Position numbers and translations under genes: made by a program. A DNA stretch of 64,000 nt, taken from assembly GCA_019359445.1 (NCBI GenBank), contig JAHHHJ010000001.1, positions 124,001 through 188,000 of the forward strand, given 5' to 3'. This stretch comes from Kastovskya adunca ATA6-11-RM4. GTDB lineage: Bacteria; Cyanobacteriota; Cyanobacteriia; Cyanobacteriales; Coleofasciculaceae. The notes beneath the pieces are model-generated. The model was not told where the DNA came from, ran no database searches, and worked only from the letters and a program-made list of their open reading frames with translations. This document shows, piece by piece, positions 1-64,000 of the stretch. Within the stretch, counting starts at the first letter, position 1, and each line of letters starts with the position of its first letter.

Positions 1-542
1 CCCTTATAAACCGTGCGGGTGGCATGGCGGTGGGACTGTGCGGCAAAGATGGCAACCTCATCAAAGCCCGCCCTGAAGGTCGAGAAGGCATTGGCTTTGT
101 TGGGGAAGTCAACAGTGTGGATATTAAGCTGGTGGAGTCCCTGGTTAAAAGCGGCTATATTCCTGTTGTATCAAGCGTTGCCGCCGACGAAAACGGGCAA
201 GCCTACAACATCAACGCCGATACGGTAGCGGGGGAGATTGCTGCGGCGTTGGGGGCAGAAAAGTTGATTTTGCTCACGGATACTGCCGGGATTTTGAAGG
301 ATTATCATGACCCCTCTACCCTGATTGCCAAGCTATCGATTCAAGAAGCGCGAGAGCTTATTAATGCAGGTATTGTTGGCGGAGGGATGATTCCCAAGGT
401 CAACTGCTGCGTGCGATCGCTTGCCCAAGGCGTCCACGCTGCCCACATCATTGACGGTCGCCTTCCCCACGCCCTACTGCTGGAAATCTTTACCGACGAA
501 GGGATTGGCTCCATGATTGTTGGTTCAAAGTTGATGATTTGA
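1..542 (+). CDS. argB: Acetylglutamate kinase, C-terminal part (cut by window edge)
   Basis: Phosphorylates N-acetyl-L-glutamate in the second step of arginine synthesis; a soluble enzyme that in cyanobacteria is feedback-inhibited by arginine and relieved by PII. The frame is open from the first bases (reading LINRAGG before the internal Met at 24), so the true start lies upstream and about 180 C-terminal residues are seen. Recognisable family signatures are GLCGKDGNL, the nucleotide-site segment [11 protein letters not shown] and GGGMIPKVN, whose lysine belongs to the active site. The end at GSMIV...MI is normal for the family. argD, a later gene of the same pathway, lies alone at 46.7 kb, so arginine genes are scattered here. 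Identity is secure; only the N-terminus is missing. Confidence 0.95.
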
Positions 543-553
543 GCGAGTAACCC

Positions 554-1012
554 CTATAGCCCAATATTGATTTGGACATTCGGCGAACCGTAATAAATAC
601 GCGATCGCTGGATTCCTCGGCGCGGGGTGTTGACGATTGTTGGGTTAATTAATACCGAATCAGTAATTCGCGAATCGATCACAGTGGGGTTAATCAAGGT
701 GGAATTGCGGATTACACCCCGTGTAGGCGTTCCACTAAATCCGTAATCATAGGAGTCGTAGGGTGATGAATAAGGTTGAGTTGTAGGCTGACGTAAGGGT
801 ACGGGGGATGGAATTGGGCTGCCGTACACATACGGTAGAGAGGGCTGCACGGGCTGGACAAATGTATTGTGCTGAAATACTCTCCGGGGTCTTGCCGTTG
901 CTGGTAGTGCCACTACCGTTAGTAAAATAACCCCCAAGCTTAAGGAAGTCAGCGGAGAATTAAGTCCAAATCCACTAAAACAACCTTGCCGAAATGCAGG
1001 ACGTGTCAGCAT
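554..1012 (-). CDS. Secreted hypothetical protein
   Basis: A 152-residue protein with a hydrophobic segment at about residues 20-40 ending in LPATARP, consistent with an export signal and an Ala-x-Ala type cleavage site. The mature part is rich in Pro, Ser, Tyr and Gln (about residues 50-95) and then carries an ITDS/INPT-like segment: RNSTLINPTVIDSRITDS followed by VLINPTIVNTP, which looks like a short beta-type repeat. No catalytic motif is visible and I do not assign a function. It converges on argB with an 11-base gap. A protein of the periplasm or cell surface is the most that can be inferred. Confidence 0.7.
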   Translation of the reverse strand: MLTRPAFRQGCFSGFGLNSPLTSLSLGVILLTVVALPATARPRRVFQHNTFVQPVQPSLPYVYGSPIPSPVPLRQPTTQPYSSPYDSYDYGFSGTPTRGVIRNSTLINPTVIDSRITDSVLINPTIVNTPRRGIQRSRIYYGSPNVQINIGL

Positions 1013-1304
1013 AGTTTCACCTCAAAATATCCCAGGGCTTAATAGAAGTTACTGAATCGTTTGCTCGCTAATTCGTTCCACCACACCCTGCGAGCAAGAG
1101 TGCCTGTGTGATGGTGCCTTTAGGTAGATGACGTAGAGTTCTAAGTTCAGGATAATCTTCTTTTAGAATTTTAAGAATTCCAGATGTTGTTATTAACCCT
1201 ATGTAAGCTGGTGTCCCATGGCTAACGGGCACGATTGAGTTAGGTAGAAACCAAGCGATGAGGATTTCAATCCTTTTATTTCTCTATACCAACGAAATTT
1301 AAAC
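1013..1304. other. Intergenic region, no gene seen
   Basis: About 290 bases between two divergently transcribed genes, the secreted protein (minus) and the TPR protein (plus). It must hold both promoters, but I see no clear -35/-10 pair, hairpin or repeat that I would defend. Confidence 0.4.
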
Positions 1305-1826
1305 GTGAGTTCCGAAAATAAAGAAAAATTCGACATTGAGTACCAGGCTGGTCAGGCAGCTTTTGAGGGGGGTGAATATCGCCTTGCTGTCCAACGCCTA
1401 GAAGCCGCCTGTGCTTTAATTTCTCAGAACTCTCGCCTGGGAGGAGAGGCGCAACTTTGGCTAGTGATGGCTCACGAAGCTGCTGGGCAAAACAATGAAG
1501 CGATCGCCCTTTGCCAAAACCTGACTCGTCATCCCGATCCCGAAACCAGCAAACAAGGCAAGCGCTTACTCTACATCCTGAAAGCGCCCCAACTCAATCG
1601 TCCTGCTGAATGGATGACGGAAATTCCCGACCTCGGAACCATTGCAGAAAGTATCCCTAAAGACCGTCGCGGGACTACTAGCATGGCGACGCAGAAACGC
1701 CAACGCGACCTTACAGAATTAGAACCCCTTGATTTAACTCAAGTCAATACCAAAGACAATCAGTTTATCTGGATTGCCTTACTCGTTGTGATTTTGACCC
1801 TCGGTGGGCTGCTGTGGTTGAGCTAG
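1305..1826 (+). CDS. TPR-type protein with C-terminal membrane anchor
   Basis: 173 residues starting at GTG. Residues about 10-85 look like two tetratricopeptide-type helical hairpins (YQAGQAAFEGGEYRLAVQRL, then LWLVMAHEAAGQNNEAIALC), a fold that mediates protein-protein contact. A polar linker follows and the last 20 residues (FIWIALLVVILTLGGLLWL) form one transmembrane helix, so the protein is probably tail-anchored with the TPR part in the cytoplasm. Such short tail-anchored TPR proteins are common in cyanobacteria and mostly uncharacterised. It precedes the ATPase gene at 1988 on the same strand by 161 bases, so co-transcription is possible but not shown. Confidence 0.7.
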   Translation: MSSENKEKFDIEYQAGQAAFEGGEYRLAVQRLEAACALISQNSRLGGEAQLWLVMAHEAAGQNNEAIALCQNLTRHPDPETSKQGKRLLYILKAPQLNRPAEWMTEIPDLGTIAESIPKDRRGTTSMATQKRQRDLTELEPLDLTQVNTKDNQFIWIALLVVILTLGGLLWLS

Positions 1827-1987
1827 CGGCAGCTCCTCCCGAAGTCGTGGTGTGGGAAGCCTGGGAAAGTGTTACTCCTAGGGCTAGTACAAGTAACACA
1901 CTACTCGCTACTGAATTGAGTATGCAGTATCGAGCAGACGATAGGCACTAGTTCAATCTTGCCGAGTTATTTGAGGGAGTACAGCCA

Positions 1988-4072
1988 GTGCCATTATCTC
2001 TAGAAGAGCGTTTGAGAGCAGAGCGGCATCGTCAATTCGTTGGTCGTACTCCCGAGCTGAATTTATTTAAAAGCGCGATTGCCGCAGCGGAATTACCCTT
2101 TTGCGTCTTATACCTCTTCAGCCCTGGTGGTGTCGGGAAGACGACTTTACTAGGAGAGTTTGCACGGCTCTGCAAAGAGGCGCAAATACAGGTCACTTAC
2201 TTAGACGCCCGCCACCTAGAACCCACACCTAACTCGTTCCTCAGGGCGCTGGAAGTGGCGATGGTGCCACCCCAGCAGTCTGCCCTACAAACCTTAGCTG
2301 ACAGTAGCGATCGCCACGTTATTTTAATTGATACCTACGAAACCCTCGCCTCTCTTGATGAATGGCTGCGCCAAGAGTTTCTTCCTACCCTCTCAGAAAA
2401 TACTCTCATTGTTCTAGCAGGTCGCCAATCTCCTAGCGCCCCTTGGCGATCTGATCCAGGCTGGCAAGCCTTGATGCACTTATTGCCGCTACGCAACCTC
2501 TCTCCAGAGGAAAGCCGCACTTACCTGACTAAACGACAAATCCCCAAAGCGCAGCATCAAGCGATTCTCGACTTTACCCACGGTCATTCGCTGGCTCTCT
2601 CGATGGTGGCTGATGTATTGGCTCAAAGACAGGACATCACCTTTCAACCGGAAGGGGTGCCAGATGTGATCAAAACACTCCTAGACAGATTTGTGCAAGA
2701 GGTACCCAGTAACGCCCACCGGATGGCGTTGGAAGCTTGTGCAAGCGTGCGTCTGACAACTGAAGCCCTATTAGCGAAGATGCTAGCAATACCTGATGCC
2801 CATGAGTTATTCAACTGGCTGCGCGGACTGACGTTCATTGAGTCAGGGAAGCTGGGTATATTTCCCCATGACTTAGCGCGGGAAGTTTTGATTGCTGACT
2901 TGCGCTGGCGCAATCGCGATTGGTACACCGAACTCCATCAACGCGCCCGCACCTATTACACGACACGCTTAGGGCAAACTCAAGGTCAGCAACAGCACCG
3001 CCTTCTCTTTGATTACATTTTTCTCCATCGCGATAACCCAGCCGTTAGACCGAGTTTTATCTGGCAAGAAAACAAAAGCCTGACGACGGACACCCTCCAG
3101 GAAACCGATCGAGACGCCTTGCTAGAAATGGTAAGCGATCGCGAAGGAGAAGAATCAGCAAAACTAGCCGCCTACTGGATAGCAAGGCAACCGCAGGGAG
3201 TGCTAGTCTTTCGAGATGCTGCTTTATCAAAGCTGGCTGGATTTATCATGATGCTGGCACTCCATCATGCCAGTGAGGAAGATTTACAAATAGATCCGGC
3301 GGCGGCGGCGGCTTGGAATTACCTCCAAAATCATGCCCCCTTACGCCCTGGTGAAGGGGCAACTCTCTTCCGCTTCTGGATGGCACACGACACTTATCAA
3401 GCCGTTTCACCTATACAAAGTCTGATCTTCATTACCTTTGTGCAACATCATCGCAATACAGCCGGGCTTGCCTTCACCTTTTTTCCCTGTGCAGAACCAG
3501 ATTATTGGACAGCGATGTTTGCCTATGCCGACTTGACGCGTATTCCTGAGGCGGATTTTACAGTCGGGGGGCGTCGCTATGGCGTTTACGGACATGACTG
3601 GCGAGTGATATCACCTGCCGCTTGGCAAGAACTGCTGGCTCAACGAGAGGTGGCAGCTTCTGCCCTGGCAATTTCCCCCTCACAAGTGACTGAACCCTTA
3701 CTCGTCTTAAGTCAGTCTGAGTTTGTTAGTGCTGTGCAGGATGTGTTTCGTCAATTTTCTCGCCCTAATGCCCTTCAGAATAATCCCTTGTTGCGATCGC
3801 GATTATTAGTTGAACAAGTGACAGGCAAGGTGAGTGCTGCCGAAGGCATTACCATGTTGCAAACTCTTGTCAAAGAAGCGACTGAATCCTTACAGTCATC
3901 ACCCCGCGATCAAAAACTGTACCGTGCCTTAGAGCGCACTTATTTAAATCCCGCCCCCACCCAAGAACAAGCGGCTGAATTGCTAGATTTACCCTTTAGT
4001 ACCTATCGCCGCCATCTCAAGTCAGGAATGACGCGAGTGGCGGAAACTCTCTGGCAACGGGAAATCAGTTGA
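1988..4072 (+). CDS. STAND/AAA-type ATPase with C-terminal helix-turn-helix-like end
   Basis: 694 residues from a GTG start. An N-terminal NTPase domain shows a Walker A loop (SPGGVGKTTLL, about residue 46), a Walker B strand (HVILIDTYETL, about residue 115) and an arginine sensor strand (LIVLAGR, about residue 140). Helical segments like those of MalT/NB-ARC regulators follow (LSPEESRTYL, then HGHSLALSMVADVL). The middle has no recognised domain. The last 50 residues (TQEQAAELLDLPFSTYRRHL) read as a helix-turn-helix of the sigma-region-4/LuxR kind. This order suits a signal-responsive regulatory ATPase: nucleotide binding in front, DNA binding or oligomerisation behind. The ligand is unknown and I see no effector gene beside it. 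Confidence 0.75.
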   Translation: MPLSLEERLRAERHRQFVGRTPELNLFKSAIAAAELPFCVLYLFSPGGVGKTTLLGEFARLCKEAQIQVTYLDARHLEPTPNSFLRALEVAMVPPQQSALQTLADSSDRHVILIDTYETLASLDEWLRQEFLPTLSENTLIVLAGRQSPSAPWRSDPGWQALMHLLPLRNLSPEESRTYLTKRQIPKAQHQAILDFTHGHSLALSMVADVLAQRQDITFQPEGVPDVIKTLLDRFVQEVPSNAHRMALEACASVRLTTEALLAKMLAIPDAHELFNWLRGLTFIESGKLGIFPHDLAREVLIADLRWRNRDWYTELHQRARTYYTTRLGQTQGQQQHRLLFDYIFLHRDNPAVRPSFIWQENKSLTTDTLQETDRDALLEMVSDREGEESAKLAAYWIARQPQGVLVFRDAALSKLAGFIMMLALHHASEEDLQIDPAAAAAWNYLQNHAPLRPGEGATLFRFWMAHDTYQAVSPIQSLIFITFVQHHRNTAGLAFTFFPCAEPDYWTAMFAYADLTRIPEADFTVGGRRYGVYGHDWRVISPAAWQELLAQREVAASALAISPSQVTEPLLVLSQSEFVSAVQDVFRQFSRPNALQNNPLLRSRLLVEQVTGKVSAAEGITMLQTLVKEATESLQSSPRDQKLYRALERTYLNPAPTQEQAAELLDLPFSTYRRHLKSGMTRVAETLWQREIS

Positions 4073-4241
4073 TATCGCAGTCAACCTATAGGTTAGGACA
4101 CTCCTGATTCCTCAAGGAAGCGTGCTGGTTGAATATTAACTCACCGACTCAGCACTTTGCTATATCAATGGCGCGGGGGCTAAAGCCCTAACTACAAACC
4201 TAGAATTATTTACAAGTCCTACTTAGCGGGACTATTTTTAA

Positions 4242-4263
4242 GGGCTTGGCATTGCCAAGCCCC
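4242..4263. terminator. Palindromic hairpin between convergent genes
   Basis: GGGCTTGGCA and TGCCAAGCCC face each other with almost no loop, between the 3' ends of the ATPase gene (plus) and the carotenoid protein gene (minus). There is no long T-run on either side, so it may be a bidirectional terminator or a dispersed palindrome. Confidence 0.5.
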
Positions 4264-4282
4264 TAATGCAACTAAAACTCGC

Positions 4283-4744
4283 TTAGTTTTTGTCAGCGCC
4301 CATTTCGATTACGGCACTACGCATGAAGTTGATCCGCTCTTCAAAGTCCAACTGCTTGATTTGCTGTGTGAACTCCTCAGTTTCCGAAGGTAGTTCGTAG
4401 TCACCCGGCACTTGGATAACCGTACCTTCTTCCATTCCTTGTGCTAGACGCAGCCAGGTATCCAGCTTACCACTGGAACTCAAGGCGTGGTAGGAACGGG
4501 TGATATCATTATCGGCTCTGCTAACGATGTCGCGTTGCGCTTGCAACTGCTCTTCTTTGGACATTGCCTTGATGGTGTCATACAAAGCTTCAGCCGTTGT
4601 TTGAGCAGAAGTTTGGTTAGCAGGAGTCAGTTGCTCTTTCATATCCAGATAACCAAACCACAAAACGGCAAGCTTGGTATCAGCATCAAAGCCTTGAAAC
4701 TTTTGTAAAGCTTTTTTTGTGGTTTCGTTAGTTGCAAATGTCAT
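4283..4744 (-). CDS. Helical carotenoid protein (OCP N-terminal-domain homologue)
   Basis: 153 residues corresponding to the all-helical carotenoid-binding domain of orange carotenoid protein, without the C-terminal sensor domain. These stand-alone proteins (HCPs) bind keto-carotenoids; members variously quench singlet oxygen or phycobilisome fluorescence. LWFGYLDM matches the OCP helix carrying the carotenoid-contacting Trp and Tyr, KLDTWLRL keeps the second conserved Trp, and INFMRSAVIEMG keeps the Arg near the domain end that in OCP contacts the other domain and the phycobilisome. I chose the ATG at 4744 because GGAG sits just upstream; an in-frame ATG at 4816 would add 24 unrelated residues. 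No OCP, FRP or CTD-homologue gene is adjacent, so which HCP clade it belongs to is open. Confidence 0.9.
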   Translation of the reverse strand: MTFATNETTKKALQKFQGFDADTKLAVLWFGYLDMKEQLTPANQTSAQTTAEALYDTIKAMSKEEQLQAQRDIVSRADNDITRSYHALSSSGKLDTWLRLAQGMEEGTVIQVPGDYELPSETEEFTQQIKQLDFEERINFMRSAVIEMGADKN

Positions 4745-5377
4745 ATATATCTCCGATTGAATTGTTTGCTTGCTTAGTTGTCCAAGCAAATGAGGCAGCG
4801 TTAATCTGCTCCTCACTTAACAATTTTTAATATGCTTTCCAATGAGATTAACCCCACTGAAGATAGATATAGGGATCACTGCTGATGACAGATGTAAATT
4901 ACCAATTTCTGACTGGCAACTTTTCAATCCTTAATATAAAAACTATTATCCTGGCTGTGATGTCATTCTTAGTTCTGGAAGAATGTCAACTATCTAAATT
5001 CAGATTTATTTCATTGTTTTTTAATGAATTCAATTCTCCGATGTATTACGTGGCTGAAAAAAATTGATGGGCTAAAAATTAACTAGAAAATGGACAGTTT
5101 TTGGTCTGGAAATGAGCACCAGGTGAAACCCAGTATTAGGACAGTGTGACGAGGATTTAGAACAGCCTAAGTTACTTAGAGTCCAGCTTGGCGATCGCTC
5201 ATCAGGTAACTATTGCGTATACTTACGAAATTTAAAAATAGCCATTGTCTACCTTAAGGAAGATAGTTTAATTTCACTTTCGTGCGTCGAAAATAACCAA
5301 TACGTAATAGATGCCAAACAGAGATTGACAAGTTAAAAACAGGACTTTCACAAGCGCCCTCAATAAGGAATTGTTCA
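4745..5377. other. Intergenic region
   Basis: About 630 AT-rich bases between divergent genes. It has a possible 60-codon frame at 4885-5067 without a convincing ribosome site or family, which I do not call. A HIP1-like site lies near 5192. No repeat or clear promoter could be assigned. Confidence 0.4.
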
Positions 5378-6094
5378 ATGAAAAAGATTGCACCGATAAC
5401 TGTGTTATCTGTCCTGACGACCGTAATATTTTCTAGTCAAGCTCAAGCCGCTACATTCACCGAAATGGGTGATGCGGGGGAGACTCTTAGCACCGCGCAA
5501 GTTATTCCCTCAAAGGAAACGATGCTCCAGTCAATTTCTGGAACTCTCTCTGGAGATGCAGATTTATTCAAAATCTTTTTGAATGGCGATCCTTTCTCAG
5601 CAACAACAGTTGGAGGGGCTGATTTTCCAACACAGCTATCTCTCTTTGACTCTGAGGGAATGGGGGTCTATTTTAACGAGCGCACCTCCAGCAGTGTTGA
5701 TCAATCTACCCTTCCTGCAAATAACCCTTTCACGCCAACTCAATCTGGCATTTATTATTTAGCCATCTCCGTTTTAGATTTAGATCCGATCAATGAAGCG
5801 GGTGACGATATTTTTCCCGATCTTGCTGATTTCTCTGTTGATGTTCCCTTAGACACCATCTTGACGGGAGTTTTTGAACCCACGGCGGCGGGTGCTATGT
5901 CGCCTCTAAGCGGTTTTGATGGTGCGATTTTGGACGAGGGCGGAAGCTACACCATCGCCCTCACAGGAGCCACGGGAGTGGCAGCTGAAGGTCAGTCTGT
6001 CCCCGAACCCGCCTCAGCCCTAGGGCTACTGGCGATTGGTGCGTTGGGTTTAGTTTCTCTGCAAAAAAACAACAAAAGCAAAAAGATTTGCTAG
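5378..6094 (+). CDS. PEP-CTERM sorted secreted protein (pre-peptidase-like fold)
   Basis: 238 residues with an N-terminal Sec signal (about 1-24, ending QAQA) and a C-terminal sorting signal: VPEPASA followed by a hydrophobic helix (LGLLAIGALGLVSL) and a basic tail. That tripartite end is the substrate signal for an exosortase, so the protein is exported and then processed. The body (GETLSTAQVI, ISGTLSGDADLFKIFL, LSLFDSEG, QSGIYYLAIS) matches the beta-sandwich of the DVUA0089/PPC-like families found in cyanobacterial surface proteins. An AAGGA-type ribosome site sits about 8 bases upstream of the ATG. No exosortase gene is in the window. The ligand is unknown. Confidence 0.85.
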   Translation: MKKIAPITVLSVLTTVIFSSQAQAATFTEMGDAGETLSTAQVIPSKETMLQSISGTLSGDADLFKIFLNGDPFSATTVGGADFPTQLSLFDSEGMGVYFNERTSSSVDQSTLPANNPFTPTQSGIYYLAISVLDLDPINEAGDDIFPDLADFSVDVPLDTILTGVFEPTAAGAMSPLSGFDGAILDEGGSYTIALTGATGVAAEGQSVPEPASALGLLAIGALGLVSLQKNNKSKKIC

Positions 6095-6291
6095 CCCTAT
6101 TTCCCATCTTGTTTGACACTTTATACCTTCTACCTACCAAGTGGCACCGACTTTAAAGCGTAGCTATTTACAAATGAGGGTTTTGCAAGTGCCAAACAAC
6201 TTGCGGCATTAGGAAATTCGCTAATTGAAAAAACCACCACTTTTGAGCTTTTAAAGCAATGAAGTGTGTCTCACTTCAGGAGCAACTTTTT

Positions 6292-7029
6292 ATGAGTTTG
6301 TCAATCCAGCCGTTAGGAAAAAGATCGTCCGCCTCGCGGCGCAAATTATTGAAATGGGGTCTGTTTGGTATTGGTACCTTAGCCCTGACAACTCTACCCA
6401 AAGCAGTAACAGCACAGAGTAGTAATGGTGCTAAAACTCTCACCTTTAATGCTGACGATGATGGCATCCTCAACTTTGCGCTACTGCTAGAGGAACTAGA
6501 AGCCGCATTTTATGCGGCGGTTGTCCGCTCTGGCAAAATTCGCGATCGCAAGGAACTGGAATACATGCGAGCGTTAGGGAATCATGAAGCCGAGCATGTG
6601 AAATTCTTGCGGAGCGTACTGGGTGGAAATGCGACCTTCCAGACGAGAGATCTGCGCTTTAATCGTCCTGGGCTAAATGTATTGTTGCGCGATCGCGAAA
6701 CCATCTTAAATACAGCCGTCGCCTTAGAAGATACAGGCGTCCATGCTTATAACGGTGCGGGCCCAAGCCTCAAGAACCCCACCTACTTACTCGCTGCGGG
6801 TTCCATTGTCTCTGTTGAAGGTCGTCACGCGGCGGGAGTACGGGGGTTGCTAGGTCGTCCGGCGACAGAAGCTGATGGCGATCGCACAGGACGTGTTGAC
6901 TTAGTAGAAAGCCTCAACCCCTTCCAAGGGCGCGCCTATGACGAGCTGTACACGCCGAAGCAGATTATCGGTATCGTCAGCGGACTGAATATTCTCAATA
7001 ACCCCATCAACGGTACGCTCGTCGCTTGA
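6292..7029 (+). CDS. Ferritin-like domain protein, Tat-type signal
   Basis: 245 residues. The start at 6292 is preferred over the in-frame ATG at 6259 because AGGAG lies about 9 bases upstream. The N-terminus carries a twin-arginine motif (ASRRKLLKWG) followed by a hydrophobic stretch ending at VTAQS, so it is probably exported folded. The rest is a four-helix bundle of the Ferritin_2 (PF13668) type with a complete set of putative di-metal ligands: Glu in LLEELEAAFY, Glu-x-x-His in NHEAEHV, Glu in ALEDTGV, Glu-x-x-His in VEGRHAAG. The family includes plant desiccation-related proteins and many bacterial envelope proteins; its reaction is not established. The second copy starts 20 bases after its stop, so the two form an operon. 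Confidence 0.85.
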   Translation: MSLSIQPLGKRSSASRRKLLKWGLFGIGTLALTTLPKAVTAQSSNGAKTLTFNADDDGILNFALLLEELEAAFYAAVVRSGKIRDRKELEYMRALGNHEAEHVKFLRSVLGGNATFQTRDLRFNRPGLNVLLRDRETILNTAVALEDTGVHAYNGAGPSLKNPTYLLAAGSIVSVEGRHAAGVRGLLGRPATEADGDRTGRVDLVESLNPFQGRAYDELYTPKQIIGIVSGLNILNNPINGTLVA

Positions 7030-7049
7030 TCTGTAAGGAGAAATCCCCC

Positions 7050-7835
7050 ATGAAATTTATGCCCAATCTGACAGTGCAGCAGGTAGCAACAAACAAGCCG
7101 CCTCGCTGGAACTTCCCACCCAAACTTAGCCGCTTCACTAAAGCGATCGCGCTAGTAGCTATTCTCTTTCTCTCCTTGTTCCTTGCCCCAGCTAAAGCGG
7201 CTTATGCTCAAGGTGCTATACCAACGCCCCAACAGGTCGTTGAGTATGCCCTAACTTTGGAAAAGCTAGAAGCTGATTTTTATAGAAAAGCTATTGATGC
7301 CACCAACGGCGGTGGTTTGGCAAGTGCGCCACAAATCGCCAAAGGAGCAATCGTCTCCTACGGAGAAGATGAGGCACAACACGTTGTTGACCTGTCGGCG
7401 GTGTTGAGAGCTTTGGGAGGCAACCCAGATGCCGTCACAATTCCCGCCAACCCCAACTACAGCGCCATCTTAGGTCGCGACCCCTTTGCTAATCCTGCCG
7501 ATTTTCTGCTCGCGGGGCAGTATGTTGAGGATTTGGGAGTCGCCGCCTACAAAGGGCAAGTGCAGAACTTGCTAGCAGCCGGAGAAGCAGGCAAAACGGT
7601 ACTCGCTGGAGCCTTAGAAATTCACACGGTAGAAGCACGACACGCGGCAGGAATCCGCTTCCTACGGCAAACTCTCTTAGGTGCAGACATCCGCCCTTGG
7701 ATTAGAAGTCCTCAAGAGGTGATTTATCAAGAAGTCCGTCCTGATTCCCCAATTCCCTTTGCTAGTGAAGCCTTTGATGGTTTTGCCACGATGGATGAGG
7801 TGCTAGCACTAGTTAAACCTATCCTCACTCCGTAG
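7050..7835 (+). CDS. Ferritin-like domain protein, second copy
   Basis: 261 residues, starting at an ATG 10 bases after AAGGAG. A long basic N-region and hydrophobic core (AIALVAILFLSLFLAPAKAAYA) look like a Sec-type signal, in contrast to the Tat motif of its upstream neighbour. The mature part repeats the Ferritin_2 ligand pattern: LEKLEADFY, EDEAQHVV, YVEDLGVAAY, and VEARHAAGIRFL. It is a paralogue of the preceding gene and is followed by a strong terminator at 7861, so the transcript probably ends there. Pairing of the two proteins in a mixed assembly is an inference from operon structure. Metal storage, oxidase or stress protection are all possible. Confidence 0.85.
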   Translation: MKFMPNLTVQQVATNKPPRWNFPPKLSRFTKAIALVAILFLSLFLAPAKAAYAQGAIPTPQQVVEYALTLEKLEADFYRKAIDATNGGGLASAPQIAKGAIVSYGEDEAQHVVDLSAVLRALGGNPDAVTIPANPNYSAILGRDPFANPADFLLAGQYVEDLGVAAYKGQVQNLLAAGEAGKTVLAGALEIHTVEARHAAGIRFLRQTLLGADIRPWIRSPQEVIYQEVRPDSPIPFASEAFDGFATMDEVLALVKPILTP

Positions 7836-7860
7836 TCTTAAGCTTGTCTGATTTTATTGC

Positions 7861-7915
7861 AACTCACCAATCCAGCGAAGAGGTTTAGTCGCTGCATCTG
7901 GTGGGTTGTTTTTTT
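7861..7915 (+). terminator. Rho-independent terminator of the ferritin-like operon
   Basis: A nested hairpin: AACTCACCA pairs with TGGTGGGTT and the inner CAGCGA with TCGCTG, followed directly by a run of seven T. It ends the plus-strand ferritin-like pair. Confidence 0.85.
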
Positions 7916-7968
7916 GTGACCGAGGAAGCAGATGATACTATCGGATCGCAACCTTCGCCATTGGTACT

Positions 7969-9270
7969 GTGAGTGCTTCGACCTTAGAGCAGATTCTCAA
8001 ATTAGCCGCACCGCACGCTGAGGCGGCGGAAGTTTACTACCTCTCCAGTCAAGACACGCCGATTGAGTTTGAGAACAATCGCTTAAAGTCCTTGCAAACT
8101 AAAGCATTGCAAGGCGTTGCTCTGCGGGTGATTTGCCAAGGAAGATTAGGATTTGCTAGTTCCACCGATTTGACGCGCCTCGACGATCTGGTGGCGGCGG
8201 CGGTGCAGACTGCCGAAATTAGCGACCCGGCGGAGTTTGAGTTTGCCTCTAATGTGCAGCTAACACTACCAAAAAGTGAATTTACCCCACCGCCGACTCC
8301 AGACTTAGTCACCGTCGGCGAACACCTAATTGAACAAGTTCAGGCTTACAACCCGGATATCCTCGTTGATGTGGCGTTTCATATCCGTTCTGGTACGGTC
8401 AAGATTGCTACTAATAGGAATGTTTACGCCGAGCGGAGCAGCCAGGTGATCAGCACCAGTTTGTCTGGCAACTTGGTGAAGGGGGAAGATTTTCTTCAGG
8501 CGTACAGCTATGAAGTGGTGCGAGACGGAGTTCCAGATTACTCGCATATCCTGCAATCACTTTTGCAAAAGTACCAGCGAGCGGAAAAGCTAGCGACGAT
8601 TAAAAGCGGCACGTTTCCTGTCTTATTTACCCCCAGAGCGGCGGCTAGTACCATTGGACGCTTGTTTAAGACGATTCTCTCCGGTCAAGCGGTGGTGCAA
8701 AAATCATCCCCCCTAGCAGACAAAAGGGGAGAGCTGTTATTTGACCCGCGTTTAACAATTTATGAAGACCCTAGTATTGGGGCTTCTGCTTGTGTGTTTG
8801 ATGATGAAGGAACGCCCACTAGCCGCAAGGAGTTGATTGCTCAAGGTGTTGTGCAGGAATTTTATTGCGATCGCCACTGGGCATCTCGTGGCGGGTATCC
8901 CTTCAGGGGGAATGGCTTTCGTGGCGGGCTTTCTCGTCCTTCACCAAATTTAGTCAATCTCTGCATGATGCCAGGGAAAACCTCAATGGAGGAGTTGATT
9001 GCGGGGATGGATGAAGGATTGATTGTCGATCAAGTTTTGGGAGCAGGACAGTCGAATCAATTAGCTGGAGAGTTTTCGGTAAATCTGGATCTGGGGTACA
9101 AGGTAGAAAAAGGTGAAATTGTCGGTCGCGTGAAGAATACGATGGTCGCTGGTAGTATTTTTGAGGGGTTCCAGCATTTGGTAGATTTGGGCAATCAGCC
9201 GGAATGGATCGGCGGCGGGTCTTATCTACCGTGTTTGTTGTTTGAAGGACTGGGTGTGGCGGCGCGGTAG
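7969..9270 (+). CDS. pmbA: TldD/PmbA-family protein (PmbA/TldE-like)
   Basis: 433 residues from GTG. TldD and PmbA (TldE) form a metalloprotease that in other bacteria processes small peptides such as microcins and degrades unfolded substrates. The sequence has the family layout: an N-terminal domain (AEAAEVYYLSSQDTPIEFENN) and the C-terminal beta barrel with GGLSRPSPNLVNLCMMPG and VKNTMVAGSIFEGFQ. I do not see the HExxxH metal motif that defines TldD, which is why I favour the PmbA/TldE side, normally the non-metal partner. The tldD partner is not in the window. The DUF3153 gene follows on the same strand 68 bases on. Confidence 0.85.
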   Translation: MSASTLEQILKLAAPHAEAAEVYYLSSQDTPIEFENNRLKSLQTKALQGVALRVICQGRLGFASSTDLTRLDDLVAAAVQTAEISDPAEFEFASNVQLTLPKSEFTPPPTPDLVTVGEHLIEQVQAYNPDILVDVAFHIRSGTVKIATNRNVYAERSSQVISTSLSGNLVKGEDFLQAYSYEVVRDGVPDYSHILQSLLQKYQRAEKLATIKSGTFPVLFTPRAAASTIGRLFKTILSGQAVVQKSSPLADKRGELLFDPRLTIYEDPSIGASACVFDDEGTPTSRKELIAQGVVQEFYCDRHWASRGGYPFRGNGFRGGLSRPSPNLVNLCMMPGKTSMEELIAGMDEGLIVDQVLGAGQSNQLAGEFSVNLDLGYKVEKGEIVGRVKNTMVAGSIFEGFQHLVDLGNQPEWIGGGSYLPCLLFEGLGVAAR

Positions 9271-9338
9271 TAGTTTTTTAGGAACCCCGAACACAAACCT
9301 TGTACGCCAAGAGGGAAGAGAAGAAGGAGGACGTTGTT

Positions 9339-10163
9339 GTGAGACTAGCTACGGTTGATTGGTTGCAGAGTACCTACCGCACGGTGGTGCGTTTGCGGGT
9401 TCTGGTGATTCCTTTGCTGGCATCGCTGCTACTTTCTGGTTGTGTTAAGTACGATCTGGGAGTAAATTTTGAGGGGCCACATCAGGGAGCGATTGTTCAC
9501 CATATTAAGCTTGGGGAAAAACTGACGAGCTTTAGCAATGATCAGGTACAGGATTGGCTCAAGAGTATTGAACGGCGATCGCATCAACTTCAAGGGAAGG
9601 TCAAGCGGGTTTCTGACAAGGATCTGCTCGTCACCATTCCTTTTAGTAGCGGTGCGGAGTTGGAGTCCAAGTTCAATCAATTCTTTAACCCCAATACTGA
9701 GGAAAAGTCAGTATCAAAGTCGTCGCTAGAGGCAGCTAATTTGCCTAACTTCGATTCCAAGTTCCATTTGGCTCAGAGTAACCTTTTGCTTTTACAGCGC
9801 GATCGCTTGAGCTACGACTTGGATTTGCGATCGCTGGGCGTTCTTTCTAGCAACGGTAATGTGATTGTCAGCCCTAGCTCGCTATTCGATTTGCAGTTCG
9901 CCTTGGAAACCCCTTGGGGCGCACGCAGCATTCAAAAGGCAGAAAATGCGATCGCTCCCGATGTCTACTACAACGGACATCAGTTAGTCTGGAAGCTCGA
10001 ACCCGGACAAATCAACCATATAGAAGCCGTCTTCTGGATGCCTAACCCGTTGGGTTTAGGAACGGTGTTAATTTTCGCATTGATAGTCGTTGGTTTCTAT
10101 CTGAAGTACAAGCGTTTTCCCTGGACGGAGGCAATTGTCCCTCCTGCTGTACCTCAGAGCTAG
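9339..10163 (+). CDS. DUF3153 lipoprotein
   Basis: 274 residues. The GTG at 9339 is chosen because AAGGAGG lies 8 bases upstream; the frame is open back to a TTG at 9300. A signal peptide ends in a lipobox (LLASLLLSGC), so the mature protein should be lipid-anchored from Cys. The body (KYDLGVNFEGPHQGAIVHHI, LVTIPFSSGAELESKFNQFF) is typical of DUF3153, a family almost confined to cyanobacteria and plastid lineages. A C-terminal transmembrane helix (LGLGTVLIFALIVVGFYLKY) follows a conserved beta-rich part. The function is unknown; a thylakoid or plasma membrane location is inferred. Confidence 0.85.
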   Translation: MRLATVDWLQSTYRTVVRLRVLVIPLLASLLLSGCVKYDLGVNFEGPHQGAIVHHIKLGEKLTSFSNDQVQDWLKSIERRSHQLQGKVKRVSDKDLLVTIPFSSGAELESKFNQFFNPNTEEKSVSKSSLEAANLPNFDSKFHLAQSNLLLLQRDRLSYDLDLRSLGVLSSNGNVIVSPSSLFDLQFALETPWGARSIQKAENAIAPDVYYNGHQLVWKLEPGQINHIEAVFWMPNPLGLGTVLIFALIVVGFYLKYKRFPWTEAIVPPAVPQS

Positions 10164-10197
10164 CGGCCATAGTTTGAAAGAGAAGACAACCTATAGT

Positions 10198-10223
10198 AGG
10201 GGCGAACAACCGTTCGCTCCTAG
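10198..10223. terminator. Hairpin between convergent genes
   Basis: TAGGGGCGAAC and GTTCGCTCCTA pair across a short loop in the space between the DUF3153 gene (plus) and the gene at 10253 (minus). There is no T-run, so it is a terminator-like or dispersed palindrome. Confidence 0.45.
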
Positions 10224-10252
10224 TGCGGCGCTTGCTCCCCTGCTCCCCCAAA

Positions 10253-10759
10253 CTAGGCGCTATTGATCCTCAGATCAATGGGCTGGGGGTTGTTGAGGTC
10301 AAACCGGATAGAGTTGGCTCCCCAACTGCGGAAGTCTGGTGCTATCCGTGTCAACTTTTGCAAGATATCGTCATTCACCCACAAAATTAGGGGGAAAGCA
10401 AACTGTTTGCGAAACTCCTCTCGCACTAAGTTTGTTGCTTTGAGCAGTTGCTCTAGGGTGATTACAGACTCTAATCCAAACACCATTAAAGCTGGGGGCT
10501 GCTCCTCTGCAAGGGCTACTTGAATGGTTGTAAATAGCTTATTGACTGAAGGATGCAGAATTAATTCTTGAATTTCGATGGGAGATAACTCATGTAGCCG
10601 GGTGACAAGTTGCTCTCTTAGGGGTAGAGAGTTGCAGCACGCCAAAATCAGCGAGAACTGCCCTTGAGACAAGGCAATGCTTCTGGCTAATCTTCTGAGC
10701 GATCGCTCATAGTTGACGCTGTTGCTGTTTGTTTCTGAGTTGGTGTAGGGGTCAATCAT
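10253..10759 (-). CDS. Truncated N-terminal module of a cyanobacterial NTPase/TPR regulator
   Basis: 168 residues. The segment YERSLRRLARSIALSQGQFSLI through PLILWVNDDILQKLTRIAPD and FRSWGANSIRFDL is the N-terminal module that in many cyanobacteria precedes a large NB-ARC/NTPase plus TPR protein (recognised from memory of the family). There it reads like a P-loop-domain-related front end. Here the frame stops right after that module, and nothing in the following DNA (towards 10163) encodes the rest. It is either a stand-alone version or the surviving end of a deleted gene. There is no membrane segment or signal peptide. Confidence 0.65.
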   Translation of the reverse strand: MIDPYTNSETNSNSVNYERSLRRLARSIALSQGQFSLILACCNSLPLREQLVTRLHELSPIEIQELILHPSVNKLFTTIQVALAEEQPPALMVFGLESVITLEQLLKATNLVREEFRKQFAFPLILWVNDDILQKLTRIAPDFRSWGANSIRFDLNNPQPIDLRINSA

Positions 10760-11183
10760 AGGGAACTCCGGAGTAGCCTGTCGATTAGGAATTTTGTTGA
10801 CTTCCTAAGAGCGGATGATTTCACACGTTAATGCCTACACTTCTCTATTGTATCTTTCAGAAAATTTAGGCAATCGTTACATAACTTAAAGAATTTATCA
10901 GTAGACTCACGTATAAAACTCGCACAGTTCTCCGTAAATCTACTAGAGCCTAGGGGCTGAAAATGCTCTGAAGTCTCAAAAATTTAAGCGGGTGATCAAA
11001 CTCGATATGTTCATCATGCACATTGGGCGTGTAAAGCGCATGGAGACTCCCGGCGAAAATTGCGCGGCGCGAAGTCTAAAGTCAGGCAACGCATTAATTA
11101 ATGGGTGAATGCAACATAAGCTAAGTTGCCTAAGTCATGGGAAATTGATCGCAGACCTACGTGTCTTTTAGATAATTCAATCG
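10760..11183. other. Intergenic region with a structured leader
   Basis: About 420 bases between divergent genes. Near the plus-strand gene there is an imperfect hairpin: GGCAAC at 11085 pairs with GTTGCC at 11125, with a smaller CATT/AATG hairpin inside. Otherwise AT-rich with no frame of note. Confidence 0.45.
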
Positions 11184-13079
11184 GTGTCCCCTATGAATCG
11201 GTTTGTCAAAAACCTTTTTACCGCCTGTGCAGATGGGCTTTGTGCTTTTAGTCGTGCCTGTGGGCGTCAAGCTTGGCTAGTCTTTTTATTTATCTTAGGC
11301 ATCACACTAGCGGTGGTGAAGCCACCTGCGGCTTACTCGCAAAGCACCTTTTCTGATGTTCAGGGAACTTGGGCGCAACCCTGTATCGAACAGCTTGCAC
11401 AGCAGCAAATCATTAGTGGCTACCCCGACGGCAGCTTTAAACCGAGTGCGTCTGTTACCAGAGCAGAATTTGCAGCGATGTTAGCGCGGGCGTTTCCCAC
11501 TGCATCTGAAGTAAACAGTGGGAGTCAGTTTATTGATGTGCCAAACAGTTACTGGGCGCATAACGTGATTAGCAAGGCAGCCCGCACGGGATTTCTCTCT
11601 GGTTATCCGGGTCAAATTTTTCGACCGACGCAACGAATTCCCCGCGTACAGGTGTTGGTGTCGCTGGCAAATGGGTTGAAGTATGTGCCGACAGAGGCGG
11701 CGGCGACAACCTTAAATGCAGCATTTACAGATACAAAAGCGATTCCTGAGTATGCAACAGAAGCGATCGCCGCTGCTACAGAAAGACAGTTGGTGGTAAA
11801 TTATCCGAACGTGCGATCGCTTAATCCCAATCAATCTGCTACTCGTGCCGATGTCGCGGCGTTCTTGTGCCAATCAACAGGCATTGCCAACGCTATATCT
11901 AAGCAATACATTGCCGCCGTTCCAACCTCCGCCCCCAACTACAACGCTCAAAAACGCGAGATACGCGGGGTATGGCTAACCAACATTGATAGCGATGTGC
12001 TGTTTTCCCGGAGCAAACTGACCAGCGCCATCGAACGCCTCAAGCAACTGAATTTCAACACCCTCTACCCCACCGTCTGGAACTGGGGCTATACACTTTA
12101 CCCCAGCCAGGTGGCCGAAAAAGTCACTGGACGAGCCGTCAGGTTGGTGACACCTTTAGACGCAAACCTCGATCCCGATATGGGAACTAAAGGGCGAGAC
12201 ATGCTCAAAGAGATGATCGAGTTGGGACATCAAAAAGGAATGCGAGTCATTCCCTGGTTTGAGTTTGGCTTCATGGCACCTGCGGATTCCGAATTAGCCA
12301 AACGCCATCCCGACTGGCTTACCCAAAAGCAGAACGGTGTAAAGACAGAAAAAGAAGGAGTTCACAGCCGCGTTTGGCTCAATCCCTTTAAACCAGAAGT
12401 GCAGCAATTCATCCAAGATTTAGTGGTTGAAATTGTCAGCAACTACAACATTGATGGCATCCAATTTGACGACCACTTTGGCTTGCCTTCTGACTTTGGT
12501 TACGACCCCTACACCGTCGCCTTGTACAAACAAGAACATGGCGGTAAATCTCCCCCTGCTAATCCCAGAGATCCCGCATGGGTGCGCTGGCGGGCAAACA
12601 AAATGACTGATTTTATGACGCGGGTATTCCGGGCAGTTAAAGACAAGAAACAGAATGTCATCGTCGCCCTTTCCCCCAATCCTCAACGTTTTTCCTACGA
12701 ATATTTCTTAGCGGATTGGGAAACGTGGGAACGACGCGGTTTGGTGGAAGAACTGATGGTGCAGATTTATCGGGATGACTTCAATGTCTTTATCTCAGAA
12801 TTAGAACAACCCGACATAAAAGCCGCACGCAGTCATATTCCTGTTGGTATCGGCATTCTTTCCGGACTCAAAAACAAACCCATTCCCCTATCCCAAATCA
12901 ATCGGCAGGTTGAGGCGGTACGACAACGCGGATTTGCTGGGGTATCGTTCTTCTTCTACGAAACCTTGTGGAACAACGCTTCCGAACCCTCTAACCAGCG
13001 TCAGTCTGCTTTTGGGTTACTCTTCCCCATGCCCGCAGAACCCCCCACTTTGTTAGAAGATTCGGAAGGGTCAACGTAA
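11184..13079 (+). CDS. SLH-domain envelope protein with GHL10 glycosidase-like domain
   Basis: 631 residues (GTG at 11184, or ATG at 11193; neither has a clear ribosome site). A membrane/signal segment ([15 protein letters not shown]) is followed by about three SLH repeats (residues about 54-235; [40 protein letters not shown]), which bind the cell-wall-linked polymer. The second half is a GHL10 (DUF187-type) barrel: [74 protein letters not shown]10 is related to glycoside hydrolases but the substrate is not known. The protein is probably fixed at the outer surface and acts on a wall or sheath polysaccharide. Its 3' end overlaps the convergent gene by 79 bases. Confidence 0.88.
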
Positions 13080-13960
13080 ATTAATTGCTTTTGGGTTAAA
13101 CACATGGCAATGCCTTTTTCGTAGTAAGCGGCTTCGTTGATGAAAACGGGATAAACGGTTGATTTTCCTTCATAGGCGATCGCTTGACCATCAAAGCTCA
13201 GAAATAAGGGATCGCCTGGATGCAGGGCTTCGTAATCTTTCCCTTGAAGCTGAGGGTGGATCATTGCCTGAATCTTGCCCTCTTGATTCCGTGGGTAGTC
13301 GATAATTCCCAGGTATTCATAGAGGGCGAAGGTGCGATCGCTGAGTAGGGTTTTCCCCTGGTTATAGGCTTCTAAATAGTCCAAAACGGCATAGATGAGT
13401 TCCTCCGTTTTGATAAAAAAGTCTGCATCGATCACGCCTTGGGCTACAGAACCTACCTCAATCGAAAAACTCAAGTCGCAAATAGACCGCAAGCAAGCAT
13501 CTTTTTGACTATCTTGAGCGTAGCTATAAACCCTTACCAAGGGATTAATTGCACTGAGATAAGCCGCCAATTGCAAGTTGAAGGGATGGTTGTTCCCCAG
13601 AATAATTGTTAGCCCCATATTGGCGGTGGTGCTATGCAAATCCACCAGCAAATCGACTGGGGATTTACCTTGCGGTTTTAGCAACTGGTATATCGTCTTT
13701 GCACGGCGTTCTTCATAGTTAGAACTTGTCGGATCGTGCAAGTCTTGGTTGTGGAAGCAGCGATTCAAGTCTTTGTCGATGTATCGCCTGTTTACTTCAA
13801 CGGCTTTGGGATTTCCTAATAATGTCAACGTTTCAAAACTGGAACGCTTAACTCGTTCGGGAAATCGCTGGAATTTCTCGATTAGGTATACCCCGGTTAG
13901 TTCATTCCCATGGATTCCTCCAACGATCGCCACTCGATTAATTGGGTTCATATTCTTCAT
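13001..13960 (-). CDS. Aspartoacylase/AstE-family zinc hydrolase
   Basis: 319 residues of the M14-related aspartoacylase family, which remove an acyl group from an N-acylated amino acid. The zinc site is visible: IHGNE (His17, Glu20) and [11 protein letters not shown] (His near 109), with the arginine/asparagine segment [13 protein letters not shown] that fixes the carboxylate. The likely start is uncertain: ATG at 13960 lies only 2 bases from GAGG, while the ATG at 13951 has a normal 10-base spacing and would shorten the protein by three residues. The last 26 codons overlap the 3' end of the SLH-GHL10 gene on the other strand. Substrate unproven: N-acetylaspartate is the animal substrate, not known here. 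Confidence 0.85.
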
Positions 13961-14488
13961 TCCTCAAGTTCTGCTTGAGAAGGTTGTCTTCTTGCAATTA
14001 CAGTAAGGGAGAGTATTACTATATGTCCAATATCTAATTAACTAAAATTTTATACTTATGAAATGCGGAGAAATGGGTTCAAAAGGCTAAGGAGCAAGGA
14101 TTCTTACACGCTCCCAATCAACCGAGTTTTTGAGCTTAGTAATATTTTGCTGATAGTGAGAATTTTGACAAGGTTCTGAAGATTTCAAGACTAAGGTGTT
14201 AGCTGAGTTAGAGAAAGCTGATAATTTTGCTATTTAGGTACACGCTGGTTCCGGAGATTTCCCAGGAATTGCCCCTGAAATTAATGTTTGATGCGTGGTT
14301 TATTTCACCTAAAAAACGAATCAGACCTCCTAGAAATATCTCTAAGAGGTCTTCTCATTTTCTTATGAAGTTTGTTATACTGAAGGGTTTGAATATAGCG
14401 AGTAAAGAAATCAGATTCGACTGACTAGAAGAAAATAGACGTTTGCCGAGAATGGCTCTAGTATAGAGGAGTCCTATAACAAAAAAAA

Positions 14489-14632
14489 ATGAATAGAGAA
14501 ATCCGAGTATGGCTTTTCTTAGTCCTTGCCATACTCGTATCCGCTGCTGTAACAGGTATACCTAAATTACAGCAGCCTGAATTGATGGACTGTATCGTTG
14601 TTATTCTTTTATGGATAATCGACAAGCGATAG
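14489..14632 (+). CDS. Small membrane protein (47 residues)
   Basis: A short frame I read directly: Met-Asn-Arg-Glu-Ile-Arg, then a hydrophobic helix VWLFLVLAILVSAAVTGI, a polar loop, and a second hydrophobic run CIVVILLWIIDKR before TAG. The layout is two short transmembrane helices with a basic end. GAGGAG lies about 17 bases upstream, rather far for a ribosome site. It is followed by a terminator-like hairpin at 14669 with a T-run, which supports a real transcript ending here. Function unknown. Confidence 0.5.
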   Translation: MNREIRVWLFLVLAILVSAAVTGIPKLQQPELMDCIVVILLWIIDKR

Positions 14633-14668
14633 CTAAGGCTGAATCAGTTTAGCGCTGATTCTTAGACA

Positions 14669-14708
14669 ATCGGGCTACTCTCGCCAAAGAGTATGCTCGA
14701 TTTTTTTG
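14669..14708 (+). terminator. Rho-independent terminator after the small membrane gene
   Basis: ATCGGGCTACTCT pairs imperfectly with AGAGTATGCTCGAT across CGCCAA and is followed by seven T. A second weaker hairpin (AATCAG...CTGATT) lies just before it. Confidence 0.7.
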
Positions 14709-14896
14709 TTGAGAACACATGACTGCATATGCCGTCATTACTATAATAATATAGCAGATGTGTATGGTAGTGCGTCAAATTTTGGTGGGTCGAGTAAAGT
14801 AGAGAGACCTTTACCCCCAAGCATGACCTCGCATTTGAGCCACTCCCGGAATAGGTAGCCTTCTGGCGGGAAGGGAGTAAGCAAAACTTGTGCCTC
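14709..14896. other. Intergenic DNA with a foldable block
   Basis: A TATAAT-like hexamer stands near 14751. Further on, ACTCCC near 14842 pairs with GGGAGT near 14873, with GCC-TTCT-GGC inside, so a transcript could fold. No frame or known RNA family could be recognised. Confidence 0.3.
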
Positions 14897-14929
14897 AGAT
14901 CCCCGACTTCTTCAAGAAGTCGGGGATCT
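14897..14929. repeat. Perfect palindrome, dispersed family copy A
   Basis: AGATCCCCGACTTCTT, one base, then its exact complement: 33 bases. It lies after GTGCCTC and 11 bases before the stop of the DUF4336 gene. A second, partly decayed copy with the same GTGCCTC flank is at 60292-60324. Confidence 0.75.
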
Positions 14930-14939
14930 ACATTCAGAG

Positions 14940-16163
14940 CTAAACCTTTTCCTGCGGTGGCGGCGTGATGCCAAACCCAATCAGGTTGTTATCCAGTTTC
15001 CTCAGTAAGCTAAAGTCTTCCTCCGGTAAACATTGGCTTTCGCCCTCAGCAAGAAGAGAATTCTTTTTAAGGAAGGCGAACGCCTGCCGAAACTGCTGCG
15101 GGCTTGTCTCAATCGGCGAGTCAAAGTGACAGGGAACAATCCGCTGAAAATTCCAGCTTGCCACCTTCTCTGCCCAGTCGAGGGTTTCCTGCGGTGCCCG
15201 GTTGAGAATCAGGGTTTGCAGAATTGGTGCGACAAATAGACGCCCGCCTCCTCGCAAAGCATCAAAGGACTGCTTCCAGTCCTCCTGCCATTTAAAGGGA
15301 AACCAACCGAAATAGGCTTTCTTCGACCGATCCGGAGCTTTAAGCGCATCGCGCACCGATTGCCCCATTTCCGCTACCTTCAGCGCACTGGGTTGGAAGT
15401 AAAGCGTAAACAGCGAGATGCGCTGCCATCCTTTGCGGCGGCTTGCCTCGTTGTCCTCAATAACATCGAAGGCATCATCCTTCGCGTGGAACAGCAACGG
15501 GTAGGGGTCAAGTTGGACGATTTCCGGCGGTTCCTCTGGTACAGAAAGCACCGAGTCAGTTATGAGCAGTGTACGCGATCGCTTATGGAAAAATGCCACT
15601 TCCTCAAACCGCCCTGGCCCAAGTTCAATGGCACCCAAGATCGCGTAGTCAAACTCATCAGCAAAGGGGACTTTGCTGCTATTAGATGGGAGTATCTGAG
15701 TGCGTTTGGAAGGAAAGCCCAGCCAGCTTAGGGGGAGATTTAAGGGAAAGCTCCACTGATTCGGGGCGACGAAAACCTGCGAGTTGGGAAACTGTCTGGC
15801 AAACGGGCCGACAAAGACCTTGTGCTCTAAGCCGGAAATAGTGGGCAAGATAATGTATTTAACGCCACCATGCTTTGCCACCAACTCCTTAACCAGTCGA
15901 ATGCACTCTCTTGTCGGCGCAACAGGCGCATAGATCAAAAGCCCCCCAGCATCGAGCCTAATGACACTCATGCGAATCGGCACGGCGACATAGACGATAC
16001 CCTGCACTTGGTCGAAAGTCCAAACGGTGTCCTTAACCACTTCTTTGCGAATTGTCCGCCGCTTGCCGTAGGGGTAGAGTGGCAAAGTGAGCCAGAAACG
16101 CCATGACCAGTCTTTAGAGCTAACTTGCTCCTGTATATTTTGCGCTGTTATTGCGGTATCCAC
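14940..16163 (-). CDS. DUF4336 domain protein
   Basis: 407 residues. The GTG at 16163 is chosen because AGGAGG stands 8 bases upstream; the frame is open back to 16235. The sequence is typical of DUF4336, a family common in cyanobacteria and plants: YPYGKRRTIRKEVVKDTVWT, VPIRMSVIRLDAGGLLIYAP, KHGGVKYIILPTISGLEHKV and FVAPNQWSFPLNLP. The fold resembles the metallo-beta-lactamase class, but I do not see a complete HxHxDH site. A hydrolase of unknown substrate or a pseudo-enzyme is possible. No membrane segment. Convergent neighbours: none. Confidence 0.85.
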   Translation of the reverse strand: MDTAITAQNIQEQVSSKDWSWRFWLTLPLYPYGKRRTIRKEVVKDTVWTFDQVQGIVYVAVPIRMSVIRLDAGGLLIYAPVAPTRECIRLVKELVAKHGGVKYIILPTISGLEHKVFVGPFARQFPNSQVFVAPNQWSFPLNLPLSWLGFPSKRTQILPSNSSKVPFADEFDYAILGAIELGPGRFEEVAFFHKRSRTLLITDSVLSVPEEPPEIVQLDPYPLLFHAKDDAFDVIEDNEASRRKGWQRISLFTLYFQPSALKVAEMGQSVRDALKAPDRSKKAYFGWFPFKWQEDWKQSFDALRGGGRLFVAPILQTLILNRAPQETLDWAEKVASWNFQRIVPCHFDSPIETSPQQFRQAFAFLKKNSLLAEGESQCLPEEDFSLLRKLDNNLIGFGITPPPQEKV

Positions 16164-16345
16164 TGCACGACCTCCTCCCAACTTCCCAATCCTCAAAACG
16201 GTTTTGCTCGTCGATAATGTTGGGTTCCTCAGCAAGAACGCTGCTTTGTAAGTTCCTCAACCCAACTGACAAGATGACCTTGTTTAATCTTATTAGGTTG
16301 GGCAGAGTGAAGCGTGCTGGTTGAGTGACAAATCTTTTCGGGTAG

Positions 16346-16372
16346 GTTGGGTTGAACAGCGTCAAACCCAAC
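16346..16372. repeat. Palindromic intergenic repeat
   Basis: GTTGGGTT and AAACCCAAC face each other over about 10 bases. This GTTGGGTT/AACCCAAC palindrome is common between genes of many cyanobacteria. It lies in a stretch (16164-16431) that encodes nothing I can support. Confidence 0.6.
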
Positions 16373-16431
16373 GCCAAAAAACTTTTAGCGCTCTACGGTC
16401 AATCAAGGAGTGTAGGACTTTTGTCAGTCAG

Positions 16432-17760
16432 TCAGGTTCCACTCTTGAGAAGTTTTTGATTTTGCTCTAATCTGACACGACTTCTTTCTAGTAAAGCACT
16501 ATCCAGTTTTCCCGATTCTTCAGCTTTTAGCAAAGCTGACATTGCTGGATAGTATAAATCTTTGTCGTAAGCAATTAAGATTAAATCTACCCCTACATTA
16601 ATCGCTTGAACAGTGGCAGCTTTCAATCCAGCTTTACTGCCATAAACGGCTTGCATAGAAAAGTCATCGGTAATCAACACTCCATCGTGCTGCCAATCAT
16701 TTCTGATCAATTCTGTTACTACCTGATGCGAGAATGAAACGGGATTAACTGTATCTAATGCTGTTAACTTTGCATGTCCCAACATCGTAAACGCCTGAGA
16801 TTTCATCATTTCCCGAAACGGTACCCAATCGTCCTTCGCTAATTCAGCAATAGAGGTTTGCAAATCCGCTGAGGCTAGATGAGTATCGTCCTCGACTCGT
16901 CCTAACCCAGGAAAATGCTTAATCGTACACCTCACCCCGGTTTGACCCAGGGCGTTGCAATACCACAACGCCACTGAGGCGACTACTTCTTTATCCGCTG
17001 AAATAGCACGCCGATAAATTTGAGAATATTTATCTTGAGGATTGACAACTCCTTTATTTAAATCCACTACGGGAGCAAAATTTAAATTAATACCTAGAGC
17101 GGATAACTCTTTACCTTGCTTGAATGCATACTGAATTACTTCCGATTTCTTTTGCTCATCACTTATTTCTTCCTCGACAATCTTAGATAAAGGAGGGAGT
17201 TGAGTTAGAGGAGGTGACAAGCGTGAAACGATACCTCCCTCTTGATCGCTGGCTACCCACAAGGGAGGTAAACCTTGAGAGGCACGAATATTTTGTAAAC
17301 TTGAAATCTCTTCTTGAATTTCTTTGAATGTTTTATTATTTATATTTCTCCGAGTGATAAAAACACCAGCGATCGCTCTTTTTTCAACCAGCGTTTTGAC
17401 TTCTGCCAAATCTCGATAACCAACGATAAAATGCTGACCGAGCTTTTCAAGTTGAGCAGCATTTTGGCTTAAAACATGTCGCTTAGTTAGGTTAAATTGT
17501 ATTTGCTGAGTAATGGCAATAGCAAGGCTGCTACAACACAGTGCTACAACTAAAAAACTAATGATGGGCTTTGATTTGAGAGATTTTTGTTTGAAATTAA
17601 AAACTTCAAATGCTATTAAACCCAAACCTAAAACTAAGATTACCCAGAAAAATTCATTTCTAAGACTGGCTAAAAACGGCGTTCTTAGGGTGATGGCTAT
17701 AAAGCAGAGTGATAAGGCGATCGCTACTTTAAAGATTTGGATTAATAGTGTGGTAGCCAT
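16432..17760 (-). CDS. Glycoside hydrolase family 3 protein (beta-N-acetylhexosaminidase-like)
   Basis: 442 residues. Three N-terminal hydrophobic segments (FKVAIALSLCFIAITL, FFWVILVLGLGLIAF, IISFLVVALCCSSLAIAI) anchor it in the membrane. The rest is a GH3 barrel like NagZ, which releases GlcNAc from wall muropeptides: WVASDQEGGIVSRL, LNFAPVVDLN, KHFPGLGRVEDDTH (the acid/base loop His) and VLITDDFSMQAV (nucleophile Asp). Cytosolic NagZ is about 340 residues without anchors, so this is a membrane-bound relative, probably facing the periplasm and acting on murein or another amino-sugar polymer. Which substrate it uses cannot be told. Confidence 0.85.
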   Translation of the reverse strand: MATTLLIQIFKVAIALSLCFIAITLRTPFLASLRNEFFWVILVLGLGLIAFEVFNFKQKSLKSKPIISFLVVALCCSSLAIAITQQIQFNLTKRHVLSQNAAQLEKLGQHFIVGYRDLAEVKTLVEKRAIAGVFITRRNINNKTFKEIQEEISSLQNIRASQGLPPLWVASDQEGGIVSRLSPPLTQLPPLSKIVEEEISDEQKKSEVIQYAFKQGKELSALGINLNFAPVVDLNKGVVNPQDKYSQIYRRAISADKEVVASVALWYCNALGQTGVRCTIKHFPGLGRVEDDTHLASADLQTSIAELAKDDWVPFREMMKSQAFTMLGHAKLTALDTVNPVSFSHQVVTELIRNDWQHDGVLITDDFSMQAVYGSKAGLKAATVQAINVGVDLILIAYDKDLYYPAMSALLKAEESGKLDSALLERSRVRLEQNQKLLKSGT

Positions 17761-17811
17761 AACTCTTTATCTATAGCTTTAGGATGAGCAATGCCCATCC
17801 TAAAGGCGGCT

Positions 17812-20001
17812 TCAGGGCGTAACTACTTCTACTGTGGAGGAGGTATCAGTTTCACGATTTATAGATGCAGGTTGAAGACGTGCAGTTCCGATTAAACCTA
17901 ACTTCATGCGATACACCTCATAGAGAACTCTGGAAAGTTCGCGTCGCTGTAAGTTTCGGTTTGTTGTGGGAATTTTTGAGATTGCCAAGTTGTAAACTCC
18001 TGGCACAATTAACTGATCGACCTTCCTAATTAGGAAAGACAAATGGAGTTGAGTAATGGGTTGATCGGGTGCAAAGCGTCCGCTTCCCAATCCGGCAATT
18101 AAACCTTGTGCATACAGTGACTCAATGTTGACATACGCCCAATGGTTAGATGGGACATCAGAGAAGGTGGGAGTCGTTGGCGTGACTAAGGGTAAACCGA
18201 GAACTTTTACTAGTGCTGTACATACTACGGCTCGGTTTACAGGAGCTTGGGGGCGAAAGTTTAAGTTGGCATTGCTTTCGCTGCGGACAATACCTGCTGT
18301 GGCGAGTACCTGAATTGCCTCATAATCTGGGTCATCGTGGGTAATGTCATCAAACCAGATCAGGGGTACGCCATTGCGGGCAAGTAGCCCTTGTAACTTG
18401 CGTTTGCGTGGCTCATTGAGGACGATATCGCGGGCTTCCACGTTTTCTCTAATCGCCATTGCAGCTAAGGCTCCCCCCGCTTCTCCAATTGCCCACTCTA
18501 CCGGATGCATGCGATATGCCCCGTTGGTGATGTGGGTTGTCCCGAGACTTTTAGAGGAGAGAATTAAGCCATCGGTATTGATGGGAACCAGCGCCCCCAT
18601 TGAAATTGAAAAGGGCAAAGCCAGGACGTAGTCGCCGGGTAAACTCACTTGTCCCGGTTCGTCGTTGCCGTGAATGTCGAGGTAGTGATACTGACCGATG
18701 CCCACACTATCATCAAAGGTTCTTGCCCGCGCTTGTCCTGGGAAAAACGCTTTCGCCACATCTTGATGGCGGATAGTGCTCAGGGCTACGCCGCGACGGG
18801 CTTCCCGGATGTAGGGTTCTAGGGCAATACCGTCACTTGTCCAAGTGAGATCGCCACGGGGCTTTAAGTCTTTGCCTTCGCTAACCTGCAAAAAGTGGGC
18901 ATAGGCACGGGAGCGATCGCGTGCTCGTTTTAGAGTTGCCTGACGTTCCTCTCGACTCACCCCGACAATGATACCGTTGCGGTAGTCGTTACCAATGTAG
19001 AATGATCCTTCTTTACCACTCGGCCCTCGCGGACTAGTACTCCAGTTCAGCACCGTCACGTCGCCGACACTAACATTGCTCTCCCTGAGGCTGACGCGCT
19101 GTAGGCGGCGATAACTGAAGATGCCGTAACTGTGAAAAAAGTCCCGCGCCTCCCAAACCAAATTACTTTTGCGTGTCCAAAACTTGCCTGTAAAGTCCGT
19201 TGGTAAAAGCCAGGGTTGTTCTCCATAGCCGATGGGCTTACCAATGGACACGCCCCTTCCCGGTGCTGTGCGCTCTAGGAGTACGCAGTAGGTAATTGAC
19301 TGCTGACATCTAGGCAACGCTACTTCCGGCAAGAGGGGTTCCCCCGTTTCGCTGCGTGCTTCTTGTCCCACCCGCGACTCAATATTTCCTAGTTCCAGCA
19401 AGTCCCCTAGATCAGTTGCTTCAATGACAACTTGGCCGGAGACGGTAAAATTAGCCCCGTTTTGGGTATCTCGGAAAACCACCCCTGTCACCCGGCGACG
19501 CTGCCCAGATGTCGTGGTAATCACCTGCATGGGTTCAGCAAAGGGAATAATAATTAAGCGCTTTTGGGTAATGTAAGGGGCGATCGCCTCATTCAACGCT
19601 CTGGCTGAGGTGACAGGTGTCGTACACAAGGGACTCACCCAACCGCCACCGGGATTTTTTACCACTTGCCCACTCACGGCTTGTAATGACCGTTGCAGAT
19701 TACGGAAGCTGCGATGAGTTTTAGAAATGCTATAAGCCTCACCGTTGGGAGACTTGAGCTGATCGCCGTCATCCGATGCAGGTAAGGCTTGGGCAGTAAA
19801 CTGTCCTCCTAAAACTTGCTGGGGTATTACTAGGCAAACCACGACCTGCGGATCGGTTCGCAAAGCCCCCAAGGTAGCGGTATATGACGCTGTCGAACTC
19901 CCAACCACCAAAATCGGATAGGACAGTTGAGTGCCATTAGCCGGACGGGTAAAAGCGCTCTTACTTAAAATCCCGTTGGGTTGTTTAATACTGTCAACCA
20001 T
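17812..20001 (-). CDS. FAD-dependent oxidoreductase with C-terminal SLH domains
   Basis: 729 residues. The front matches the FAD_oxidored family (PF12831): dinucleotide-binding start ILVVGSSTASYTATLGAL, where the usual GxGxxG is degenerate, then VVIEATDLGDLLELG and the late GAYRMHPVEWAIGEAGGALA. About residues 570-690 carry two SLH repeats (YEAIQVLATAGIVRSESNAN with FRPQAPVNRAVVCT; FSDVPSNHWAYVNIESL with GSGRFAPDQPI), so the enzyme may sit at the cell envelope. No clear signal peptide is visible at the N-terminus, which is odd for an envelope protein. Substrate unknown. The neighbour is the GH3 gene, transcribed in the same direction. Confidence 0.85.
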   Translation of the reverse strand: MVDSIKQPNGILSKSAFTRPANGTQLSYPILVVGSSTASYTATLGALRTDPQVVVCLVIPQQVLGGQFTAQALPASDDGDQLKSPNGEAYSISKTHRSFRNLQRSLQAVSGQVVKNPGGGWVSPLCTTPVTSARALNEAIAPYITQKRLIIIPFAEPMQVITTTSGQRRRVTGVVFRDTQNGANFTVSGQVVIEATDLGDLLELGNIESRVGQEARSETGEPLLPEVALPRCQQSITYCVLLERTAPGRGVSIGKPIGYGEQPWLLPTDFTGKFWTRKSNLVWEARDFFHSYGIFSYRRLQRVSLRESNVSVGDVTVLNWSTSPRGPSGKEGSFYIGNDYRNGIIVGVSREERQATLKRARDRSRAYAHFLQVSEGKDLKPRGDLTWTSDGIALEPYIREARRGVALSTIRHQDVAKAFFPGQARARTFDDSVGIGQYHYLDIHGNDEPGQVSLPGDYVLALPFSISMGALVPINTDGLILSSKSLGTTHITNGAYRMHPVEWAIGEAGGALAAMAIRENVEARDIVLNEPRKRKLQGLLARNGVPLIWFDDITHDDPDYEAIQVLATAGIVRSESNANLNFRPQAPVNRAVVCTALVKVLGLPLVTPTTPTFSDVPSNHWAYVNIESLYAQGLIAGLGSGRFAPDQPITQLHLSFLIRKVDQLIVPGVYNLAISKIPTTNRNLQRRELSRVLYEVYRMKLGLIGTARLQPASINRETDTSSTVEVVTP

Positions 20002-20213
20002 AGTGCTTCTTGTCTGGGAAGAAATTGCGTAGTGAGTACTAGGGAGTTGACTACATTGACAATAAGACTTTTTCCTGTGGGATGACTCCTGCTTCTTTAC
20101 TTATGGCTTCAGTCGGCGCGGCAGTTTGTCACGCCCCTGGGATTTCACCTTTGGAGTGATGCAGGTTTCGGGGGGCTGTGGAATGTTATAGGCACCATTG
20201 AGAAGCTCGATTT

Positions 20214-21122
20214 ATGTTTATACCACCCGGTTTTGTTCAGCAGTCTATCAACACCACGTTGGGAAGCATTGTTTACTACACCTCTGAGGGTCAACTGTGG
20301 TCTAGTGGCGAGGGTAATAATGACAGCGATCGCGAAACCTTAGTCTTTCTTCACGGCTTTGGTGGTGGCTCCTCTGCCTACGAGTGGTCTAAAGTTTATC
20401 CAGCCTTCGCTGCTGACTATCGCATTGTGGCACCAGACTTGATTGGCTGGGGACGCTCCAACCATCCCGCCCGGTTTTTCCGAATCGAGGATTATATCCT
20501 GAGTATCGGCGAATTTATGGGAAAGATTAGCGATCGCCCAACCACTGTCATTGCTTCTGGACTGACAGCCGCGTTTACCATTCGCACCGCGATCGCTCAT
20601 CCTGAATTATTTAAGTCTCTGATTTTGACCACCGCCGCAGGTCTTTCTGATTTTGGAGAAAACTACACCCGTAACTTCTTTACTCAAGTCGTCAGTACGC
20701 CAATTCTCGATCGGCTACTTTACAGCACAGGGGTGGCTACAGATTTCGGCGTTCGCAACTTCTTAGAACAAAACCAATTTGCCCGTCCTGAACGAATTTA
20801 TCCCGAAATCGTACAAGCCTACCTGGAATCCGCTCGACAGCCGCATGCCGAGTATGCGGCTCTATCTTTTGTGCGGGGAGATTTATGTTTTGATTTGTCC
20901 CGGTACATCACCCAACTTACCGTCCCCACCGCCATCATTTGGGGACAAAAGTCAGAATTTACAGGGCCAGAAGTCGGGCGTCGTCTTGCCGAAATGAATC
21001 CTCAAGCCGTGCGGATTTTTCAACAACTTGATGATGTCGGCTTGACTCCCCAATTAGAGCTTCCCGCCGTCACCATTGGACTCATCCGAAAATTTTTACC
21101 TCTACTAGAAAGCTCAGACTAA
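20214..21122 (+). CDS. Alpha/beta-hydrolase-fold protein, triad lost
   Basis: 302 residues with a clear alpha/beta hydrolase fold: LVFLHGFGGGSS (oxyanion-loop strand), DYRIVAPDLIGWGRS, and IIWGQKSEFTG. The catalytic positions are unusual. The nucleophile elbow, normally G-x-S-x-G, reads IASGLTA (Ala114-Ser115-Gly116), so Gly stands where Ser is expected. The strand that usually gives Asp reads WGQKSEF with Ser, and the loop that usually ends in His (GH before the final helix) reads DDVGLTPQLELP with Leu. Thus it may bind a ligand or protein rather than hydrolyse, or use another arrangement. There is no signal peptide. Confidence 0.85.
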   Translation: MFIPPGFVQQSINTTLGSIVYYTSEGQLWSSGEGNNDSDRETLVFLHGFGGGSSAYEWSKVYPAFAADYRIVAPDLIGWGRSNHPARFFRIEDYILSIGEFMGKISDRPTTVIASGLTAAFTIRTAIAHPELFKSLILTTAAGLSDFGENYTRNFFTQVVSTPILDRLLYSTGVATDFGVRNFLEQNQFARPERIYPEIVQAYLESARQPHAEYAALSFVRGDLCFDLSRYITQLTVPTAIIWGQKSEFTGPEVGRRLAEMNPQAVRIFQQLDDVGLTPQLELPAVTIGLIRKFLPLLESSD

Positions 21123-21154
21123 ATAGCTATTCCCTGGGTTGTTGATGCCCAAGT

Positions 21155-21225
21155 AAGTAGGACATGTAAATATTATTGGTTTGTAGTCAGGGCTAAATTT
21201 CTCAATCTAGGGCTTCAGCCCTGAC
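21155..21225. repeat. Dispersed intergenic repeat
   Basis: AGTAGGACATGTAAATATTA followed by a hairpin, GTCAGGGCT at 21186 against AGCCCTGAC ending at 21225. A degraded relative (AGTAGGATATGTAAATAATTA with CAGGGTTAAATC) lies at about 26730-26790. Confidence 0.5.
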
Positions 21226-21260
21226 TAGGAAACCATTTAAGAGACTTGACAGAGCTTCAC

Positions 21261-21393
21261 TAGACCTCTTGCAAAAATGTATTAGACCCCTCCCCAACCC
21301 TCCCCTTAGTAAGGGGAGGGGGCAAGATTTCAAGTCTCCCCCCTTACTAAGGGGGGATTAAGGGGGGTCTATTCGGCTTATGCAAAAGGTCTA
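21261..21393. mobile_element. MITE-like palindromic element, copy 1
   Basis: 133 bases bounded by TAGACCTCTTGCA and its near complement TGCAAAAGGTCTA. Inside, AGACCCCTCCCCAACCCTCC is mirrored by GGGGGATTAAGGGGGGTCT. There is no open frame. The same structure appears at 27693, 50649 and 52529, so this is a non-autonomous or hairpin-transposed repeat family. Confidence 0.8.
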
Positions 21394-21633
21394 CTACATA
21401 GTTTGATTGATTCTCGCCTCTTACCTTATGCCGTTTGAGCATTACCTAAAACCGCTTCTTGAGGTGATTAGCAAATCTACATATCTATCTATCGATAGAG
21501 TCGTAAAAAATAGCCATCTAGTGACTCTTAGGAAGATCTAAAATCTCTGAAGCGGCTTACTAAAACCGATTTGAGGAGATAGCAGGGAAAAGAGAAATTA
21601 GTTTTAGTCAAGGGTAGCTAGGAAAAGCTTGAG
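21394..21633. other. Leader of the PAS-Crp gene
   Basis: Contains the small palindrome CTATCTATCGATAG near 21485 and no frame. No promoter hexamers I would defend. Confidence 0.3.
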
Positions 21634-22809
21634 ATGAATATAGAAATGTTTACTCAGCGGGTGGAGGCAATCAACTGGCGGCTAGCACAGTTGTACCGCA
21701 ACGCCAATGTGGGAACGCTAGCGCAACCCGATTTGCTCCCAACCGCCTTCAAGGAACTGGGTAGCGCCTCAGAAGAATTGCAGGTAGCAGCAGAAAAGCT
21801 TCTCCAACAGCAGGAAGAACTAGCCGCAACACACGAACTGCTGCAAATCGAACGCCAACGCTACCAAGATTTATTTGAGTTCGTACCGGAGGCGTACCTA
21901 GTTACTGATGTACGCGGTGTGATTCGAGAAGCCAACCAGGCGGCGGCTACCCGGCTCGGCGTCAAGCAGGATTTCTTGATCGGCAAACCTCTGCTGGGTT
22001 TGATTCCCCTAGAAGATCGTCAAGACTTTCGTTCCCAACTGAGCCAGATAGATCAGCGCGAGCAGATAAGGGAGTGGAAATTCCGTCTGCAAAACCATCA
22101 CGGCGTTTCCTTTGAGGCAACTATAACCCTGGCGACTAGACGTAATTCAGACGGGAAAGTAGTTACCCTACGCTGGTTAGTGAGCGATATTTGCGATCGC
22201 CAACAGGCTCTCAAGGCGTTAGAAAAAAAAGATCACGATCTCTGCTACCAGAAGCCTTTAGAAACCTATACAAAGGGAGAACTGATCCCTCTCAATCCCC
22301 AGGCAATTTGGATTGTTTCTCAAGGAATCGTCAAGCTGAGTACCCTTTGTGACAGTGGCGAAGAGGTGATGGTAGGATTAGCCGTCCCTTCTATGCCCTT
22401 TGGAGCGGCAATGACGACTCTCCAAACCTACCAAGCAACAGCGCTCTCAGATGTCAAATTAGCCAGCATTTCCCTCACTGAAATCGCGGCTTCCCCACAT
22501 TTAACCCAGACCCTTTTGCCTCTGATTAACCAGCGGTTGCAACAAGCCGAAGCCTTTTTAAGAATTTTTGGACAGCGACGGGTGAAAGACCGCCTGCAAG
22601 CGCTGTTGCTATTTCTCAAGCGAGAAATTGGTCAACCCGTCCCAGAAGGAACTCGTCTGAGCGTCCGTCTGACTCATGAAGACTTAGCCAGTGCCTGCTG
22701 CACGACGCGAGTCACAGTAACGCGAGTACTATCCACCTTACAGGAACAAAGAATGATTGCCTTTGACCCGAAGTCCCACATCATTTTGAAAGACCTAGAT
22801 GAAGGATGA
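21634..22809 (+). CDS. PAS-domain Crp/Fnr-family transcription regulator
   Basis: 391 residues. After a coiled-coil (ASEELQVAAEKLLQQQEELA), a PAS domain spans about 75-190 (YQDLFEFVPEAYLVTDVRGV, IREANQAAATRLG, SDICDRQQAL). A cyclic-nucleotide-binding-like beta roll (IPLNPQAIWIVSQGIVKLST, VGLAVPSMPFG) and a Crp-type winged helix (LTHEDLASACCTTRVTVTRV, LSTLQEQRMIAF) follow. NtcA-like and Crp-like regulators of cyanobacteria usually lack PAS, so this is a fused sensor. The stop codon sits inside a tandem repeat (22801), so the last residues are encoded by it. The signal sensed is unknown; a haem or flavin ligand would need to be measured. Confidence 0.85.
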   Translation: MNIEMFTQRVEAINWRLAQLYRNANVGTLAQPDLLPTAFKELGSASEELQVAAEKLLQQQEELAATHELLQIERQRYQDLFEFVPEAYLVTDVRGVIREANQAAATRLGVKQDFLIGKPLLGLIPLEDRQDFRSQLSQIDQREQIREWKFRLQNHHGVSFEATITLATRRNSDGKVVTLRWLVSDICDRQQALKALEKKDHDLCYQKPLETYTKGELIPLNPQAIWIVSQGIVKLSTLCDSGEEVMVGLAVPSMPFGAAMTTLQTYQATALSDVKLASISLTEIAASPHLTQTLLPLINQRLQQAEAFLRIFGQRRVKDRLQALLLFLKREIGQPVPEGTRLSVRLTHEDLASACCTTRVTVTRVLSTLQEQRMIAFDPKSHIILKDLDEG

Positions 22810-22917
22810 AGTGTGAAGGATGAAGGATGAAGGGTGAAGGATGAAGGGTGAAGGGTGAAGGATGAAGGATGAAGTGTGAAGGATGAAGGGTGAAGGGTGA
22901 AGGATGGAGGATGAAGG
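22801..22917. repeat. Minisatellite (GAAGGATGAAGGGT type)
   Basis: Short tandem repeat of GAAGGATGAAGGGT/GAAGTGT-like units over about 117 bases, starting within the last codons of the PAS-Crp gene. Related units lie at 29735 and 57403. Confidence 0.85.
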
Positions 22918-23172
22918 GGGAGTAGGGTAGATAAGTAGCAGGATCTAATGAACGTGGGGTGGGCAATGCCCTTGATAAGCTTAAAATTCTACAAAAAGTT
23001 GTTTCTGGGGAATGCCCATCTTACAACTTGGTTAGGGTTGTTTAAGCGCACTTGTTTAATGAAAATCCTCTAAATGATAGCTAATACTTTTAATTTTTAG
23101 TTATCAGCAATTGGTTTTTAAATTTAACTGGTATGTAGATTTTTAAAGTTAAGTGAAGGAGGTTGAAACTCA
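22918..23172. other. Intergenic region
   Basis: About 255 bases. It holds GGGCAATGCCC and GGGGAATGCCCATC inverted fragments and an AT-rich stretch, then AAGGAGG at about 23156 just before the frameshifted frame at 23173. Confidence 0.35.
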
Positions 23173-23311
23173 GTGGCAGTCGCAGAACGTCCTCGCGTTT
23201 GCTTAAATTATTCCTCCCAAAGAAGCTTTTAAAGCTGTTGCACGTTTAACTAACATATTCCTGGAACTGGCTTTTGTTGAGGATTGGAAAGAGTGTCAAT
23301 ATCCTAGATAG
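23173..23311 (+). pseudogene. Frameshifted small gene (about 46 codons)
   Basis: A GTG at 23173, about 10 bases after AAGGAGG, opens MAVAERPRVCLNYSSQRSF and then meets a stop. In the next frame the sequence carries on sensibly from 23216 as PKEAFKAVARLTNIFLELAF and VEDWKECQYPR to a stop at 23309. The join needs a +1 shift near 23216. The strong ribosome site and helical, non-repetitive downstream sequence suggest a real small gene with one frameshift, or two abutting fragments. Family not recognised. Confidence 0.4.
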
Positions 23312-23390
23312 TTAGGTTTTAAGGCTTCTTATCCAGTCCCCGATCGCCAAGCCACAATCCTGAAACGATTAATAAAATCATGCCCTTTAG

Positions 23391-24755
23391 ATGCACAGCC
23401 GCTTAATTTTTCAACTTCCCCCGTCCAAAGCAACAGCTCTTTTCCCCCTATCATCTAGTGTGACAAGAACATCACTAAACCCCTGGATGTGGTGGAGTCT
23501 TGGAGTTTTCCTGGTCTTACTACTAGTTTTGTTGTTTATCCTCTATCTTCAGGGGGCATTTTACAACAAGGTTGACTACAGGATGAAAGAGGTTCCGGGC
23601 TTAGAGGAGCCTCATTTTCCGCTGGCGATGATGGGCGTATCCGCCTCCCACCTCACCCACGGCAAGCCAATCGGTTATTGGTTTAATATCGATGCTATTT
23701 ATAAAGCCAGAGAGGAGGCAATCCGTAGCGCTCGGCATACAATCCACTTTGAAACCTTTTATATGACCCCTGGTCGCCGCGCTGACGATTTTGCGGCTGC
23801 CTTGATCGAGCGAGCCAAGGCGGGGGTTGAGATTCAGCTCATTGCCGATAGATTCGGTGTGAACGCGATTCCTAAGGAGTACTGGCAGAATTTACAGGCG
23901 GCGGGTGTTGATGTCCGCTTCTTCCACAAGTTCAGTTGGAAGGCTCCCCTAACTTACAACATCCGTACCCACCGCAAGCTACTGCTGATTGATGGAAAGA
24001 TCGCTTTGGTGGGTGGTACAGGGGTTTCAGACCATTGGGACGGTATGAAAGAAACAGGTGATGAGGGCCCTTGGCTTGACTTTGAGATTGGCTTTCAAGG
24101 GCCAATTGTCGCTACTTTGGAAGGCATCTTCACGCAGCACTGGATGTATGTGGGGGGAATCGGTAGCTTAAGTCAAAAAATCTTTCAACCTAGCGTCACG
24201 AATGGGCCAACCATCCTCGTCACGCCGAGTGAATTTCCTAGTGCCAGTTCGTCGGTTCATGCGCTCTTCTACACGAGTGTCCTCGCGGCAAAAAAGCGGC
24301 TGTGGATTGCTAGTCCTTACTTTCTGCCAGATCGCAACTCCCGGAATGCCCTTCTCAAGGCTAAAGAAAAGGGGGTTGATGTGCGTGTTCTAACGGTAGG
24401 CCCGCACAATGACAAGCAGATGGTCTATTATGCCGTCCGGGAACGTTACAGGGAGCTGCTCAGAGCTGGGATTGAAATCTACGAATACCAGCCGAGTATG
24501 ATGCACGCCAAGGTGTTGCTAATTGATGAACACTGGGTGGGAACTGGAAGTGCCAATTACGATCCGCGCAGTCTTTTCCACAATGACGAACTCAATGTCT
24601 CCTTAGCTGAACCTAAGTTTGCGGAATTTGTGGAGGAGTTCTTCCAACATGGGTTTTCTAAGAGCCGTCGCATCCATTTGGCAAAGTGGCAAGCTCGACC
24701 GCTGACAAATCGCCTGCTCGGTCGGTTGGCGCTATTTTTTCATTGGCAGCTATAA
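23391..24755 (+). CDS. Phospholipase D-family protein, cardiolipin synthase-like
   Basis: 454 residues. An N-terminal membrane helix (LGVFLVLLLVLLFILYLQG) precedes two PLD domains. Both HKD motifs are present: RTHRKLLLIDGKIALVGG (about residue 198) and MMHAKVLLIDEHWVGTGSAN (about residue 370), each with the trailing Gly-Gly/Ser and Asn of the family. Cardiolipin synthases of this class transfer phosphatidyl groups between two phosphatidylglycerols; the length and anchor fit. Cardiolipin is scarce in most cyanobacteria, so a related phosphatidyl transferase or phospholipase is possible. The metallophosphoesterase gene starts 58 bases on, on the same strand, suggesting an operon. Confidence 0.85.
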   Translation: MHSRLIFQLPPSKATALFPLSSSVTRTSLNPWMWWSLGVFLVLLLVLLFILYLQGAFYNKVDYRMKEVPGLEEPHFPLAMMGVSASHLTHGKPIGYWFNIDAIYKAREEAIRSARHTIHFETFYMTPGRRADDFAAALIERAKAGVEIQLIADRFGVNAIPKEYWQNLQAAGVDVRFFHKFSWKAPLTYNIRTHRKLLLIDGKIALVGGTGVSDHWDGMKETGDEGPWLDFEIGFQGPIVATLEGIFTQHWMYVGGIGSLSQKIFQPSVTNGPTILVTPSEFPSASSSVHALFYTSVLAAKKRLWIASPYFLPDRNSRNALLKAKEKGVDVRVLTVGPHNDKQMVYYAVRERYRELLRAGIEIYEYQPSMMHAKVLLIDEHWVGTGSANYDPRSLFHNDELNVSLAEPKFAEFVEEFFQHGFSKSRRIHLAKWQARPLTNRLLGRLALFFHWQL

Positions 24756-24813
24756 CCTAGGCTCTGTCATATATATAGGTAGTCACAGTTATTCAGTTAT
24801 TAGTTATTAAAAA

Positions 24814-25644
24814 ATGCGTATATTGTCAGAACCCTTAAGTATTGAGCACTTAGAGATCGCGATCGCTGATTTACCCAAAACCTTAGAAGGAACAAAACTA
24901 GTACACCTTACAGATTTTCACTACGACGGCTTACTGCTAACGGAAGAGCTGCTAGCGGAGGCGATTGATGCCAGTAATCAAGCCGAACCCGATTTAGTGG
25001 TGCTGACTGGCGACTTTGTTACCCACAACCCTAAGCCCATTCATAAACTGGCACAGCGGCTCAAGGATTTGAAAAGTCGTGCAGGTGTCTTTGCAGTTTT
25101 AGGAAATCATGACCTTCATTACCCCTATTCAAAAAACGAAATCACTACTGCCCTCACTGATGCGGGAATTCAAGTGCTCTGGAATCAGATTGCCTATCCT
25201 CTAGGGCCGGAGTTAGCATTAGTCGGACTCCCTGATTTCTGGTCGCCTGAGTTCAATCCGGCTCCCGTCATGGGGCAGTTAGACCCCAATCTTCCCTGCC
25301 TTGTCTTATCTCACAATCCCGATAGCGCTGAGCGATTGCAACCCTGGCGGGTTGATTTGCAGCTTTCCGGTCATACCCACGGGGGGCAAATTGTGATTCC
25401 GGGGAGAGGCTCTGTACCCAGTTGGATTCACGCCTCGCGGGAGAAAATTCCCAAATTCCTCTGGCCCTGGATTCCCTTTTTAGAGGCAAAATGGCCGAAA
25501 GTGGTTCGCCATTGGGAATGGGGACAGGGACTGCATCAGGTCGGAAGCAATTATTTGTATGTCAATCGCGGTTTAGGTACGTTTCCCCCAGGACGTTGGT
25601 ATTGTCCTCCAGAAGTCACGGCGATCGCTTTAGTTAGCCGCTAG
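24814..25644 (+). CDS. Calcineurin-like metallophosphoesterase
   Basis: 276 residues with the full metallophosphoesterase set: LVHLTDFHYDG (DxH), LVVLTGDFV (GD), VFAVLGNHDLHYPY (GNHD), LVLSHNP and LSGHTHGGQI (GHTH), so a dinuclear metal centre is intact. It is close to the YkuE/LpxH-type branch, which hydrolyses pyrophosphate or phosphodiester bonds, often of lipids. There is no signal peptide, so it is cytosolic or peripheral. Its position right behind a PLD-family gene supports a role in phospholipid or lipid-precursor turnover, by inference only. A palindrome follows at 25667. Confidence 0.85.
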   Translation: MRILSEPLSIEHLEIAIADLPKTLEGTKLVHLTDFHYDGLLLTEELLAEAIDASNQAEPDLVVLTGDFVTHNPKPIHKLAQRLKDLKSRAGVFAVLGNHDLHYPYSKNEITTALTDAGIQVLWNQIAYPLGPELALVGLPDFWSPEFNPAPVMGQLDPNLPCLVLSHNPDSAERLQPWRVDLQLSGHTHGGQIVIPGRGSVPSWIHASREKIPKFLWPWIPFLEAKWPKVVRHWEWGQGLHQVGSNYLYVNRGLGTFPPGRWYCPPEVTAIALVSR

Positions 25645-25666
25645 AACATCGGTTCAATAAAGTAAA

Positions 25667-25692
25667 GTAGGGGCATTGTGTCTTGCCCCTAC
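25667..25692. terminator. Palindromic hairpin between convergent genes
   Basis: GTAGGGGCA and TGCCCCTAC separated by 8 bases, between the metallophosphoesterase (plus) and ndhK (minus). A relative is at 55153. Confidence 0.5.
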
Positions 25693-25720
25693 CCATGATA
25701 GCGATGGAAAAGCATCAAAC

Positions 25721-26467
25721 TTAAACCTTCTCGCCAAGATTAACGGCTTCTTTTTCCGCAGATTGGAGAGTACCAGGAAGTGGCATTCCCGCTGCATCCA
25801 TTAATTCTTTGGGCGGTTGCTGACGAGAAGGTGAATTGATGTATATACCCGTATGACCTGATGTAGTTGGTTTCATATTATGGGTGGTGCTGTAGAAGCG
25901 ATGAGTTTGCTCAATTTTTCCCCGCTCCTGAATTGATTCATTGGCAATTTTTTTACGCAGCTTAATAATGGCATCTATGATCGCTTCTGGGCGAGGAGGA
26001 CAGCCGGGAATGTAAACATCGATGGGCAAAATTTTATCAGCCCCTCGAATAGCTGTATAAGAGTCAGCGCTGAACATGCCTCCCGTGATCATGCAGGCTC
26101 CCATCGCAATAACGTACTTTGGGCTAGGCATCTGTTCGTAAAGGCGAAGCGTCGGTTGAGCCATTTTCATGTTCAAAGTGCCTGCCAAGATGATTAAGTC
26201 GGCTTGGCGTGGGCTAGAACGAGGAATCAAGCCAAATCGGTCAAAGTCAAAGCGCGAACCAATCAGAGCGGCAAATTCAATAAAGCAGCAAGCGGTGCCG
26301 TACAGTAGGGGCCACAAGCTAGAGAGTCGTGCCCAATTGTAGAGATCGTCTACTGTGGTCAAGATGACGCTTTCGGAGAGCTGTTGAGTGATCTGAGATT
26401 GCTGCGCCGGATTCAATATCTGTTGCGGATCAAATTGTTGATTTTGAGCAATTGATTCTGAATTCAT
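25721..26467 (-). CDS. ndhK: NDH-1 subunit NdhK (NuoB-type), stand-alone copy
   Basis: 248 residues. NdhK holds the last iron-sulfur cluster (N2) of the photosynthetic NDH-1 complex. The four cluster cysteines are present: Cys60-Cys61 in [10 protein letters not shown], Cys125 in MGACMITGG and Cys156 in IPGCPPRPE. Conserved text such as [20 protein letters not shown] and [11 protein letters not shown] is intact. ndhK normally sits between ndhC and ndhJ. Here it is alone, with a Gln-rich N-terminal extension of about 35 residues and a long C-terminal tail, so it may be a second, specialised ndhK. Whether another copy exists elsewhere in the genome cannot be seen. Confidence 0.92.
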
Positions 26468-27021
26468 TAGTAGGTTCTTGCTTAATTTGCTAATTTTGAT
26501 TGATACAACTTACCTCCTATGGCTTAACTCCTCTTCTTACTTGAGGAAGGGATTGTTGTAACGTGCTTTGTAATTGTGAATACACTCGATTTGACAGCAG
26601 CCTGCTTTCACTCTGGGAGTAGCTGAAATAACAGGCGATCGCTTCCACAAAACCAATGCAAGAATGCAGTTAATTAGATATATTTACAATCTCAATTTTT
26701 ATAAGAATATCTATTTTAAGAGCGACGAATGAGTAGGATATGTAAATAATTAAAGATTTTCATTCAGGGTTAAATCCTTCAAAATAGAGCTTAATTCCTG
26801 AATATAAGCCAATTTGAGATTTTACACTGAACACACCTGACTTAATTCTCGCCTACTTACTGAGTTCACTTAGGGGATTGGCGAACATTGCACATCTAGA
26901 TTTCTAGCTCCTAATATGCAAAACCAGTCCAATCGATAGAGGTAGGCACCTGACAAAATAAATACCATAAGAATTAGCATTTATTTAAATGTAAACGTAA
27001 TAACTTAAGGAGATTATAAGT
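26468..27021. other. Intergenic region with degraded repeat
   Basis: About 550 bases between divergent genes. Near 26730-26870 it has a degraded copy of the AGTAGGAYATGTAAATA repeat and ATTCTCGCCTACTTA. No frame is supported. AAGGAG is at 27008-27013, the ribosome site of the following gene. Confidence 0.4.
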
Positions 27022-27591
27022 ATGGCTCAAGAACTCAATGGTAAAAAAGTCGCCATCTTAGTAGCAAGCGGTTTTGAACAGGTCGAGATGACCAAACCCA
27101 GGCAGGCACTTAACGATGCTAATGCTCAAACTCACCTGATTTCGCCCGAAAGCGACAAAGTGCAGGGATGGAATCACTACGACAAGGGGGATGAATTTCC
27201 CGTTGACGTAGAGCTAGATCAGGCGAGTCCTGATGACTACGATGCCCTCCTCTTACCAGGTGGCACCGTGAACCCGGATCAACTGCGTATCAACAAAAAG
27301 GCAGTGCAGTTCGTTAAATCATTCTTTGAGGCGGGTAAGCCCGTCGCAGCTATCTGTCACGGTCTGTGGACACTGGTGGAAGCAGATGTGGTCAAGGGGC
27401 GTACGGTTACATCTTGGCCTTCCCTCTCTACTGACTTGAGAAACGCTGGAGCAAACTGGGTTGACCAGGAAGTGGTTGTAGATAGCGGTTTGGTTACCAG
27501 CCGCAACCCGAATGACCTTCCTGCTTTTAACAGCAAGATGATTGAAGAATTTGCTGAGGGCAAACATGCAGAGCAACGTAAGTCTGCGTAA
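27022..27591 (+). CDS. DJ-1/PfpI-family protein (type 1 glutamine-amidotransferase fold)
   Basis: 189 residues. The fold is that of PfpI/YhbO/DJ-1: KVAILVASGFEQVEMTKPRQ, DALLLPGGTVNPDQL, and the nucleophile elbow PVAAICHGLWTLVEAD with the catalytic Cys and the following His. Members act as deglycases, chaperones or oxidative-stress proteins, and claims of protease activity are disputed. AGGAG stands about 9 bases upstream. It is bounded by a terminator at 27616, so it is probably a single-gene transcript. Confidence 0.9.
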   Translation: MAQELNGKKVAILVASGFEQVEMTKPRQALNDANAQTHLISPESDKVQGWNHYDKGDEFPVDVELDQASPDDYDALLLPGGTVNPDQLRINKKAVQFVKSFFEAGKPVAAICHGLWTLVEADVVKGRTVTSWPSLSTDLRNAGANWVDQEVVVDSGLVTSRNPNDLPAFNSKMIEEFAEGKHAEQRKSA

Positions 27592-27615
27592 GCAATTTTG
27601 AAAATCTCCTCATAA

Positions 27616-27635
27616 TCCCGTGACGGGGCTTTTTC
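27616..27635 (+). terminator. Rho-independent terminator of the PfpI gene
   Basis: CCCGT-GA-CGGGG hairpin followed by five T, 25 bases after the stop codon. Confidence 0.75.
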
Positions 27636-27692
27636 TAACACTTCTAGAAGTAAGCCAATCCCGGTAGTTGAGGAGCCAGATTTGGTTGATAC

Positions 27693-27825
27693 TAGACCTC
27701 TTGCAAAAATGTACCAGACCCCTCCCCAACCCTCCCCTTACTAAGGGGAGGGGGCAAGATTTCAAGTCTTTCCCCTTACTAAGGGGGGATTAAGGGGGGT
27801 CTATTCGACTTATGCAAGAGGTTTA
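27693..27825. mobile_element. MITE-like palindromic element, copy 2
   Basis: 133 bases with ends TAGACCTCTTGCA and TGCAAGAGGTTTA. Interior nearly identical to copy 1 at 21261, including CCCTCCCCTTACTAAGGGG. Confidence 0.8.
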
Positions 27826-27934
27826 CTCTCCGGCAGAAATGCGCGGAGAGTGTCAATACTAATAGCTAATTGCGCCCTTAAAGACAATTAGCCATTAACA
27901 ATTAGCAGCAATTAGCATAAATTCCTATACTTCT

Positions 27935-28417
27935 CTATCCACCGTACTGCCAGCCAGTATCTTCAAGTAAAATCTGTTCGCCCTCTCGGTGGACACCAGA
28001 GCCGATCACTTCCCCAACAAAGACACTGTGGTCGCCTTCTGCGATTTCCCCAACCACTTTGCACTCAATGTAGCCCAGAGAATCAGCAATAATCGGGCAT
28101 CCCGTTGCTTCTCCGGCATAAAACTCCACATCCTCAAAGCGATTACCAACCCGCTTTAGCGGCTGGAAGAACCTCTGAGCGAGGTCTTTTTGTCCTTTGT
28201 CCAAGAAGCTAACAGCAAAGAATCCACTGTTTTTGATCATCTCGTAGGACTTGTTGGACGTGTTAACGCAGTTGACAACGAGTGGCGGCTTAAATGAAGC
28301 CTGCATCAACCAGCTAATGGTAAAGCCGTTGACTTCCTCGCCGTCTTTTACGCCACAGATGTAGATTCCATGAGGAATTTTCCGGAGCATTGTCTTTTTT
28401 GCTTGTTCGTCTAGCAA
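27935..28417 (-). CDS. Flavin reductase-like FMN-binding protein
   Basis: 160 residues of the flavin reductase-like family (PF01613), which use NAD(P)H to reduce FMN for monooxygenases or other partners. The family pattern is visible: IPHGIYICGVKDGEEVNGFT, ASFKPPLVVNCVNTSNKSYE, SGFFAVSFLD and the late EGDHSVFVGEVIGSG with the His-Ser often near FMN. It is about 160 residues, the normal length for the single-domain type. No partner monooxygenase is adjacent. In some cyanobacteria this domain is fused to diflavin flavoproteins, but here it is alone. Confidence 0.85.
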   Translation of the reverse strand: MLDEQAKKTMLRKIPHGIYICGVKDGEEVNGFTISWLMQASFKPPLVVNCVNTSNKSYEMIKNSGFFAVSFLDKGQKDLAQRFFQPLKRVGNRFEDVEFYAGEATGCPIIADSLGYIECKVVGEIAEGDHSVFVGEVIGSGVHREGEQILLEDTGWQYGG

Positions 28418-28626
28418 GGGTTTTTCTACCTCCCAATCGCTTACACCGCATCAGTTTACCAATCTGTCTGAGCCAGCGGAATTCCCCCTATGAAGGATTA
28501 GGCGTTTGGAGTAGGTGAGGGTAGGCTGATGAGGGTTTTGGTTGAAAACGGTTTTTAAGGCGTTGCAGCATTCCTTTGGGCTGGACGTTGTCTTTAAAGT
28601 GATTTGATAGAGCGATCGCACTCTTG

Positions 28627-29439
28627 TTAAGGACGAGTGGGACGAAACAGGTGAGAATGTTCGGGATGGTAGAGGCGAGAACGGGCTTTGCCTGCGGCTT
28701 TTAGAGCTGGGCTAATAATGTAAAGTGTTGTCCGCTCTAGGTTTTCGGCTTTTGTTAGGCTTGCCATCTGTTCCAGAGGAACTACCCACATTTTTTCGTC
28801 TGACCAACCAACGCGGAAGCAAACGGCAACTGGGGTATCTGCGGGGTAGTGTTGCATCAGCTTCGCTTGTGCCTCTTCGACATGACGAGCGGCGAGGTAA
28901 AGACAAAGACTAGCTTGATGAGCCGAGAGGGATGCCAGTTCTTCCGCTTCCGGTACGGCGGAAGCGCGACCGCTGATGCGGGTGAGGATGATGGTTTGCA
29001 CCAACCCCGGCACAGTTAACTCCACACCCAGCTTGGCGGCGGCGGCTTGGAAGGCACTGATACCGGGAATCACTTCAAAGGGAATCTCTGCTTCTGCCAG
29101 GACTTGCATTTGCTCGTGGATGGCGCTGTAGAGGCTGAGGTCGCCGGAGTGGAGACGGACGACTGATTTATGCGATCGCACGCGCTCGATCATGAGCGGC
29201 AAAATCTCCTCTAGGGTTTTACTCCCCGTTCGCACCAATTCCGCTTCCGCACGTACCCCCTGCAAAATTTGCTTGGGAACTAAGGAATCAGCAAAAACAA
29301 TCACATCCGCACTTTGAAGAACTTTTTGCGCCTTAACCGTCAATAACTCCGGGTCGCCTGGCCCCGCGCCCACAATATAAACGGCAGGTGACAGGGGAGG
29401 AAGGGCTTGAACCTGGGAGGGATCGATGAAAATAGACAT
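28627..29439 (-). CDS. cobM: Precorrin-4 C11-methyltransferase
   Basis: 270 residues. CobM methylates carbon 11 of precorrin-4 with S-adenosylmethionine in cobalamin (B12) synthesis; a cytosolic enzyme. Signatures of the SAM tetrapyrrole methyltransferase fold are AVYIVGAGPGDPELLTVKAQ, VVRLHSGDLSLYSAIHEQM and the later PEAEELASLSAHQASLCLYL with a C-terminal RVGWSDEKMWVVPL. Length is normal for the family. No other cob gene is within the window and no cobalamin riboswitch was recognised upstream. Confidence 0.92.
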   Translation of the reverse strand: MSIFIDPSQVQALPPLSPAVYIVGAGPGDPELLTVKAQKVLQSADVIVFADSLVPKQILQGVRAEAELVRTGSKTLEEILPLMIERVRSHKSVVRLHSGDLSLYSAIHEQMQVLAEAEIPFEVIPGISAFQAAAAKLGVELTVPGLVQTIILTRISGRASAVPEAEELASLSAHQASLCLYLAARHVEEAQAKLMQHYPADTPVAVCFRVGWSDEKMWVVPLEQMASLTKAENLERTTLYIISPALKAAGKARSRLYHPEHSHLFRPTRP

Positions 29440-29543
29440 TATTTACAATCTGGTTTTGCCGAAAAATTTTGTGACTGCTCAAATCCTTCCGGATTAGGCT
29501 CGCTTACTTGGGGAATAAAGAAGTGGTAGATGCACCCTGGTTT

Positions 29544-29577
29544 AGCTCTGGAGTTTAGGCTCTAGAGCTTTTTTTTT
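29544..29577 (+). terminator. Strong plus-strand terminator without a plus-strand gene
   Basis: AGCTCTGGAG and CTCTAGAGCT pair (one mismatch) over TTTAGG and run into nine T. The two flanking genes are on the minus strand, so it would end an unannotated plus-strand transcript. Confidence 0.7.
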
Positions 29578-29622
29578 GCTGCGTTGTTTGGTTTCAGTTG
29601 AGATTAGTCCTGAGTCGGTGAG

Positions 29623-29694
29623 TGGGGAGCAGGGGAGCAGGGGAGCGGGGGAGCAGGGGAGCGGGGGAGCAGAGGAGCAGGGGAGCAGGGGAGA
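29623..29694. repeat. Minisatellite (GAGCAGGGG)
   Basis: About eight copies of a 9-base unit GAGCAGGGG/GAGCGGGGG, just after TGAGTCGGTGAGT. The reverse complement of this unit recurs at 57595. Confidence 0.85.
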
Positions 29695-29734
29695 GAAAAA
29701 TTGACAACGATTAGCCATTATTCCAATCGCCTAT

Positions 29735-29782
29735 TTCATACTTCACCCTTCATACTTCATACTTCATACTTCATACTTCATC
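29735..29782. repeat. Minisatellite (CTTCATACTTCACCC)
   Basis: Short array of CTTCATA and CTTCACCC units touching the 3' end of lgt. The complement of the array at 57403. Confidence 0.8.
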
Positions 29783-30665
29783 CCTCCTCCCGCTGCTCCC
29801 TACCCGGATGAACAACATCTGGTAAGGGACGCTTGAGAATATAAAGCCACGTTAAGCCGAGTAAACCGATGGCGATCGCGCCCAAACTAACTAGTTGAGC
29901 GATCCGCAAAGGGCCCAGCATTAAACTATCAGTACGCAATCCCTCAATCCAAACGCGACCTGCACTGTAACCCACCAAATAAACCAAAGCCAGCGTTCCC
30001 ACCTTCAGGCGCGACTTTCCTTGCACATCGCGGAAAAACAGCGTCATCAGGATGCCAAACACCAGCAAATTCCACAGAGATTCATACAAGAACGTGGGGT
30101 GATAATACTCCACATTCAAAAATCCAGGGGGACGGCGTCCAGGGGGAATATAGAGTTTCCAGGGCAAATTGGTAGGACTTCCAAAGGCTTCAGAATTAAA
30201 GAAGTTTCCCCAACGCCCGATCGCCTGTCCCAAAATCAGGGACGGTACAACCAAGTCAGCTAATTGCCAAAAGGAAACTTTCTGAATTCGGGCAAAAATC
30301 AGCGCCGCTGCAATGCCACCTAAGATAGCACCATGAATGGCAATACCCCCCTTCCAAATGGCGATGATGTCCTCAGGACGTTGGGAGTAATCTTGCCACT
30401 CAAACAGGACATAGTAAAGCCGTGCGGCGGGAATTGCCGCCAGTACCAGCCAAATTGCTAAGTCGGCTACTATGTCAGGATTGACACCACGGCGTTTTGC
30501 CAGATATTGGGAAAGACTGACGCCGATTAATACCGCTGAAGCAATTAACAAACCATACCAGCGGATGGCGACCGGGCCAAATTCAACGATAATGGGCCCT
30601 GGAGAAGTAAATTCAAATGCCAGGGGAAAAATGGGCATTCCCAGCAACATAGAAAGATGTGTCAT
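29778..30665 (-). CDS. lgt: Prolipoprotein diacylglyceryl transferase
   Basis: 295 residues. Lgt adds diacylglycerol from phosphatidylglycerol to the lipobox cysteine of prolipoproteins in the plasma membrane. It is a polytopic membrane protein with the family signature [36 protein letters not shown] near the N-terminus, and the [12 protein letters not shown] motif. Its potential substrates here include the DUF3153 and DUF3370 lipoproteins. The C-terminus ([10 protein letters not shown]) ends inside the minisatellite at 29735, which may have altered the last residues. Confidence 0.95.
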
Positions 30666-30746
30666 ACCAGCAACAGAGGCAGAAAAATTCTCACCCCTTA
30701 CATTTCGCTACACGATTGATTGTATGTTGCCTTTGGGAATTAGGAG

Positions 30747-32489
30747 CTACTTTCTCTGTTGCAGTTGTTGACCCGCCTTCAGCAACCTTGTCAATTCTGC
30801 CGCTGGTTTGGGCGGGCTAAACAGATAGCCTTGTATCGCATCACACTGATGCTGATAGAGAAACTCCAGTTCTGACTCCGTCTCTACCCCTTCAGCTAGC
30901 ACCTTCAAGTTGAGACGGTGTGCCATCTCAATAATGGCAGTTGTAATGGCTATATTGCCTGGGTTGTTAGTGATATTACGAACAAAAGATTGATCGATTT
31001 TTAAGGTGTGAAAGGAGAACTTTTGTAGGTAACTCAAAGAAGAATAGCCAATTCCAAAATCATCAATCGCAATTTGAATACCCACAGCATTTAATTCATT
31101 GAGGGTTTTGTTAGCTGCTTCCACATCTGCGATGAGAATACTTTCTGTAAGTTCCAAGTTTAACAAGCTTGGTTCAAGACCTGTTTCTATTAAAACTCGG
31201 ACTATTTTTTTAGTTAGATCAGGCTGGCTAAACTGACGAGCAGACAGATTTACTGCAACTTGTAGTGGCACAGAATGAGCCGCTTGCCAAGCTTTCGCTT
31301 GAGCGCAGGCTGTCTGCAATACCCATTCTCCTAGGGGAATGATTAAACCCGTTTCTTCTGCTAAGGGAATAAATTCTGCTGGAGAAATCAAGCCTCGTTC
31401 TGGGTGCTGCCAACGCACGAGAGCTTCTGTGCTGAAAATTTGTCCCGTTTTGAGGTCTACTTGGGGCTGGTAAAAAAGAAGAAATTCTTCCCGTTCTAGC
31501 GCATGGTACAAGTCAGCTGCTAGGGTAAAACGGTTATCAAAATCAGCGGTCATTTCTGTCGTGTAGAATTCATAACCGTTCCCCTCTCCTTGCTTGGTGT
31601 GCCTCATTGCTACCTCAGCTTGACTAATTAAGTTGTCTAGGTTGCTGAAGGCGGCTAGAGAGAAGGCAATGCCAATGCTGCTGGTGATGAAGACTTCGCG
31701 ATCGCTTAAAAGCAAGGGTTGAGATAAAACATCTAAAATTGTTTGAGCGACATTGGCGGCGTCTTGTTTACAAGAAATTGGCTTGAGAAGGATAGCGAAT
31801 TGAGCCATGTCTAATCGAGCCACCGTATCGATGTCATCTTCAACAGGTTTGATTTGGTTGACTAACCGTTGAGAAACTGCTTTAAGTAATACCTCAGTGT
31901 CTGTATGCCCTAAGCTACTAGTCAATGAGATGAATTGATCTAAGCTAATCAGCAGAACAGCAACCTGTTGTTTTTGGGAATCTGCTTGAGTTTTTACCTG
32001 ATTAAATCGCTCCCGCAGTAGTCGTTGATTGGGTAAGTTTGTCAAACTGTCGTAATAGGTTAGATGCTCTAACTTAGCTCCCAAGTTCTTAATTTGGTTG
32101 GTGTAATGCAGGACAACCGCCGCTTTTTTTTCTAGACGAGTCGCGATCGCCCGACGCAGTTCAGCCAGGGTAAAGGGTTTAGTTAAATAATCGTCTGCTC
32201 CCAATGTCATCCCTTGGCGCAAGTCTGAGTTCTCTGCTTTGGCGGTCAAAAAAATCAAGGGAATAGTAGCAGTGATTGCATCTTGACGCAGTTCTTTTAG
32301 TACACCATAACCATCCAACTCCGGCATCATCACATCACAAATGATTAGATCCGGGACTTGTGCTTTAGCCAAGGTGACGCCAATGCGACCGTTTGGGGCA
32401 ACAATAGTTTCAAAATCCTCAAGCTCCAAGATTTCTTGAATATTATCTCGAACTTCTGCCTCGTCCTCGATCACTAAAATCTTTGTCAT
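30747..32489 (-). CDS. Response regulator with degenerate GGDEF and intact EAL domain
   Basis: 580 residues. A REC domain (residues 1-125; phospho-acceptor Asp52 in LIICDVMMPELDGYG) leads to a GGDEF-like domain (about 145-310), in which the signature reads RLDMAQFAIL instead of RxGGDEF, so cyclase activity is unlikely. The EAL domain (about 330-575) is complete: FSTEALVRWQHPERGL, NLELTESILI, AIDDFGIGYSSL, LKIDQSFV and VLAEGVETESEL. It should therefore degrade cyclic di-GMP, perhaps controlled by phosphorylation of REC and by nucleotide binding at the dead GGDEF site. The partner kinase may be the one at 33598. Confidence 0.9.
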   Translation of the reverse strand: MTKILVIEDEAEVRDNIQEILELEDFETIVAPNGRIGVTLAKAQVPDLIICDVMMPELDGYGVLKELRQDAITATIPLIFLTAKAENSDLRQGMTLGADDYLTKPFTLAELRRAIATRLEKKAAVVLHYTNQIKNLGAKLEHLTYYDSLTNLPNQRLLRERFNQVKTQADSQKQQVAVLLISLDQFISLTSSLGHTDTEVLLKAVSQRLVNQIKPVEDDIDTVARLDMAQFAILLKPISCKQDAANVAQTILDVLSQPLLLSDREVFITSSIGIAFSLAAFSNLDNLISQAEVAMRHTKQGEGNGYEFYTTEMTADFDNRFTLAADLYHALEREEFLLFYQPQVDLKTGQIFSTEALVRWQHPERGLISPAEFIPLAEETGLIIPLGEWVLQTACAQAKAWQAAHSVPLQVAVNLSARQFSQPDLTKKIVRVLIETGLEPSLLNLELTESILIADVEAANKTLNELNAVGIQIAIDDFGIGYSSLSYLQKFSFHTLKIDQSFVRNITNNPGNIAITTAIIEMAHRLNLKVLAEGVETESELEFLYQHQCDAIQGYLFSPPKPAAELTRLLKAGQQLQQRK

Positions 32490-32859
32490 TAGATTAAACT
32501 TTTTGTAAATCTTGTAAAAGATTGGATAAATCCTTAATAATCTTCATTCTTACCCCCGACCATAAAAAAAATCTATCAGCAGAAATCAGGAAAACTTCTT
32601 AAAAGTTACCGCATAAAATAAATACGCTTGTCTTTACTGATACCACCTTGTAATTTTCTAGGACTGCTCACCGGGCTACCCTGTCTTTCCAGTATGCAAA
32701 CCTATAATAATTTGCGGCTACACAGATAAAAATTAAGTTTTAAATAAGTAGGCGAGAATAAATTTAAACATTGTGCTGTAACGGAAGATGTTTCAAATTA
32801 GTTTGTATTGCGGGCAAAAACATTGAATGCGAACCTTTAAGTATTTGCTTTGTCCTAAT
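32490..32859. other. Intergenic region
   Basis: About 370 AT-rich bases between two response regulator genes. It includes AAGTAGGCGAGAATAAATTTA, a match to a motif in other spacers. No gene or clear promoter. Confidence 0.35.
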
Positions 32860-33579
32860 TTAATTACCCTTTTTCCTCTGTTTATCTTCACTAAGCAGCT
32901 TAAACTGATAAAGAACCTTTGCCTTTTCGGGACTGAGAAGTTCCTGTAGATTAGAGACTTCATTTAATAAAGCAATTTCACGAGCACATTCGTTTTGCAA
33001 AATATTGATATAGCGATCGCGCTCGGCGGGTGAGGTAGAATTTTTTAGCAGATAAATTGCCATATTGATATTAGAGACAGGATCGCGCAAGTCCTGAGAA
33101 AGCTTTTTTAGTAAATTTTCTTTGATATGAGCTATTTTCTGGCTTTCTTGTATTTTTCGCTGCAACTTCTCAACTCGATGCCGCTCCTGAGAATAGTGCT
33201 GCATCACATTAGTTTGTTTTTCTAGTCGAGCGGCGATCGCTCTGAGTAGTTCAGATGGCGTAAAGGGTTTAGTTAAATAATCATCAGCGCCCAGTTCCAT
33301 ACCCTGTCGCAACTCAGAGCGGTCAGCTTTTGCCGTCAAGAAAATCAAAGGGATACTGTTAGTAGTAGCATTTTGGCGGAGTGCTGCCAAAAGTCCATAG
33401 CCATCTAGTCGAGGCATCATAACATCGCAGATAATTAAATCGGGAATTTCTGCTTTCGCTAACTGTAAACCCAGGAAACCATCGGCGGCGGTAATGGTAG
33501 CAAAGTCTTCTAGCTCCAAAATTTCCTGAATGTTCTCTCGGACTAAAGCGTCATCTTCAATTACTAAAATTTTTACCAT
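32860..33579 (-). CDS. Response regulator with a His-less DHp-like tail
   Basis: 239 residues. REC occupies 1-122 with Asp52 (PDLIICDVMMPRLDGYG) and the conserved Thr/Lys of the family (FLTAKADRSE, DDYLTKPF). Residues about 130-230 form a coiled coil like a histidine-kinase dimer domain, but the H-box reads LSQDLRDPVSNINMA: Gln stands where the phospho-His would be, and no ATPase domain follows. It could be a non-catalytic dimerisation or partner-binding segment. It lies 18 bases behind the kinase gene, so both are probably one transcript and this is a likely target of that kinase. Confidence 0.85.
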   Translation of the reverse strand: MVKILVIEDDALVRENIQEILELEDFATITAADGFLGLQLAKAEIPDLIICDVMMPRLDGYGLLAALRQNATTNSIPLIFLTAKADRSELRQGMELGADDYLTKPFTPSELLRAIAARLEKQTNVMQHYSQERHRVEKLQRKIQESQKIAHIKENLLKKLSQDLRDPVSNINMAIYLLKNSTSPAERDRYINILQNECAREIALLNEVSNLQELLSPEKAKVLYQFKLLSEDKQRKKGN

Positions 33580-33597
33580 CTGTTTATCAACTGTTGT

Positions 33598-36500
33598 TTA
33601 CTTTGTGGGAATAGTTACCGCGAAGGTTGTGCCGACTCCAACTTCACTGGTAACTGTAATTTGCCCCCCGTGAACCTCCACGCACTTTTTCACGATCGAT
33701 AACCCTAATCCGGTACCAGGGACGTTGCCAACATTTTGACCTCGGTGGAATGATTCAAACAGTCTAGTTTGATCTTCCGAGGAAATACCGATACCCTCAT
33801 CCCTAACTTGGAAAACTGCCGCTCCATCTTCACTGGTCAGTTGGAAATAAATAGTGCTATCAAGGGGTGAATACTTGATGGCATTCGAGAGCAAATTGGT
33901 GAGAATTTGCCGCAGTAACTTTTTATCAACCCAGGCTTTTAGGTGGTTGTCTACAGGCTTCAAGGTGCTTGCACCGTAGGTCTGCAATATCATCCGCGGA
34001 TTGTCAGTGCTGCTTTGCAGCTCTTCCACCAAATCGCGGCAGAATAGGACTAAATCCAGGGGTGTCCGGTTAAACTCTAATTTTCCCGCTTCGGCTCGAT
34101 TAATCACCAACACATCCTCCAACAACTGAGTCATGTGTCTGACAGATACCTGAATGCGCTGTAGGTGCTTCCGCTTTTTCTGCTCGTCTAGCTTGTGGCT
34201 GTAATCTTCCAAAACCCCAGCCGATGAGGAAATGATTGACAAAGGAGTGCGGAACTCATGGGAAGTCATGGAAACAAAGCGAGATTTCAGGTCGCCAAGC
34301 TCTTTTTCTCTCATCAAAGCCTTACGAATCTCCTGCTCTACCTGTTTGCGTTTAGTGATATCTCGACTGATACCTCGATAACCCTGCAAAATTCCTTGAG
34401 AATCAAATACAGGTGAGCCACTTGTTTCCAGGATAACCCGATGACCATCTTTGTGAATTAGGGTTTTTTCAAGATTTATAAATGGCTTCTGCTGGGAAGT
34501 ATAAAGCTGGAGAATGGCTGAAAACTCATTTGCCTCATCCACCGCCATAAAGTCAAACGTCGTTTTGCCAATTAGCTCTTCCGGCTTGTAGCCGATAATC
34601 TCGCGCACTCTGGGATTGACATAGGTAAAGATTGTGTTGCTATCAATTTCCCATACCCAGTCGTTGGTTTGTTCGACTAAATTACGAAACTTTTCCTCGC
34701 TTTGCCGTAGGGCTTCCTCTGCTTGATTGCGCTGAGTCATGTCATTTAAGGTGCCAGAGCTACCCACGAGGGTACCGTCGGCATCTAACATTAGCCGCAC
34801 AAATACTTCCATCCAACGAAAGCCGCCGTCTTTAGTCAAATAGCGGATTTCCTGGCAGCAGAACTCTTGTTGACGCTTGATTAGGGGTCGGAATAGTTCC
34901 CCATTGCGTTGGCGATCGCCTGGATGGATGTAGTTTAAAGCATGCTTGTTGAGGCTTTCCTCGATGGAAAATCCGGTAATCTCTGTCCAAGCAGGATTGA
35001 GAAATGTCCATGCACCCGTTACATCGGTTTGAAAAATCACCTCTTTAACGGTATCAACAACGGAGCGATATTTTTGTTCGCTCTCGCGCAGTGCTGCTTC
35101 GGCAAAGAAGCGTTCCTGTACCAGGGAAATCGCCACAGCCACCGCTTGCAGGAGAGCGACTTGTGACTTCTCCCAAAAACGGGCTTCTACACAGTTATCA
35201 AAGCCAATGAACCCAAAAAATTCATCGTTGACCGTTAAGGGCAAAATCAGAATAGAAAGGATACCCTGCGGCTCTAGGATGACGCGCTCTGACTCTGGGA
35301 AATCTGCCACGATGCCGTTAACAATTTCATGGCGCGCTAAGGCTTGCGCCCATCGCGGAAAGAAGTTGTCATAGGAGAGATTTTGCAGGGTGGGGTTATC
35401 AATCTCCGGTTTAATTCCCTCGCCACACCACTCCGCTTTTTGACTCATAAAGCAGCGATTAGCTTCATCGGTGTGGTTTTCAAAGACATAAATGCGGCTA
35501 GCACAGGAGACTGGCGCTAAGGTTTCTAGGATGCCCTGATAGCGATCGCCTTGTCCATCCCAAGCTAACAACTGACGTTGAACTTCAACTAACGCGGCTA
35601 GATGCTGTTCGCGCTGAAAGATTAGCTCCTGTGCTTGCCGGCGATCGCTAATGTCTTTCATAAAGCAGTGATGCCCAATGAATTGCCGTTGCCAGTCGTA
35701 GGCAGAAATCATCACCAATTGCTTATAAAACAGCGAGCCGTCTTTACGAACACCTCTGGCTTCCGCTTCCACCTTGCCACATTGGAGCATTTGTTGGTAG
35801 GCGGCGACCATTTTTTCCAAATCTTCAGGAACTATAGTGCGCTGCCAATCCATACCGATCATTTCTTCCGGCTGATAACCTACAGTATTGGCGTAGGCTC
35901 TGTTGACAGCGATATAGCGTCCTTGGGTGTCCAGCCGCGAGATGCCCTCTACGGCATTTTCTAGGGCGGCTCCTAACTCGCGGAGTTCTGCCTCTGCCTG
36001 CTTGGTGAGAGTGATGTCAAATTTTACCCCGATCATGCGGATGGCTCTGTTCGTGGCGTCGTAAAAGACCTTGCCTTTGCTGGCTATCCAACGAATCTCG
36101 CCGCTAGGCAAGACAATCCGAAATTCATTACTGTAGGGTGTCCTCTGTGCAATAGCACGCTGTTTCTCTTGTAAAACGCGATCGCGTTCTTCCGGGTGAA
36201 TCAAGTCAAGGAAGCGGTCGTGGGTACTCGTGAAGGCTTCTGTTTCCAGTCCCAGTAGCTGTTCAAGGCTAGGAGACAAAACTACTTCATTAGTCAGCAG
36301 ATTCCAGTCCCAGATCCCCATACAGGCAGCTTCTAGGGCGATACGCAGTCGCTTTTCACTTTCCCGCAACGCCTCTTCTGCCCACTGACGTTCCTGGCGG
36401 ATAGCCTCGCTAATGGCAATCTCAGCCTGTAGTTGCTGATTGGTTTGTTTCAGTGTGGCGGTGCGTTCCTCGACTCGCCTTTCTAGCTCAGTCTTGGCGA

Positions 36501-37083
36501 TTTGCAGTTCTTCCAGCGTCGCCTCTAATTGCTGATTCGTTACCAGGAGTTCGGCAGCGCATTGCTCTAAATCGGCATCAGCGTGTAGTGTCTCCTCTGT
36601 AAGTGGGTGAGGCTCGCCTCCTAGGGCGTCTGTTACTTTTTGATCTCTAAGGGGGGCTTGTGCTACCCTCCCCTCAGCCTGCGCTTGCCGCAGCCATCGG
36701 CAGAGCGTTGTCGGCGTCGCTAAACCAAGCACCTGCTCCCCATCGTCCACAATCGGCAGGTAGTGAATTTGATGGCGATCGCATAAATCTAAGACGGTAA
36801 AAGCATTAGAACATTGCGATCGCTTCAACGTTACGGGGTTTTGTACCATCACCTCGCCAATTTTGACGCCCTCCAAACTCCGCCCTGTCGCAACAAGCCG
36901 GATAACCTCTTGCTCCGTCAGGAGTCCCACTAGCTGCAACTGCTCCATCACCAAAACACAACCCTCTCCCCCTTGGCTCATGAGGGAGATTGCTTCTATT
37001 AAGGACGTATCAGGAGCGACGGCGAGCGGATCGGGAGCGATCGCCTGCTTCCAATTCAAGGAGTGGAGAGAGTCTAGAAGCAT
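33598..37083 (-). CDS. CBS-PAS-GAF sensor histidine kinase
   Basis: 1161 residues. Two CBS domains at the front (residues about 8-135: APDTSLIEAISLMSQGGEGC, KRSQCSNAFTVLDLCDRHQI) bind adenine nucleotides in other proteins. A coiled coil (about 165-235) leads to four PAS domains and a GAF domain (about 500-650), for example [31 protein letters not shown] and GYRGISRDITKRKQVEQE. The kinase core has the phospho-His in RFVSMTSHEFRTPLSIISS, then NLLSNAIKYSP (N box), DEGIGIS (G1) and GTGLGLSIVKKC (G2), so it should autophosphorylate. No transmembrane segment is visible, hence cytoplasmic. The response regulator follows after 18 bases. Confidence 0.92.
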   Translation of the reverse strand: MLLDSLHSLNWKQAIAPDPLAVAPDTSLIEAISLMSQGGEGCVLVMEQLQLVGLLTEQEVIRLVATGRSLEGVKIGEVMVQNPVTLKRSQCSNAFTVLDLCDRHQIHYLPIVDDGEQVLGLATPTTLCRWLRQAQAEGRVAQAPLRDQKVTDALGGEPHPLTEETLHADADLEQCAAELLVTNQQLEATLEELQIAKTELERRVEERTATLKQTNQQLQAEIAISEAIRQERQWAEEALRESEKRLRIALEAACMGIWDWNLLTNEVVLSPSLEQLLGLETEAFTSTHDRFLDLIHPEERDRVLQEKQRAIAQRTPYSNEFRIVLPSGEIRWIASKGKVFYDATNRAIRMIGVKFDITLTKQAEAELRELGAALENAVEGISRLDTQGRYIAVNRAYANTVGYQPEEMIGMDWQRTIVPEDLEKMVAAYQQMLQCGKVEAEARGVRKDGSLFYKQLVMISAYDWQRQFIGHHCFMKDISDRRQAQELIFQREQHLAALVEVQRQLLAWDGQGDRYQGILETLAPVSCASRIYVFENHTDEANRCFMSQKAEWCGEGIKPEIDNPTLQNLSYDNFFPRWAQALARHEIVNGIVADFPESERVILEPQGILSILILPLTVNDEFFGFIGFDNCVEARFWEKSQVALLQAVAVAISLVQERFFAEAALRESEQKYRSVVDTVKEVIFQTDVTGAWTFLNPAWTEITGFSIEESLNKHALNYIHPGDRQRNGELFRPLIKRQQEFCCQEIRYLTKDGGFRWMEVFVRLMLDADGTLVGSSGTLNDMTQRNQAEEALRQSEEKFRNLVEQTNDWVWEIDSNTIFTYVNPRVREIIGYKPEELIGKTTFDFMAVDEANEFSAILQLYTSQQKPFINLEKTLIHKDGHRVILETSGSPVFDSQGILQGYRGISRDITKRKQVEQEIRKALMREKELGDLKSRFVSMTSHEFRTPLSIISSSAGVLEDYSHKLDEQKKRKHLQRIQVSVRHMTQLLEDVLVINRAEAGKLEFNRTPLDLVLFCRDLVEELQSSTDNPRMILQTYGASTLKPVDNHLKAWVDKKLLRQILTNLLSNAIKYSPLDSTIYFQLTSEDGAAVFQVRDEGIGISSEDQTRLFESFHRGQNVGNVPGTGLGLSIVKKCVEVHGGQITVTSEVGVGTTFAVTIPTK

Positions 37084-38143
37084 GATTGGTTGGTGTCGTA
37101 ACTTTTAAAACAAACAGTGGGTTATCACAACGGGTAGGAAAAGCGCGATCGCGCTCTTCAATTTCAAGCATCCTTCTACTCAACGAGACACCCTTATTAT
37201 TCCCGTTATTTCCCCAAATATTATTAAATTAACTAATTCCCAAACCCGTTACTACAATAACTCTGCTTAACTTATAACCCCTGAGGATGTTTCCGTAAAT
37301 TCGTGGATCTAATCTCAGTGAAATTACTGTAAGTAGGCTTGAGTTGAAGCAAACGGATTTAGGGTGAGGGCGAAAGACTTTTGTCAGTCAATCAGGGGGA
37401 TCGGACAATGTGTTGCATCCTGGTAAGAGATGGATATACACCGAACCCTTACAAGGAGAGGGGTTTGACCCCCAGTGAATTCATCAACAACATCTTTAAA
37501 GCTCAGTAAATAAAAACACTTTTTGAGAACAGTTGTGAATCCTTCAGAAATACTACTTAAATCTTTTTACGCATTTCTACATTGGATTAGTTGGTTTGCA
37601 AGTGTTACTTTTTATAAAAGTTGACCTAAATTTGAGCAGCAGTATCCCGTGAACTTCTGCCTATTGATCGGTGAATTAGTCATTTTTATACTAGTAATTA
37701 TACTTAGTACTTTATAATGTAATTTTTGATACATTTTAATATTGAATACTTCTCCTAATACCAATTTGCGTTCGCCAGGTAAAAAACGATTGGATAGAAA
37801 GATGAAAGATAGGGAGAACAAGAAAGGATTATGTTTGGCTACAATTTGGATATATCCACCCTAAAGCATCCGAAAGAAACTTATTATCTCTTGCTTCTTT
37901 CTCTGCGTTCTGGTGTGCTTTTGTAGTTCTTTTATCAACATCGTAAACGTAATAAACCTGCTACAAAATCTCAAGACAATTACTAAAATAGAGAACTTAA
38001 ACCGTTCCAGTTAGCAACCTTGACAACACCAAAATCGGCAAAAAACTAGCAACCTCCAGATAGAAAATTGCGCTGTAATCTTTTCCCTCCACTACCAATA
38101 AACCAAAAAAGCTTCGCACTAAGGAGTAAAAGAGGAAATTTGT
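37084..38143. other. Long intergenic region (about 1.06 kb)
   Basis: Between divergent kinase genes. It contains TTTTGTCAGTCAATCAGG (near 37380), which resembles TTTTGTCAGTCAGTCAGG at about 16418, and an AT-rich tail to the start at 38144. A frame at 37612-37821 on the minus strand has no support. I see no gene. Confidence 0.5.
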
Positions 38144-41100
38144 ATGCTGAAATCTTTGCAAGGCTTTTTTGAAACAGATTCATTTATCCCCCACGGACAT
38201 TGCTACCTGTGGAAGCCAGAATTGCTGTCGCTACATATCGCCTCCGATACTCTAATTGCCCTTGGCTGTTTCTCTATTTCTCTTGCCCTCGCCTACTTCG
38301 TTCAAAAGCGACGGGACTTTCCCTTCAACTGGATCTTCCTATTATTTGGAGCCTTCATCGTCTCCTGTGGCATAACTCACATTATGGGAGTGTGGACGCT
38401 TTGGCATCCGACCTACTGGCTTTCAGGGGTAGTGAAAGCTTTGACGGCTGGGATTTCTGTCTGTATAGCGATCGCGCTCGTGTCAGTTGTTCCTCAAGCT
38501 CTCGCCTTGCCCAGTCCCGCCGCGTTGGAAGCAGAAATCCGCAGTCGCAAGCAGGCAGAAGCGGCTTTGTACGAGAGCGAAACAAAGCTTAATGGCGTTC
38601 TCAACTCCCTCGATAACGTGGTTTGGTCTGTTTCCAGCACAAACTTTGAGATACTTTACATCAACCCCGCCACCGAAAAAGTTTACGGTCGTTCCCCGCA
38701 AGAGTTTTTCGATAACCCGAACCTTTGGCAGGACGTTATTTATCCAGAAGACCGCGAGCGAGTTGTAGATTCTACGGGTACCGTTTTTACCACAGGTAAT
38801 TTGGCAAGGGAATACCGGATTGTACGTCCAGACGGCGAAGTCCGTTGGCTTTACGACCGAGGTCGTCTCGCCTGCGATGCTAGCGGTACTCCGATCCGGA
38901 TCGATGGGATTGTCACTGACATTACCGAACGCAAGCAAATCGAGGAAGCTTTACATCAGGAACGAGAATTTTTAAAAACCCTACTTGATAACCTGACAGA
39001 AGGCATTGTCGCCTGCGACGCTAATGGTGTTTTGACTTGCTTTAATCAAGCAACGCGAGAGTATCATGGGCTGCCAGAACAATCCATTCCTCCCGAAGCT
39101 TGGTCGGAATACTATGACTTGTATCATGTCGATGGCAAGACGCGGATGCAGAGAGAAGACATCCCCTTGTTCCGAGCTTTTCAGGGAGAATTAATTCAAA
39201 ATGTGGAAATGGTAATGGCTCCTAAAGGCAGACCCCAGCGAACGCTTTTAGCCAGCGGACAAGCCTTCTTCGATCCTCAAGGAAAAAAACTCGGTGCAGT
39301 GGTGGCAATGCATGACATCACTGAGCGCAAAGCGGCGGAAGAAGCGCTCTCTAGAGCCAACGCCGAGCTAGAAACGCGAGTCGAAGTACGGACGGCGGAA
39401 CTCAGAAATGCTGTTGAGCAGTTGCAAGCAGAAATCACGGAGCGCCAGCGAGTTGCCGCCGTCCTCAAGGAAAGCGAAGAACGCTTTCGCTCGCTCGTAT
39501 CTAATGTTCCGGGGGCAATCTACCGCTGTGCTTGCGATGCCGATTGGACAATGGATTTTATTAGCGATGCGATCGCTGAGATTACAGGTTATCCTGCCTC
39601 TGACTTTATTCAAAACAGAGTCCGCTGCTTTGCGAGTATCATCCATCCAGAAGATGTAGAGGTAATGGAACGCTCCATTTATGAGGCATTGGCGAAAAAA
39701 CAGCCTTACATCATTGAATATCGGCTGATTGGGGCAGATGGCAGCGTCAGATGGGTTTCGGAAAAAGGTCAAGGCGTCTTCAACTCTGTAGGAGAGGTAC
39801 TCTCTCTAGATGGGGCGATCTTTGATGTTAGCGATCGCAAAGCCGCAGAAGAAGCACTGTGGGCTACTCAAGAACGATTCCAACATTTGCTTGCTTATAG
39901 CCCAGCGGTGATTTATAGCGCCAGCGTTTCGGACAATCTCGCCGCTACCTTCATCAGCGAGAATGTCACGGCACAAATGGGCTTTTTGCCAGAGGAATTC
40001 CTGAAGGATTCAGGATTTTGGGCTAACCACCTTCACCCTGAAGATGCTCCGCGTATCTTCGCTGAGATGAAGCAGGTGTTTGAGCAGGAACACCATTCCC
40101 AGGAATACCGTTTCCTCTTTAAAGATGGTACTTACCACTGGATGCACGATGAGTTAAAGCTCGTACGAGACACATCCGGTAATGTTCAAGAAATTATCGG
40201 TTGCTGGCGCGACATCACCGATCGCAAACAAGCAGAAGCTCAATTGCAGCAAACCGCCGCCGAGTTGGCTCGTTCTGAGGCAGAACTAAGGCAGCAAACT
40301 CGCATCCTGGAATTAGTCCTCAACAGCATGGGCGATGGCGTCATCGTTGCTGATGAAACAGGTAACTTCTTAATCTTTAACCCGGCTGCCCAGGAAATGG
40401 TCGGTTTGGGTTCCACAGATACTCCCCCCGATGAATGGTCAGCGACCTACGGCTTGTTCTTGCCTGATGGTTGTACTCCTTACCCTTCAGAAGATATACC
40501 GCTGACGCGGACGATTCGAGGCGAAGCCTTTGACGATGTGGACGTGTTTGTCTGTCATCCTGGCAAGCCGACAGGTCTGTGGTTAAAAGTTAACGGCAGA
40601 CCGCTATTAGACGAATCTGGTATCCTCAGGGGGGGCGCGATCGTTTACCGCAACGTCACCAGCCAGAGGCAAGCCCAACAGCGCCTCAAACAGCTCGCCA
40701 AAGAGCAAAAAAGTCTGCTAAGAGAACTGAAAAATCGGCAGAATGCTCTTGATGAAGCGGCAATTGTCAGCGAAACAGACTTGAAGGGAACGATTACCTT
40801 TGTCAATGACAAGTTCTGTCAAGTCTCCGGATACAGCCGCGAAGAACTGATTGGACAAAACCATCGCTTGATCAACTCTGGGGAGCATTCCCAGTCATTG
40901 TTCCAAAACCTTTGGGAGACGATCTCACAAGGCAGAGTCTGGAAAGGCGAGATTAAAAACAAGCGCAAAGATGGCTCTTTCTATTGGGTTGACACCACCA
41001 TTGCCCCGATATTTGACATCAATGGCAAAATTGTTAAATACATCAGCATCCGCTTTGACGTTACGGAGCGAAAACAAGCAGAAGAAGCACTTATTGCATC

Positions 41101-43984
41101 AAGTCGAAAAGTTGTCAATACTCTTGAGAGTATTACTGATGCCTTTTTTGCTCTCAACCATCAGTGGCAGTTCACCTATCTTAATCAACAGGCAGAACAG
41201 CTTTTAAAGAAAAGCCAGACAGAACTCCTGGGTAAAAATATTTGGGATGAGTTTCCTGAAGCCGTGGGTTCGACGTTTGACCATTACTATCACAAGAGCA
41301 TAACGCAACAGATCTCCATCACCTTTGAAGAGTTCTACCCACCACTGGATGGCTGGTTTGAAGTCCGTGCTTATCCCAGTGAAGATGGGCTTTCTGTCTA
41401 CTTCCACGACATTAGCGAACGCAAGCAAGCAGAGGAGGAACTGCGGGAAAGCGAAGAGCGCTTCCGCTTGTTAGTGGAGGGGGTGAAGGACTACGCGATT
41501 TTCATGCTCTCGCCTGACGGACGGATTGTCAGTTGGAATGATGGGGCAGAACGCGTCAACGGCTATGCGGCTGAGGAGATTCTCGGTCAGCCTATCTCTT
41601 GTTTTTACACCCCTGAAGATATCGAGCAAGGGAAGCCAGAGGAAGAACTGAGGGTAGCAACAAGCCAAGGTTGGTTTGAAGACGAAGGCTGGCGCGTTCG
41701 CAAGGATGGGTCGCTGTTTTGGGTAGATGTGATGGTGACAGCCTTATGGGACAAAACTGGACAGCTACGGGGCTTCTCGAAAGTAACGCGCGACGTTACC
41801 GAACGCAAGCTGGCAGAGGAGAAACTGCAACAGACAACAGCACTACAGCAAGCGATTTTTAATAGTACCAACTACTTAATTGTTGCGACTACGGCAGAGG
41901 GTATTGTCCACACCTTTAATGACGCCGCCGCACGACTGCTAGGATATACAGCAGCAGAGGTGTTAGGAAAAGCAACGCCTGCTATTTGGCATGACAAAGA
42001 AGAAGTCGTGCGGCGATCGCAACAGTTATCTCAAGAGTTGGGAATCCCTATTGAGCCTGGATTTGAGACGTTTGTTGCCAAAGCGCGATCGCATAAGTCC
42101 TACGATGAGTGTGAATGGTCTTATATCCGCAAAGATGGCAGTCGCTTTCCAGTGCTACTGTCGGTAACCGCTTTGCGCGATTCAGAAGGAAACATTACAG
42201 GATTTGTCGGAGTTGGCAGTGACATCACCGAACGCAAGCAAGCCGAGGAAGAACTCCGCCAACTGACGGCGGCGATGGAAAATGCCGTAGATGGAATTTC
42301 GCGGCTAGATACCCAAGGGCGCTACCTTACTGTCAACAGAGCCTACGCCAGCCCAGCAGGTTACGAACCGGAAGAAATGATCGGGATGGAATGGCCCTTA
42401 ACGGTACATCCTGACGACCAGGAAAAGTTGAGCATTGCCTACCAACAAATGTTGCGTGATGGCAAGGTGGAAGCGGAAGCCAAGGGCATCCGTAAAGATG
42501 GTTCGATCTTTTATAAGCAACTGGTGATGATTTCTGCTTACGACGAGCAAGGGCAGTTTATCGGGCATCACTGCTTTATGAAGGATATTAGCGATCGCAA
42601 ACAAGCAGAAGCCCAATTGCAGCAAACTGCCGCCGAATTAGCTCGTTCTGAGGCAGAGTTAAGGCAGCAAACAGCCATCTTTGAATTAATCCTCAATAGC
42701 ATGGGCGATGGTGTCATCGTCGCCGACGAACAAGGGCAGTTTTTAATCTTCAACCCCGCCGCTGAGGAAATGTTTGGCTCCGGTTCTACAGATACCGCCC
42801 CCAGTGAATGGTCTGCCACCTACGGTCTATTTTTACCCGATGCCGTCACCCCCTACCCCAAAGACAATTTACCTCTGGCACGGGCGATTAAAGGAGAAGC
42901 GGTTGATGATTTAGAAATGTTTGTTCGCCATGCTGGTACGCCGGAAGGTCTCTGGGCAAAAATCAATGGCAGACCGCTTTGGGATGACGAGGAAGTGCTG
43001 AGGGGCGGCGTGATTGTTTGTCGCAATGTCACGGGGGATAAGGAAGCGGAGGCAGCGTTGCGGCGGTCAGAAGCGCAACTGCGAGAGCAAGCGACGCAAT
43101 TAGAACAAACCTTACGCGAACTCCGTCAGACCCAAACCCAACTCGTTCAAACTGAAAAAATGTCTTCCCTAGGGCAACTCGTTGCGGGTGTTGCCCACGA
43201 AATTAACAACCCCGTTAACTTTATCTACGGCAATCTTGTCCACGCCAACGACTATACAAGCGACTTGCTCAATTTGGTTGAACTCTATCAGGAATCCTAT
43301 CCGGAACCTGCACCCGCGATTCAAGATGAGGTAGAGGCAATTGACCTTGATTTCCTGAAAATAGACCTCCCCAAGATGCTGACATCAATGAAGGTGGGGG
43401 CAGAACGTATCCGCCAAATTGTTCTATCGTTGCGGAACTTCTCGCGGCTAGATGAAGCCGATATGAAAGCTGTTGATATCCACGACGGTCTAGACAATAC
43501 CCTACTAATTCTGCAAAATCGCCTCAAAGCAAAACCCGATCATCCAGGTATTCAAGTCATCAAAGAGTACGGCAACTTGCCTTTAGTAGAGTGCTACGCC
43601 GGACAGCTTAACCAAGTGTTCATGAATATTTTGGCGAATGCCATTGATGCCTTAGATGAGTGCCACAAAAAGCATAGGGCGGAGTTGGCAGCATCCGTTG
43701 AAACTATGAAAAATTATCCCAGCATGATTAAGATTCGTACCGAGGTTAATGACAGCAATGAGGTAGAAATTCGGATTGCTGACAATGGTACAGGGATGAT
43801 GGAGTCGGTATGCGCTCGGTTATTCGATCCGTTCTTTACAACGAAACCTGTGGGTCAAGGTACAGGTTTAGGAATGTCGATTAGCTACCAGATTGTGGTG
43901 GAAAAACATCGCGGTCAATTGCTGTGTTCTTCAGAACCCGATCAGGGTACAGAGTTTTTAATTCAAATTCCGATTCGGCGCTAA
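38144..43984 (+). CDS. Ethylene-receptor-like multi-PAS sensor histidine kinase
   Basis: 1946 residues. The N-terminus (about 20-130) is a three-helix membrane domain like ETR1, the ethylene sensor of plants: [20 protein letters not shown] has the Asp (Asp35), and [20 protein letters not shown] has Cys75 and His79, the copper ligands in ETR1. Then many PAS modules follow (boundaries from repeated DITERK/DISERK linkers), including two almost identical blocks, [19 protein letters not shown] and [19 protein letters not shown]. The end is a kinase core: [19 protein letters not shown] (phospho-His), [19 protein letters not shown] and [13 protein letters not shown]. No receiver follows, so it needs a partner regulator. 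In Synechocystis a related domain binds ethylene; a light role through a GAF domain is not evident here. Confidence 0.93.
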
Positions 43985-43987
43985 AGT

Positions 43988-44614
43988 CTAAGCGGAACGC
44001 AAAAGGGTAGAGCGCCAGCGACCCTGCTGTAGCTGGTGCATGTGTTCAAATAGTTTCCAGCAATAAGGCTCTGGGAGTCCGCAGGTGACGGCTCCTCGCA
44101 GCACGACGTTGAAGTACCAGTCGTTGGGGGCAAGTTCTTCGGCTAACTTATCCACCACTACATAGGTACGGACGTTGTTGTATATGCGCCCTTGGCAGTG
44201 GATTTCTACTGATTCGTGCCGATAGCCATTGGTGGGAATCTCTTCCCTAAGATCGAGGGCGTCGCTCAAGCGCCAAGGGAGTTGATACAGCACTCCTTCC
44301 ACTGCCGCTGTTGGTTCGACTACCACATCTAGCACGCCGCATTTACGCAGAGTAGATTTGCTATAAAAGCCTAAGCGATAGCCTTTGAGGGTGGCAGCAC
44401 CGATGACGTAGGGGTGAGTATTCTCGCCGAGCGATCGCTTCAAGTCCACCGGGCACATACAAGAACCATAGGCGAAATAGTAGAACATTGGCTCCTGAAG
44501 GGGCAGGGGGTGCAAATTCTCTCTTAGTTGGCAGGGATTGCTCAACTGTTGTGGAGAATTGCGGCGGACTTCGTCGTGGCGATCGCTGGGATGTTTAGGC
44601 TGAACACTCATCAA
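43988..44614 (-). CDS. Gamma-glutamylcyclotransferase-family protein
   Basis: 208 residues with the family start MFYYFAYGSCMCPVDLKRS (the YGSN-type loop), AATLKGYRLGFYSKST, and GVLYQLPWRLSDALDLREEI with the acidic residue that acts in the GGCT class. The fold opens gamma-glutamyl amines to 5-oxoproline; a true substrate cannot be told. The frame is open to 44614, but Met43 (44488) begins the conserved part and has GGAG about 4 bases upstream, so the first 42 residues may not be translated. It ends only 3 bases from the convergent kinase gene. Confidence 0.75.
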   Translation of the reverse strand: MMSVQPKHPSDRHDEVRRNSPQQLSNPCQLRENLHPLPLQEPMFYYFAYGSCMCPVDLKRSLGENTHPYVIGAATLKGYRLGFYSKSTLRKCGVLDVVVEPTAAVEGVLYQLPWRLSDALDLREEIPTNGYRHESVEIHCQGRIYNNVRTYVVVDKLAEELAPNDWYFNVVLRGAVTCGLPEPYCWKLFEHMHQLQQGRWRSTLLRSA

Positions 44615-44771
44615 CGGCTATCAGTGATATTTGTAGCTATGACTAGGGATTCTAGCAAAAAGCTGCCTAAGAATACAACATATTCCGATCGACAAACCGT
44701 AGATTCACAGTTTTTCCCCCGTCAAGTCCAAAAACTATAACGGGGGCATCTCCGGTGGCTAATCGTCAATA

Positions 44772-46451
44772 CTAACCTTGGGTAATGCGATTCCAGGATT
44801 GAATGACTTCCTGCAACGGTTGAGGGAGACGGTTGATTTCCGTTTCGGCGTATCTGGTTGTCCCGCCTTGGCTTGTCAGCGTGATCGTGAAGAAATCAGC
44901 ACCTGTGGAGGCAGGGTAACTGAGGCGATCAAACTGGGAGAATTGCTGACGTAGCAGTTGCTGGAACTGTCTAACTTGTTGGCGGGAAATACGAGAAATC
45001 CGAGGTGGAACTGTGCTGCCGTTCCGGACAATCAGCGTCTGAATCACTTGCCCATCTGCGAGGAGGCGAGTTTCTACCGTTTGTCCGGCAATACCACCTG
45101 TTGTAATCGCCCGAAAAACGGTATTTCGGGGCAATGGAGGTGGGAGTTCGCTGTCAGAAATGGGAACTACGTCACTGTTTTCTGGAGTGGCATCTGCTTC
45201 TTCTAAGCGAATTGTAGAACCATCGTTATTGGTGCGATAGACCTGAGTTTGTTGACCATCGGTGACGGTAACTCGCCAACCAGGAACGATGGCTTGCAGA
45301 CAAAGCTCACTGATCCCACCGAGTCCGAGACAGCCATCTGTCCATTGTTTTTGCTCAGATTGAACAACTTGTAGGTCAGGATTTGGTAACGTTGAACGCG
45401 ATCGCGCCTTCTGCAATACAGCTTGGCGGACGCTATCGGGTAGGGTTTCTCCACTGGGCAGGCGATCGTCAGCATTTTCTCGCATCACCGCAGAACCATC
45501 CTTATTAGTGCGGTAGACCAAGGTTTGGGAGTTGCCATTGACAGTAACTCGCCAGCCAGGAACGATCGCCTGGGTACAGCCTTCTCCAGAACGAGCCAAA
45601 CCGAGACAGCCATTGGGCCATTGTTGCTGTTCTGTTTGGAGAATATATAACTGGGCTGGGGGTACTCCCAGTTCTCTCTGAGCCGCTGCGATCGCCGCTC
45701 TAGCGACAGAATTGGGCAAGCGATCAGTACGGGGCGGTAAATCGGCGGTGGCATCCGTTCTGATTTGGGAGCCATCGTTGTTGGTGCGGTAGACATTAGT
45801 TTGCTGCCCGCTGACTTCTACCGTTACCCGCCAGCCGGGAGTGAGAACGCCAGCACACCGTTCTACAGGGCTAGGAAGTCCGAGACAGCCATCAGCCCAG
45901 GTTTCTTGTTGAGCGGTGGCGATCCGAATCTGGGACGTTGGGACGCGATAGTGCTCAGAGGCAAGTTGCAAAACGGCAGTCTTAACCGAGTTGGGTAAAT
46001 TGCTGTTATTGGGATTGGTGATCGATTCTGCTCGTACTATGTCGCCCCTGTTATCAGAGCGGTATACCCACTGGCGCTTACCGTTAGACATAATCACCCG
46101 CCAGCCGTTCTCGATAAAGATTTCAGCACAAGCTTCGCCAGCTTTGGCTAGTCCCAGGCAGCTATTGGGCCAGCTTTGTCGGGAATAATCAACGGCTCGT
46201 AGTTGACCGCGAGGAATATTGGTGTTGCGGGAGATGTCGCGACGAATGGCATTGACGACAGAATTCGGTAAGCGATCGCCGCGATTTTGTCGTTGTTTGA
46301 CTAACTCTGTCGCACTCTGGGGGCGTCCGGCGGTTGCTGCTGATGCCGCATCTACCAGCGACATACCAGCACCCAAAGACAAGAAGCTAGTCAAAATTAA
46401 AGTAGCAAAAATTCTCTGCCTCAATGCACCTGGGGAGCGAAAGTAATGCAT
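44772..46451 (-). CDS. Secreted four-repeat protein of unknown function
   Basis: 559 residues with an export signal (about 8-38, IFATLILTSFLSLGAGMSLVDAASA). Then there are four copies of an 80-90 residue unit (beginning RLPNSV, NLPNSV, RLPNSV and TLPDSV, at about 60, 148, 240 and 338). Each has the pattern W-x-(N/D)-(S/G)-C-L-G-L, then x-C about 10 residues on, then GWRV(T/I)V and (V/Y)YRTNNDGS. The two cysteines per unit could form a disulfide. A separate C-terminal part (about 430-555) follows, ending LQEVIQSWNRI. It is probably periplasmic or secreted, with a repetitive binding surface. Family not recognised. Confidence 0.85.
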   Translation of the reverse strand: MHYFRSPGALRQRIFATLILTSFLSLGAGMSLVDAASAATAGRPQSATELVKQRQNRGDRLPNSVVNAIRRDISRNTNIPRGQLRAVDYSRQSWPNSCLGLAKAGEACAEIFIENGWRVIMSNGKRQWVYRSDNRGDIVRAESITNPNNSNLPNSVKTAVLQLASEHYRVPTSQIRIATAQQETWADGCLGLPSPVERCAGVLTPGWRVTVEVSGQQTNVYRTNNDGSQIRTDATADLPPRTDRLPNSVARAAIAAAQRELGVPPAQLYILQTEQQQWPNGCLGLARSGEGCTQAIVPGWRVTVNGNSQTLVYRTNKDGSAVMRENADDRLPSGETLPDSVRQAVLQKARSRSTLPNPDLQVVQSEQKQWTDGCLGLGGISELCLQAIVPGWRVTVTDGQQTQVYRTNNDGSTIRLEEADATPENSDVVPISDSELPPPLPRNTVFRAITTGGIAGQTVETRLLADGQVIQTLIVRNGSTVPPRISRISRQQVRQFQQLLRQQFSQFDRLSYPASTGADFFTITLTSQGGTTRYAETEINRLPQPLQEVIQSWNRITQG

Positions 46452-46598
46452 AAAATTTAATACCTTGTATCAGACTATACAGAGGTTTAGGACGCTAATA
46501 CGGGGAGGGTTAGTTCCATAGGTTCTGGAGATTTTTTCCCGTTTAGAACTACCCCAAAGCTAAGCTGGGTAAAGTTTTGAGCGCATTCTCTTCTCGAC

Positions 46599-46614
46599 TC
46601 ACCCGATCGGGTGA
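46599..46614. promoter_or_regulatory. Perfect 16-bp palindrome
   Basis: TCACCCGATCGGGTGA, about 110 bases upstream of the argD start codon and about 150 bases upstream of the four-repeat gene start. It could be an operator, or a chance extension of a HIP-like CGATCG core. Confidence 0.4.
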
Positions 46615-46724
46615 TTTTATCAGGTGGGTTGCTAGTCCGAATCTCTTGTTCAAGAAAGACAAAAACTTTGAACAATTCCCATTACCATTCCAGATAAGGA
46701 AAAAGAACGAGGAGAAAACCAAGA

Positions 46725-48002
46725 GTGAGCATAGAAACGCTAGCAGAGAATTCTTCTATTCCTGCTGAATCAGGCACATCAACTCCCTACAACCCAGCAG
46801 ATTTTGATACCAGCGTAATGGCGACCTACGGGCGTTTTCCGCTGGCGTTGGAAAAAGGTGAAGGTTGCCGGGTTTGGGATACCGAAGGGCGCGAATATCT
46901 GGATTTTGTGGCGGGAATTGCCACTTGTACCCTGGGACATGCCCACCCCGCCTTAGTTGAAACCGTTACCCAGCAAATCAAAAAGCTGCACCATGTCTCC
47001 AACCTCTACTACATCCCGGAACAAGGGCAGCTAGCAAAGTGGATTATCGATCATTCCTGTGCAGAGCGAGTATTTTTCTGCAACTCCGGTGCTGAGGCAA
47101 ATGAAGCGGCAATCAAACTTACCCGGAAGTATGCTCACACTGTGATGGATATTGAACATCCTGTAATCTTGACAGCTAAAGCAAGTTTCCACGGGCGGAC
47201 GCTGGCAACAATTACCGCCACCGGACAGCCAAAGTACCAAAAGAATTTTAATCCCCTAGTCCCAGGATTCCATTACGTACCTTATAACGACCTACGGGCA
47301 ATCGAAAATGCGATCGCTGACCTAGATGAGGGCAACGAGCGAGTCGCCGCAATTATGCTAGAAGGCTTGCAAGGAGAAGGTGGCGTCCGTCCTGGAAATT
47401 TAGATTACTTCCTACGGTTGCGGAAAATCTGCGACGAAACAGGACTCCTGCTGATTATGGATGAAGTGCAGATCGGCATGGGTCGCACCGGGAAGTATTG
47501 GGGCTACGAAAATTTGGGCATCGAGCCAGATATCTTCACCAGTGCTAAAGGGTTAGCCGGGGGCATCCCCATTGGCGCGATGATGTGCAAGAAATTCTGC
47601 GATGTTTTCCAAGCTGGGGAACATGCCAGCACCTTTGGAGGGAATCCCCTGGCTTGTGCGGCTGCCCTTACGGTGGGTCAGACCTTGGAACAGGAAAACA
47701 TTCTCCAAAACGTGCAGGAACGGGGCGAACAACTCCGCAAAGGCTTAAGAGCGATCGCTGCAAAATATCCTGACTTAGTTACCGATGTGCGTGGCTGGGG
47801 ATTAATTAACGGCATGGAACTGAGTGCCGACGCCGAAGTCACCTCCGCCGATGTGGTTAAAGCCGCGATTCAAGACGGTTTGCTCCTTGTTCCCGCTGGC
47901 CCTAAAGTCGTCCGCTTCGTCCCGCCCTTAATTGTCACAGCCGAAGAAGTCGAGCGGGCAGTGGAAGTAGTGGAAAAGGCAATAAAAACGGTCACTGCCT
48001 AA
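46725..48002 (+). CDS. argD: Acetylornithine aminotransferase
   Basis: 425 residues from GTG. A class III PLP enzyme that transfers an amino group to N-acetylglutamate semialdehyde in arginine synthesis. Conserved text: GREYLDFVAGIATCTLGHAH, FFCNSGAEANEAAIKLTR (GAEA), SFHGRTLATITATGQPKY, LLIMDEVQIGMGRTGKYW (Asp that holds PLP), FTSAKGLAGGIPIGAM (catalytic Lys in SAKGLAGG) and HASTFGGNPLACAAAL. The length is normal. The preceding spacer holds a palindrome at 46599. Confidence 0.95.
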   Translation: MSIETLAENSSIPAESGTSTPYNPADFDTSVMATYGRFPLALEKGEGCRVWDTEGREYLDFVAGIATCTLGHAHPALVETVTQQIKKLHHVSNLYYIPEQGQLAKWIIDHSCAERVFFCNSGAEANEAAIKLTRKYAHTVMDIEHPVILTAKASFHGRTLATITATGQPKYQKNFNPLVPGFHYVPYNDLRAIENAIADLDEGNERVAAIMLEGLQGEGGVRPGNLDYFLRLRKICDETGLLLIMDEVQIGMGRTGKYWGYENLGIEPDIFTSAKGLAGGIPIGAMMCKKFCDVFQAGEHASTFGGNPLACAAALTVGQTLEQENILQNVQERGEQLRKGLRAIAAKYPDLVTDVRGWGLINGMELSADAEVTSADVVKAAIQDGLLLVPAGPKVVRFVPPLIVTAEEVERAVEVVEKAIKTVTA

Positions 48003-48328
48003 GTTGAGAGCGCGTTGTTGGTCGTTAGGGACAAGCTAGCGACCAGTCAGCTTCTCCCGCTAAATCGAAGATTCTAACGGGAGCTTGAGGAGAAACACGC
48101 TCACTCCAAGCGTAAAGCAAGCTGAATAGCCCACTGAGTTCTTTGGCGTTACACACTTCCTTGTGCCACGCCAGCAGGGATTATCTGTTTGACCTAACCA
48201 GTTGTTAGGAATCGCGACAAAGAATGGGCGAGGGGTAGTTGGGAAACGTTTCGACTAGGCTACTTCGACAAGGCTCAGTACAAGTCAACGACCACCAACA
48301 AGTACAGTCAACAAACTGGATTATCTCC
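48003..48328 (+). ncRNA. Candidate guide RNA region of the IsrB locus
   Basis: About 325 bases without an open frame between argD and isrB. In IscB/IsrB loci the omega RNA lies upstream of the protein gene with its guide at the transposon left end. Here an intact hairpin CTCCCG...CGGGAG (48054-48083), further pairing segments near 48150-48200 and a 30-base repeat (48258) fill the space. The exact 5' end and guide cannot be set by eye. Confidence 0.4.
48054..48083. repeat. Flanking repeat of the IsrB locus, upstream copy
   Basis: CTCCCGCTAAATCGAAGATT and continuing; 24 of 28 bases match the sequence at 49471-49498, which overlaps the isrB stop. Forms a 6-base-pair hairpin. Probably the conserved element end. 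Confidence 0.55.
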
Positions 48329-49480
48329 ATGTTCAACAAACGTGTACCAGTCCTGAATCCCGATGGCACTCCTGCGATGCCCACCTCATCATCAAGGGCA
48401 AGGCGCTGGGTTAGAAACGGGAAAGCCAAAGTAGTACAAAACGACCTGCGAGTATTCTGCGTTCAACTCGTTGAAGAACCATCGGGTAGAGCTTACCAAG
48501 ATATTAGTCTTGGCATCGACCCCGGAAGCGGCTTTACTGGCGTAGCTGTTCAGTCTAAGCAAAACACCTTGATTGGGTTGAACCTTAACCTACCCAAGAA
48601 GCAAGTTCAAAAACGACTAGCACAACGGGCTATACTTCGCCGAATGCGACGGGGACGACGAATCAAACGAAGTCTTCCCTTCAAACTTCGCAACCACAGA
48701 CAGAAGAGATTTAATAATCGCCGACCATCTAAGCTACCTCCCAGCATTAGAGCCAACAAGCAACTAGAACTGAGAGTTATAGACGAACTGCGGCGATTGT
48801 ATCCAATCACTCACGCTTATGTAGAGCGACTCAACAAGTCAGATAGCCCTGGCTTTACTGTTGCCGCTCAAGGTCAAACATTCTTAATCAAAGAACTAAA
48901 TAATCGCTTTCCGGTGATCTTAGTTAAAGGATGGGAAACTAAGGCAACAAGGGAATGGCTCAAACTTCCCAAGTCTAAAAATAAGGCAGAGCAAGCACCT
49001 GCCGCACACGTATCGGATGCTATAGCGCAAGCCGCTCGGCACTTCATCCGGTATGCAGTCAATACGACTGGGAGACAGACAGGACATCAATGGAAAGGGT
49101 CAATTCAGGTGACACCCTTCACCTTTGGTATCGTAGAGCGCCTTCCTTCAAGACCCCGTAAGATGCACGACTTAACCGTTCAAAAAGGTGGGATTCGTGA
49201 TACATACGGTGGTTTTGAGGGGACGCACTCTTTCAAAAACGGAGATTATGTTGAGTACAAAACCAAGCGCTCAACACTTCGGCCTGGCTACTTCGACAAG
49301 GCTCAGTACAAGTCAGTGACCACCCTTAAAGGATATATCAGTGCTAACGATTTGTATCAATTCTTCCCTACTAAAAAGCGACTCAAGCAGGGTGTAACTG
49401 ACAAAAACACCCGATTGATTCGCTACTCAAGTCACCTAATCGTAAACCTACGTGGAGGACTGGCATTCCTCTCCTGCTAA
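48329..49480 (+). CDS. isrB: IsrB-like RNA-guided nuclease (IscB family, no HNH)
   Basis: 383 residues from ATG 48329 (an in-frame extension to 48239 adds only repeat-derived residues). A PLMP-type front (VPVLNPDGTPAMPTSSSRAR), RuvC-I with Asp64 (SLGIDPGSG), a basic bridge helix (about 90-120, QKRLAQRAILRRMRRGRRIK), RuvC-II with Glu166 (HAYVERLN) and RuvC-III with His227 and Asp230 (AHVSDAIA). All three RuvC acids are present, but only 64 residues separate RuvC-II from RuvC-III, too few for an HNH nuclease. This is the IsrB architecture, known in other systems to nick one strand under RNA guidance. The C-terminal part (about 245-383) would face the target. No tnpA is nearby. Confidence 0.82.
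   Translation: MFNKRVPVLNPDGTPAMPTSSSRARRWVRNGKAKVVQNDLRVFCVQLVEEPSGRAYQDISLGIDPGSGFTGVAVQSKQNTLIGLNLNLPKKQVQKRLAQRAILRRMRRGRRIKRSLPFKLRNHRQKRFNNRRPSKLPPSIRANKQLELRVIDELRRLYPITHAYVERLNKSDSPGFTVAAQGQTFLIKELNNRFPVILVKGWETKATREWLKLPKSKNKAEQAPAAHVSDAIAQAARHFIRYAVNTTGRQTGHQWKGSIQVTPFTFGIVERLPSRPRKMHDLTVQKGGIRDTYGGFEGTHSFKNGDYVEYKTKRSTLRPGYFDKAQYKSVTTLKGYISANDLYQFFPTKKRLKQGVTDKNTRLIRYSSHLIVNLRGGLAFLSC
49286..49315 (+). repeat. 30-bp repeat within isrB matching the upstream spacer
   Basis: Identical over 30 bases to 48258-48287 (GGCTACTTCGACAAGGCTCA and following), then seven more matches after two changes. In the gene it encodes GYFDKAQYKS. Confidence 0.8.
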
Positions 49481-49498
49481 ATCAAAGATTGTAACGGC
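49471..49498. repeat. Flanking repeat of the IsrB locus, downstream copy
   Basis: CTCCTGCTAAATCAAAGATT and on; 24 of 28 bases match 48054. It overlaps the last codons and stop of isrB. Confidence 0.55.
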
Positions 49499-49506
49499 GG
49501 TCGTTG

Positions 49507-49620
49507 AGCGTTCGACTGAGCGGTTCAGCTGAGCGTTCGACTGTCCTTCGGCAGGCTCAGGAACCGCGCTCACGCCGAAGTCTCACCGTCGAAGCCTCAC
49601 GCCGAAGTCTTGCCGAAACG
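49507..49620. repeat. Block of short inverted repeats (TTCGACTGAGCG type)
   Basis: GAGCGTTCGACTGAGCGGTT, GAGCGTTCGACTGTCC, GGCAGGCTCAGGAACC and several CGCCGAAGTCT units arranged in both directions. Resembles the CTTCGACAAGGCTCAG dispersed repeat seen inside isrB. Confidence 0.65.
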
Positions 49621-49718
49621 GAGTCTCCTGCCAGAAGAAAAGATGACCAAAAGGATTTTGTCTGCACAATTGCGTACTAAAGCAGAGACGCGATCGCCTT
49701 TCTTTTCTACAGTAGTAA

Positions 49719-49740
49719 GGGCATGAACACTGCCATGCCC
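49719..49740. terminator. Palindromic hairpin near isrB end
   Basis: GGGCATG and CATGCCC around an 8-base loop. Possibly a terminator for the convergent genes isrB (plus) and the SH3 gene (minus), though without a T-run. Confidence 0.4.
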
Positions 49741-49804
49741 CTAAAAATCCCTACTTAATAATTCGGACTTGAAAGGTTATTTCCCTCTCACCGGGTATTA
49801 AGTA

Positions 49805-50497
49805 TTAAGGACAACGAAACTGGGAGCTAAGGTTGCCCTCTGGGAACCCACTAGAAACCCAGCCAGCAACAGGCGAGGCAATCTGTATCCAGGTGCGTCC
49901 TGTCGCATCTCTTTGACTGCGTGGCGGATTTGTGAGCCTGACTGTGGTGTTAAAGTTGACGCCACCAACTTGCGAAAAGTTGGTACCTGGGCCAGAACGG
50001 ACGCTCAGACCATCAGCGACTGTTACAGTGCGGCAGAGGTTTGCCTGTGGTGCTGGTGCTGGTGCTGGTGCTGGTGCTGGTGCTGGTGCTGGTGCTGGTG
50101 CTGGTGCTGGCGGCGGTGTCGGTGAGACTGCACCGCAAGCTGTAAGATATCTGGCAATCACAAAACCATTAACAGGAGCGCTAACCTGTATCCAACCTTC
50201 GCTACCGTTACCTGCAAGCGTCACCCGCTGGCTAGGTTCTAAGGTGTAAAGCACTTGACTTTCAGGGGCAACCGAACGCTGCGATAAAATATCAAGTGTC
50301 CGATTGGTGGCGCGGCATTGTCCGACCAGTCCCTGTGCCAGTTGCAACTCGCCTGGAAAGGCGTTTGATTCAGATTGTTGAACGTTATTGGTTGCCGGAC
50401 TAGTGACATTGGTAGCCGTCGCTTTGATACTTCCCAATGTGCTGAGGAAGACTGCCAACAGAGCAATCGACTTGCTCCAATAATTGATCCTTTTCAT
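49805..50497 (-). CDS. Secreted protein with two bacterial SH3-like domains
   Basis: 230 residues. An export signal (residues about 9-28, SIALLAVFLSTLGSIKATA) precedes an SH3b-like domain (about 58-120: CRATNRTLDILSQ, VLYTLEPSQRVTLAGNGSEG, WIQVSAPVNGFVIARYL). A Pro-Ala repeat linker (PAPAPAP..., from the 6-base microsatellite at 50048) is followed by a second SH3b domain (DGLSVRSGPGTNFSQVGGVN, TWIQIASPVAGWVS). Paired SH3b domains bind wall peptides or polymers in other secreted proteins. Its binding target here is unknown. Confidence 0.85.
   Translation of the reverse strand: MKRINYWSKSIALLAVFLSTLGSIKATATNVTSPATNNVQQSESNAFPGELQLAQGLVGQCRATNRTLDILSQRSVAPESQVLYTLEPSQRVTLAGNGSEGWIQVSAPVNGFVIARYLTACGAVSPTPPPAPAPAPAPAPAPAPAPAPAPQANLCRTVTVADGLSVRSGPGTNFSQVGGVNFNTTVRLTNPPRSQRDATGRTWIQIASPVAGWVSSGFPEGNLSSQFRCP
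50048..50111. repeat. GGTGCT microsatellite in coding DNA
   Basis: About ten copies of GGTGCT (minus strand AGCACC), encoding the Pro-Ala linker of the SH3 protein. A typical site for slippage. Confidence 0.85.
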
Positions 50498-50648
50498 GAG
50501 CTAAACTCCTCACTCCTGAAGACGCTTATACTAAAGACTTCCAAAATAAACAGCATCCTCGCGATAGAGGAAGGTTTTTCCAGATTGTCTGACGACTAGC
50601 GAGAGATATCTGTTTACCTGCCTCTACAAAGAGCGATCGCGAAGATAT

Positions 50649-50770
50649 TAGACCTTTTGCACAAATCCTCTAGACCCCTCCCCAACCCTCCCCTTGGCAA
50701 GGAGAGAGATAGTTTCCCCCTTTACCAAAGGAGGATTAAGGGGGTAATTCCAATTCATGCAAGAAGTCTA
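50649..50770. mobile_element. MITE-like palindromic element, copy 3
   Basis: 122 bases with ends TAGACCTTTTGCA and TGCAAGAAGTCTA. The interior differs from copies 1 and 2 (CCCTTGGCAAGGAGAGAGA), so it forms a second subtype with copy 4 (52529). Confidence 0.8.
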
Positions 50771-50881
50771 TTTAATTATTTTGAAGCCTGTTAGTCACAT
50801 AGCACATAAAAAAAATCCGCGCAAATACAGGCACAAATGGAGATAGTGCCAAGTTATCTGCGCGTTAGTTAAAGTTAAGCC

Positions 50882-51832
50882 TTAGAAACTGACTCGAACG
50901 TCAGCCAAGCGACGATTCCGTGCCACAGTCAAAATCGCCGACGAGGGACGACGATCTAAAAATGCTTGCAAATCTCCAACTCCTCTAAGAGGACGCCCAT
51001 TAATAGCGATCAACCTGTCTCCGCGTCTGAGTCCCAACCTCGCGGCTAATGAACCCGGTTGTACTCCCACAATTACAAGCGACCCTGTATCGAGGGTTAC
51101 TCCTAACTGCGGCGTCCCAGGAGCAGGGCGCGTTGCCGTTGTACTAGGGCTAGGGCTGGTACGAGCGCGGTTTTGCTCGATAAAACTACTGGCAACTCGC
51201 GCACTGGTGGCAAAGCCAATTCCTGTATTGCCTGCTCTACCAGGGCTGAGTATCGCTTTATTGACACCAATTAATTCGCCTCGGCTGTTCAGTAATGGCC
51301 CTCCTGAGTTGCCAGGATTGAGAGCGGCGTCTGTTTGCAAGTCGCCATTACGACCAATGCGGCTGAGAATCCCTGTCGTGAATGTCCCCGATAATCCAAA
51401 AGGGCTACCAATCGCAAAGACTCGCTGACCAACTTGAATATCATTAGGATTTGCTAAACGCACGCTAGGAAAACGGTCAGTTGTATTGAGTCTTATCAGT
51501 GCTAGGTCATTTTGTCGATCCACGGCAATGACTTGTCCAGGGTAACGTTTCCCGGCTGTTGTGCTGACAATAACTTGACCGCCTCTGGCTCCTCGGATGA
51601 CATGCTCGTTGGTTAAAACCAGCCCTTCTGGACTAACCAAACTCCCCGAACCCGAACCTCTGCCAGCATCGATATTGACTACCGCCGGACTCGCAACGCG
51701 ATAGACCTCAATACTGGTCTGTTCTTCAGTCCGAGCTTGAGCCAGGATAGTAGGTACAGGGACACTGCTAACTTGAGGCACATTCAGCAAGCACAGGGAA
51801 AAAGCACACAACAACAAGCGCTCTATTTTCAT
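50882..51832 (-). CDS. Exported HtrA-like serine protease with PDZ domain
   Basis: 316 residues from the ATG at 51832; the frame extends to 52024 but residues from MKIERLLLCAFSLCLL form a clean export signal that only makes sense as an N-terminus. No strong ribosome site was found. The trypsin-like domain has its triad: His (LTNEHVIRG), Asp (VDRQNDLALIRL) and Ser (LNPGNSGGPLLNS). The C-terminal PDZ domain (about 230-310) shows PGSLAARLGLRRGDRLIAIN. HtrA/HhoA proteins degrade or refold damaged envelope proteins and are stress-induced. It is divergent to the metal-sensor gene with about 270 bases between. Confidence 0.88.
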   Translation of the reverse strand: MKIERLLLCAFSLCLLNVPQVSSVPVPTILAQARTEEQTSIEVYRVASPAVVNIDAGRGSGSGSLVSPEGLVLTNEHVIRGARGGQVIVSTTAGKRYPGQVIAVDRQNDLALIRLNTTDRFPSVRLANPNDIQVGQRVFAIGSPFGLSGTFTTGILSRIGRNGDLQTDAALNPGNSGGPLLNSRGELIGVNKAILSPGRAGNTGIGFATSARVASSFIEQNRARTSPSPSTTATRPAPGTPQLGVTLDTGSLVIVGVQPGSLAARLGLRRGDRLIAINGRPLRGVGDLQAFLDRRPSSAILTVARNRRLADVRVSF

Positions 51833-52087
51833 GGTCTGGTAAGCCAGGTTGTCAGACTGATTAGGGAAGACTTCATGGAAGGCTTGACGCAACTTAGATA
51901 AGTTGTGTTTCTTGGTTTGTAGGCATTTTATCGAGATGTGGCTTTTGTGCTGCTGGTATAAAGACGGAGCCTGCTCTTCCCCAGTGGTTGAGCCAATGGC
52001 GGTACTCTTCGAGCAGTTCTCCAAGAAATGCGATCGCGACTATAGCAACAAAGAATAACGCTTGAATGAGTAGAATGTGAGTGTCAG

Positions 52088-52104
52088 ATCCCCCAGGGGG
52101 GTAT
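52088..52104 (+). promoter_or_regulatory. Likely operator overlapping the ribosome site of the CsoR-family gene
   Basis: ATCCCCCAGGGGGGTAT, a G/C-tract palindrome of the kind bound by CsoR/RcnR/InrS regulators, ending 2 bases before the ATG at 52107. The G-tract also serves as the Shine-Dalgarno, so binding would block translation initiation as well as transcription. Confidence 0.6.
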
Positions 52105-52106
52105 TT

Positions 52107-52382
52107 ATGCCTCATTCTCATAGCCACACCCAAACCCAAGCAGTTCTCAACCGCCTAGCCAAAATTAAGGGTCATGTTGAAGCGATACAGAAAATGGTTC
52201 AGGCAGAAAGATCTTGCCCTGAGGTGATTGTACAAATCGTGGCAGTACGGTCAGCTCTCAATAAAGTTGCCAAGATTCTTTTGAAGGATCATGCTGAACA
52301 TTGTTTGGTAGATGCAGCAGAGCAGGGTGACTTTGAATCTGAATTGGAGAGTTTCCGCAAAGCACTGGATTTGATAATTTAG
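52107..52382 (+). CDS. CsoR/RcnR-family metal-sensing repressor
   Basis: 91 residues. The all-helical DUF156 fold binds DNA as a tetramer and lets go on metal binding. The Cys-His-Cys ligand set is visible: Cys37 (ERSCPEVIV), His62 and Cys66 (KDHAEHCL). The N-terminus MPHSHSHTQ could add His ligands, as in nickel sensor InrS. I prefer the ATG at 52107 over the in-frame GTG at 52077, because the usual start of the fold (MPHSHSH then QAVLNRLAKIKGHVEAIQKM) is there. Copper or nickel is most likely; the exporter it controls is not in the window. A terminator-like hairpin follows. Confidence 0.85.
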   Translation: MPHSHSHTQTQAVLNRLAKIKGHVEAIQKMVQAERSCPEVIVQIVAVRSALNKVAKILLKDHAEHCLVDAAEQGDFESELESFRKALDLII

Positions 52383-52397
52383 GGCGAAAATCGCCCT
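52381..52397 (+). terminator. Hairpin after the metal-sensor gene
   Basis: AGGGCGA-AAA-TCGCCCT beginning at the stop codon, followed by a short T/A-rich stretch. Confidence 0.5.
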
Positions 52398-52528
52398 AAA
52401 AGTTACCTTTTCAGTGACAAATAACGCCCGCCGCTCTGTTGCTTTGGGCTATAAGGACAAATCCTACCAACTCAGGCTGATTGCTTTAGCCCGTGTGGGT
52501 GGACTTTGAATGCCATAGCCCAAAGCAT

Positions 52529-52649
52529 TAGACCTTTTGCACAAATCCTCTAGACCCCTCCCCAACCCTCCCCTTGGCAAGGGGAGGGAGATAGTTTCCT
52601 TACCAAGGGGGGATTAAGGGGGGTAATTCCAATTCATGCAAGAAGTCTA
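52529..52649. mobile_element. MITE-like palindromic element, copy 4
   Basis: 121 bases with ends TAGACCTTTTGCA and TGCAAGAAGTCTA, nearly identical to copy 3 at 50649. Confidence 0.8.
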
Positions 52650-52797
52650 TTATCTTTTGGGCTGAAGTTGATGCTTCTGAAAATTGCTGTATCTACCAAG
52701 CCAGCTGATCAGGTAGCAAAAGGTTGCAATTCAAACTCATAACGATTATGATTTAGAGGTAATAACAAGGATTCTAAGACGGAGGCAACAACCGACT

Positions 52798-53061
52798 ATG
52801 GTTGAAGTCAGGGAAATTCCGCTAAATCAAATCCGCCGTCCTTTACCGCGAGCAAACGACCCAAAAAAGGTAGCCGCTCTCATGGAGTCGATTCAAGAAG
52901 AAGGTTTGCGAGAGCCTATCGATGTTCTTGAGGTAGAGGGACAGTACTACGGCTTTTCTGGTTGTCACCGCTACGAAGCGCACCAACGTCTTGGCAAAGA
53001 AACCATCAGTTGCCGAGTTCGCAAAGCCCCGCGCTCAGTTCTGCAACGCCATTTGGCGTAG
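52798..53061 (+). CDS. srx: Sulfiredoxin
   Basis: 87 residues, normal length. Sulfiredoxin uses ATP to reduce over-oxidised (sulfinic) peroxiredoxin, restoring its activity after peroxide stress. The active-site motif FSGCHRYEAHQRL gives Cys56 with the following His-Arg. The ParB-like front (REIPLNQIRRP, DPKKVAALMESIQEEGLREP) is the known relatedness of Srx to ParB N-domains. GGAGG is about 13 bases upstream. The Dps gene follows 137 bases on. Peroxiredoxin itself is not in the window. Confidence 0.9.
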   Translation: MVEVREIPLNQIRRPLPRANDPKKVAALMESIQEEGLREPIDVLEVEGQYYGFSGCHRYEAHQRLGKETISCRVRKAPRSVLQRHLA

Positions 53062-53198
53062 AAGTTGAGGATACAGTGTTTGTGCCAACCTGTATCGTCC
53101 TGAGGGCAGATTCAAGCCGTCCTAAAATTAAGCTACAACCAGCAAAGAGCTTTAACTCGACACATATCACTGATTTTCAACTAAATTAGGAGCATTTT

Positions 53199-53699
53199 AT
53201 GCAAACTCAAGACAGCCCCAAGAAAATGAGCGTTGACATTGGTATCGAAGAAGGCGCTCGCCAAGAAATTGCTGAAGGACTTTCTCGCGTTCTTGCCGAT
53301 ACCTACACGTTGTATCTGAAAACCCACTACTTCCACTGGAATGTTACGGGACCTATGTTCACCTCTCTACATCAAATGTTTGAGGAACAATACACTGAGT
53401 TAGCGATCGCTGTCGATGAAATTGCTGAACGAATCAGAGCCTTAGGCGTTTATGCTCCTGGTTCTTACAGTCAGTTCGCTAGCATCGGCTCCATTCCAGA
53501 AACCAGCGAAGTTCCTGGGGCTGAAGATATGGTGCGCTTGCTAGTTGAAGCCAACGAAGCCGTTGCTAAGACCCTACGTTCTGTATATCCTGCGGCTGAA
53601 CGGGGAGAAGACGAAGCCACCGCTGACTTGCTAACGGATCGCCTGCGCGTTCATGAAAAGACGGCTTGGATGCTGCGTAGTATTGTAAATCCCCAGTAA
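53199..53699 (+). CDS. dps: Dps-family ferroxidase, first copy
   Basis: 166 residues of the Dps family (DNA-protection during starvation), dodecamers that oxidise Fe(II) with peroxide. The ferroxidase region is intact: KTHYFHWNVTGPMFTSLHQM (His) and FEEQYTELAIAVDEIAERIR (Asp/Glu). AGGAG stands about 8 bases upstream. It lies between sulfiredoxin and the HTH-GrpE-like gene, and the second Dps is at 54588. Dps protects DNA by keeping iron and peroxide away. Confidence 0.92.
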   Translation: MQTQDSPKKMSVDIGIEEGARQEIAEGLSRVLADTYTLYLKTHYFHWNVTGPMFTSLHQMFEEQYTELAIAVDEIAERIRALGVYAPGSYSQFASIGSIPETSEVPGAEDMVRLLVEANEAVAKTLRSVYPAAERGEDEATADLLTDRLRVHEKTAWMLRSIVNPQ

Positions 53700-53793
53700 G
53701 ATCTGAGTTTCGGTGTTGCCAGAAGGATTGTTTATTTAACCAGCAACCTTCACGGCATCATTCAACAACTCCACTCGTGCAGCGTTCAGTACA

Positions 53794-54465
53794 ATGACTG
53801 TTTCTTTCCATCCCGATTACACCCACCAGTTGCAGCACTTGATGCAGCAGGTGGGTGTTTCCAGTTTTAAAGCATTAAGTCAACGCTCAGGAGTGTCTGA
53901 GCGGCAGTTGCGGCGGCTGCGGCGAGGAGAAGTGGCGCAGCTTCGTACGGAGACGTTGCTACAGCTTTCAGAGGCGTTACAGGTGCCGCTAACCCAGTTG
54001 TTGGCAAGTTTTTCCCCGGAGGCTTCTCCCAGTATTGCGGTTGAGAAAGAAACGTCAGCATCCCTAGCCCAGTTGCGGCAAGAATATAGCCGTTTGCAAG
54101 CACAGCTAGAGGAGCAACGGGAGGCGTTACAGCAGGAGTTTCAGCGCTCTAGCCTGCAAGTGCTGGAATCGTGGCTGATGCAATGGCCGACAGTGGCGGC
54201 GGCGGTGAAAAAAAAACCTGAGTTAGAAGCGAAGATACTGTTGCCTCTAGTGGAACCTGTGGAACGACTGGTGCAAAGTTGGGGAGTAGAGGCGATCGCT
54301 TCTGTCGGCGCAGAAATTCCCTACGATCCTCAGTGGCATCAGCTTATGGAAGGTACTGCCCAACTGGGAGAACGGGTGCGAGTCCGTTATACAGGTTATA
54401 GACAAGGAGAAAAGTTGTTATTTCGTGCCAAAGTTAGCCCCGTTGACGATATCAAAAACACCTAA
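53794..54465 (+). CDS. XRE-type HTH fused to a GrpE-like domain
   Basis: 223 residues. The N-terminus is an XRE helix-turn-helix (about 15-70: LQHLMQQVGVSSFKALSQ, SGVSERQLRRLRRGEVAQL, TETLLQLSEALQVPLTQLLA). A coiled coil follows (about 90-130, LAQLRQEYSRLQAQLEEQRE), then a C-terminal part with GrpE-type features (about 165-215: LVEPVERLVQSWGVEAIASV, YDPQWHQLME, ERVRVRYTGYRQGEKLLFRA). GrpE releases ADP from DnaK. A DNA-binding GrpE-like fusion flanked by two Dps genes is unusual and may respond to protein-folding stress. It could also be only a coiled-coil regulator. Confidence 0.7.
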   Translation: MTVSFHPDYTHQLQHLMQQVGVSSFKALSQRSGVSERQLRRLRRGEVAQLRTETLLQLSEALQVPLTQLLASFSPEASPSIAVEKETSASLAQLRQEYSRLQAQLEEQREALQQEFQRSSLQVLESWLMQWPTVAAAVKKKPELEAKILLPLVEPVERLVQSWGVEAIASVGAEIPYDPQWHQLMEGTAQLGERVRVRYTGYRQGEKLLFRAKVSPVDDIKNT

Positions 54466-54587
54466 ATTTGTCAGCTTTTTTCTTTATTCCCAAAGCTTTG
54501 TACTATCTCTCTCATTGGACTGATGGCGCTTCTGTATAGATTTGTTGCACTGAAACTATAGACTGCAAAATACTGGAGAAACGATTT

Positions 54588-55130
54588 ATGCGTCCGTTAA
54601 ATATTGGTTTATCAGAAGAGCAACGCAATGGCGTGATTGAGTTACTGAATCACGACTTGTCTGACAACTATCTGCTGCTAATCAAAACGAAAAAGTATCA
54701 TTGGGATGTTGTAGGGCCTCAGTTCCGTTCGCTGCATGAACTGTGGGAGGAACACTACCAAGTATTGACAGAAAACATTGATGCGATGGCTGAAAGAATC
54801 CGCGCTTTAGGTGGCTACCCTGTTGGTACTGCCGCAGGATTCTTGAAGCATTCCTCGATCTCAGAGCATGATGGCGATTTGCCAACTGCTGAACAGATGG
54901 TAGAAAACCTGGTTACCGATCATGAGCAAGTTATCCGGAATTTGCGCGATCACGTTGACCAGTCTGGTGAGAAATATAACGACCAAGGTACAGCAGACTT
55001 CCTCACCGGGCTGATGGAGCAGCATGAGGAAATGGCTTGGATGATGCGTTCCTTCATCGAAGGTACCTCAATTGAGCCTGATGGAAAGCGTTCTGGAAGC
55101 CAGCAGGTTCCTACAGCCGTTAATAACTAA
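54588..55130 (+). CDS. dps: Dps-family ferroxidase, second copy
   Basis: 180 residues. The ferroxidase residues are kept: KTKKYHWDVVGPQFRSLHEL (His) and WEEHYQVLTENIDAMAERIR. It differs from the first copy (53199) in its N-terminus (MRPLNIGLSEEQRNGVIELL) and its longer C-terminal tail. Two Dps subtypes with different peroxide/iron specificities are common in cyanobacteria. Its transcript likely ends at the hairpin 55153. Confidence 0.92.
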   Translation: MRPLNIGLSEEQRNGVIELLNHDLSDNYLLLIKTKKYHWDVVGPQFRSLHELWEEHYQVLTENIDAMAERIRALGGYPVGTAAGFLKHSSISEHDGDLPTAEQMVENLVTDHEQVIRNLRDHVDQSGEKYNDQGTADFLTGLMEQHEEMAWMMRSFIEGTSIEPDGKRSGSQQVPTAVNN

Positions 55131-55152
55131 TCAATTTAATTGATGGCAATAG

Positions 55153-55180
55153 TAGGGGCACGGTATGCGCTGTGCCCCTA
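55153..55180 (+). terminator. Terminator of the second dps
   Basis: TAGGGGCACGG and CTGTGCCCCTA pair over a short loop and run into TTCATTAT. A relative of the palindrome at 25667. Confidence 0.6.
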
Positions 55181-55194
55181 TTCATTATGTCCGT

Positions 55195-55330
55195 TTTGAC
55201 ACTCCCCGTGCTAAAGCAGCAGGGATTCTTGGTTCAACCAGTCGGCTTGCTCGTTGATGTCACTACCAAAGAGTAGAGGTCGGTCTGTCCCCAAGCGTTG
55301 ATTCCGGCGTGCCCCGCCGTATTTAACTCA
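55195..55330 (-). ncRNA. Candidate TnpB guide RNA at the gene's 3' end
   Basis: In this class the guide RNA overlaps the last part of tnpB and ends at the right end hairpin, followed by the guide. Here, after the stop, the minus strand shows the hairpin pair CCCTGCTG/CACGGGG and GAGTGTCAA, then a guide starting at about 55192. Ends inferred. Confidence 0.45.
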
Positions 55331-56427
55331 ACTCCTGCTCGCCGCAAAGCTTTCGCCAATATGTTCAGTGCAGCATTGTGGTCGCGATCTAACACCGTTC
55401 CACAGGAGCAAGTATGAGTTCTCTGTGATAATGACTTCTTGACTCGTGTTCCACAGCCAGAACAATCCTGTGATGTGTACTGGGGAGCAACAGCGATAAC
55501 TGTCTTCCCGTACACCCTACCCAGATATTGCAGCCAATCAGTGAACGACGACCAAGCTGCATCACTGATACTTTTGGCAAGCTTGTGGTTTTTCACCAGA
55601 TTCTTCACCTGCAAGTCTTCATAGGCAATGAAATCGCTAGATTTCACGACGCACAACGCCGTCTTAATGGCGAAGTCTTTACGCTGCCTACTGACTTTGA
55701 GGTGTTTTCTTCCTAACTTATTCATCGCCTTTTTGCGATTAGCCGAACCCAACTTCATTTTGGAGACTCGGCGCTGCGCCCTCTTAAGCGCTTTCTCGCT
55801 TTTACGCAGATAGCGAGGGTTAGCGATAGTTGCTCCAGTGCTGTCGGTGTAGAAATAGTTCAAGCCGACATCAAGACCAATAGCCTTGCCTGTTGGGGCG
55901 ACCTCTTCTGTTCGCTCTACATTAATACAGAACTGGGTATAGTAGCCGTCAGCTCTACGAATCACCCGTACTCGCTTAATCTCGGTTTGAGCATAGAAGT
56001 GCAAGTCTCGGCTACCAATCAACTTAAACGTTCCAGCGGCAAAACCATCGGTGAAAGTCAGGCTTCTTTTGTCAGAAGAGAGCCGCCAACCTGATGTTTT
56101 GTATTCTACGGAACGAGCGGATTTCTTAAATTGCGGATAGCCTTTCTTTCCCGGTTTGTTAGCTTTGCAATTAGCGAAGAAACGTTGGATAGCAAAAATA
56201 GTACGTTCAGCCGAAGCCTGACGTGCCATTGAGTTAAGTTTTCCTGCCCATTCAAACTCTTTAGCCAATACGGCACATTGCTTGTAGAGGTCGGACAACT
56301 TAACGTTTTGATTATCCATCCAGTACCGTAGAGCTTTGTTTCTGATAAACTGAGCTGTTCGGATCATGTCGTCGATGACCCGATACTGATGCGGCTTACC
56401 TTTTAACTTGAACTCTAGGACTATCAT
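55234..56427 (-). CDS. tnpB: TnpB-family RNA-guided nuclease
   Basis: 397 residues, normal length. RuvC acids are present: Asp186 (KAIGLDVGLNYF), Glu270 (DFIAYEDLQVKNL) and Asp349 (LDRDHNAALNIL). The zinc ribbon has four cysteines: Cys322, Cys325, Cys340 and Cys342 (SQDCSGCGTRVK, HTCSCGTVLD). The enzyme cuts DNA under RNA guidance. No frameshift or premature stop is seen, so it may be active. There is no tnpA. Confidence 0.88.
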   Translation of the reverse strand: MIVLEFKLKGKPHQYRVIDDMIRTAQFIRNKALRYWMDNQNVKLSDLYKQCAVLAKEFEWAGKLNSMARQASAERTIFAIQRFFANCKANKPGKKGYPQFKKSARSVEYKTSGWRLSSDKRSLTFTDGFAAGTFKLIGSRDLHFYAQTEIKRVRVIRRADGYYTQFCINVERTEEVAPTGKAIGLDVGLNYFYTDSTGATIANPRYLRKSEKALKRAQRRVSKMKLGSANRKKAMNKLGRKHLKVSRQRKDFAIKTALCVVKSSDFIAYEDLQVKNLVKNHKLAKSISDAAWSSFTDWLQYLGRVYGKTVIAVAPQYTSQDCSGCGTRVKKSLSQRTHTCSCGTVLDRDHNAALNILAKALRRAGVELNTAGHAGINAWGQTDLYSLVVTSTSKPTG

Positions 56428-56560
56428 GAGAAAATTATATGACGTTTATAGCTAAGAGTGGCTATAAATAAACAAAGCCGTCCGAGAAGGACGGGGCTTT
56501 AAACCCATGTTTTCGGTAAGCCTTCACAGAGAGGTAGGTTTTCCTCAAGCTGCAAGCTGC

Positions 56561-57316
56561 TCAAAAGGGTTGTAGCCAGCGGATAATTTCTCGCTTGAGC
56601 TGGTTTAAATCACGATATACTTCTTGCTTCATCCACTGTCCGATCGCATCCCAGGGGGTAAACTCATTTCCTGCTTGCCAGCTCACATCCTGTCCCAGGG
56701 GGGTGAGGTGGTTGCCGTTGAGGATTTGCAACGTCACCATATCGGGAAAGCGTGTTTGCAAGACATCGCTGAGGCTTAGGGTTTGGTCGATGTCGTCCTT
56801 GATAAACTTCACTAAGAGATTGCGTCGGATCAGGTAACGTTTGGCAGCTAGCTCTTCTGTCTGCGCGGGCGACGGCGTGAACTCGATATTAGTTAGGTTG
56901 AGCTGCTCGACAAAGGGAATGGCGCGGCGAGCTGGGTAGTTGTTGTAGGAAATGAGGATATTTCCGGCACGTTCAACGGAAAATAAGCTGCCGATCAGGA
57001 GATGGATTTTGCAACCTAGGCTGTGTCCGATGCCGTAGATGGGAAGGTATTGCTTACCTAAGGTTCCTCTGGCTTGTAAACGCTCTAGGGTTGTCTCGAA
57101 GCGGTTTAGTACGTCGCGCGCGATCGCTGCATGATCGAAGGTATTTACAAACGGCGTTGCGATCGTTGCATAGCCTTGACTCGCTAGCTGTTCTAGCAAC
57201 CAACGGTAAGTTACATGAGGGGCTGTAGCAACGAAAGCCCCGCCCAGGAAATGTACAATCCCTGTGGGACGTTGGGGTATCAAAACCCAGTTACCAGAAA
57301 TCTCTTGCCAGTCCAT
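56561..57316 (-). CDS. DUF1350 alpha/beta-hydrolase-fold protein
   Basis: 251 residues of the DUF1350 family, conserved in cyanobacteria and plants. The fold is that of alpha/beta hydrolases: GIVHFLGGAFVATAPHVTYR, YATIATPFVN, GIGHSLGCKIHLLIGS (nucleophile elbow GHSLG, Ser intact) and NGNHLTPLGQDV with the His near the C-terminus. It may hydrolyse a lipid or a pigment ester, not shown here. The start at 57316 is the first ATG; no clear ribosome site. Confidence 0.85.
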   Translation of the reverse strand: MDWQEISGNWVLIPQRPTGIVHFLGGAFVATAPHVTYRWLLEQLASQGYATIATPFVNTFDHAAIARDVLNRFETTLERLQARGTLGKQYLPIYGIGHSLGCKIHLLIGSLFSVERAGNILISYNNYPARRAIPFVEQLNLTNIEFTPSPAQTEELAAKRYLIRRNLLVKFIKDDIDQTLSLSDVLQTRFPDMVTLQILNGNHLTPLGQDVSWQAGNEFTPWDAIGQWMKQEVYRDLNQLKREIIRWLQPF

Positions 57317-57402
57317 GCCTTCCCTGTGTCTTTACACTCCTTCATTTTAGGCGGGAGTTCTAAGATCTGAGTCCTGAGTCGGTGAGTCCTGAGTCGGGAA
57401 TA

Positions 57403-57551
57403 AAGTATGAAGTATGAAGGGTGAAGTATGAAGGGTGAAGTATGAAGGGTGAAGTATGAAGGGTGAAGTATGAAGGGTGAAGTATGAAGGGTGAAGTATG
57501 AAGGGTGAAGTATGAAGGGTGAAGTATGAAGGGTGAAGTATGAAGTATGAA
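57403..57551. repeat. Minisatellite (GAAGTATGAAGGGT)
   Basis: About ten copies of a 14-base unit, GAAGTATGAAGGGT, directly after CTGAGTCGGTGAGTCCTGAG. The complementary array is at 29735. Confidence 0.9.
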
Positions 57552-57594
57552 AGAGGTTTCTGGTTCTCCTTATCACCCCATCCCATCATCATCC

Positions 57595-57668
57595 CCTACT
57601 CCCCCACTCCCCTGCTCCCCTGCTCCCCTGCTCCCCTGCTCCCCTGCTCCCCCGCTCCCCTGCACCCC
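57595..57668. repeat. Minisatellite (CTGCTCCCC)
   Basis: About seven copies of CTGCTCCCC, the complement of the GAGCAGGGG array at 29623. No spacers, so not CRISPR. Confidence 0.9.
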
Positions 57669-57678
57669 ATCTCCCTCG

Positions 57679-58011
57679 CTAAGTGCGATCGCGTAAGTGA
57701 GTAAAACTGCTAAAACAAGCACTGATTAACTCCCAGTTCAGGGAATTGTACTTAGTTTGCCCTTCTTTGCGAGTTTGGATCAGTCCGGCTTCGGCTAGGG
57801 TTTTTGAGTGGTGACAAAATAGCGCCAGACTAATGTCGATTTGATGAGCAATCTCAGAACCGCTCAGTTCGTCTGTTGCTGCCAACAACTCTACAATCCG
57901 CAGGCGTGTCGGATCGGAAAGTGCTGCAAAGATTTTTGCCCGTCGTTCGCTGTCATTTTGTTCGATGGCAGGCAGGGCAAGGGGTTGAGTGTGAGTGTTT
58001 TTCTCAATCAT
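57679..58011 (-). CDS. rexT: ArsR-family redox repressor, RexT-like
   Basis: 110 residues. A winged-helix ArsR/SmtB fold (AALSDPTRLRIVELLAATDE, ELSGSEIAHQIDISLALFCH, HHSKTLAEAGLIQTRKEGQT, KYNSL). The usual ELCVCDL metal motif is replaced by ELSGSEIA, so it is not a classical metal sensor. Cys66 (LFCHHSK) and Cys99 (SACFSSF) are candidate redox residues. RexT of Anabaena is an H2O2-responsive ArsR-type regulator of the thioredoxin gene trxA2. The present gene is divergent to a thioredoxin with a spacer carrying two matching palindromes, which strongly supports the assignment, though the exact cysteine arrangement need not be the same. Confidence 0.75.
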   Translation of the reverse strand: MIEKNTHTQPLALPAIEQNDSERRAKIFAALSDPTRLRIVELLAATDELSGSEIAHQIDISLALFCHHSKTLAEAGLIQTRKEGQTKYNSLNWELISACFSSFTHLRDRT

Positions 58012-58106
58012 GGTCAGATATAGAGCCGATTTTTGAGTCGTCAGTCGGGCGAGAGGGAGGCGCGATCGCCTCTGTGCTTAGTGCCTGCGCCCAAGGGTTT
58101 TTACTA

Positions 58107-58126
58107 AAGTAGTTAAATAATTACTT
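58107..58126. promoter_or_regulatory. RexT-type operator O1
   Basis: AAGTAGTTAAATAATTACTT, an imperfect palindrome overlapping the -35 of the trxA promoter. 17 of 20 bases equal O2 read in the opposite direction. Confidence 0.65.
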
Positions 58127-58154
58127 GACTTTTCTAGAGTCCCTAATTTATATT
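58125..58154 (+). promoter_or_regulatory. Sigma70-type promoter of trxA
   Basis: TTGACT, 18 bases, TATATT. Lies between the two operators, so a bound repressor would block RNA polymerase. Confidence 0.6.
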
Positions 58155-58161
58155 ATTACTT

Positions 58162-58181
58162 AAGTGGTTGTTTAACTACTT
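58162..58181. promoter_or_regulatory. RexT-type operator O2
   Basis: AAGTGGTTGTTTAACTACTT, just downstream of the -10. Its complement reads AAGTAGTTAAACAACCACTT, nearly O1. Confidence 0.65.
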
Positions 58182-58272
58182 TATAGCAACAAGAAACGGT
58201 AACAGGACGCAACAGACAAGTACTTGACTTAGCTTAGTCCACCCTTTGACTCAAGGAAAAAGGAGAATGGCA

Positions 58273-58638
58273 ATGACAGGATCAGAGTATACAAAATCAA
58301 TTGTGCTGAATGAGGAAAACTTTACGCGCGAAGTCCTCGAAACGACAACGCCAGTAATGGTGGATTTCTGGGCAGCTTGGTGTGGCCCCTGTCGGATGCT
58401 TGCGCCTATTGTAGAGGCGATCGCGGCGGATTTTGCCGAACGTGCCAAAGTCGGCAAGGTGAACATTGATGATGCCCCTAGTCTTGCCAGCAAGTATGGC
58501 ATTCACGCTGTACCGACGCTGTTGTTTTTTCAAAATGGTGTTGTCGTCGATCAAATTGTTGGAGTACTTCCCCAGGAAGAAATCGCTGACAAGTTGAATG
58601 TCCTGCTTGAGCCTTCCGCCTCACAAACAGCAGCTTAA
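58273..58638 (+). CDS. trxA: Thioredoxin
   Basis: 121 residues, starting at the ATG at 58273, which has GGAG about 7 bases upstream (the frame is open to 58246). The active site VDFWAAWCGPCRMLAPIVEA (Cys37, Cys40) and the cis-proline loop VPTLLFF are those of a classic thioredoxin, which reduces disulfides in peroxiredoxins and many enzymes. It is divergent to the rexT-like repressor and followed by paired hairpins at 58681. The C-terminal Ser-Ala tail is longer than in E. coli. Confidence 0.93.
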   Translation: MTGSEYTKSIVLNEENFTREVLETTTPVMVDFWAAWCGPCRMLAPIVEAIAADFAERAKVGKVNIDDAPSLASKYGIHAVPTLLFFQNGVVVDQIVGVLPQEEIADKLNVLLEPSASQTAA

Positions 58639-58680
58639 GCCTTCAGATTGAGCGATCGCGTTCTTCTCGTTTGACTGAAA

Positions 58681-58730
58681 CAGAGACTCTTTTTGTGGGA
58701 GTCTGTCTTCGCCCCCAAGAAATTGGGGGC
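58681..58730 (+). terminator. Paired hairpins after trxA
   Basis: CAGAGACTC...GAGTCTG at 58681-58705, then GCCCCCAA-GAAA-TTGGGGGC at 58711-58730. Lies between trxA and the reductase; a weak T-run. Confidence 0.5.
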
Positions 58731-58775
58731 TTCCTAAAAAGCCCAATTAATAATTAATCAGGAGGTTTAACCTCA

Positions 58776-59885
58776 ATGAGTAACAGTACTGTAAATCTAC
58801 TCTCACCCTACAAGCTTGGCCCCTATGAACTCCCCAATCGGGTCGTAATGGCTCCTTTAACTCGTAACCGGGCGGGCGAGGGTAATGTCCCCCATCAACT
58901 AAATGTTACCTATTACGTCCAGCGAGCCTCTGCCGGACTGATTATCTCCGAAGCCACCCAAGTCTCGCCGCAAGGAATGGGCTATCCCTCAACACCAGGG
59001 ATTCACTCGCCGGAACAAGTGGAAGGCTGGAAGCTAATCACTAAAGCCGTGCATGAGAAGGGCGGGCGGATTTTTCTGCAACTCTGGCATGTGGGGCGGA
59101 TTTCCCATCCTTCCCTGCAACCCGATGGAGCGCTTCCTGTTGCTCCTAGCGCGATCGCTCCTGAGGGAGAAGCCGATACTTACGAAGGCTCGAAGCCCTT
59201 TGTCACGCCTCGGGCTTTGGAAACAGAAGAGATTCCTGGCATTGTCGAACAGTACCGCCAAGGAGCAGAAAATGCCCTAGCAGCCGGATTTGATGGTGTA
59301 GAGATTCATGCGGCTAACGGATACCTCCTCGATCAGTTTCTGCAAGATGGCACGAATAAGCGCACCGATGAGTATGGCGGCTCGATTGAAAACCGCGCTC
59401 GGCTAATTTTAGAAGTCACAGAAGCAGTAACCAGCATCTGGGGAAGCGATCGCGTCGGGATACGCCTGTCTCCTAGCGGTACGTTCAACGACATGCACGA
59501 CTCCGACCGTGGTGCCACCTTTAGCTACGTTGTCAAAGCCCTCAATCCCTTTGATTTAGCCTATCTCCACCTGGTTGAACCAAGAGCGGATGACAACTTT
59601 ACCCCCGGCGAATCCTCTAACGGTTTCCCCTCCAGCTTCTTCCGCCCCATCTATAACGGCACCATCATCTCCGCCGGGGGTTATGACCGAGAGCAGGGGA
59701 ATCAGGTATTAGCAGCGGGAGAAGCTGATTTAGTTGCCTACGGTCGCCTCTTTATTGCCAACCCTGACCTCCCCCAACGCTTTGCGCTCAATGCTGAGTT
59801 AAATAAACCCGACCGCTCAACCTTCTATGGTGGCGATGAGAAGGGCTATACAGACTATCCTTTTCTGGATCAGCAAGCAAGTTGA
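58776..59885 (+). CDS. Old yellow enzyme-family alkene reductase
   Basis: 369 residues of the OYE family (FMN-dependent, NADPH): reduces activated double bonds of quinones, enones or nitro compounds. Conserved text: YELPNRVVMAPLTRNRAG, FLQLWHVGRISHP, GVEIHAANGYLLDQFLQD (active-site His-Ala-x-Asn type), TNKRTDEYGGSIENRARL and LVAYGRLFIANPDLP. AGGAGG stands 12 bases upstream. It is on the same strand as trxA; the hairpins in the spacer suggest a separate or attenuated transcript. OYE enzymes are often stress-induced. Confidence 0.9.
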   Translation: MSNSTVNLLSPYKLGPYELPNRVVMAPLTRNRAGEGNVPHQLNVTYYVQRASAGLIISEATQVSPQGMGYPSTPGIHSPEQVEGWKLITKAVHEKGGRIFLQLWHVGRISHPSLQPDGALPVAPSAIAPEGEADTYEGSKPFVTPRALETEEIPGIVEQYRQGAENALAAGFDGVEIHAANGYLLDQFLQDGTNKRTDEYGGSIENRARLILEVTEAVTSIWGSDRVGIRLSPSGTFNDMHDSDRGATFSYVVKALNPFDLAYLHLVEPRADDNFTPGESSNGFPSSFFRPIYNGTIISAGGYDREQGNQVLAAGEADLVAYGRLFIANPDLPQRFALNAELNKPDRSTFYGGDEKGYTDYPFLDQQAS

Positions 59886-59917
59886 AGAGGTGAGGGCGAT
59901 CGCGTTTAGAGAGTCGA

Positions 59918-59960
59918 GGCTAATTGCTAATTTATCGCTAATTATTTTTAGCAATTAGCC
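59918..59960. repeat. Palindrome after the reductase gene
   Basis: GGCTAATTGCTAA and TTAGCAATTAGCC, a 13-base-pair stem around a 17-base loop. Possible terminator, but it is followed by A rather than T on the plus strand. Confidence 0.5.
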
Positions 59961-60013
59961 AAAAAAGCTGGAATTCTGTTTCAACTCGATCGACACATTT
60001 AAAAACTGACAAT

Positions 60014-60277
60014 ATGCTGCCAACCTATATCGTTTTATTAGCTATTGGTCTAGGAATAATCTGGACAGGAATCAAAGTTTGCGATCAAGTTTATGCGATC
60101 GCGGTCGTCGTTAGTGGGGTAATCCTACTAATTTGGGGCTTGGCGATCGCTCCTTTGCCCATGCAACTGCTCATTGAGCTGTTGGCGATCGTCCTCTTGC
60201 GGTTCTTGCCGAAATTCCCTCTTAAATCCAGATTAATTGGCAATGAAGCCCGTACTCAATGTCTGAATGATTTGTAA
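60014..60277 (+). CDS. Small membrane protein, hypothetical
   Basis: 87 residues. Three hydrophobic segments (YIVLLAIGLGIIWTGI, YAIAVVVSGVILLIWGLAI, LLIELLAIVLLRFL) and a short basic tail give a polytopic inner-membrane protein. HIP1 octamers occur inside the gene. No family recognised. Followed by the decayed palindrome at 60292. Confidence 0.6.
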   Translation: MLPTYIVLLAIGLGIIWTGIKVCDQVYAIAVVVSGVILLIWGLAIAPLPMQLLIELLAIVLLRFLPKFPLKSRLIGNEARTQCLNDL

Positions 60278-60291
60278 GATGCCAGTGCCTC

Positions 60292-60324
60292 AGATCCCCG
60301 ACTTCTTAGAGAAATTGGGGATCT
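60292..60324. repeat. Palindrome, dispersed family copy B
   Basis: AGATCCCCGACTTCTT...AAATTGGGGATCT, 33 bases, same size and same GTGCCTC flank as copy A at 14897, with several changes in the right arm. Confidence 0.6.
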
Positions 60325-60353
60325 CGCCTTCTTTTTTATCTTGAACTGAAAAA

Positions 60354-60659
60354 ATGAAACTCCCAGAAGAATGCGCCAATATGCAAGACATTCGCGCAGA
60401 AATAGATCAACTCGATCGCCAAATTATTGCGGCACTTGGCAAACGATTTGCTTACGTCAAAGCGGCAGCAAAATTTAAGATCAGTCAAACAAGCGTCAAA
60501 GCTCCCGAACGAGTGAAAGCTATGTTGCAGCAGCGACGGCTCTGGGCAGAAGCTGAAGGATTAAATCCCGATGTGATTGAGCAAATGTATCAAAATTTAG
60601 TCAATTACTTCCTAGAAGAAGAATTGCAGCGTTGGCGATCGCCAAGTAATTCTGATTAA
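60354..60659 (+). CDS. Chorismate mutase/isochorismate lyase-like protein
   Basis: 101 residues. A small all-helical AroQ-type domain (AEIDQLDRQIIAALGKRFAY, VKAPERVKAMLQQRRLWAEA, NPDVIEQMYQNLVNYFLEEE). The pattern is closest to PchB, which removes pyruvate from isochorismate to give salicylate; related chorismate mutases catalyse the step to prephenate. Neither an isochorismate synthase nor a siderophore gene is nearby, so which reaction it does is open. It lies after the small membrane gene on the same strand with about 75 bases between. Confidence 0.8.
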   Translation: MKLPEECANMQDIRAEIDQLDRQIIAALGKRFAYVKAAAKFKISQTSVKAPERVKAMLQQRRLWAEAEGLNPDVIEQMYQNLVNYFLEEELQRWRSPSNSD

Positions 60660-60810
60660 GCAAAGATGGCTCGAAAGTTTTTAAAATCTATACATAAAGG
60701 CAGTTTTTACCTGAAAAGTAAAACGGTTACCTCCCTCGACAGAAGGCGGGAATCAACAGGAATGCTGAATCTGGGAGTAGAGGGAATTAGTACGGATCAA
60801 GAAGTCAAAC

Positions 60811-61755
60811 ATGAAAGCGATCGCAATCAATAAATACGGTGGCACCGAAGTTCTACAATACACAGACATTCCTGAGCCTCAAATCAAACCTGACCAGCTA
60901 CTTGTCAAAATTCACGCCAGCAGCGTTAACCCCGTAGACTGGAAAATCCGTTACGGACACCTGCAACTGCTCACTGGCTACAACTTCCCCTTAGTATTAG
61001 GCTTCGACGCGGCGGGAATCGTCACAGCCGTGGGAGACGCCGTCACCCGATTTCAAGTAGGAGATAGTGTCTACGCTTATCTCAAGTCCTTACCCGGAGG
61101 CGCTGACGCTGAGTATGCAGCCGTGTCAGAGAGCGCCGCTTGCGTCAAACCCGACAACATGAGCTACGAAGAAGCAGCTGGGGTACCGCTAGCTGCTATA
61201 ACAGCCTTGCAAGGTTTGCGGGATCAGGGGCAGATTCTACCGGGACACAAAGTACTCGTTAATGGTGCTTCTGGGGGAGTCGGAACCTTCGCGGTACAAA
61301 TTGCCAAAGCGATTGGTGCAGAGGTAACGGGGGTTTGCAGTCGCAAAAATACTGAATTAGTAGAGTCTTTGGGGACTGATCGTGTAATTGATTACACTAC
61401 CCAAGACTTTACTAAAAATGCGGTGCAGTACGACATCATTTTTGATGCTGTGGGTAAGCAATCCTTCTCTCAGTGCAAAAAGGTTTTGCAACCGAATGGA
61501 GTGTACGTAACGACATTACCGTCTACCGAAAGCTTAGTGCAAAGTGCGATTACATTTGTTCTACCCGGTCAAAAGGCAAAGTTGATCGTTGCTCAATCTA
61601 ATAGTCAGGATTTGGCTTATCTCAAGGATTTAATCACCGCCGACAAGGTTCGTACAGTCATAGACAGAACGTTTCCCCTATCAGAACTAGCCGAGGCTCA
61701 CGCCTACAGTGAAGCCGGACACGCCGTTGGCAAAATTATCATCACCATGACTTAA
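60811..61755 (+). CDS. NADP-dependent quinone oxidoreductase-like protein
   Basis: 314 residues of the MDR superfamily (zeta-crystallin/QOR branch): YTDIPEPQIKPDQLLVKIHA, SSVNPVDWKIRYG, GFDAAGIVTAVGD, GVPLAAITALQGLRD, KVLVNGASGGVGTFAVQIAK (Rossmann site, GASGGVG), and the late AHAYSEAGHAVGKIIITM. It lacks the cysteines of zinc-dependent alcohol dehydrogenases, so it is probably zinc-free. It would reduce quinones or enals using NADPH, compatible with the nearby stress genes. The start ATG is followed at once by a HIP1 site. Confidence 0.88.
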   Translation: MKAIAINKYGGTEVLQYTDIPEPQIKPDQLLVKIHASSVNPVDWKIRYGHLQLLTGYNFPLVLGFDAAGIVTAVGDAVTRFQVGDSVYAYLKSLPGGADAEYAAVSESAACVKPDNMSYEEAAGVPLAAITALQGLRDQGQILPGHKVLVNGASGGVGTFAVQIAKAIGAEVTGVCSRKNTELVESLGTDRVIDYTTQDFTKNAVQYDIIFDAVGKQSFSQCKKVLQPNGVYVTTLPSTESLVQSAITFVLPGQKAKLIVAQSNSQDLAYLKDLITADKVRTVIDRTFPLSELAEAHAYSEAGHAVGKIIITMT

Positions 61756-61786
61756 GCTACCGAACGCGGCTACACACTACTCAGAT

Positions 61787-62533
61787 TTAGGATTGCGCCC
61801 TTTCACCTCTGGAGTTCAGCACTTCCTGAACGAAATGCTGCATACCTGCGTAGTGAGAGCCTTTCCAGTAAATCTGTCTACATTCACAGCAGCGATGAAA
61901 TTCATTAATCGCTTGCCGAGTTTTGGGAAGCAATTGGTCAGCGATCGCTTCTTTGGATACGGGTTCTAACAAGCCATTGCAACGGATGCAGCGATGAAAG
62001 GGCGAAACTTGATCGAATAAGTTGAAGCGTTGCAACACCTCTTTAACTTGCCCTTCCGGATTAGTTTCTCTGACGTAGTAGCCACGAGTTACGATGCTTC
62101 GCATCAAAAGACCTTTATCGCGAGTCAGGAGAATTCGGTTTTGAGCGGCGGAAATTTTGGCTAACTCTTCATCGTCGTAGTCGTTGCGGTACAGGGTATC
62201 AAAGCCCAACATTCTCAAGGCATTGGCAAGTTTGCCTAAGTGGACATCTAAAATAAAGCGATCGCCTAATTCTTTATTACTTGACTGACCCTGAATAGCC
62301 GCAGAAACGGGATAAACCTCAATTTCATCGCCATCGGTCACGATATAAGAAAAATCCACAGGTTCAGAATTGACCAAAATTAAGTCAACTTCTGGATGAG
62401 GAATCCCTAAGGCTTCAATCGTGTCCTTAATCGCAGCTCGTTCTTCAAAATAATGGGAAAACCGTTTGTTTTTTCTCTGGAGAGGCAAAAAGAAGTTGAG
62501 TTCTCCAGCGAAGTAAAAATCCGCTTTAGCCAT
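61787..62533 (-). CDS. Mut7-C RNase-domain protein with ubiquitin-like N-terminus
   Basis: 248 residues. The first 80 (FAGELNFFLPLQRKNKRFSH, DLILVNSEPVDFS, DGDEIEVYPV) form a ThiS/ubiquitin-like domain. Residues about 90-200 are the Mut7-C PIN-like RNase part: RFILDVHLGKLANALRMLGF, TLYRNDYDDEELAKISAAQN, ILLTRDKGLLM, with acidic residues that would bind the metal. A zinc ribbon of four cysteines (CIRCNGLLEP and CCECRQIYWKGSHY) follows. A role in RNA processing is inferred from the fold only. Convergent to the oxidoreductase at 61755. Confidence 0.85.
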   Translation of the reverse strand: MAKADFYFAGELNFFLPLQRKNKRFSHYFEERAAIKDTIEALGIPHPEVDLILVNSEPVDFSYIVTDGDEIEVYPVSAAIQGQSSNKELGDRFILDVHLGKLANALRMLGFDTLYRNDYDDEELAKISAAQNRILLTRDKGLLMRSIVTRGYYVRETNPEGQVKEVLQRFNLFDQVSPFHRCIRCNGLLEPVSKEAIADQLLPKTRQAINEFHRCCECRQIYWKGSHYAGMQHFVQEVLNSRGERAQS

Positions 62534-62555
62534 AGCGAAAAACTAATGTAATTAC

Positions 62556-63212
62556 TCAAACCACTGTATTCTGCATCTGCTGACCTATTCGCCGCGCATG
62601 TACAATGCTCAGTACATCGTGAGTCCATTGGGGCAGCAGCAGCGTCATCCCAATCTCTTCAATGGTGTGAACGCCGCCGACAATAATCGCACTCCACAGA
62701 GCAATTCCGGCGCGATCGCTACCAAACAGAGCAACTGTAGCGATAAATAATGTAATTCCCCAAAGTTTTGCCGTATAGGTGTGATAACTGGCAGGTTGTC
62801 CGTACTTCAGCAGATTAACTACCCACCAAATGAGTTGCAGAAACACGACCGTCAACAACGGCATCTTAAACGCCATTAAAACCTCAGGATGTACTAACCA
62901 GGTACTCACGGCAATGCAGAGATAAAGGCAACGATCCGCCCAACTGTCTGCTTGACGCAATCCTGCTGTACTCACTCCCAGGCGACGAGCAATGACTCCA
63001 TCGAAAATATCACAGAGAAAGGCAGCCACAAAACCCAAAATAAACCAGGCGTCTGTTTTGCCATCAAGAGCATTCAACAGAAGCAAAAGACCCAGGAGAA
63101 AACGCAAGACAATTAAGGCAGAAGGAATAAATTGCAACATCTTTAGAAGATTGGCAGTTGATGTCCTTAATTTGCGTCCAACTTTTATGAATAGGGAAGA
63201 GTCGCCAACCAC
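62556..63212 (-). CDS. CDP-alcohol phosphatidyltransferase-family membrane protein
   Basis: 218 residues (GTG at 63212; ATG at 63140 is the more usual N-terminus for this family). The metal-binding motif D-x2-DG-x2-AR-x8-G-x3-D-x3-D is present: LCDIFDGVIARRLGVSTAGL then RQADSWADR. Several membrane helices (FIPSALIVLRFLLGLLLLLN, FILGFVAAFL, PLLTVVFLQLIWWVVNLLKY) surround it. The class moves CDP-linked alcohols onto lipid acceptors in phospholipid or cell-envelope lipid synthesis. The exact acceptor is unknown. Confidence 0.85.
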   Translation of the reverse strand: MVGDSSLFIKVGRKLRTSTANLLKMLQFIPSALIVLRFLLGLLLLLNALDGKTDAWFILGFVAAFLCDIFDGVIARRLGVSTAGLRQADSWADRCLYLCIAVSTWLVHPEVLMAFKMPLLTVVFLQLIWWVVNLLKYGQPASYHTYTAKLWGITLFIATVALFGSDRAGIALWSAIIVGGVHTIEEIGMTLLLPQWTHDVLSIVHARRIGQQMQNTVV

Positions 63213-63474
63213 TTCTATAAAGTGTCTAATGTAGTAGAGCGATCGCTCTGGTCATTTTCTGGCTATAACTCCCCAAAAATTTGCTTTTTTCCTCAGTTTC
63301 TCTACACCTGTTGTGATTTTTTTCCAACACCAGACAAACCGTTACGGCTCCTCTTTTCAGGATTGGGACAGTTAAAAAACTGGCTATCTTTCATACATAG
63401 AGGAACGTCAGCAACAGAGATTGTATCTAATTAACCAGGGCGTAATTCTTCCTTCACCCACGCCCAAGTCTTCT

Positions 63475-64000
63475 ATGCTTCCCCAACATAAAACGCCTAT
63501 CGTTGTGCTGTCACTCCTGACAATTGGGTTAATCAGTAGCGGTTGCTGGGGGTTCAGCAAGCAGGCTAAAACACGTCTCCAGTCATCACAATCAACCTCC
63601 CTTGCACAAGCTTCTCCCGCACCAACGCCAATCCAAGAAGTAGTGCAACCCCAGGAAGTGCGGGCATTACCAGGACAGCTAGACAAGGTGCCGATGTTCA
63701 ACAGCAATAGTCCGGAGTGGGTGAAGACAGAAGGAATTTTGCTGTCTACATTTTCTCCCACAGGGAAAGCGGTGGCAGAGGCTCATCTCAACTTCCCCTT
63801 CACCGGACGATTTGACTTATTTGTTCACCACCAAACTCACACACCTAAGGATTTGCAGACGTTTTATTTAGGGGTGATGCTGCACAATCCTGGAAGCAAA
63901 CCTGTCACGGTAGAGGTGTTGCAAGCAGCAACGTATCTAGTAACAGAGTCTCCCTACATCACTTTGCCTAATTATTTAGAGAATCCTGATAATACCGTCT
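63475..64000 (+). CDS. DUF3370 lipoprotein, 5' part (cut by window edge)
   Basis: The frame runs from ATG 63475 to the window end (175 codons seen). A signal peptide with a lipobox (VVLSLLTIGLISSGC) is followed by a low-complexity linker, then VVQPQEVRALPGQLDKVPMF, NSNSPEWVKTEGILLSTF, AHLNFPFTGRFDLFVHH and FYLGVMLHNPGSKPVTVEVL. These match DUF3370, a cyanobacterial surface family. The 3' end lies outside the window. The reverse-strand frame that overlaps it at 63408-63761 is a shadow. Function unknown. Confidence 0.88.
   Translation, partial: MLPQHKTPIVVLSLLTIGLISSGCWGFSKQAKTRLQSSQSTSLAQASPAPTPIQEVVQPQEVRALPGQLDKVPMFNSNSPEWVKTEGILLSTFSPTGKAVAEAHLNFPFTGRFDLFVHHQTHTPKDLQTFYLGVMLHNPGSKPVTVEVLQAATYLVTESPYITLPNYLENPDNTV

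What the first reader, a model, noticed from the sequence alone, without database searches (positions are those of the whole stretch)
48003..49504. IsrB-like nuclease locus with a non-coding stretch that could be its guide RNA
Asp64, Glu166, His227 and Asp230 of the RuvC domain are intact, the N-terminus has the PAMP form of the PLMP motif, and only 64 residues lie between RuvC-II and RuvC-III, so the HNH domain is absent. This is the IsrB rather than the IscB plan, and such proteins act as RNA-guided nickases. The 325-base upstream spacer is open and foldable.
Basis: partly seen in the sequence, partly recalled or inferred. Interest (0 to 1): 0.65.

Follow-up and report, generated by a model that had tools for sequence, protein, structure and literature searches.

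The report
RNA-guided nickase on cyanobacterial jumping element

Summary
ORF 48329-49480 (383 aa) is an IsrB: PAMP motif, D64/E166/H227/D230, arginine-rich bridge helix, no HNH, near full-length match to solved DtIsrB. The upstream spacer holds its omegaRNA: a covariance model built from 32 other IsrB loci, window lineage left out, finds 48046-48235 at E 3e-14, its only significant hit in 64 kb; 33 of 41 pairs covary over 54 loci. The unit is an element, 48046-49642, followed by ATGA, a known NTGA-type motif; the guide is then the host DNA just before 48046. The genome holds a second copy (91%) and a 377-bp copy with omegaRNA but no ORF; a related genome has another, and two viral contigs carry a 61% relative. 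Whole-gene dN/dS is 0.11-0.18. Against full function: repeats have entered the spacer, the C-terminal domain and the right end, so this copy may no longer move. Beyond the window, 33 of 50 ATGA junctions of the clade open a frame of at least 60 aa, above both backgrounds tested (not the window copy), and two relatives carry a group II intron in or beside the omegaRNA. New member of a known kind; nicking and movement were not tested.

The parts
46725..48002 (+). host gene, class-III aminotransferase (argD by recall), left neighbour; the element starts 43 nt after its stop
   Evidence: Aminotran_3 E 2.7e-120; coordinates
48026..48045 (+). presumed 20-nt guide, taken from the host flank (5' of the scaffold); inferred from the DtIsrB layout
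   Evidence: flanks differ between copies while the scaffold starts sharply at the same base; guide length from PMC9581776 passages
48046..49642 (+). whole IsrB element (1597 nt)
   Evidence: left end shared with copies L002, L005, L146; right end CCAGAAGAAAAG or near it shared and followed by ATGA
48046..48235 (+). omegaRNA scaffold
   Evidence: R1 59.3 bits E 3.4e-14; HEARO 32 bits, E 2.4e-4, 48046-48243; 38 of 41 consensus pairs standard
48054..48083 (+). left-end hairpin of the omegaRNA (CTCCCG...CGGGAG)
   Evidence: helix 3, columns 9-17/65-74, has double changes in 8 of 9 pairs
48248..48293 (+). short repeat inserted between omegaRNA core and start codon (edges approximate); absent from L005
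   Evidence: alignment; coordinates; 26-nt core occurs twice in the window, none in shuffles
48318..48328 (+). GGATTATCTCC just before the start codon; the same or a similar stretch precedes the start in the clade loci aligned
48329..49480 (+). isrB, 383 aa; catalytic codons D64 48518-48520, E166 48824-48826, H227 49007-49009, D230 49016-49018
49274..49321 (+). in-frame 48-nt insertion (16 residues; edges approximate) with the same repeat core, in the C-terminal domain; shared with L002, absent from L005
49498..49619 (.). insertion of a dispersed repeat that splits the right-end hairpin (edges approximate)
   Evidence: against L002/L005; coordinates; pieces of it match about a dozen places of the own genome; imperfect tandem units
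49620..49642 (+). terminal part of the right end
49643..49646 (+). ATGA, target-adjacent motif in the right flank; here it opens only a 27-aa frame
   Evidence: NTGA TAM of DtIsrB in PMC9581776

Best explanation
The locus is an IsrB (OMEGA) element, 48046-49642, inserted 43 nt after argD in a cyanobacterium. It is transcribed as one RNA whose 5' part is an omegaRNA: about 20 nt of host flank (guide) plus a folded scaffold, followed by the isrB message. IsrB binds it and nicks the non-target strand of DNA that matches the left flank and is followed by ATGA. At its own site the guide sequence is followed by the element (GTCA), so it is spared; the empty site, left behind by excision or present on an uninserted copy, reads flank-ATGA and is nicked, which favours restoring the element by recombination. 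No transposase lies in the element; an IS200/IS605-type TnpA elsewhere in the genome may move it. Shown: protein family, catalytic residues, omegaRNA homology and covariation, sharp ends, several copies, ATGA at the junction, purifying selection. Inferred: guide length, transcription, nicking, retention role, which TnpA acts. The split right-end hairpin suggests that this particular copy may be fixed in place while its RNA-protein complex is still intact.
For: Protein: RRXRR E 3.1e-44; 8dmb E 1e-26 over query 5-353, 1e-59 with a 9-row profile; no HNH; tree. RNA: R1 built from 32 loci without the window lineage, 36 pairs of which 30 have double changes, hits the window at E 3.4e-14, L005 with 63.6 bits and the ORF-less copy with 45.9 bits; on 54 loci 94.3% of cells paired against 68.1% shuffled, 33 of 41 pairs with double changes, covariation 0.703 against 0.213, slid structures 0.045-0.138. 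Element: second copy 91% and further copies; ends; G006 copy absent at the matching place of G014, flanks 95% and 93%. ATGA follows 4 of 4 bacterial copies of this lineage and viral copy L181. Selection: dN/dS 0.108-0.176 over whole genes in three pairs by two methods; 0.094-0.208 when split in halves. Literature passages: DtIsrB nicks beside NTGA, and cyanobacterial CwIsrB and DsIsrB nick with NTG motifs (PMC9581776); a Microcystis gene with an IsrB-like structure, with 207 bp upstream and 59 bp downstream, was found inserted into a phage gene at ATGA (PMC11237433).
Against: HEARO stays below Rfam's curated score (32 against 83). Repeats have entered the stretch between omegaRNA core and start codon, the C-terminal domain and the right end. 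First pair of the closing stem is G-A in the window, L005 and L146. R1 did not find an RNA in every clade locus: of 27 clade loci, 21 had a hit at E below 1e-8, L002 only two partial hits, and L006, L028, L030, L034, L038 none (L006 explained by an intron; L034 and L038 begin 27 nt before the match). No TnpA in the element and no end sequences like it near five of the six Y1_Tnp loci; the sixth, L047, was not compared. The guide has no other strong match in the genome: only itself at 0 mismatches, and the reversed control pattern gives more hits than the pattern (64 against 36). G014 also lacks a neighbouring ~100-nt MITE-like stretch, so that empty site is not exact at the right edge. Fold energy gives no support. 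No expression or activity data.
Confidence: 0.86

Rival explanations
1. An IscB that lost its HNH domain and is decaying.
For: The NCBIfam IscB model also matches the N-terminal part (NF040563 103.7 bits, residues 8-167, cut-off 175); an IscB with an HNH-like stretch exists in the same genome (L004).
Against: Tree: seven IscB rows are one side of a branch at 100/99 (the program warns of long branches); the profile prefers IsrB by 40 orders of magnitude; 56 of 56 clade rows lack the HNH block; dN/dS 0.11-0.18.
Confidence: 0.03
2. An IsrB relic: once active, now a dead copy, since repeats have invaded its right end, C-terminal domain and omegaRNA-ORF spacer.
For: Insertions at about 48248-48293, 49274-49321 and 49498-49619; the omegaRNA of the sister copy L002 is cut into two partial hits.
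Against: Frame kept through the 48-nt insertion in both copies, which differ by dS 0.42-0.54 at dN/dS 0.11-0.14; catalytic residues kept; 38 of 41 RNA pairs standard.
Confidence: 0.2
3. A host-adopted RNA-guided protein: the immobile copy now serves the cell, for instance as a programmable binder or regulator driven by omegaRNAs from other loci such as the ORF-less unit.
For: Right end split, protein under purifying selection; an omegaRNA-only unit sits exactly before the start codon of a thiO-like gene in the same genome.
Against: RuvC residues are intact, whereas adopted nuclease-derived regulators often lose them (recalled); ORF-less copies are also expected from simple internal deletion; the lineage has copies at several places.
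Confidence: 0.07

Closest known systems
DtIsrB (Desulfovirgula thermocuniculi), PDB 8dmb, PMC9581776
   Same: PLMP-RuvC-bridge helix-TI layout, no HNH, omegaRNA directly upstream, NTGA motif
   Different: window protein has a longer stretch after the bridge helix and an insertion after RuvC-III, plus 16 residues from a repeat; long branch between them; the short IsrBs of related genomes are 28-36% identical to it
CwIsrB (Crocosphaera watsonii) and DsIsrB (Dolichospermum), PMC9581776
   Same: passages say that they nick DNA, use NTG motifs and have a beta-hairpin insertion in RuvC and a loop insertion in RECL; four Crocosphaera loci fall in the window clade
   Different: their own sequences were not at hand, so belonging to the same clade is inferred; the window lineage with L002, L005 and viral L181 is a separate branch (stem 1.18 changes per column)
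Microcystis orf2067 element, PMC11237433
   Same: IsrB-like gene with 207 bp upstream and 59 bp downstream found at ATGA in a new place
   Different: went into the inside of a phage gene; the passages seen do not call the upstream part an omegaRNA
HEARO RNA, Rfam RF02033
   Same: full-model match, same start base
   Different: 32 bits against a gathering score of 83
IS200/IS605 TnpB elements
   Same: RNA guide read from the flank and a retention or gene-drive role (TnpB: abstract of PMC11870625)
   Different: here the guide lies 5' of the scaffold and the motif 3' of the target (TnpB has the reverse, recalled); RuvC nickase of another family

Membership tests
IsrB | RuvC I-III with D, E, H, D | tested here: met
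   D64, E166, H227, D230 aligned with DtIsrB; in the 56 clade rows D, E and D are kept in 56 and H in 55
IsrB | no HNH between RuvC-II and RuvC-III | tested here: met
   60 residues; Pfam lists only RRXRR at E up to 10; HNH columns empty; structure model unusable
IsrB | N-terminal PLMP domain and arginine-rich bridge helix | tested here: met
   PAMP 15-18; RAILRRMRRGRRIKR
IsrB | C-terminal TAM-interacting domain | tested here: met
   phmmer alignment to 8dmb runs to query 353; carries a 16-residue insertion
IsrB | omegaRNA of the HEARO kind directly upstream on the same strand | tested here: met
   R1 E 3.4e-14; covariation
IsrB | NTGA motif beside the target | tested here: met
   ATGA directly after the right end; a genomic trace, not an assay
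IsrB | RNA-guided nicking of the non-target strand | not testable with these tools
   needs protein
Rfam HEARO RF02033 | score at or above the gathering cut-off | tested here: not met
   32 against 83 bits; in 16 other loci the HEARO hits were also below (best 45.2, L019)
IscB | HNH domain; NCBIfam NF040563 over cut-off | tested here: not met
   103.7 against 175 bits, residues 8-167 only
autonomous IS200/IS605 element | own TnpA (Y1 transposase) in the element | tested here: not met
   no ORF of 100 aa or more besides isrB in 48046-49642; six Y1_Tnp loci elsewhere in the genome

The most novel reading that the evidence does not exclude
IsrB elements of cyanobacteria and their phages favour start codons: they settle between a gene's leader and its ATGA start, so that the start codon is the target-adjacent motif and each omegaRNA guide is a copy of a gene's leader. 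The RNA-guided nickase then patrols translation starts, restores the element at empty ones, and can be lent to ORF-less omegaRNA units such as the one in front of the thiO-like gene in this genome.
Probability: 0.35. Interest if true: 0.7.

Novelty: new member of a known kind. Interest (0 to 1): 0.5.

Why it matters
The window itself adds a distinct IsrB lineage, seen in two cyanobacterial genomes and in viral contigs, with an omegaRNA model of the clade that finds it clearly where Rfam's curated threshold does not. The wider result makes a concrete question testable: why do these elements lie directly before start codons of core genes (by Pfam match: Sua5/YrdC, aconitase-C, nitrogenase-type, homocysteine methyltransferase, ATP sulfurylase, nitrite/sulphite reductase, RimK, ThiD2 with thiamine phosphate synthase, UPF0004, and a thiO-like oxidase), and how are those genes still translated? 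The ORF-less omegaRNA unit is a ready test of guides working in trans, and a group II intron inside an omegaRNA would make a guide RNA depend on splicing.

Tried and rejected
Hidden HNH or IscB origin: rejected. Fold energy as evidence for the RNA: no signal. Guide matching other places in the genome: none above the reversed control. Matching element ends to five of the six Y1_Tnp loci: only a 17-nt piece of repeat and an 11-nt match. Idea that the right end supplies a Shine-Dalgarno sequence to the gene behind it: rejected, strong anti-SD pairing in 13% of 68 right ends (many near-identical) against 15% of background ATGA. Exact empty site for the window copy: not found; in 20 genomes including its own, the DNA between argD and the next gene gave only matches to repeats and to parts of the element. 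Empty site for viral L181: no relative without the element found. The group II hit at 49734-49884 (19.6 bits, cut-off 34) is taken as chance. Promoter- and terminator-like sites: 3 and 3 found, shuffles 1.5 and 2.3. An earlier working label of the repeats as one family is corrected: the 15-base core of the spacer and ORF insertions has only four exact places in the genome, three of them in the two ORF-bearing copies; the right-end insertion is the dispersed one.

Full report
What is there. The ORF at 48329-49480 (+) encodes 383 aa; Pfam lists RRXRR only (E 3.1e-44). phmmer against solved structures gives DtIsrB 8dmb first, E 1e-26, query 5-353; a 9-row profile gives 1e-59 for 8dmb and 1.9e-19 for the best IscB. 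In an alignment of 68 proteins the HNH block of six IscBs holds 98-106 residues; 56 of 56 clade rows and 6 of 6 other IsrBs have at most 3 there; the catalytic D, E and D are kept in 56 of 56 clade rows and H in 55. In a tree of 69 rows seven IscBs are one side of a branch (100/99) and the window protein lies in a clade of 56 IsrB rows (99/91) from the window's order and named cyanobacteria; nine partial or repeated loci were left out, and the program warns of long branches, DtIsrB among them.

The guide RNA. Rfam's HEARO matches 48046-48243 over the full model, 32 bits, E 2.4e-4 in 1951 nt, but misses its curated score of 83 and is absent from the gathering-threshold list. I therefore aligned 32 upstream regions of other clade loci, chosen because their left end was recognisable, without the window lineage. 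RNAalifold gives 36 pairs, 30 with double changes. The resulting model R1 finds 48046-48235 in the 64-kb window, 59.3 bits, E 3.4e-14; the next hits have E 2.3 and 3.2. Of 27 clade loci searched, 21 had a hit at E below 1e-8; L002 had two partial hits (20.1 and 16.7 bits) and L006, L028, L030, L034, L038 none. I then aligned 54 loci with strong hits (L002, L028, L030, L034, L038 and L070 are not among them; L006 and L016 enter through the longer stretches L149 and L150). This alignment is fitted to the model; a five-pair closing stem was added that the model did not contain. 94.3% of cells are paired (shuffled 68.1%), 33 of 41 pairs have double changes, covariation is 0.703 (shuffled 0.213; slid by one to three columns 0.045-0.138). 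The first pair of the closing stem is U-A in 26 loci, G-C in 21 and unpaired in 7, the window lineage among these. The window copy keeps 38 of 41 pairs. Fold energy alone shows nothing.

The element. The second copy in the genome (C14, 91% in protein), the copy in related genome G006 (L005) and the window copy are alike from base 48046 onward and unlike before it. On the right they share CCAGAAGAAA(A)G followed by ATGA; in the window that is 49642 | 49643-49646. A third unit in the same genome, C26:155397-155773, is 377 bp: left end, omegaRNA (R1 45.9 bits, E 6.4e-11) and right end with the ORF deleted and its start codon gone. The G006 copy is missing at the matching place of G014, where the flanks adjoin; a MITE-like stretch of about 100 nt on its right is missing there too, so the right edge is fixed only by comparison between copies. 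dN/dS over whole genes is 0.108-0.176 in three pairs. Of 388 genomes drawn from the order, 21 have some DNA match and only G000 and G006 a long one. Two viral contigs of 212 and 155 kb, 4 differences in the 7 kb fetched, carry a 61% relative with its own omegaRNA (R1 68.3 bits, E 1.5e-16). In a second tree (45 chosen rows, quick method) it joins the window lineage at SH-aLRT 100.

How it most likely works. From DtIsrB (passages of PMC9581776): a 284-nt RNA with a 20-nt guide, nicking of the non-target strand beside NTGA, and two tested cyanobacterial relatives with NTG motifs. Here the guide would be 48026-48045 and the target the flank joined to ATGA. At the own site the flank is followed by GTCA, without the motif, so only the empty site would be nicked. 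That nicking restores the element by recombination is inference from the TnpB and IscB literature (abstract of PMC11870625 seen; the rest recalled). That elements of this kind move as upstream RNA + gene + right end is supported by the Microcystis case: orf2067 with 207 bp upstream and 59 bp downstream found inside phage Mic1 gp49 at ATGA (PMC11237433, passages).

What speaks against this copy. Short insertions sit between omegaRNA core and start codon, in frame in the C-terminal domain, and across the right-end hairpin. The first two share a core with only four exact places in the genome: both window insertions, the sister copy, and C26:192541 near the short IsrB L003; the third is a dispersed repeat with about a dozen places in the own genome. 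The sister copy L002 has its omegaRNA split. So of the three units found in this genome the window copy is the only one with both an ORF and an unbroken scaffold, but its mobility is doubtful.

A pattern in the clade. I located right ends without looking at genes, by pairwise alignment of 3' flanks: 88 copies tried, 72 gave alignment ends, 68 had an NTGA start within a 9-base tolerance (my estimate is about 13% by chance for one end), and 4 had none: L001, L011, L015, L220, the first because of the insertion in its right end. Only NTGA was looked for. Some single assignments are doubtful (for instance L061, L210, L213, and those supported by one end). After removing repeated flanks 63 remain: 50 ATGA, 10 TTGA, 3 CTGA. 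Of the 50 ATGA, 33 open a frame of at least 60 aa, 30 of at least 150, against 214 of 1146 ATGA in the surrounding DNA (Fisher 1.4e-12) and 94 of 298 ATGA that are intergenic or first ATG of a frame (4.5e-6); of the 13 others 3 do. An earlier count with hand-made end patterns gave 19 of 29, from 34 junctions found in 83 loci. Ten of the downstream proteins, chosen by me, were scanned and 10 of 10 match a Pfam family, RimK_N from residue 1. For the ORF-less unit the gene is thiO-like; in 6 of 6 related genomes searched the gene also starts with ATGA, and by eye the 60 nt before it hold no right end. L181 and Ma-LMM01 also end at an ATGA that opens the next gene (114 and 56 aa). Against the pattern: the window copy does not follow it (27 aa), nor do L005 and 16 others of the 50, and the one jump seen in the laboratory went into the inside of a gene (PMC11237433). 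Purging of insertions inside genes explains part of it; the second background was meant to allow for that, but it is rough. The idea that the right end brings a ribosome-binding site failed. Searches for this in print: 'IscB' with 'start codon' and 'insertion sequence', 'RRXRR' (15 of 17 listed), two of 'IscB', 'ATGA', 'insertion site' (15 of 417 listed): nothing of the kind in the listings; most subscription papers are not covered.

Verdict. The interest above that rests on the clade-wide start-codon pattern, the ORF-less guide unit and the intron-interrupted omegaRNA, none of which is proven in function.

Noticed in passing
L146 898-1274 (-), own genome C26:155397-155773: ORF-less copy: complete left end, omegaRNA and right end, 377 bp, directly before the ATGA start of a thiO-like oxidase; candidate guide acting in trans.
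   Followed up: partly
clade-wide right ends, e.g. L002, L012, L014, L021, L029, L036, L065, L206, L212: 33 of 50 non-redundant ATGA junctions of IsrB elements open frames of at least 60 aa, above two backgrounds.
   Followed up: partly
L150 2402-5289; L149 2636-4976: Group II introns with a reverse transcriptase-maturase-HNH protein: in L150 the intron lies inside the omegaRNA, in L149 between omegaRNA and isrB start codon. No paper with 'group II intron' and 'omegaRNA' in the library.
   Followed up: partly
L181, L182 (3001-4143); L191, L192, L205 (Microcystis phages Ma-LMM01, MaMV-CH01, MaMV-DC): IsrB in phages, with omegaRNA upstream by R1 in L181, L182, L191, L192 (L205 not searched); in the three Microcystis phage records annotated only as RRXRR or hypothetical protein.
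   Followed up: partly
L184, L185 at 771-963, 2780-2972, 3134-3326: Three omegaRNA hits close together in two viral contigs, one inside the isrB match: looks like an element nested in another.
   Followed up: no
L003, L004 (own genome): The same genome also has a short-type IsrB (351-aa frame) and an IscB (475-aa frame).
   Followed up: partly
window 55234-56427 (-): TnpB (OrfB_IS605, Cas12f1-like TNB) in the same window; no TnpA-like ORF of 100 aa or more recognised beside it in the list.
   Followed up: no
window 48248-48293, 49274-49321, 49498-49619; L002 omegaRNA: Short repeats have entered a loop of the sister omegaRNA, the spacer, the ORF in frame and the right end; other clade members carry a different palindrome in omegaRNA loops.
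   Followed up: partly
G006 right flank of L005; L152-L154: A MITE-like stretch (GACTTA..., about 90 nt) beside the G006 copy, with relatives at three other places of G014.
   Followed up: partly
window 50048-50110: About ten copies of TGGTGC in the minus-strand gene 49805-50497, coding for a Pro-Ala repeat.
   Followed up: no
window 29524-29576 (+): NsiR1 nitrogen-stress RNA, 51.6 bits; supports a cyanobacterial host.
   Followed up: no
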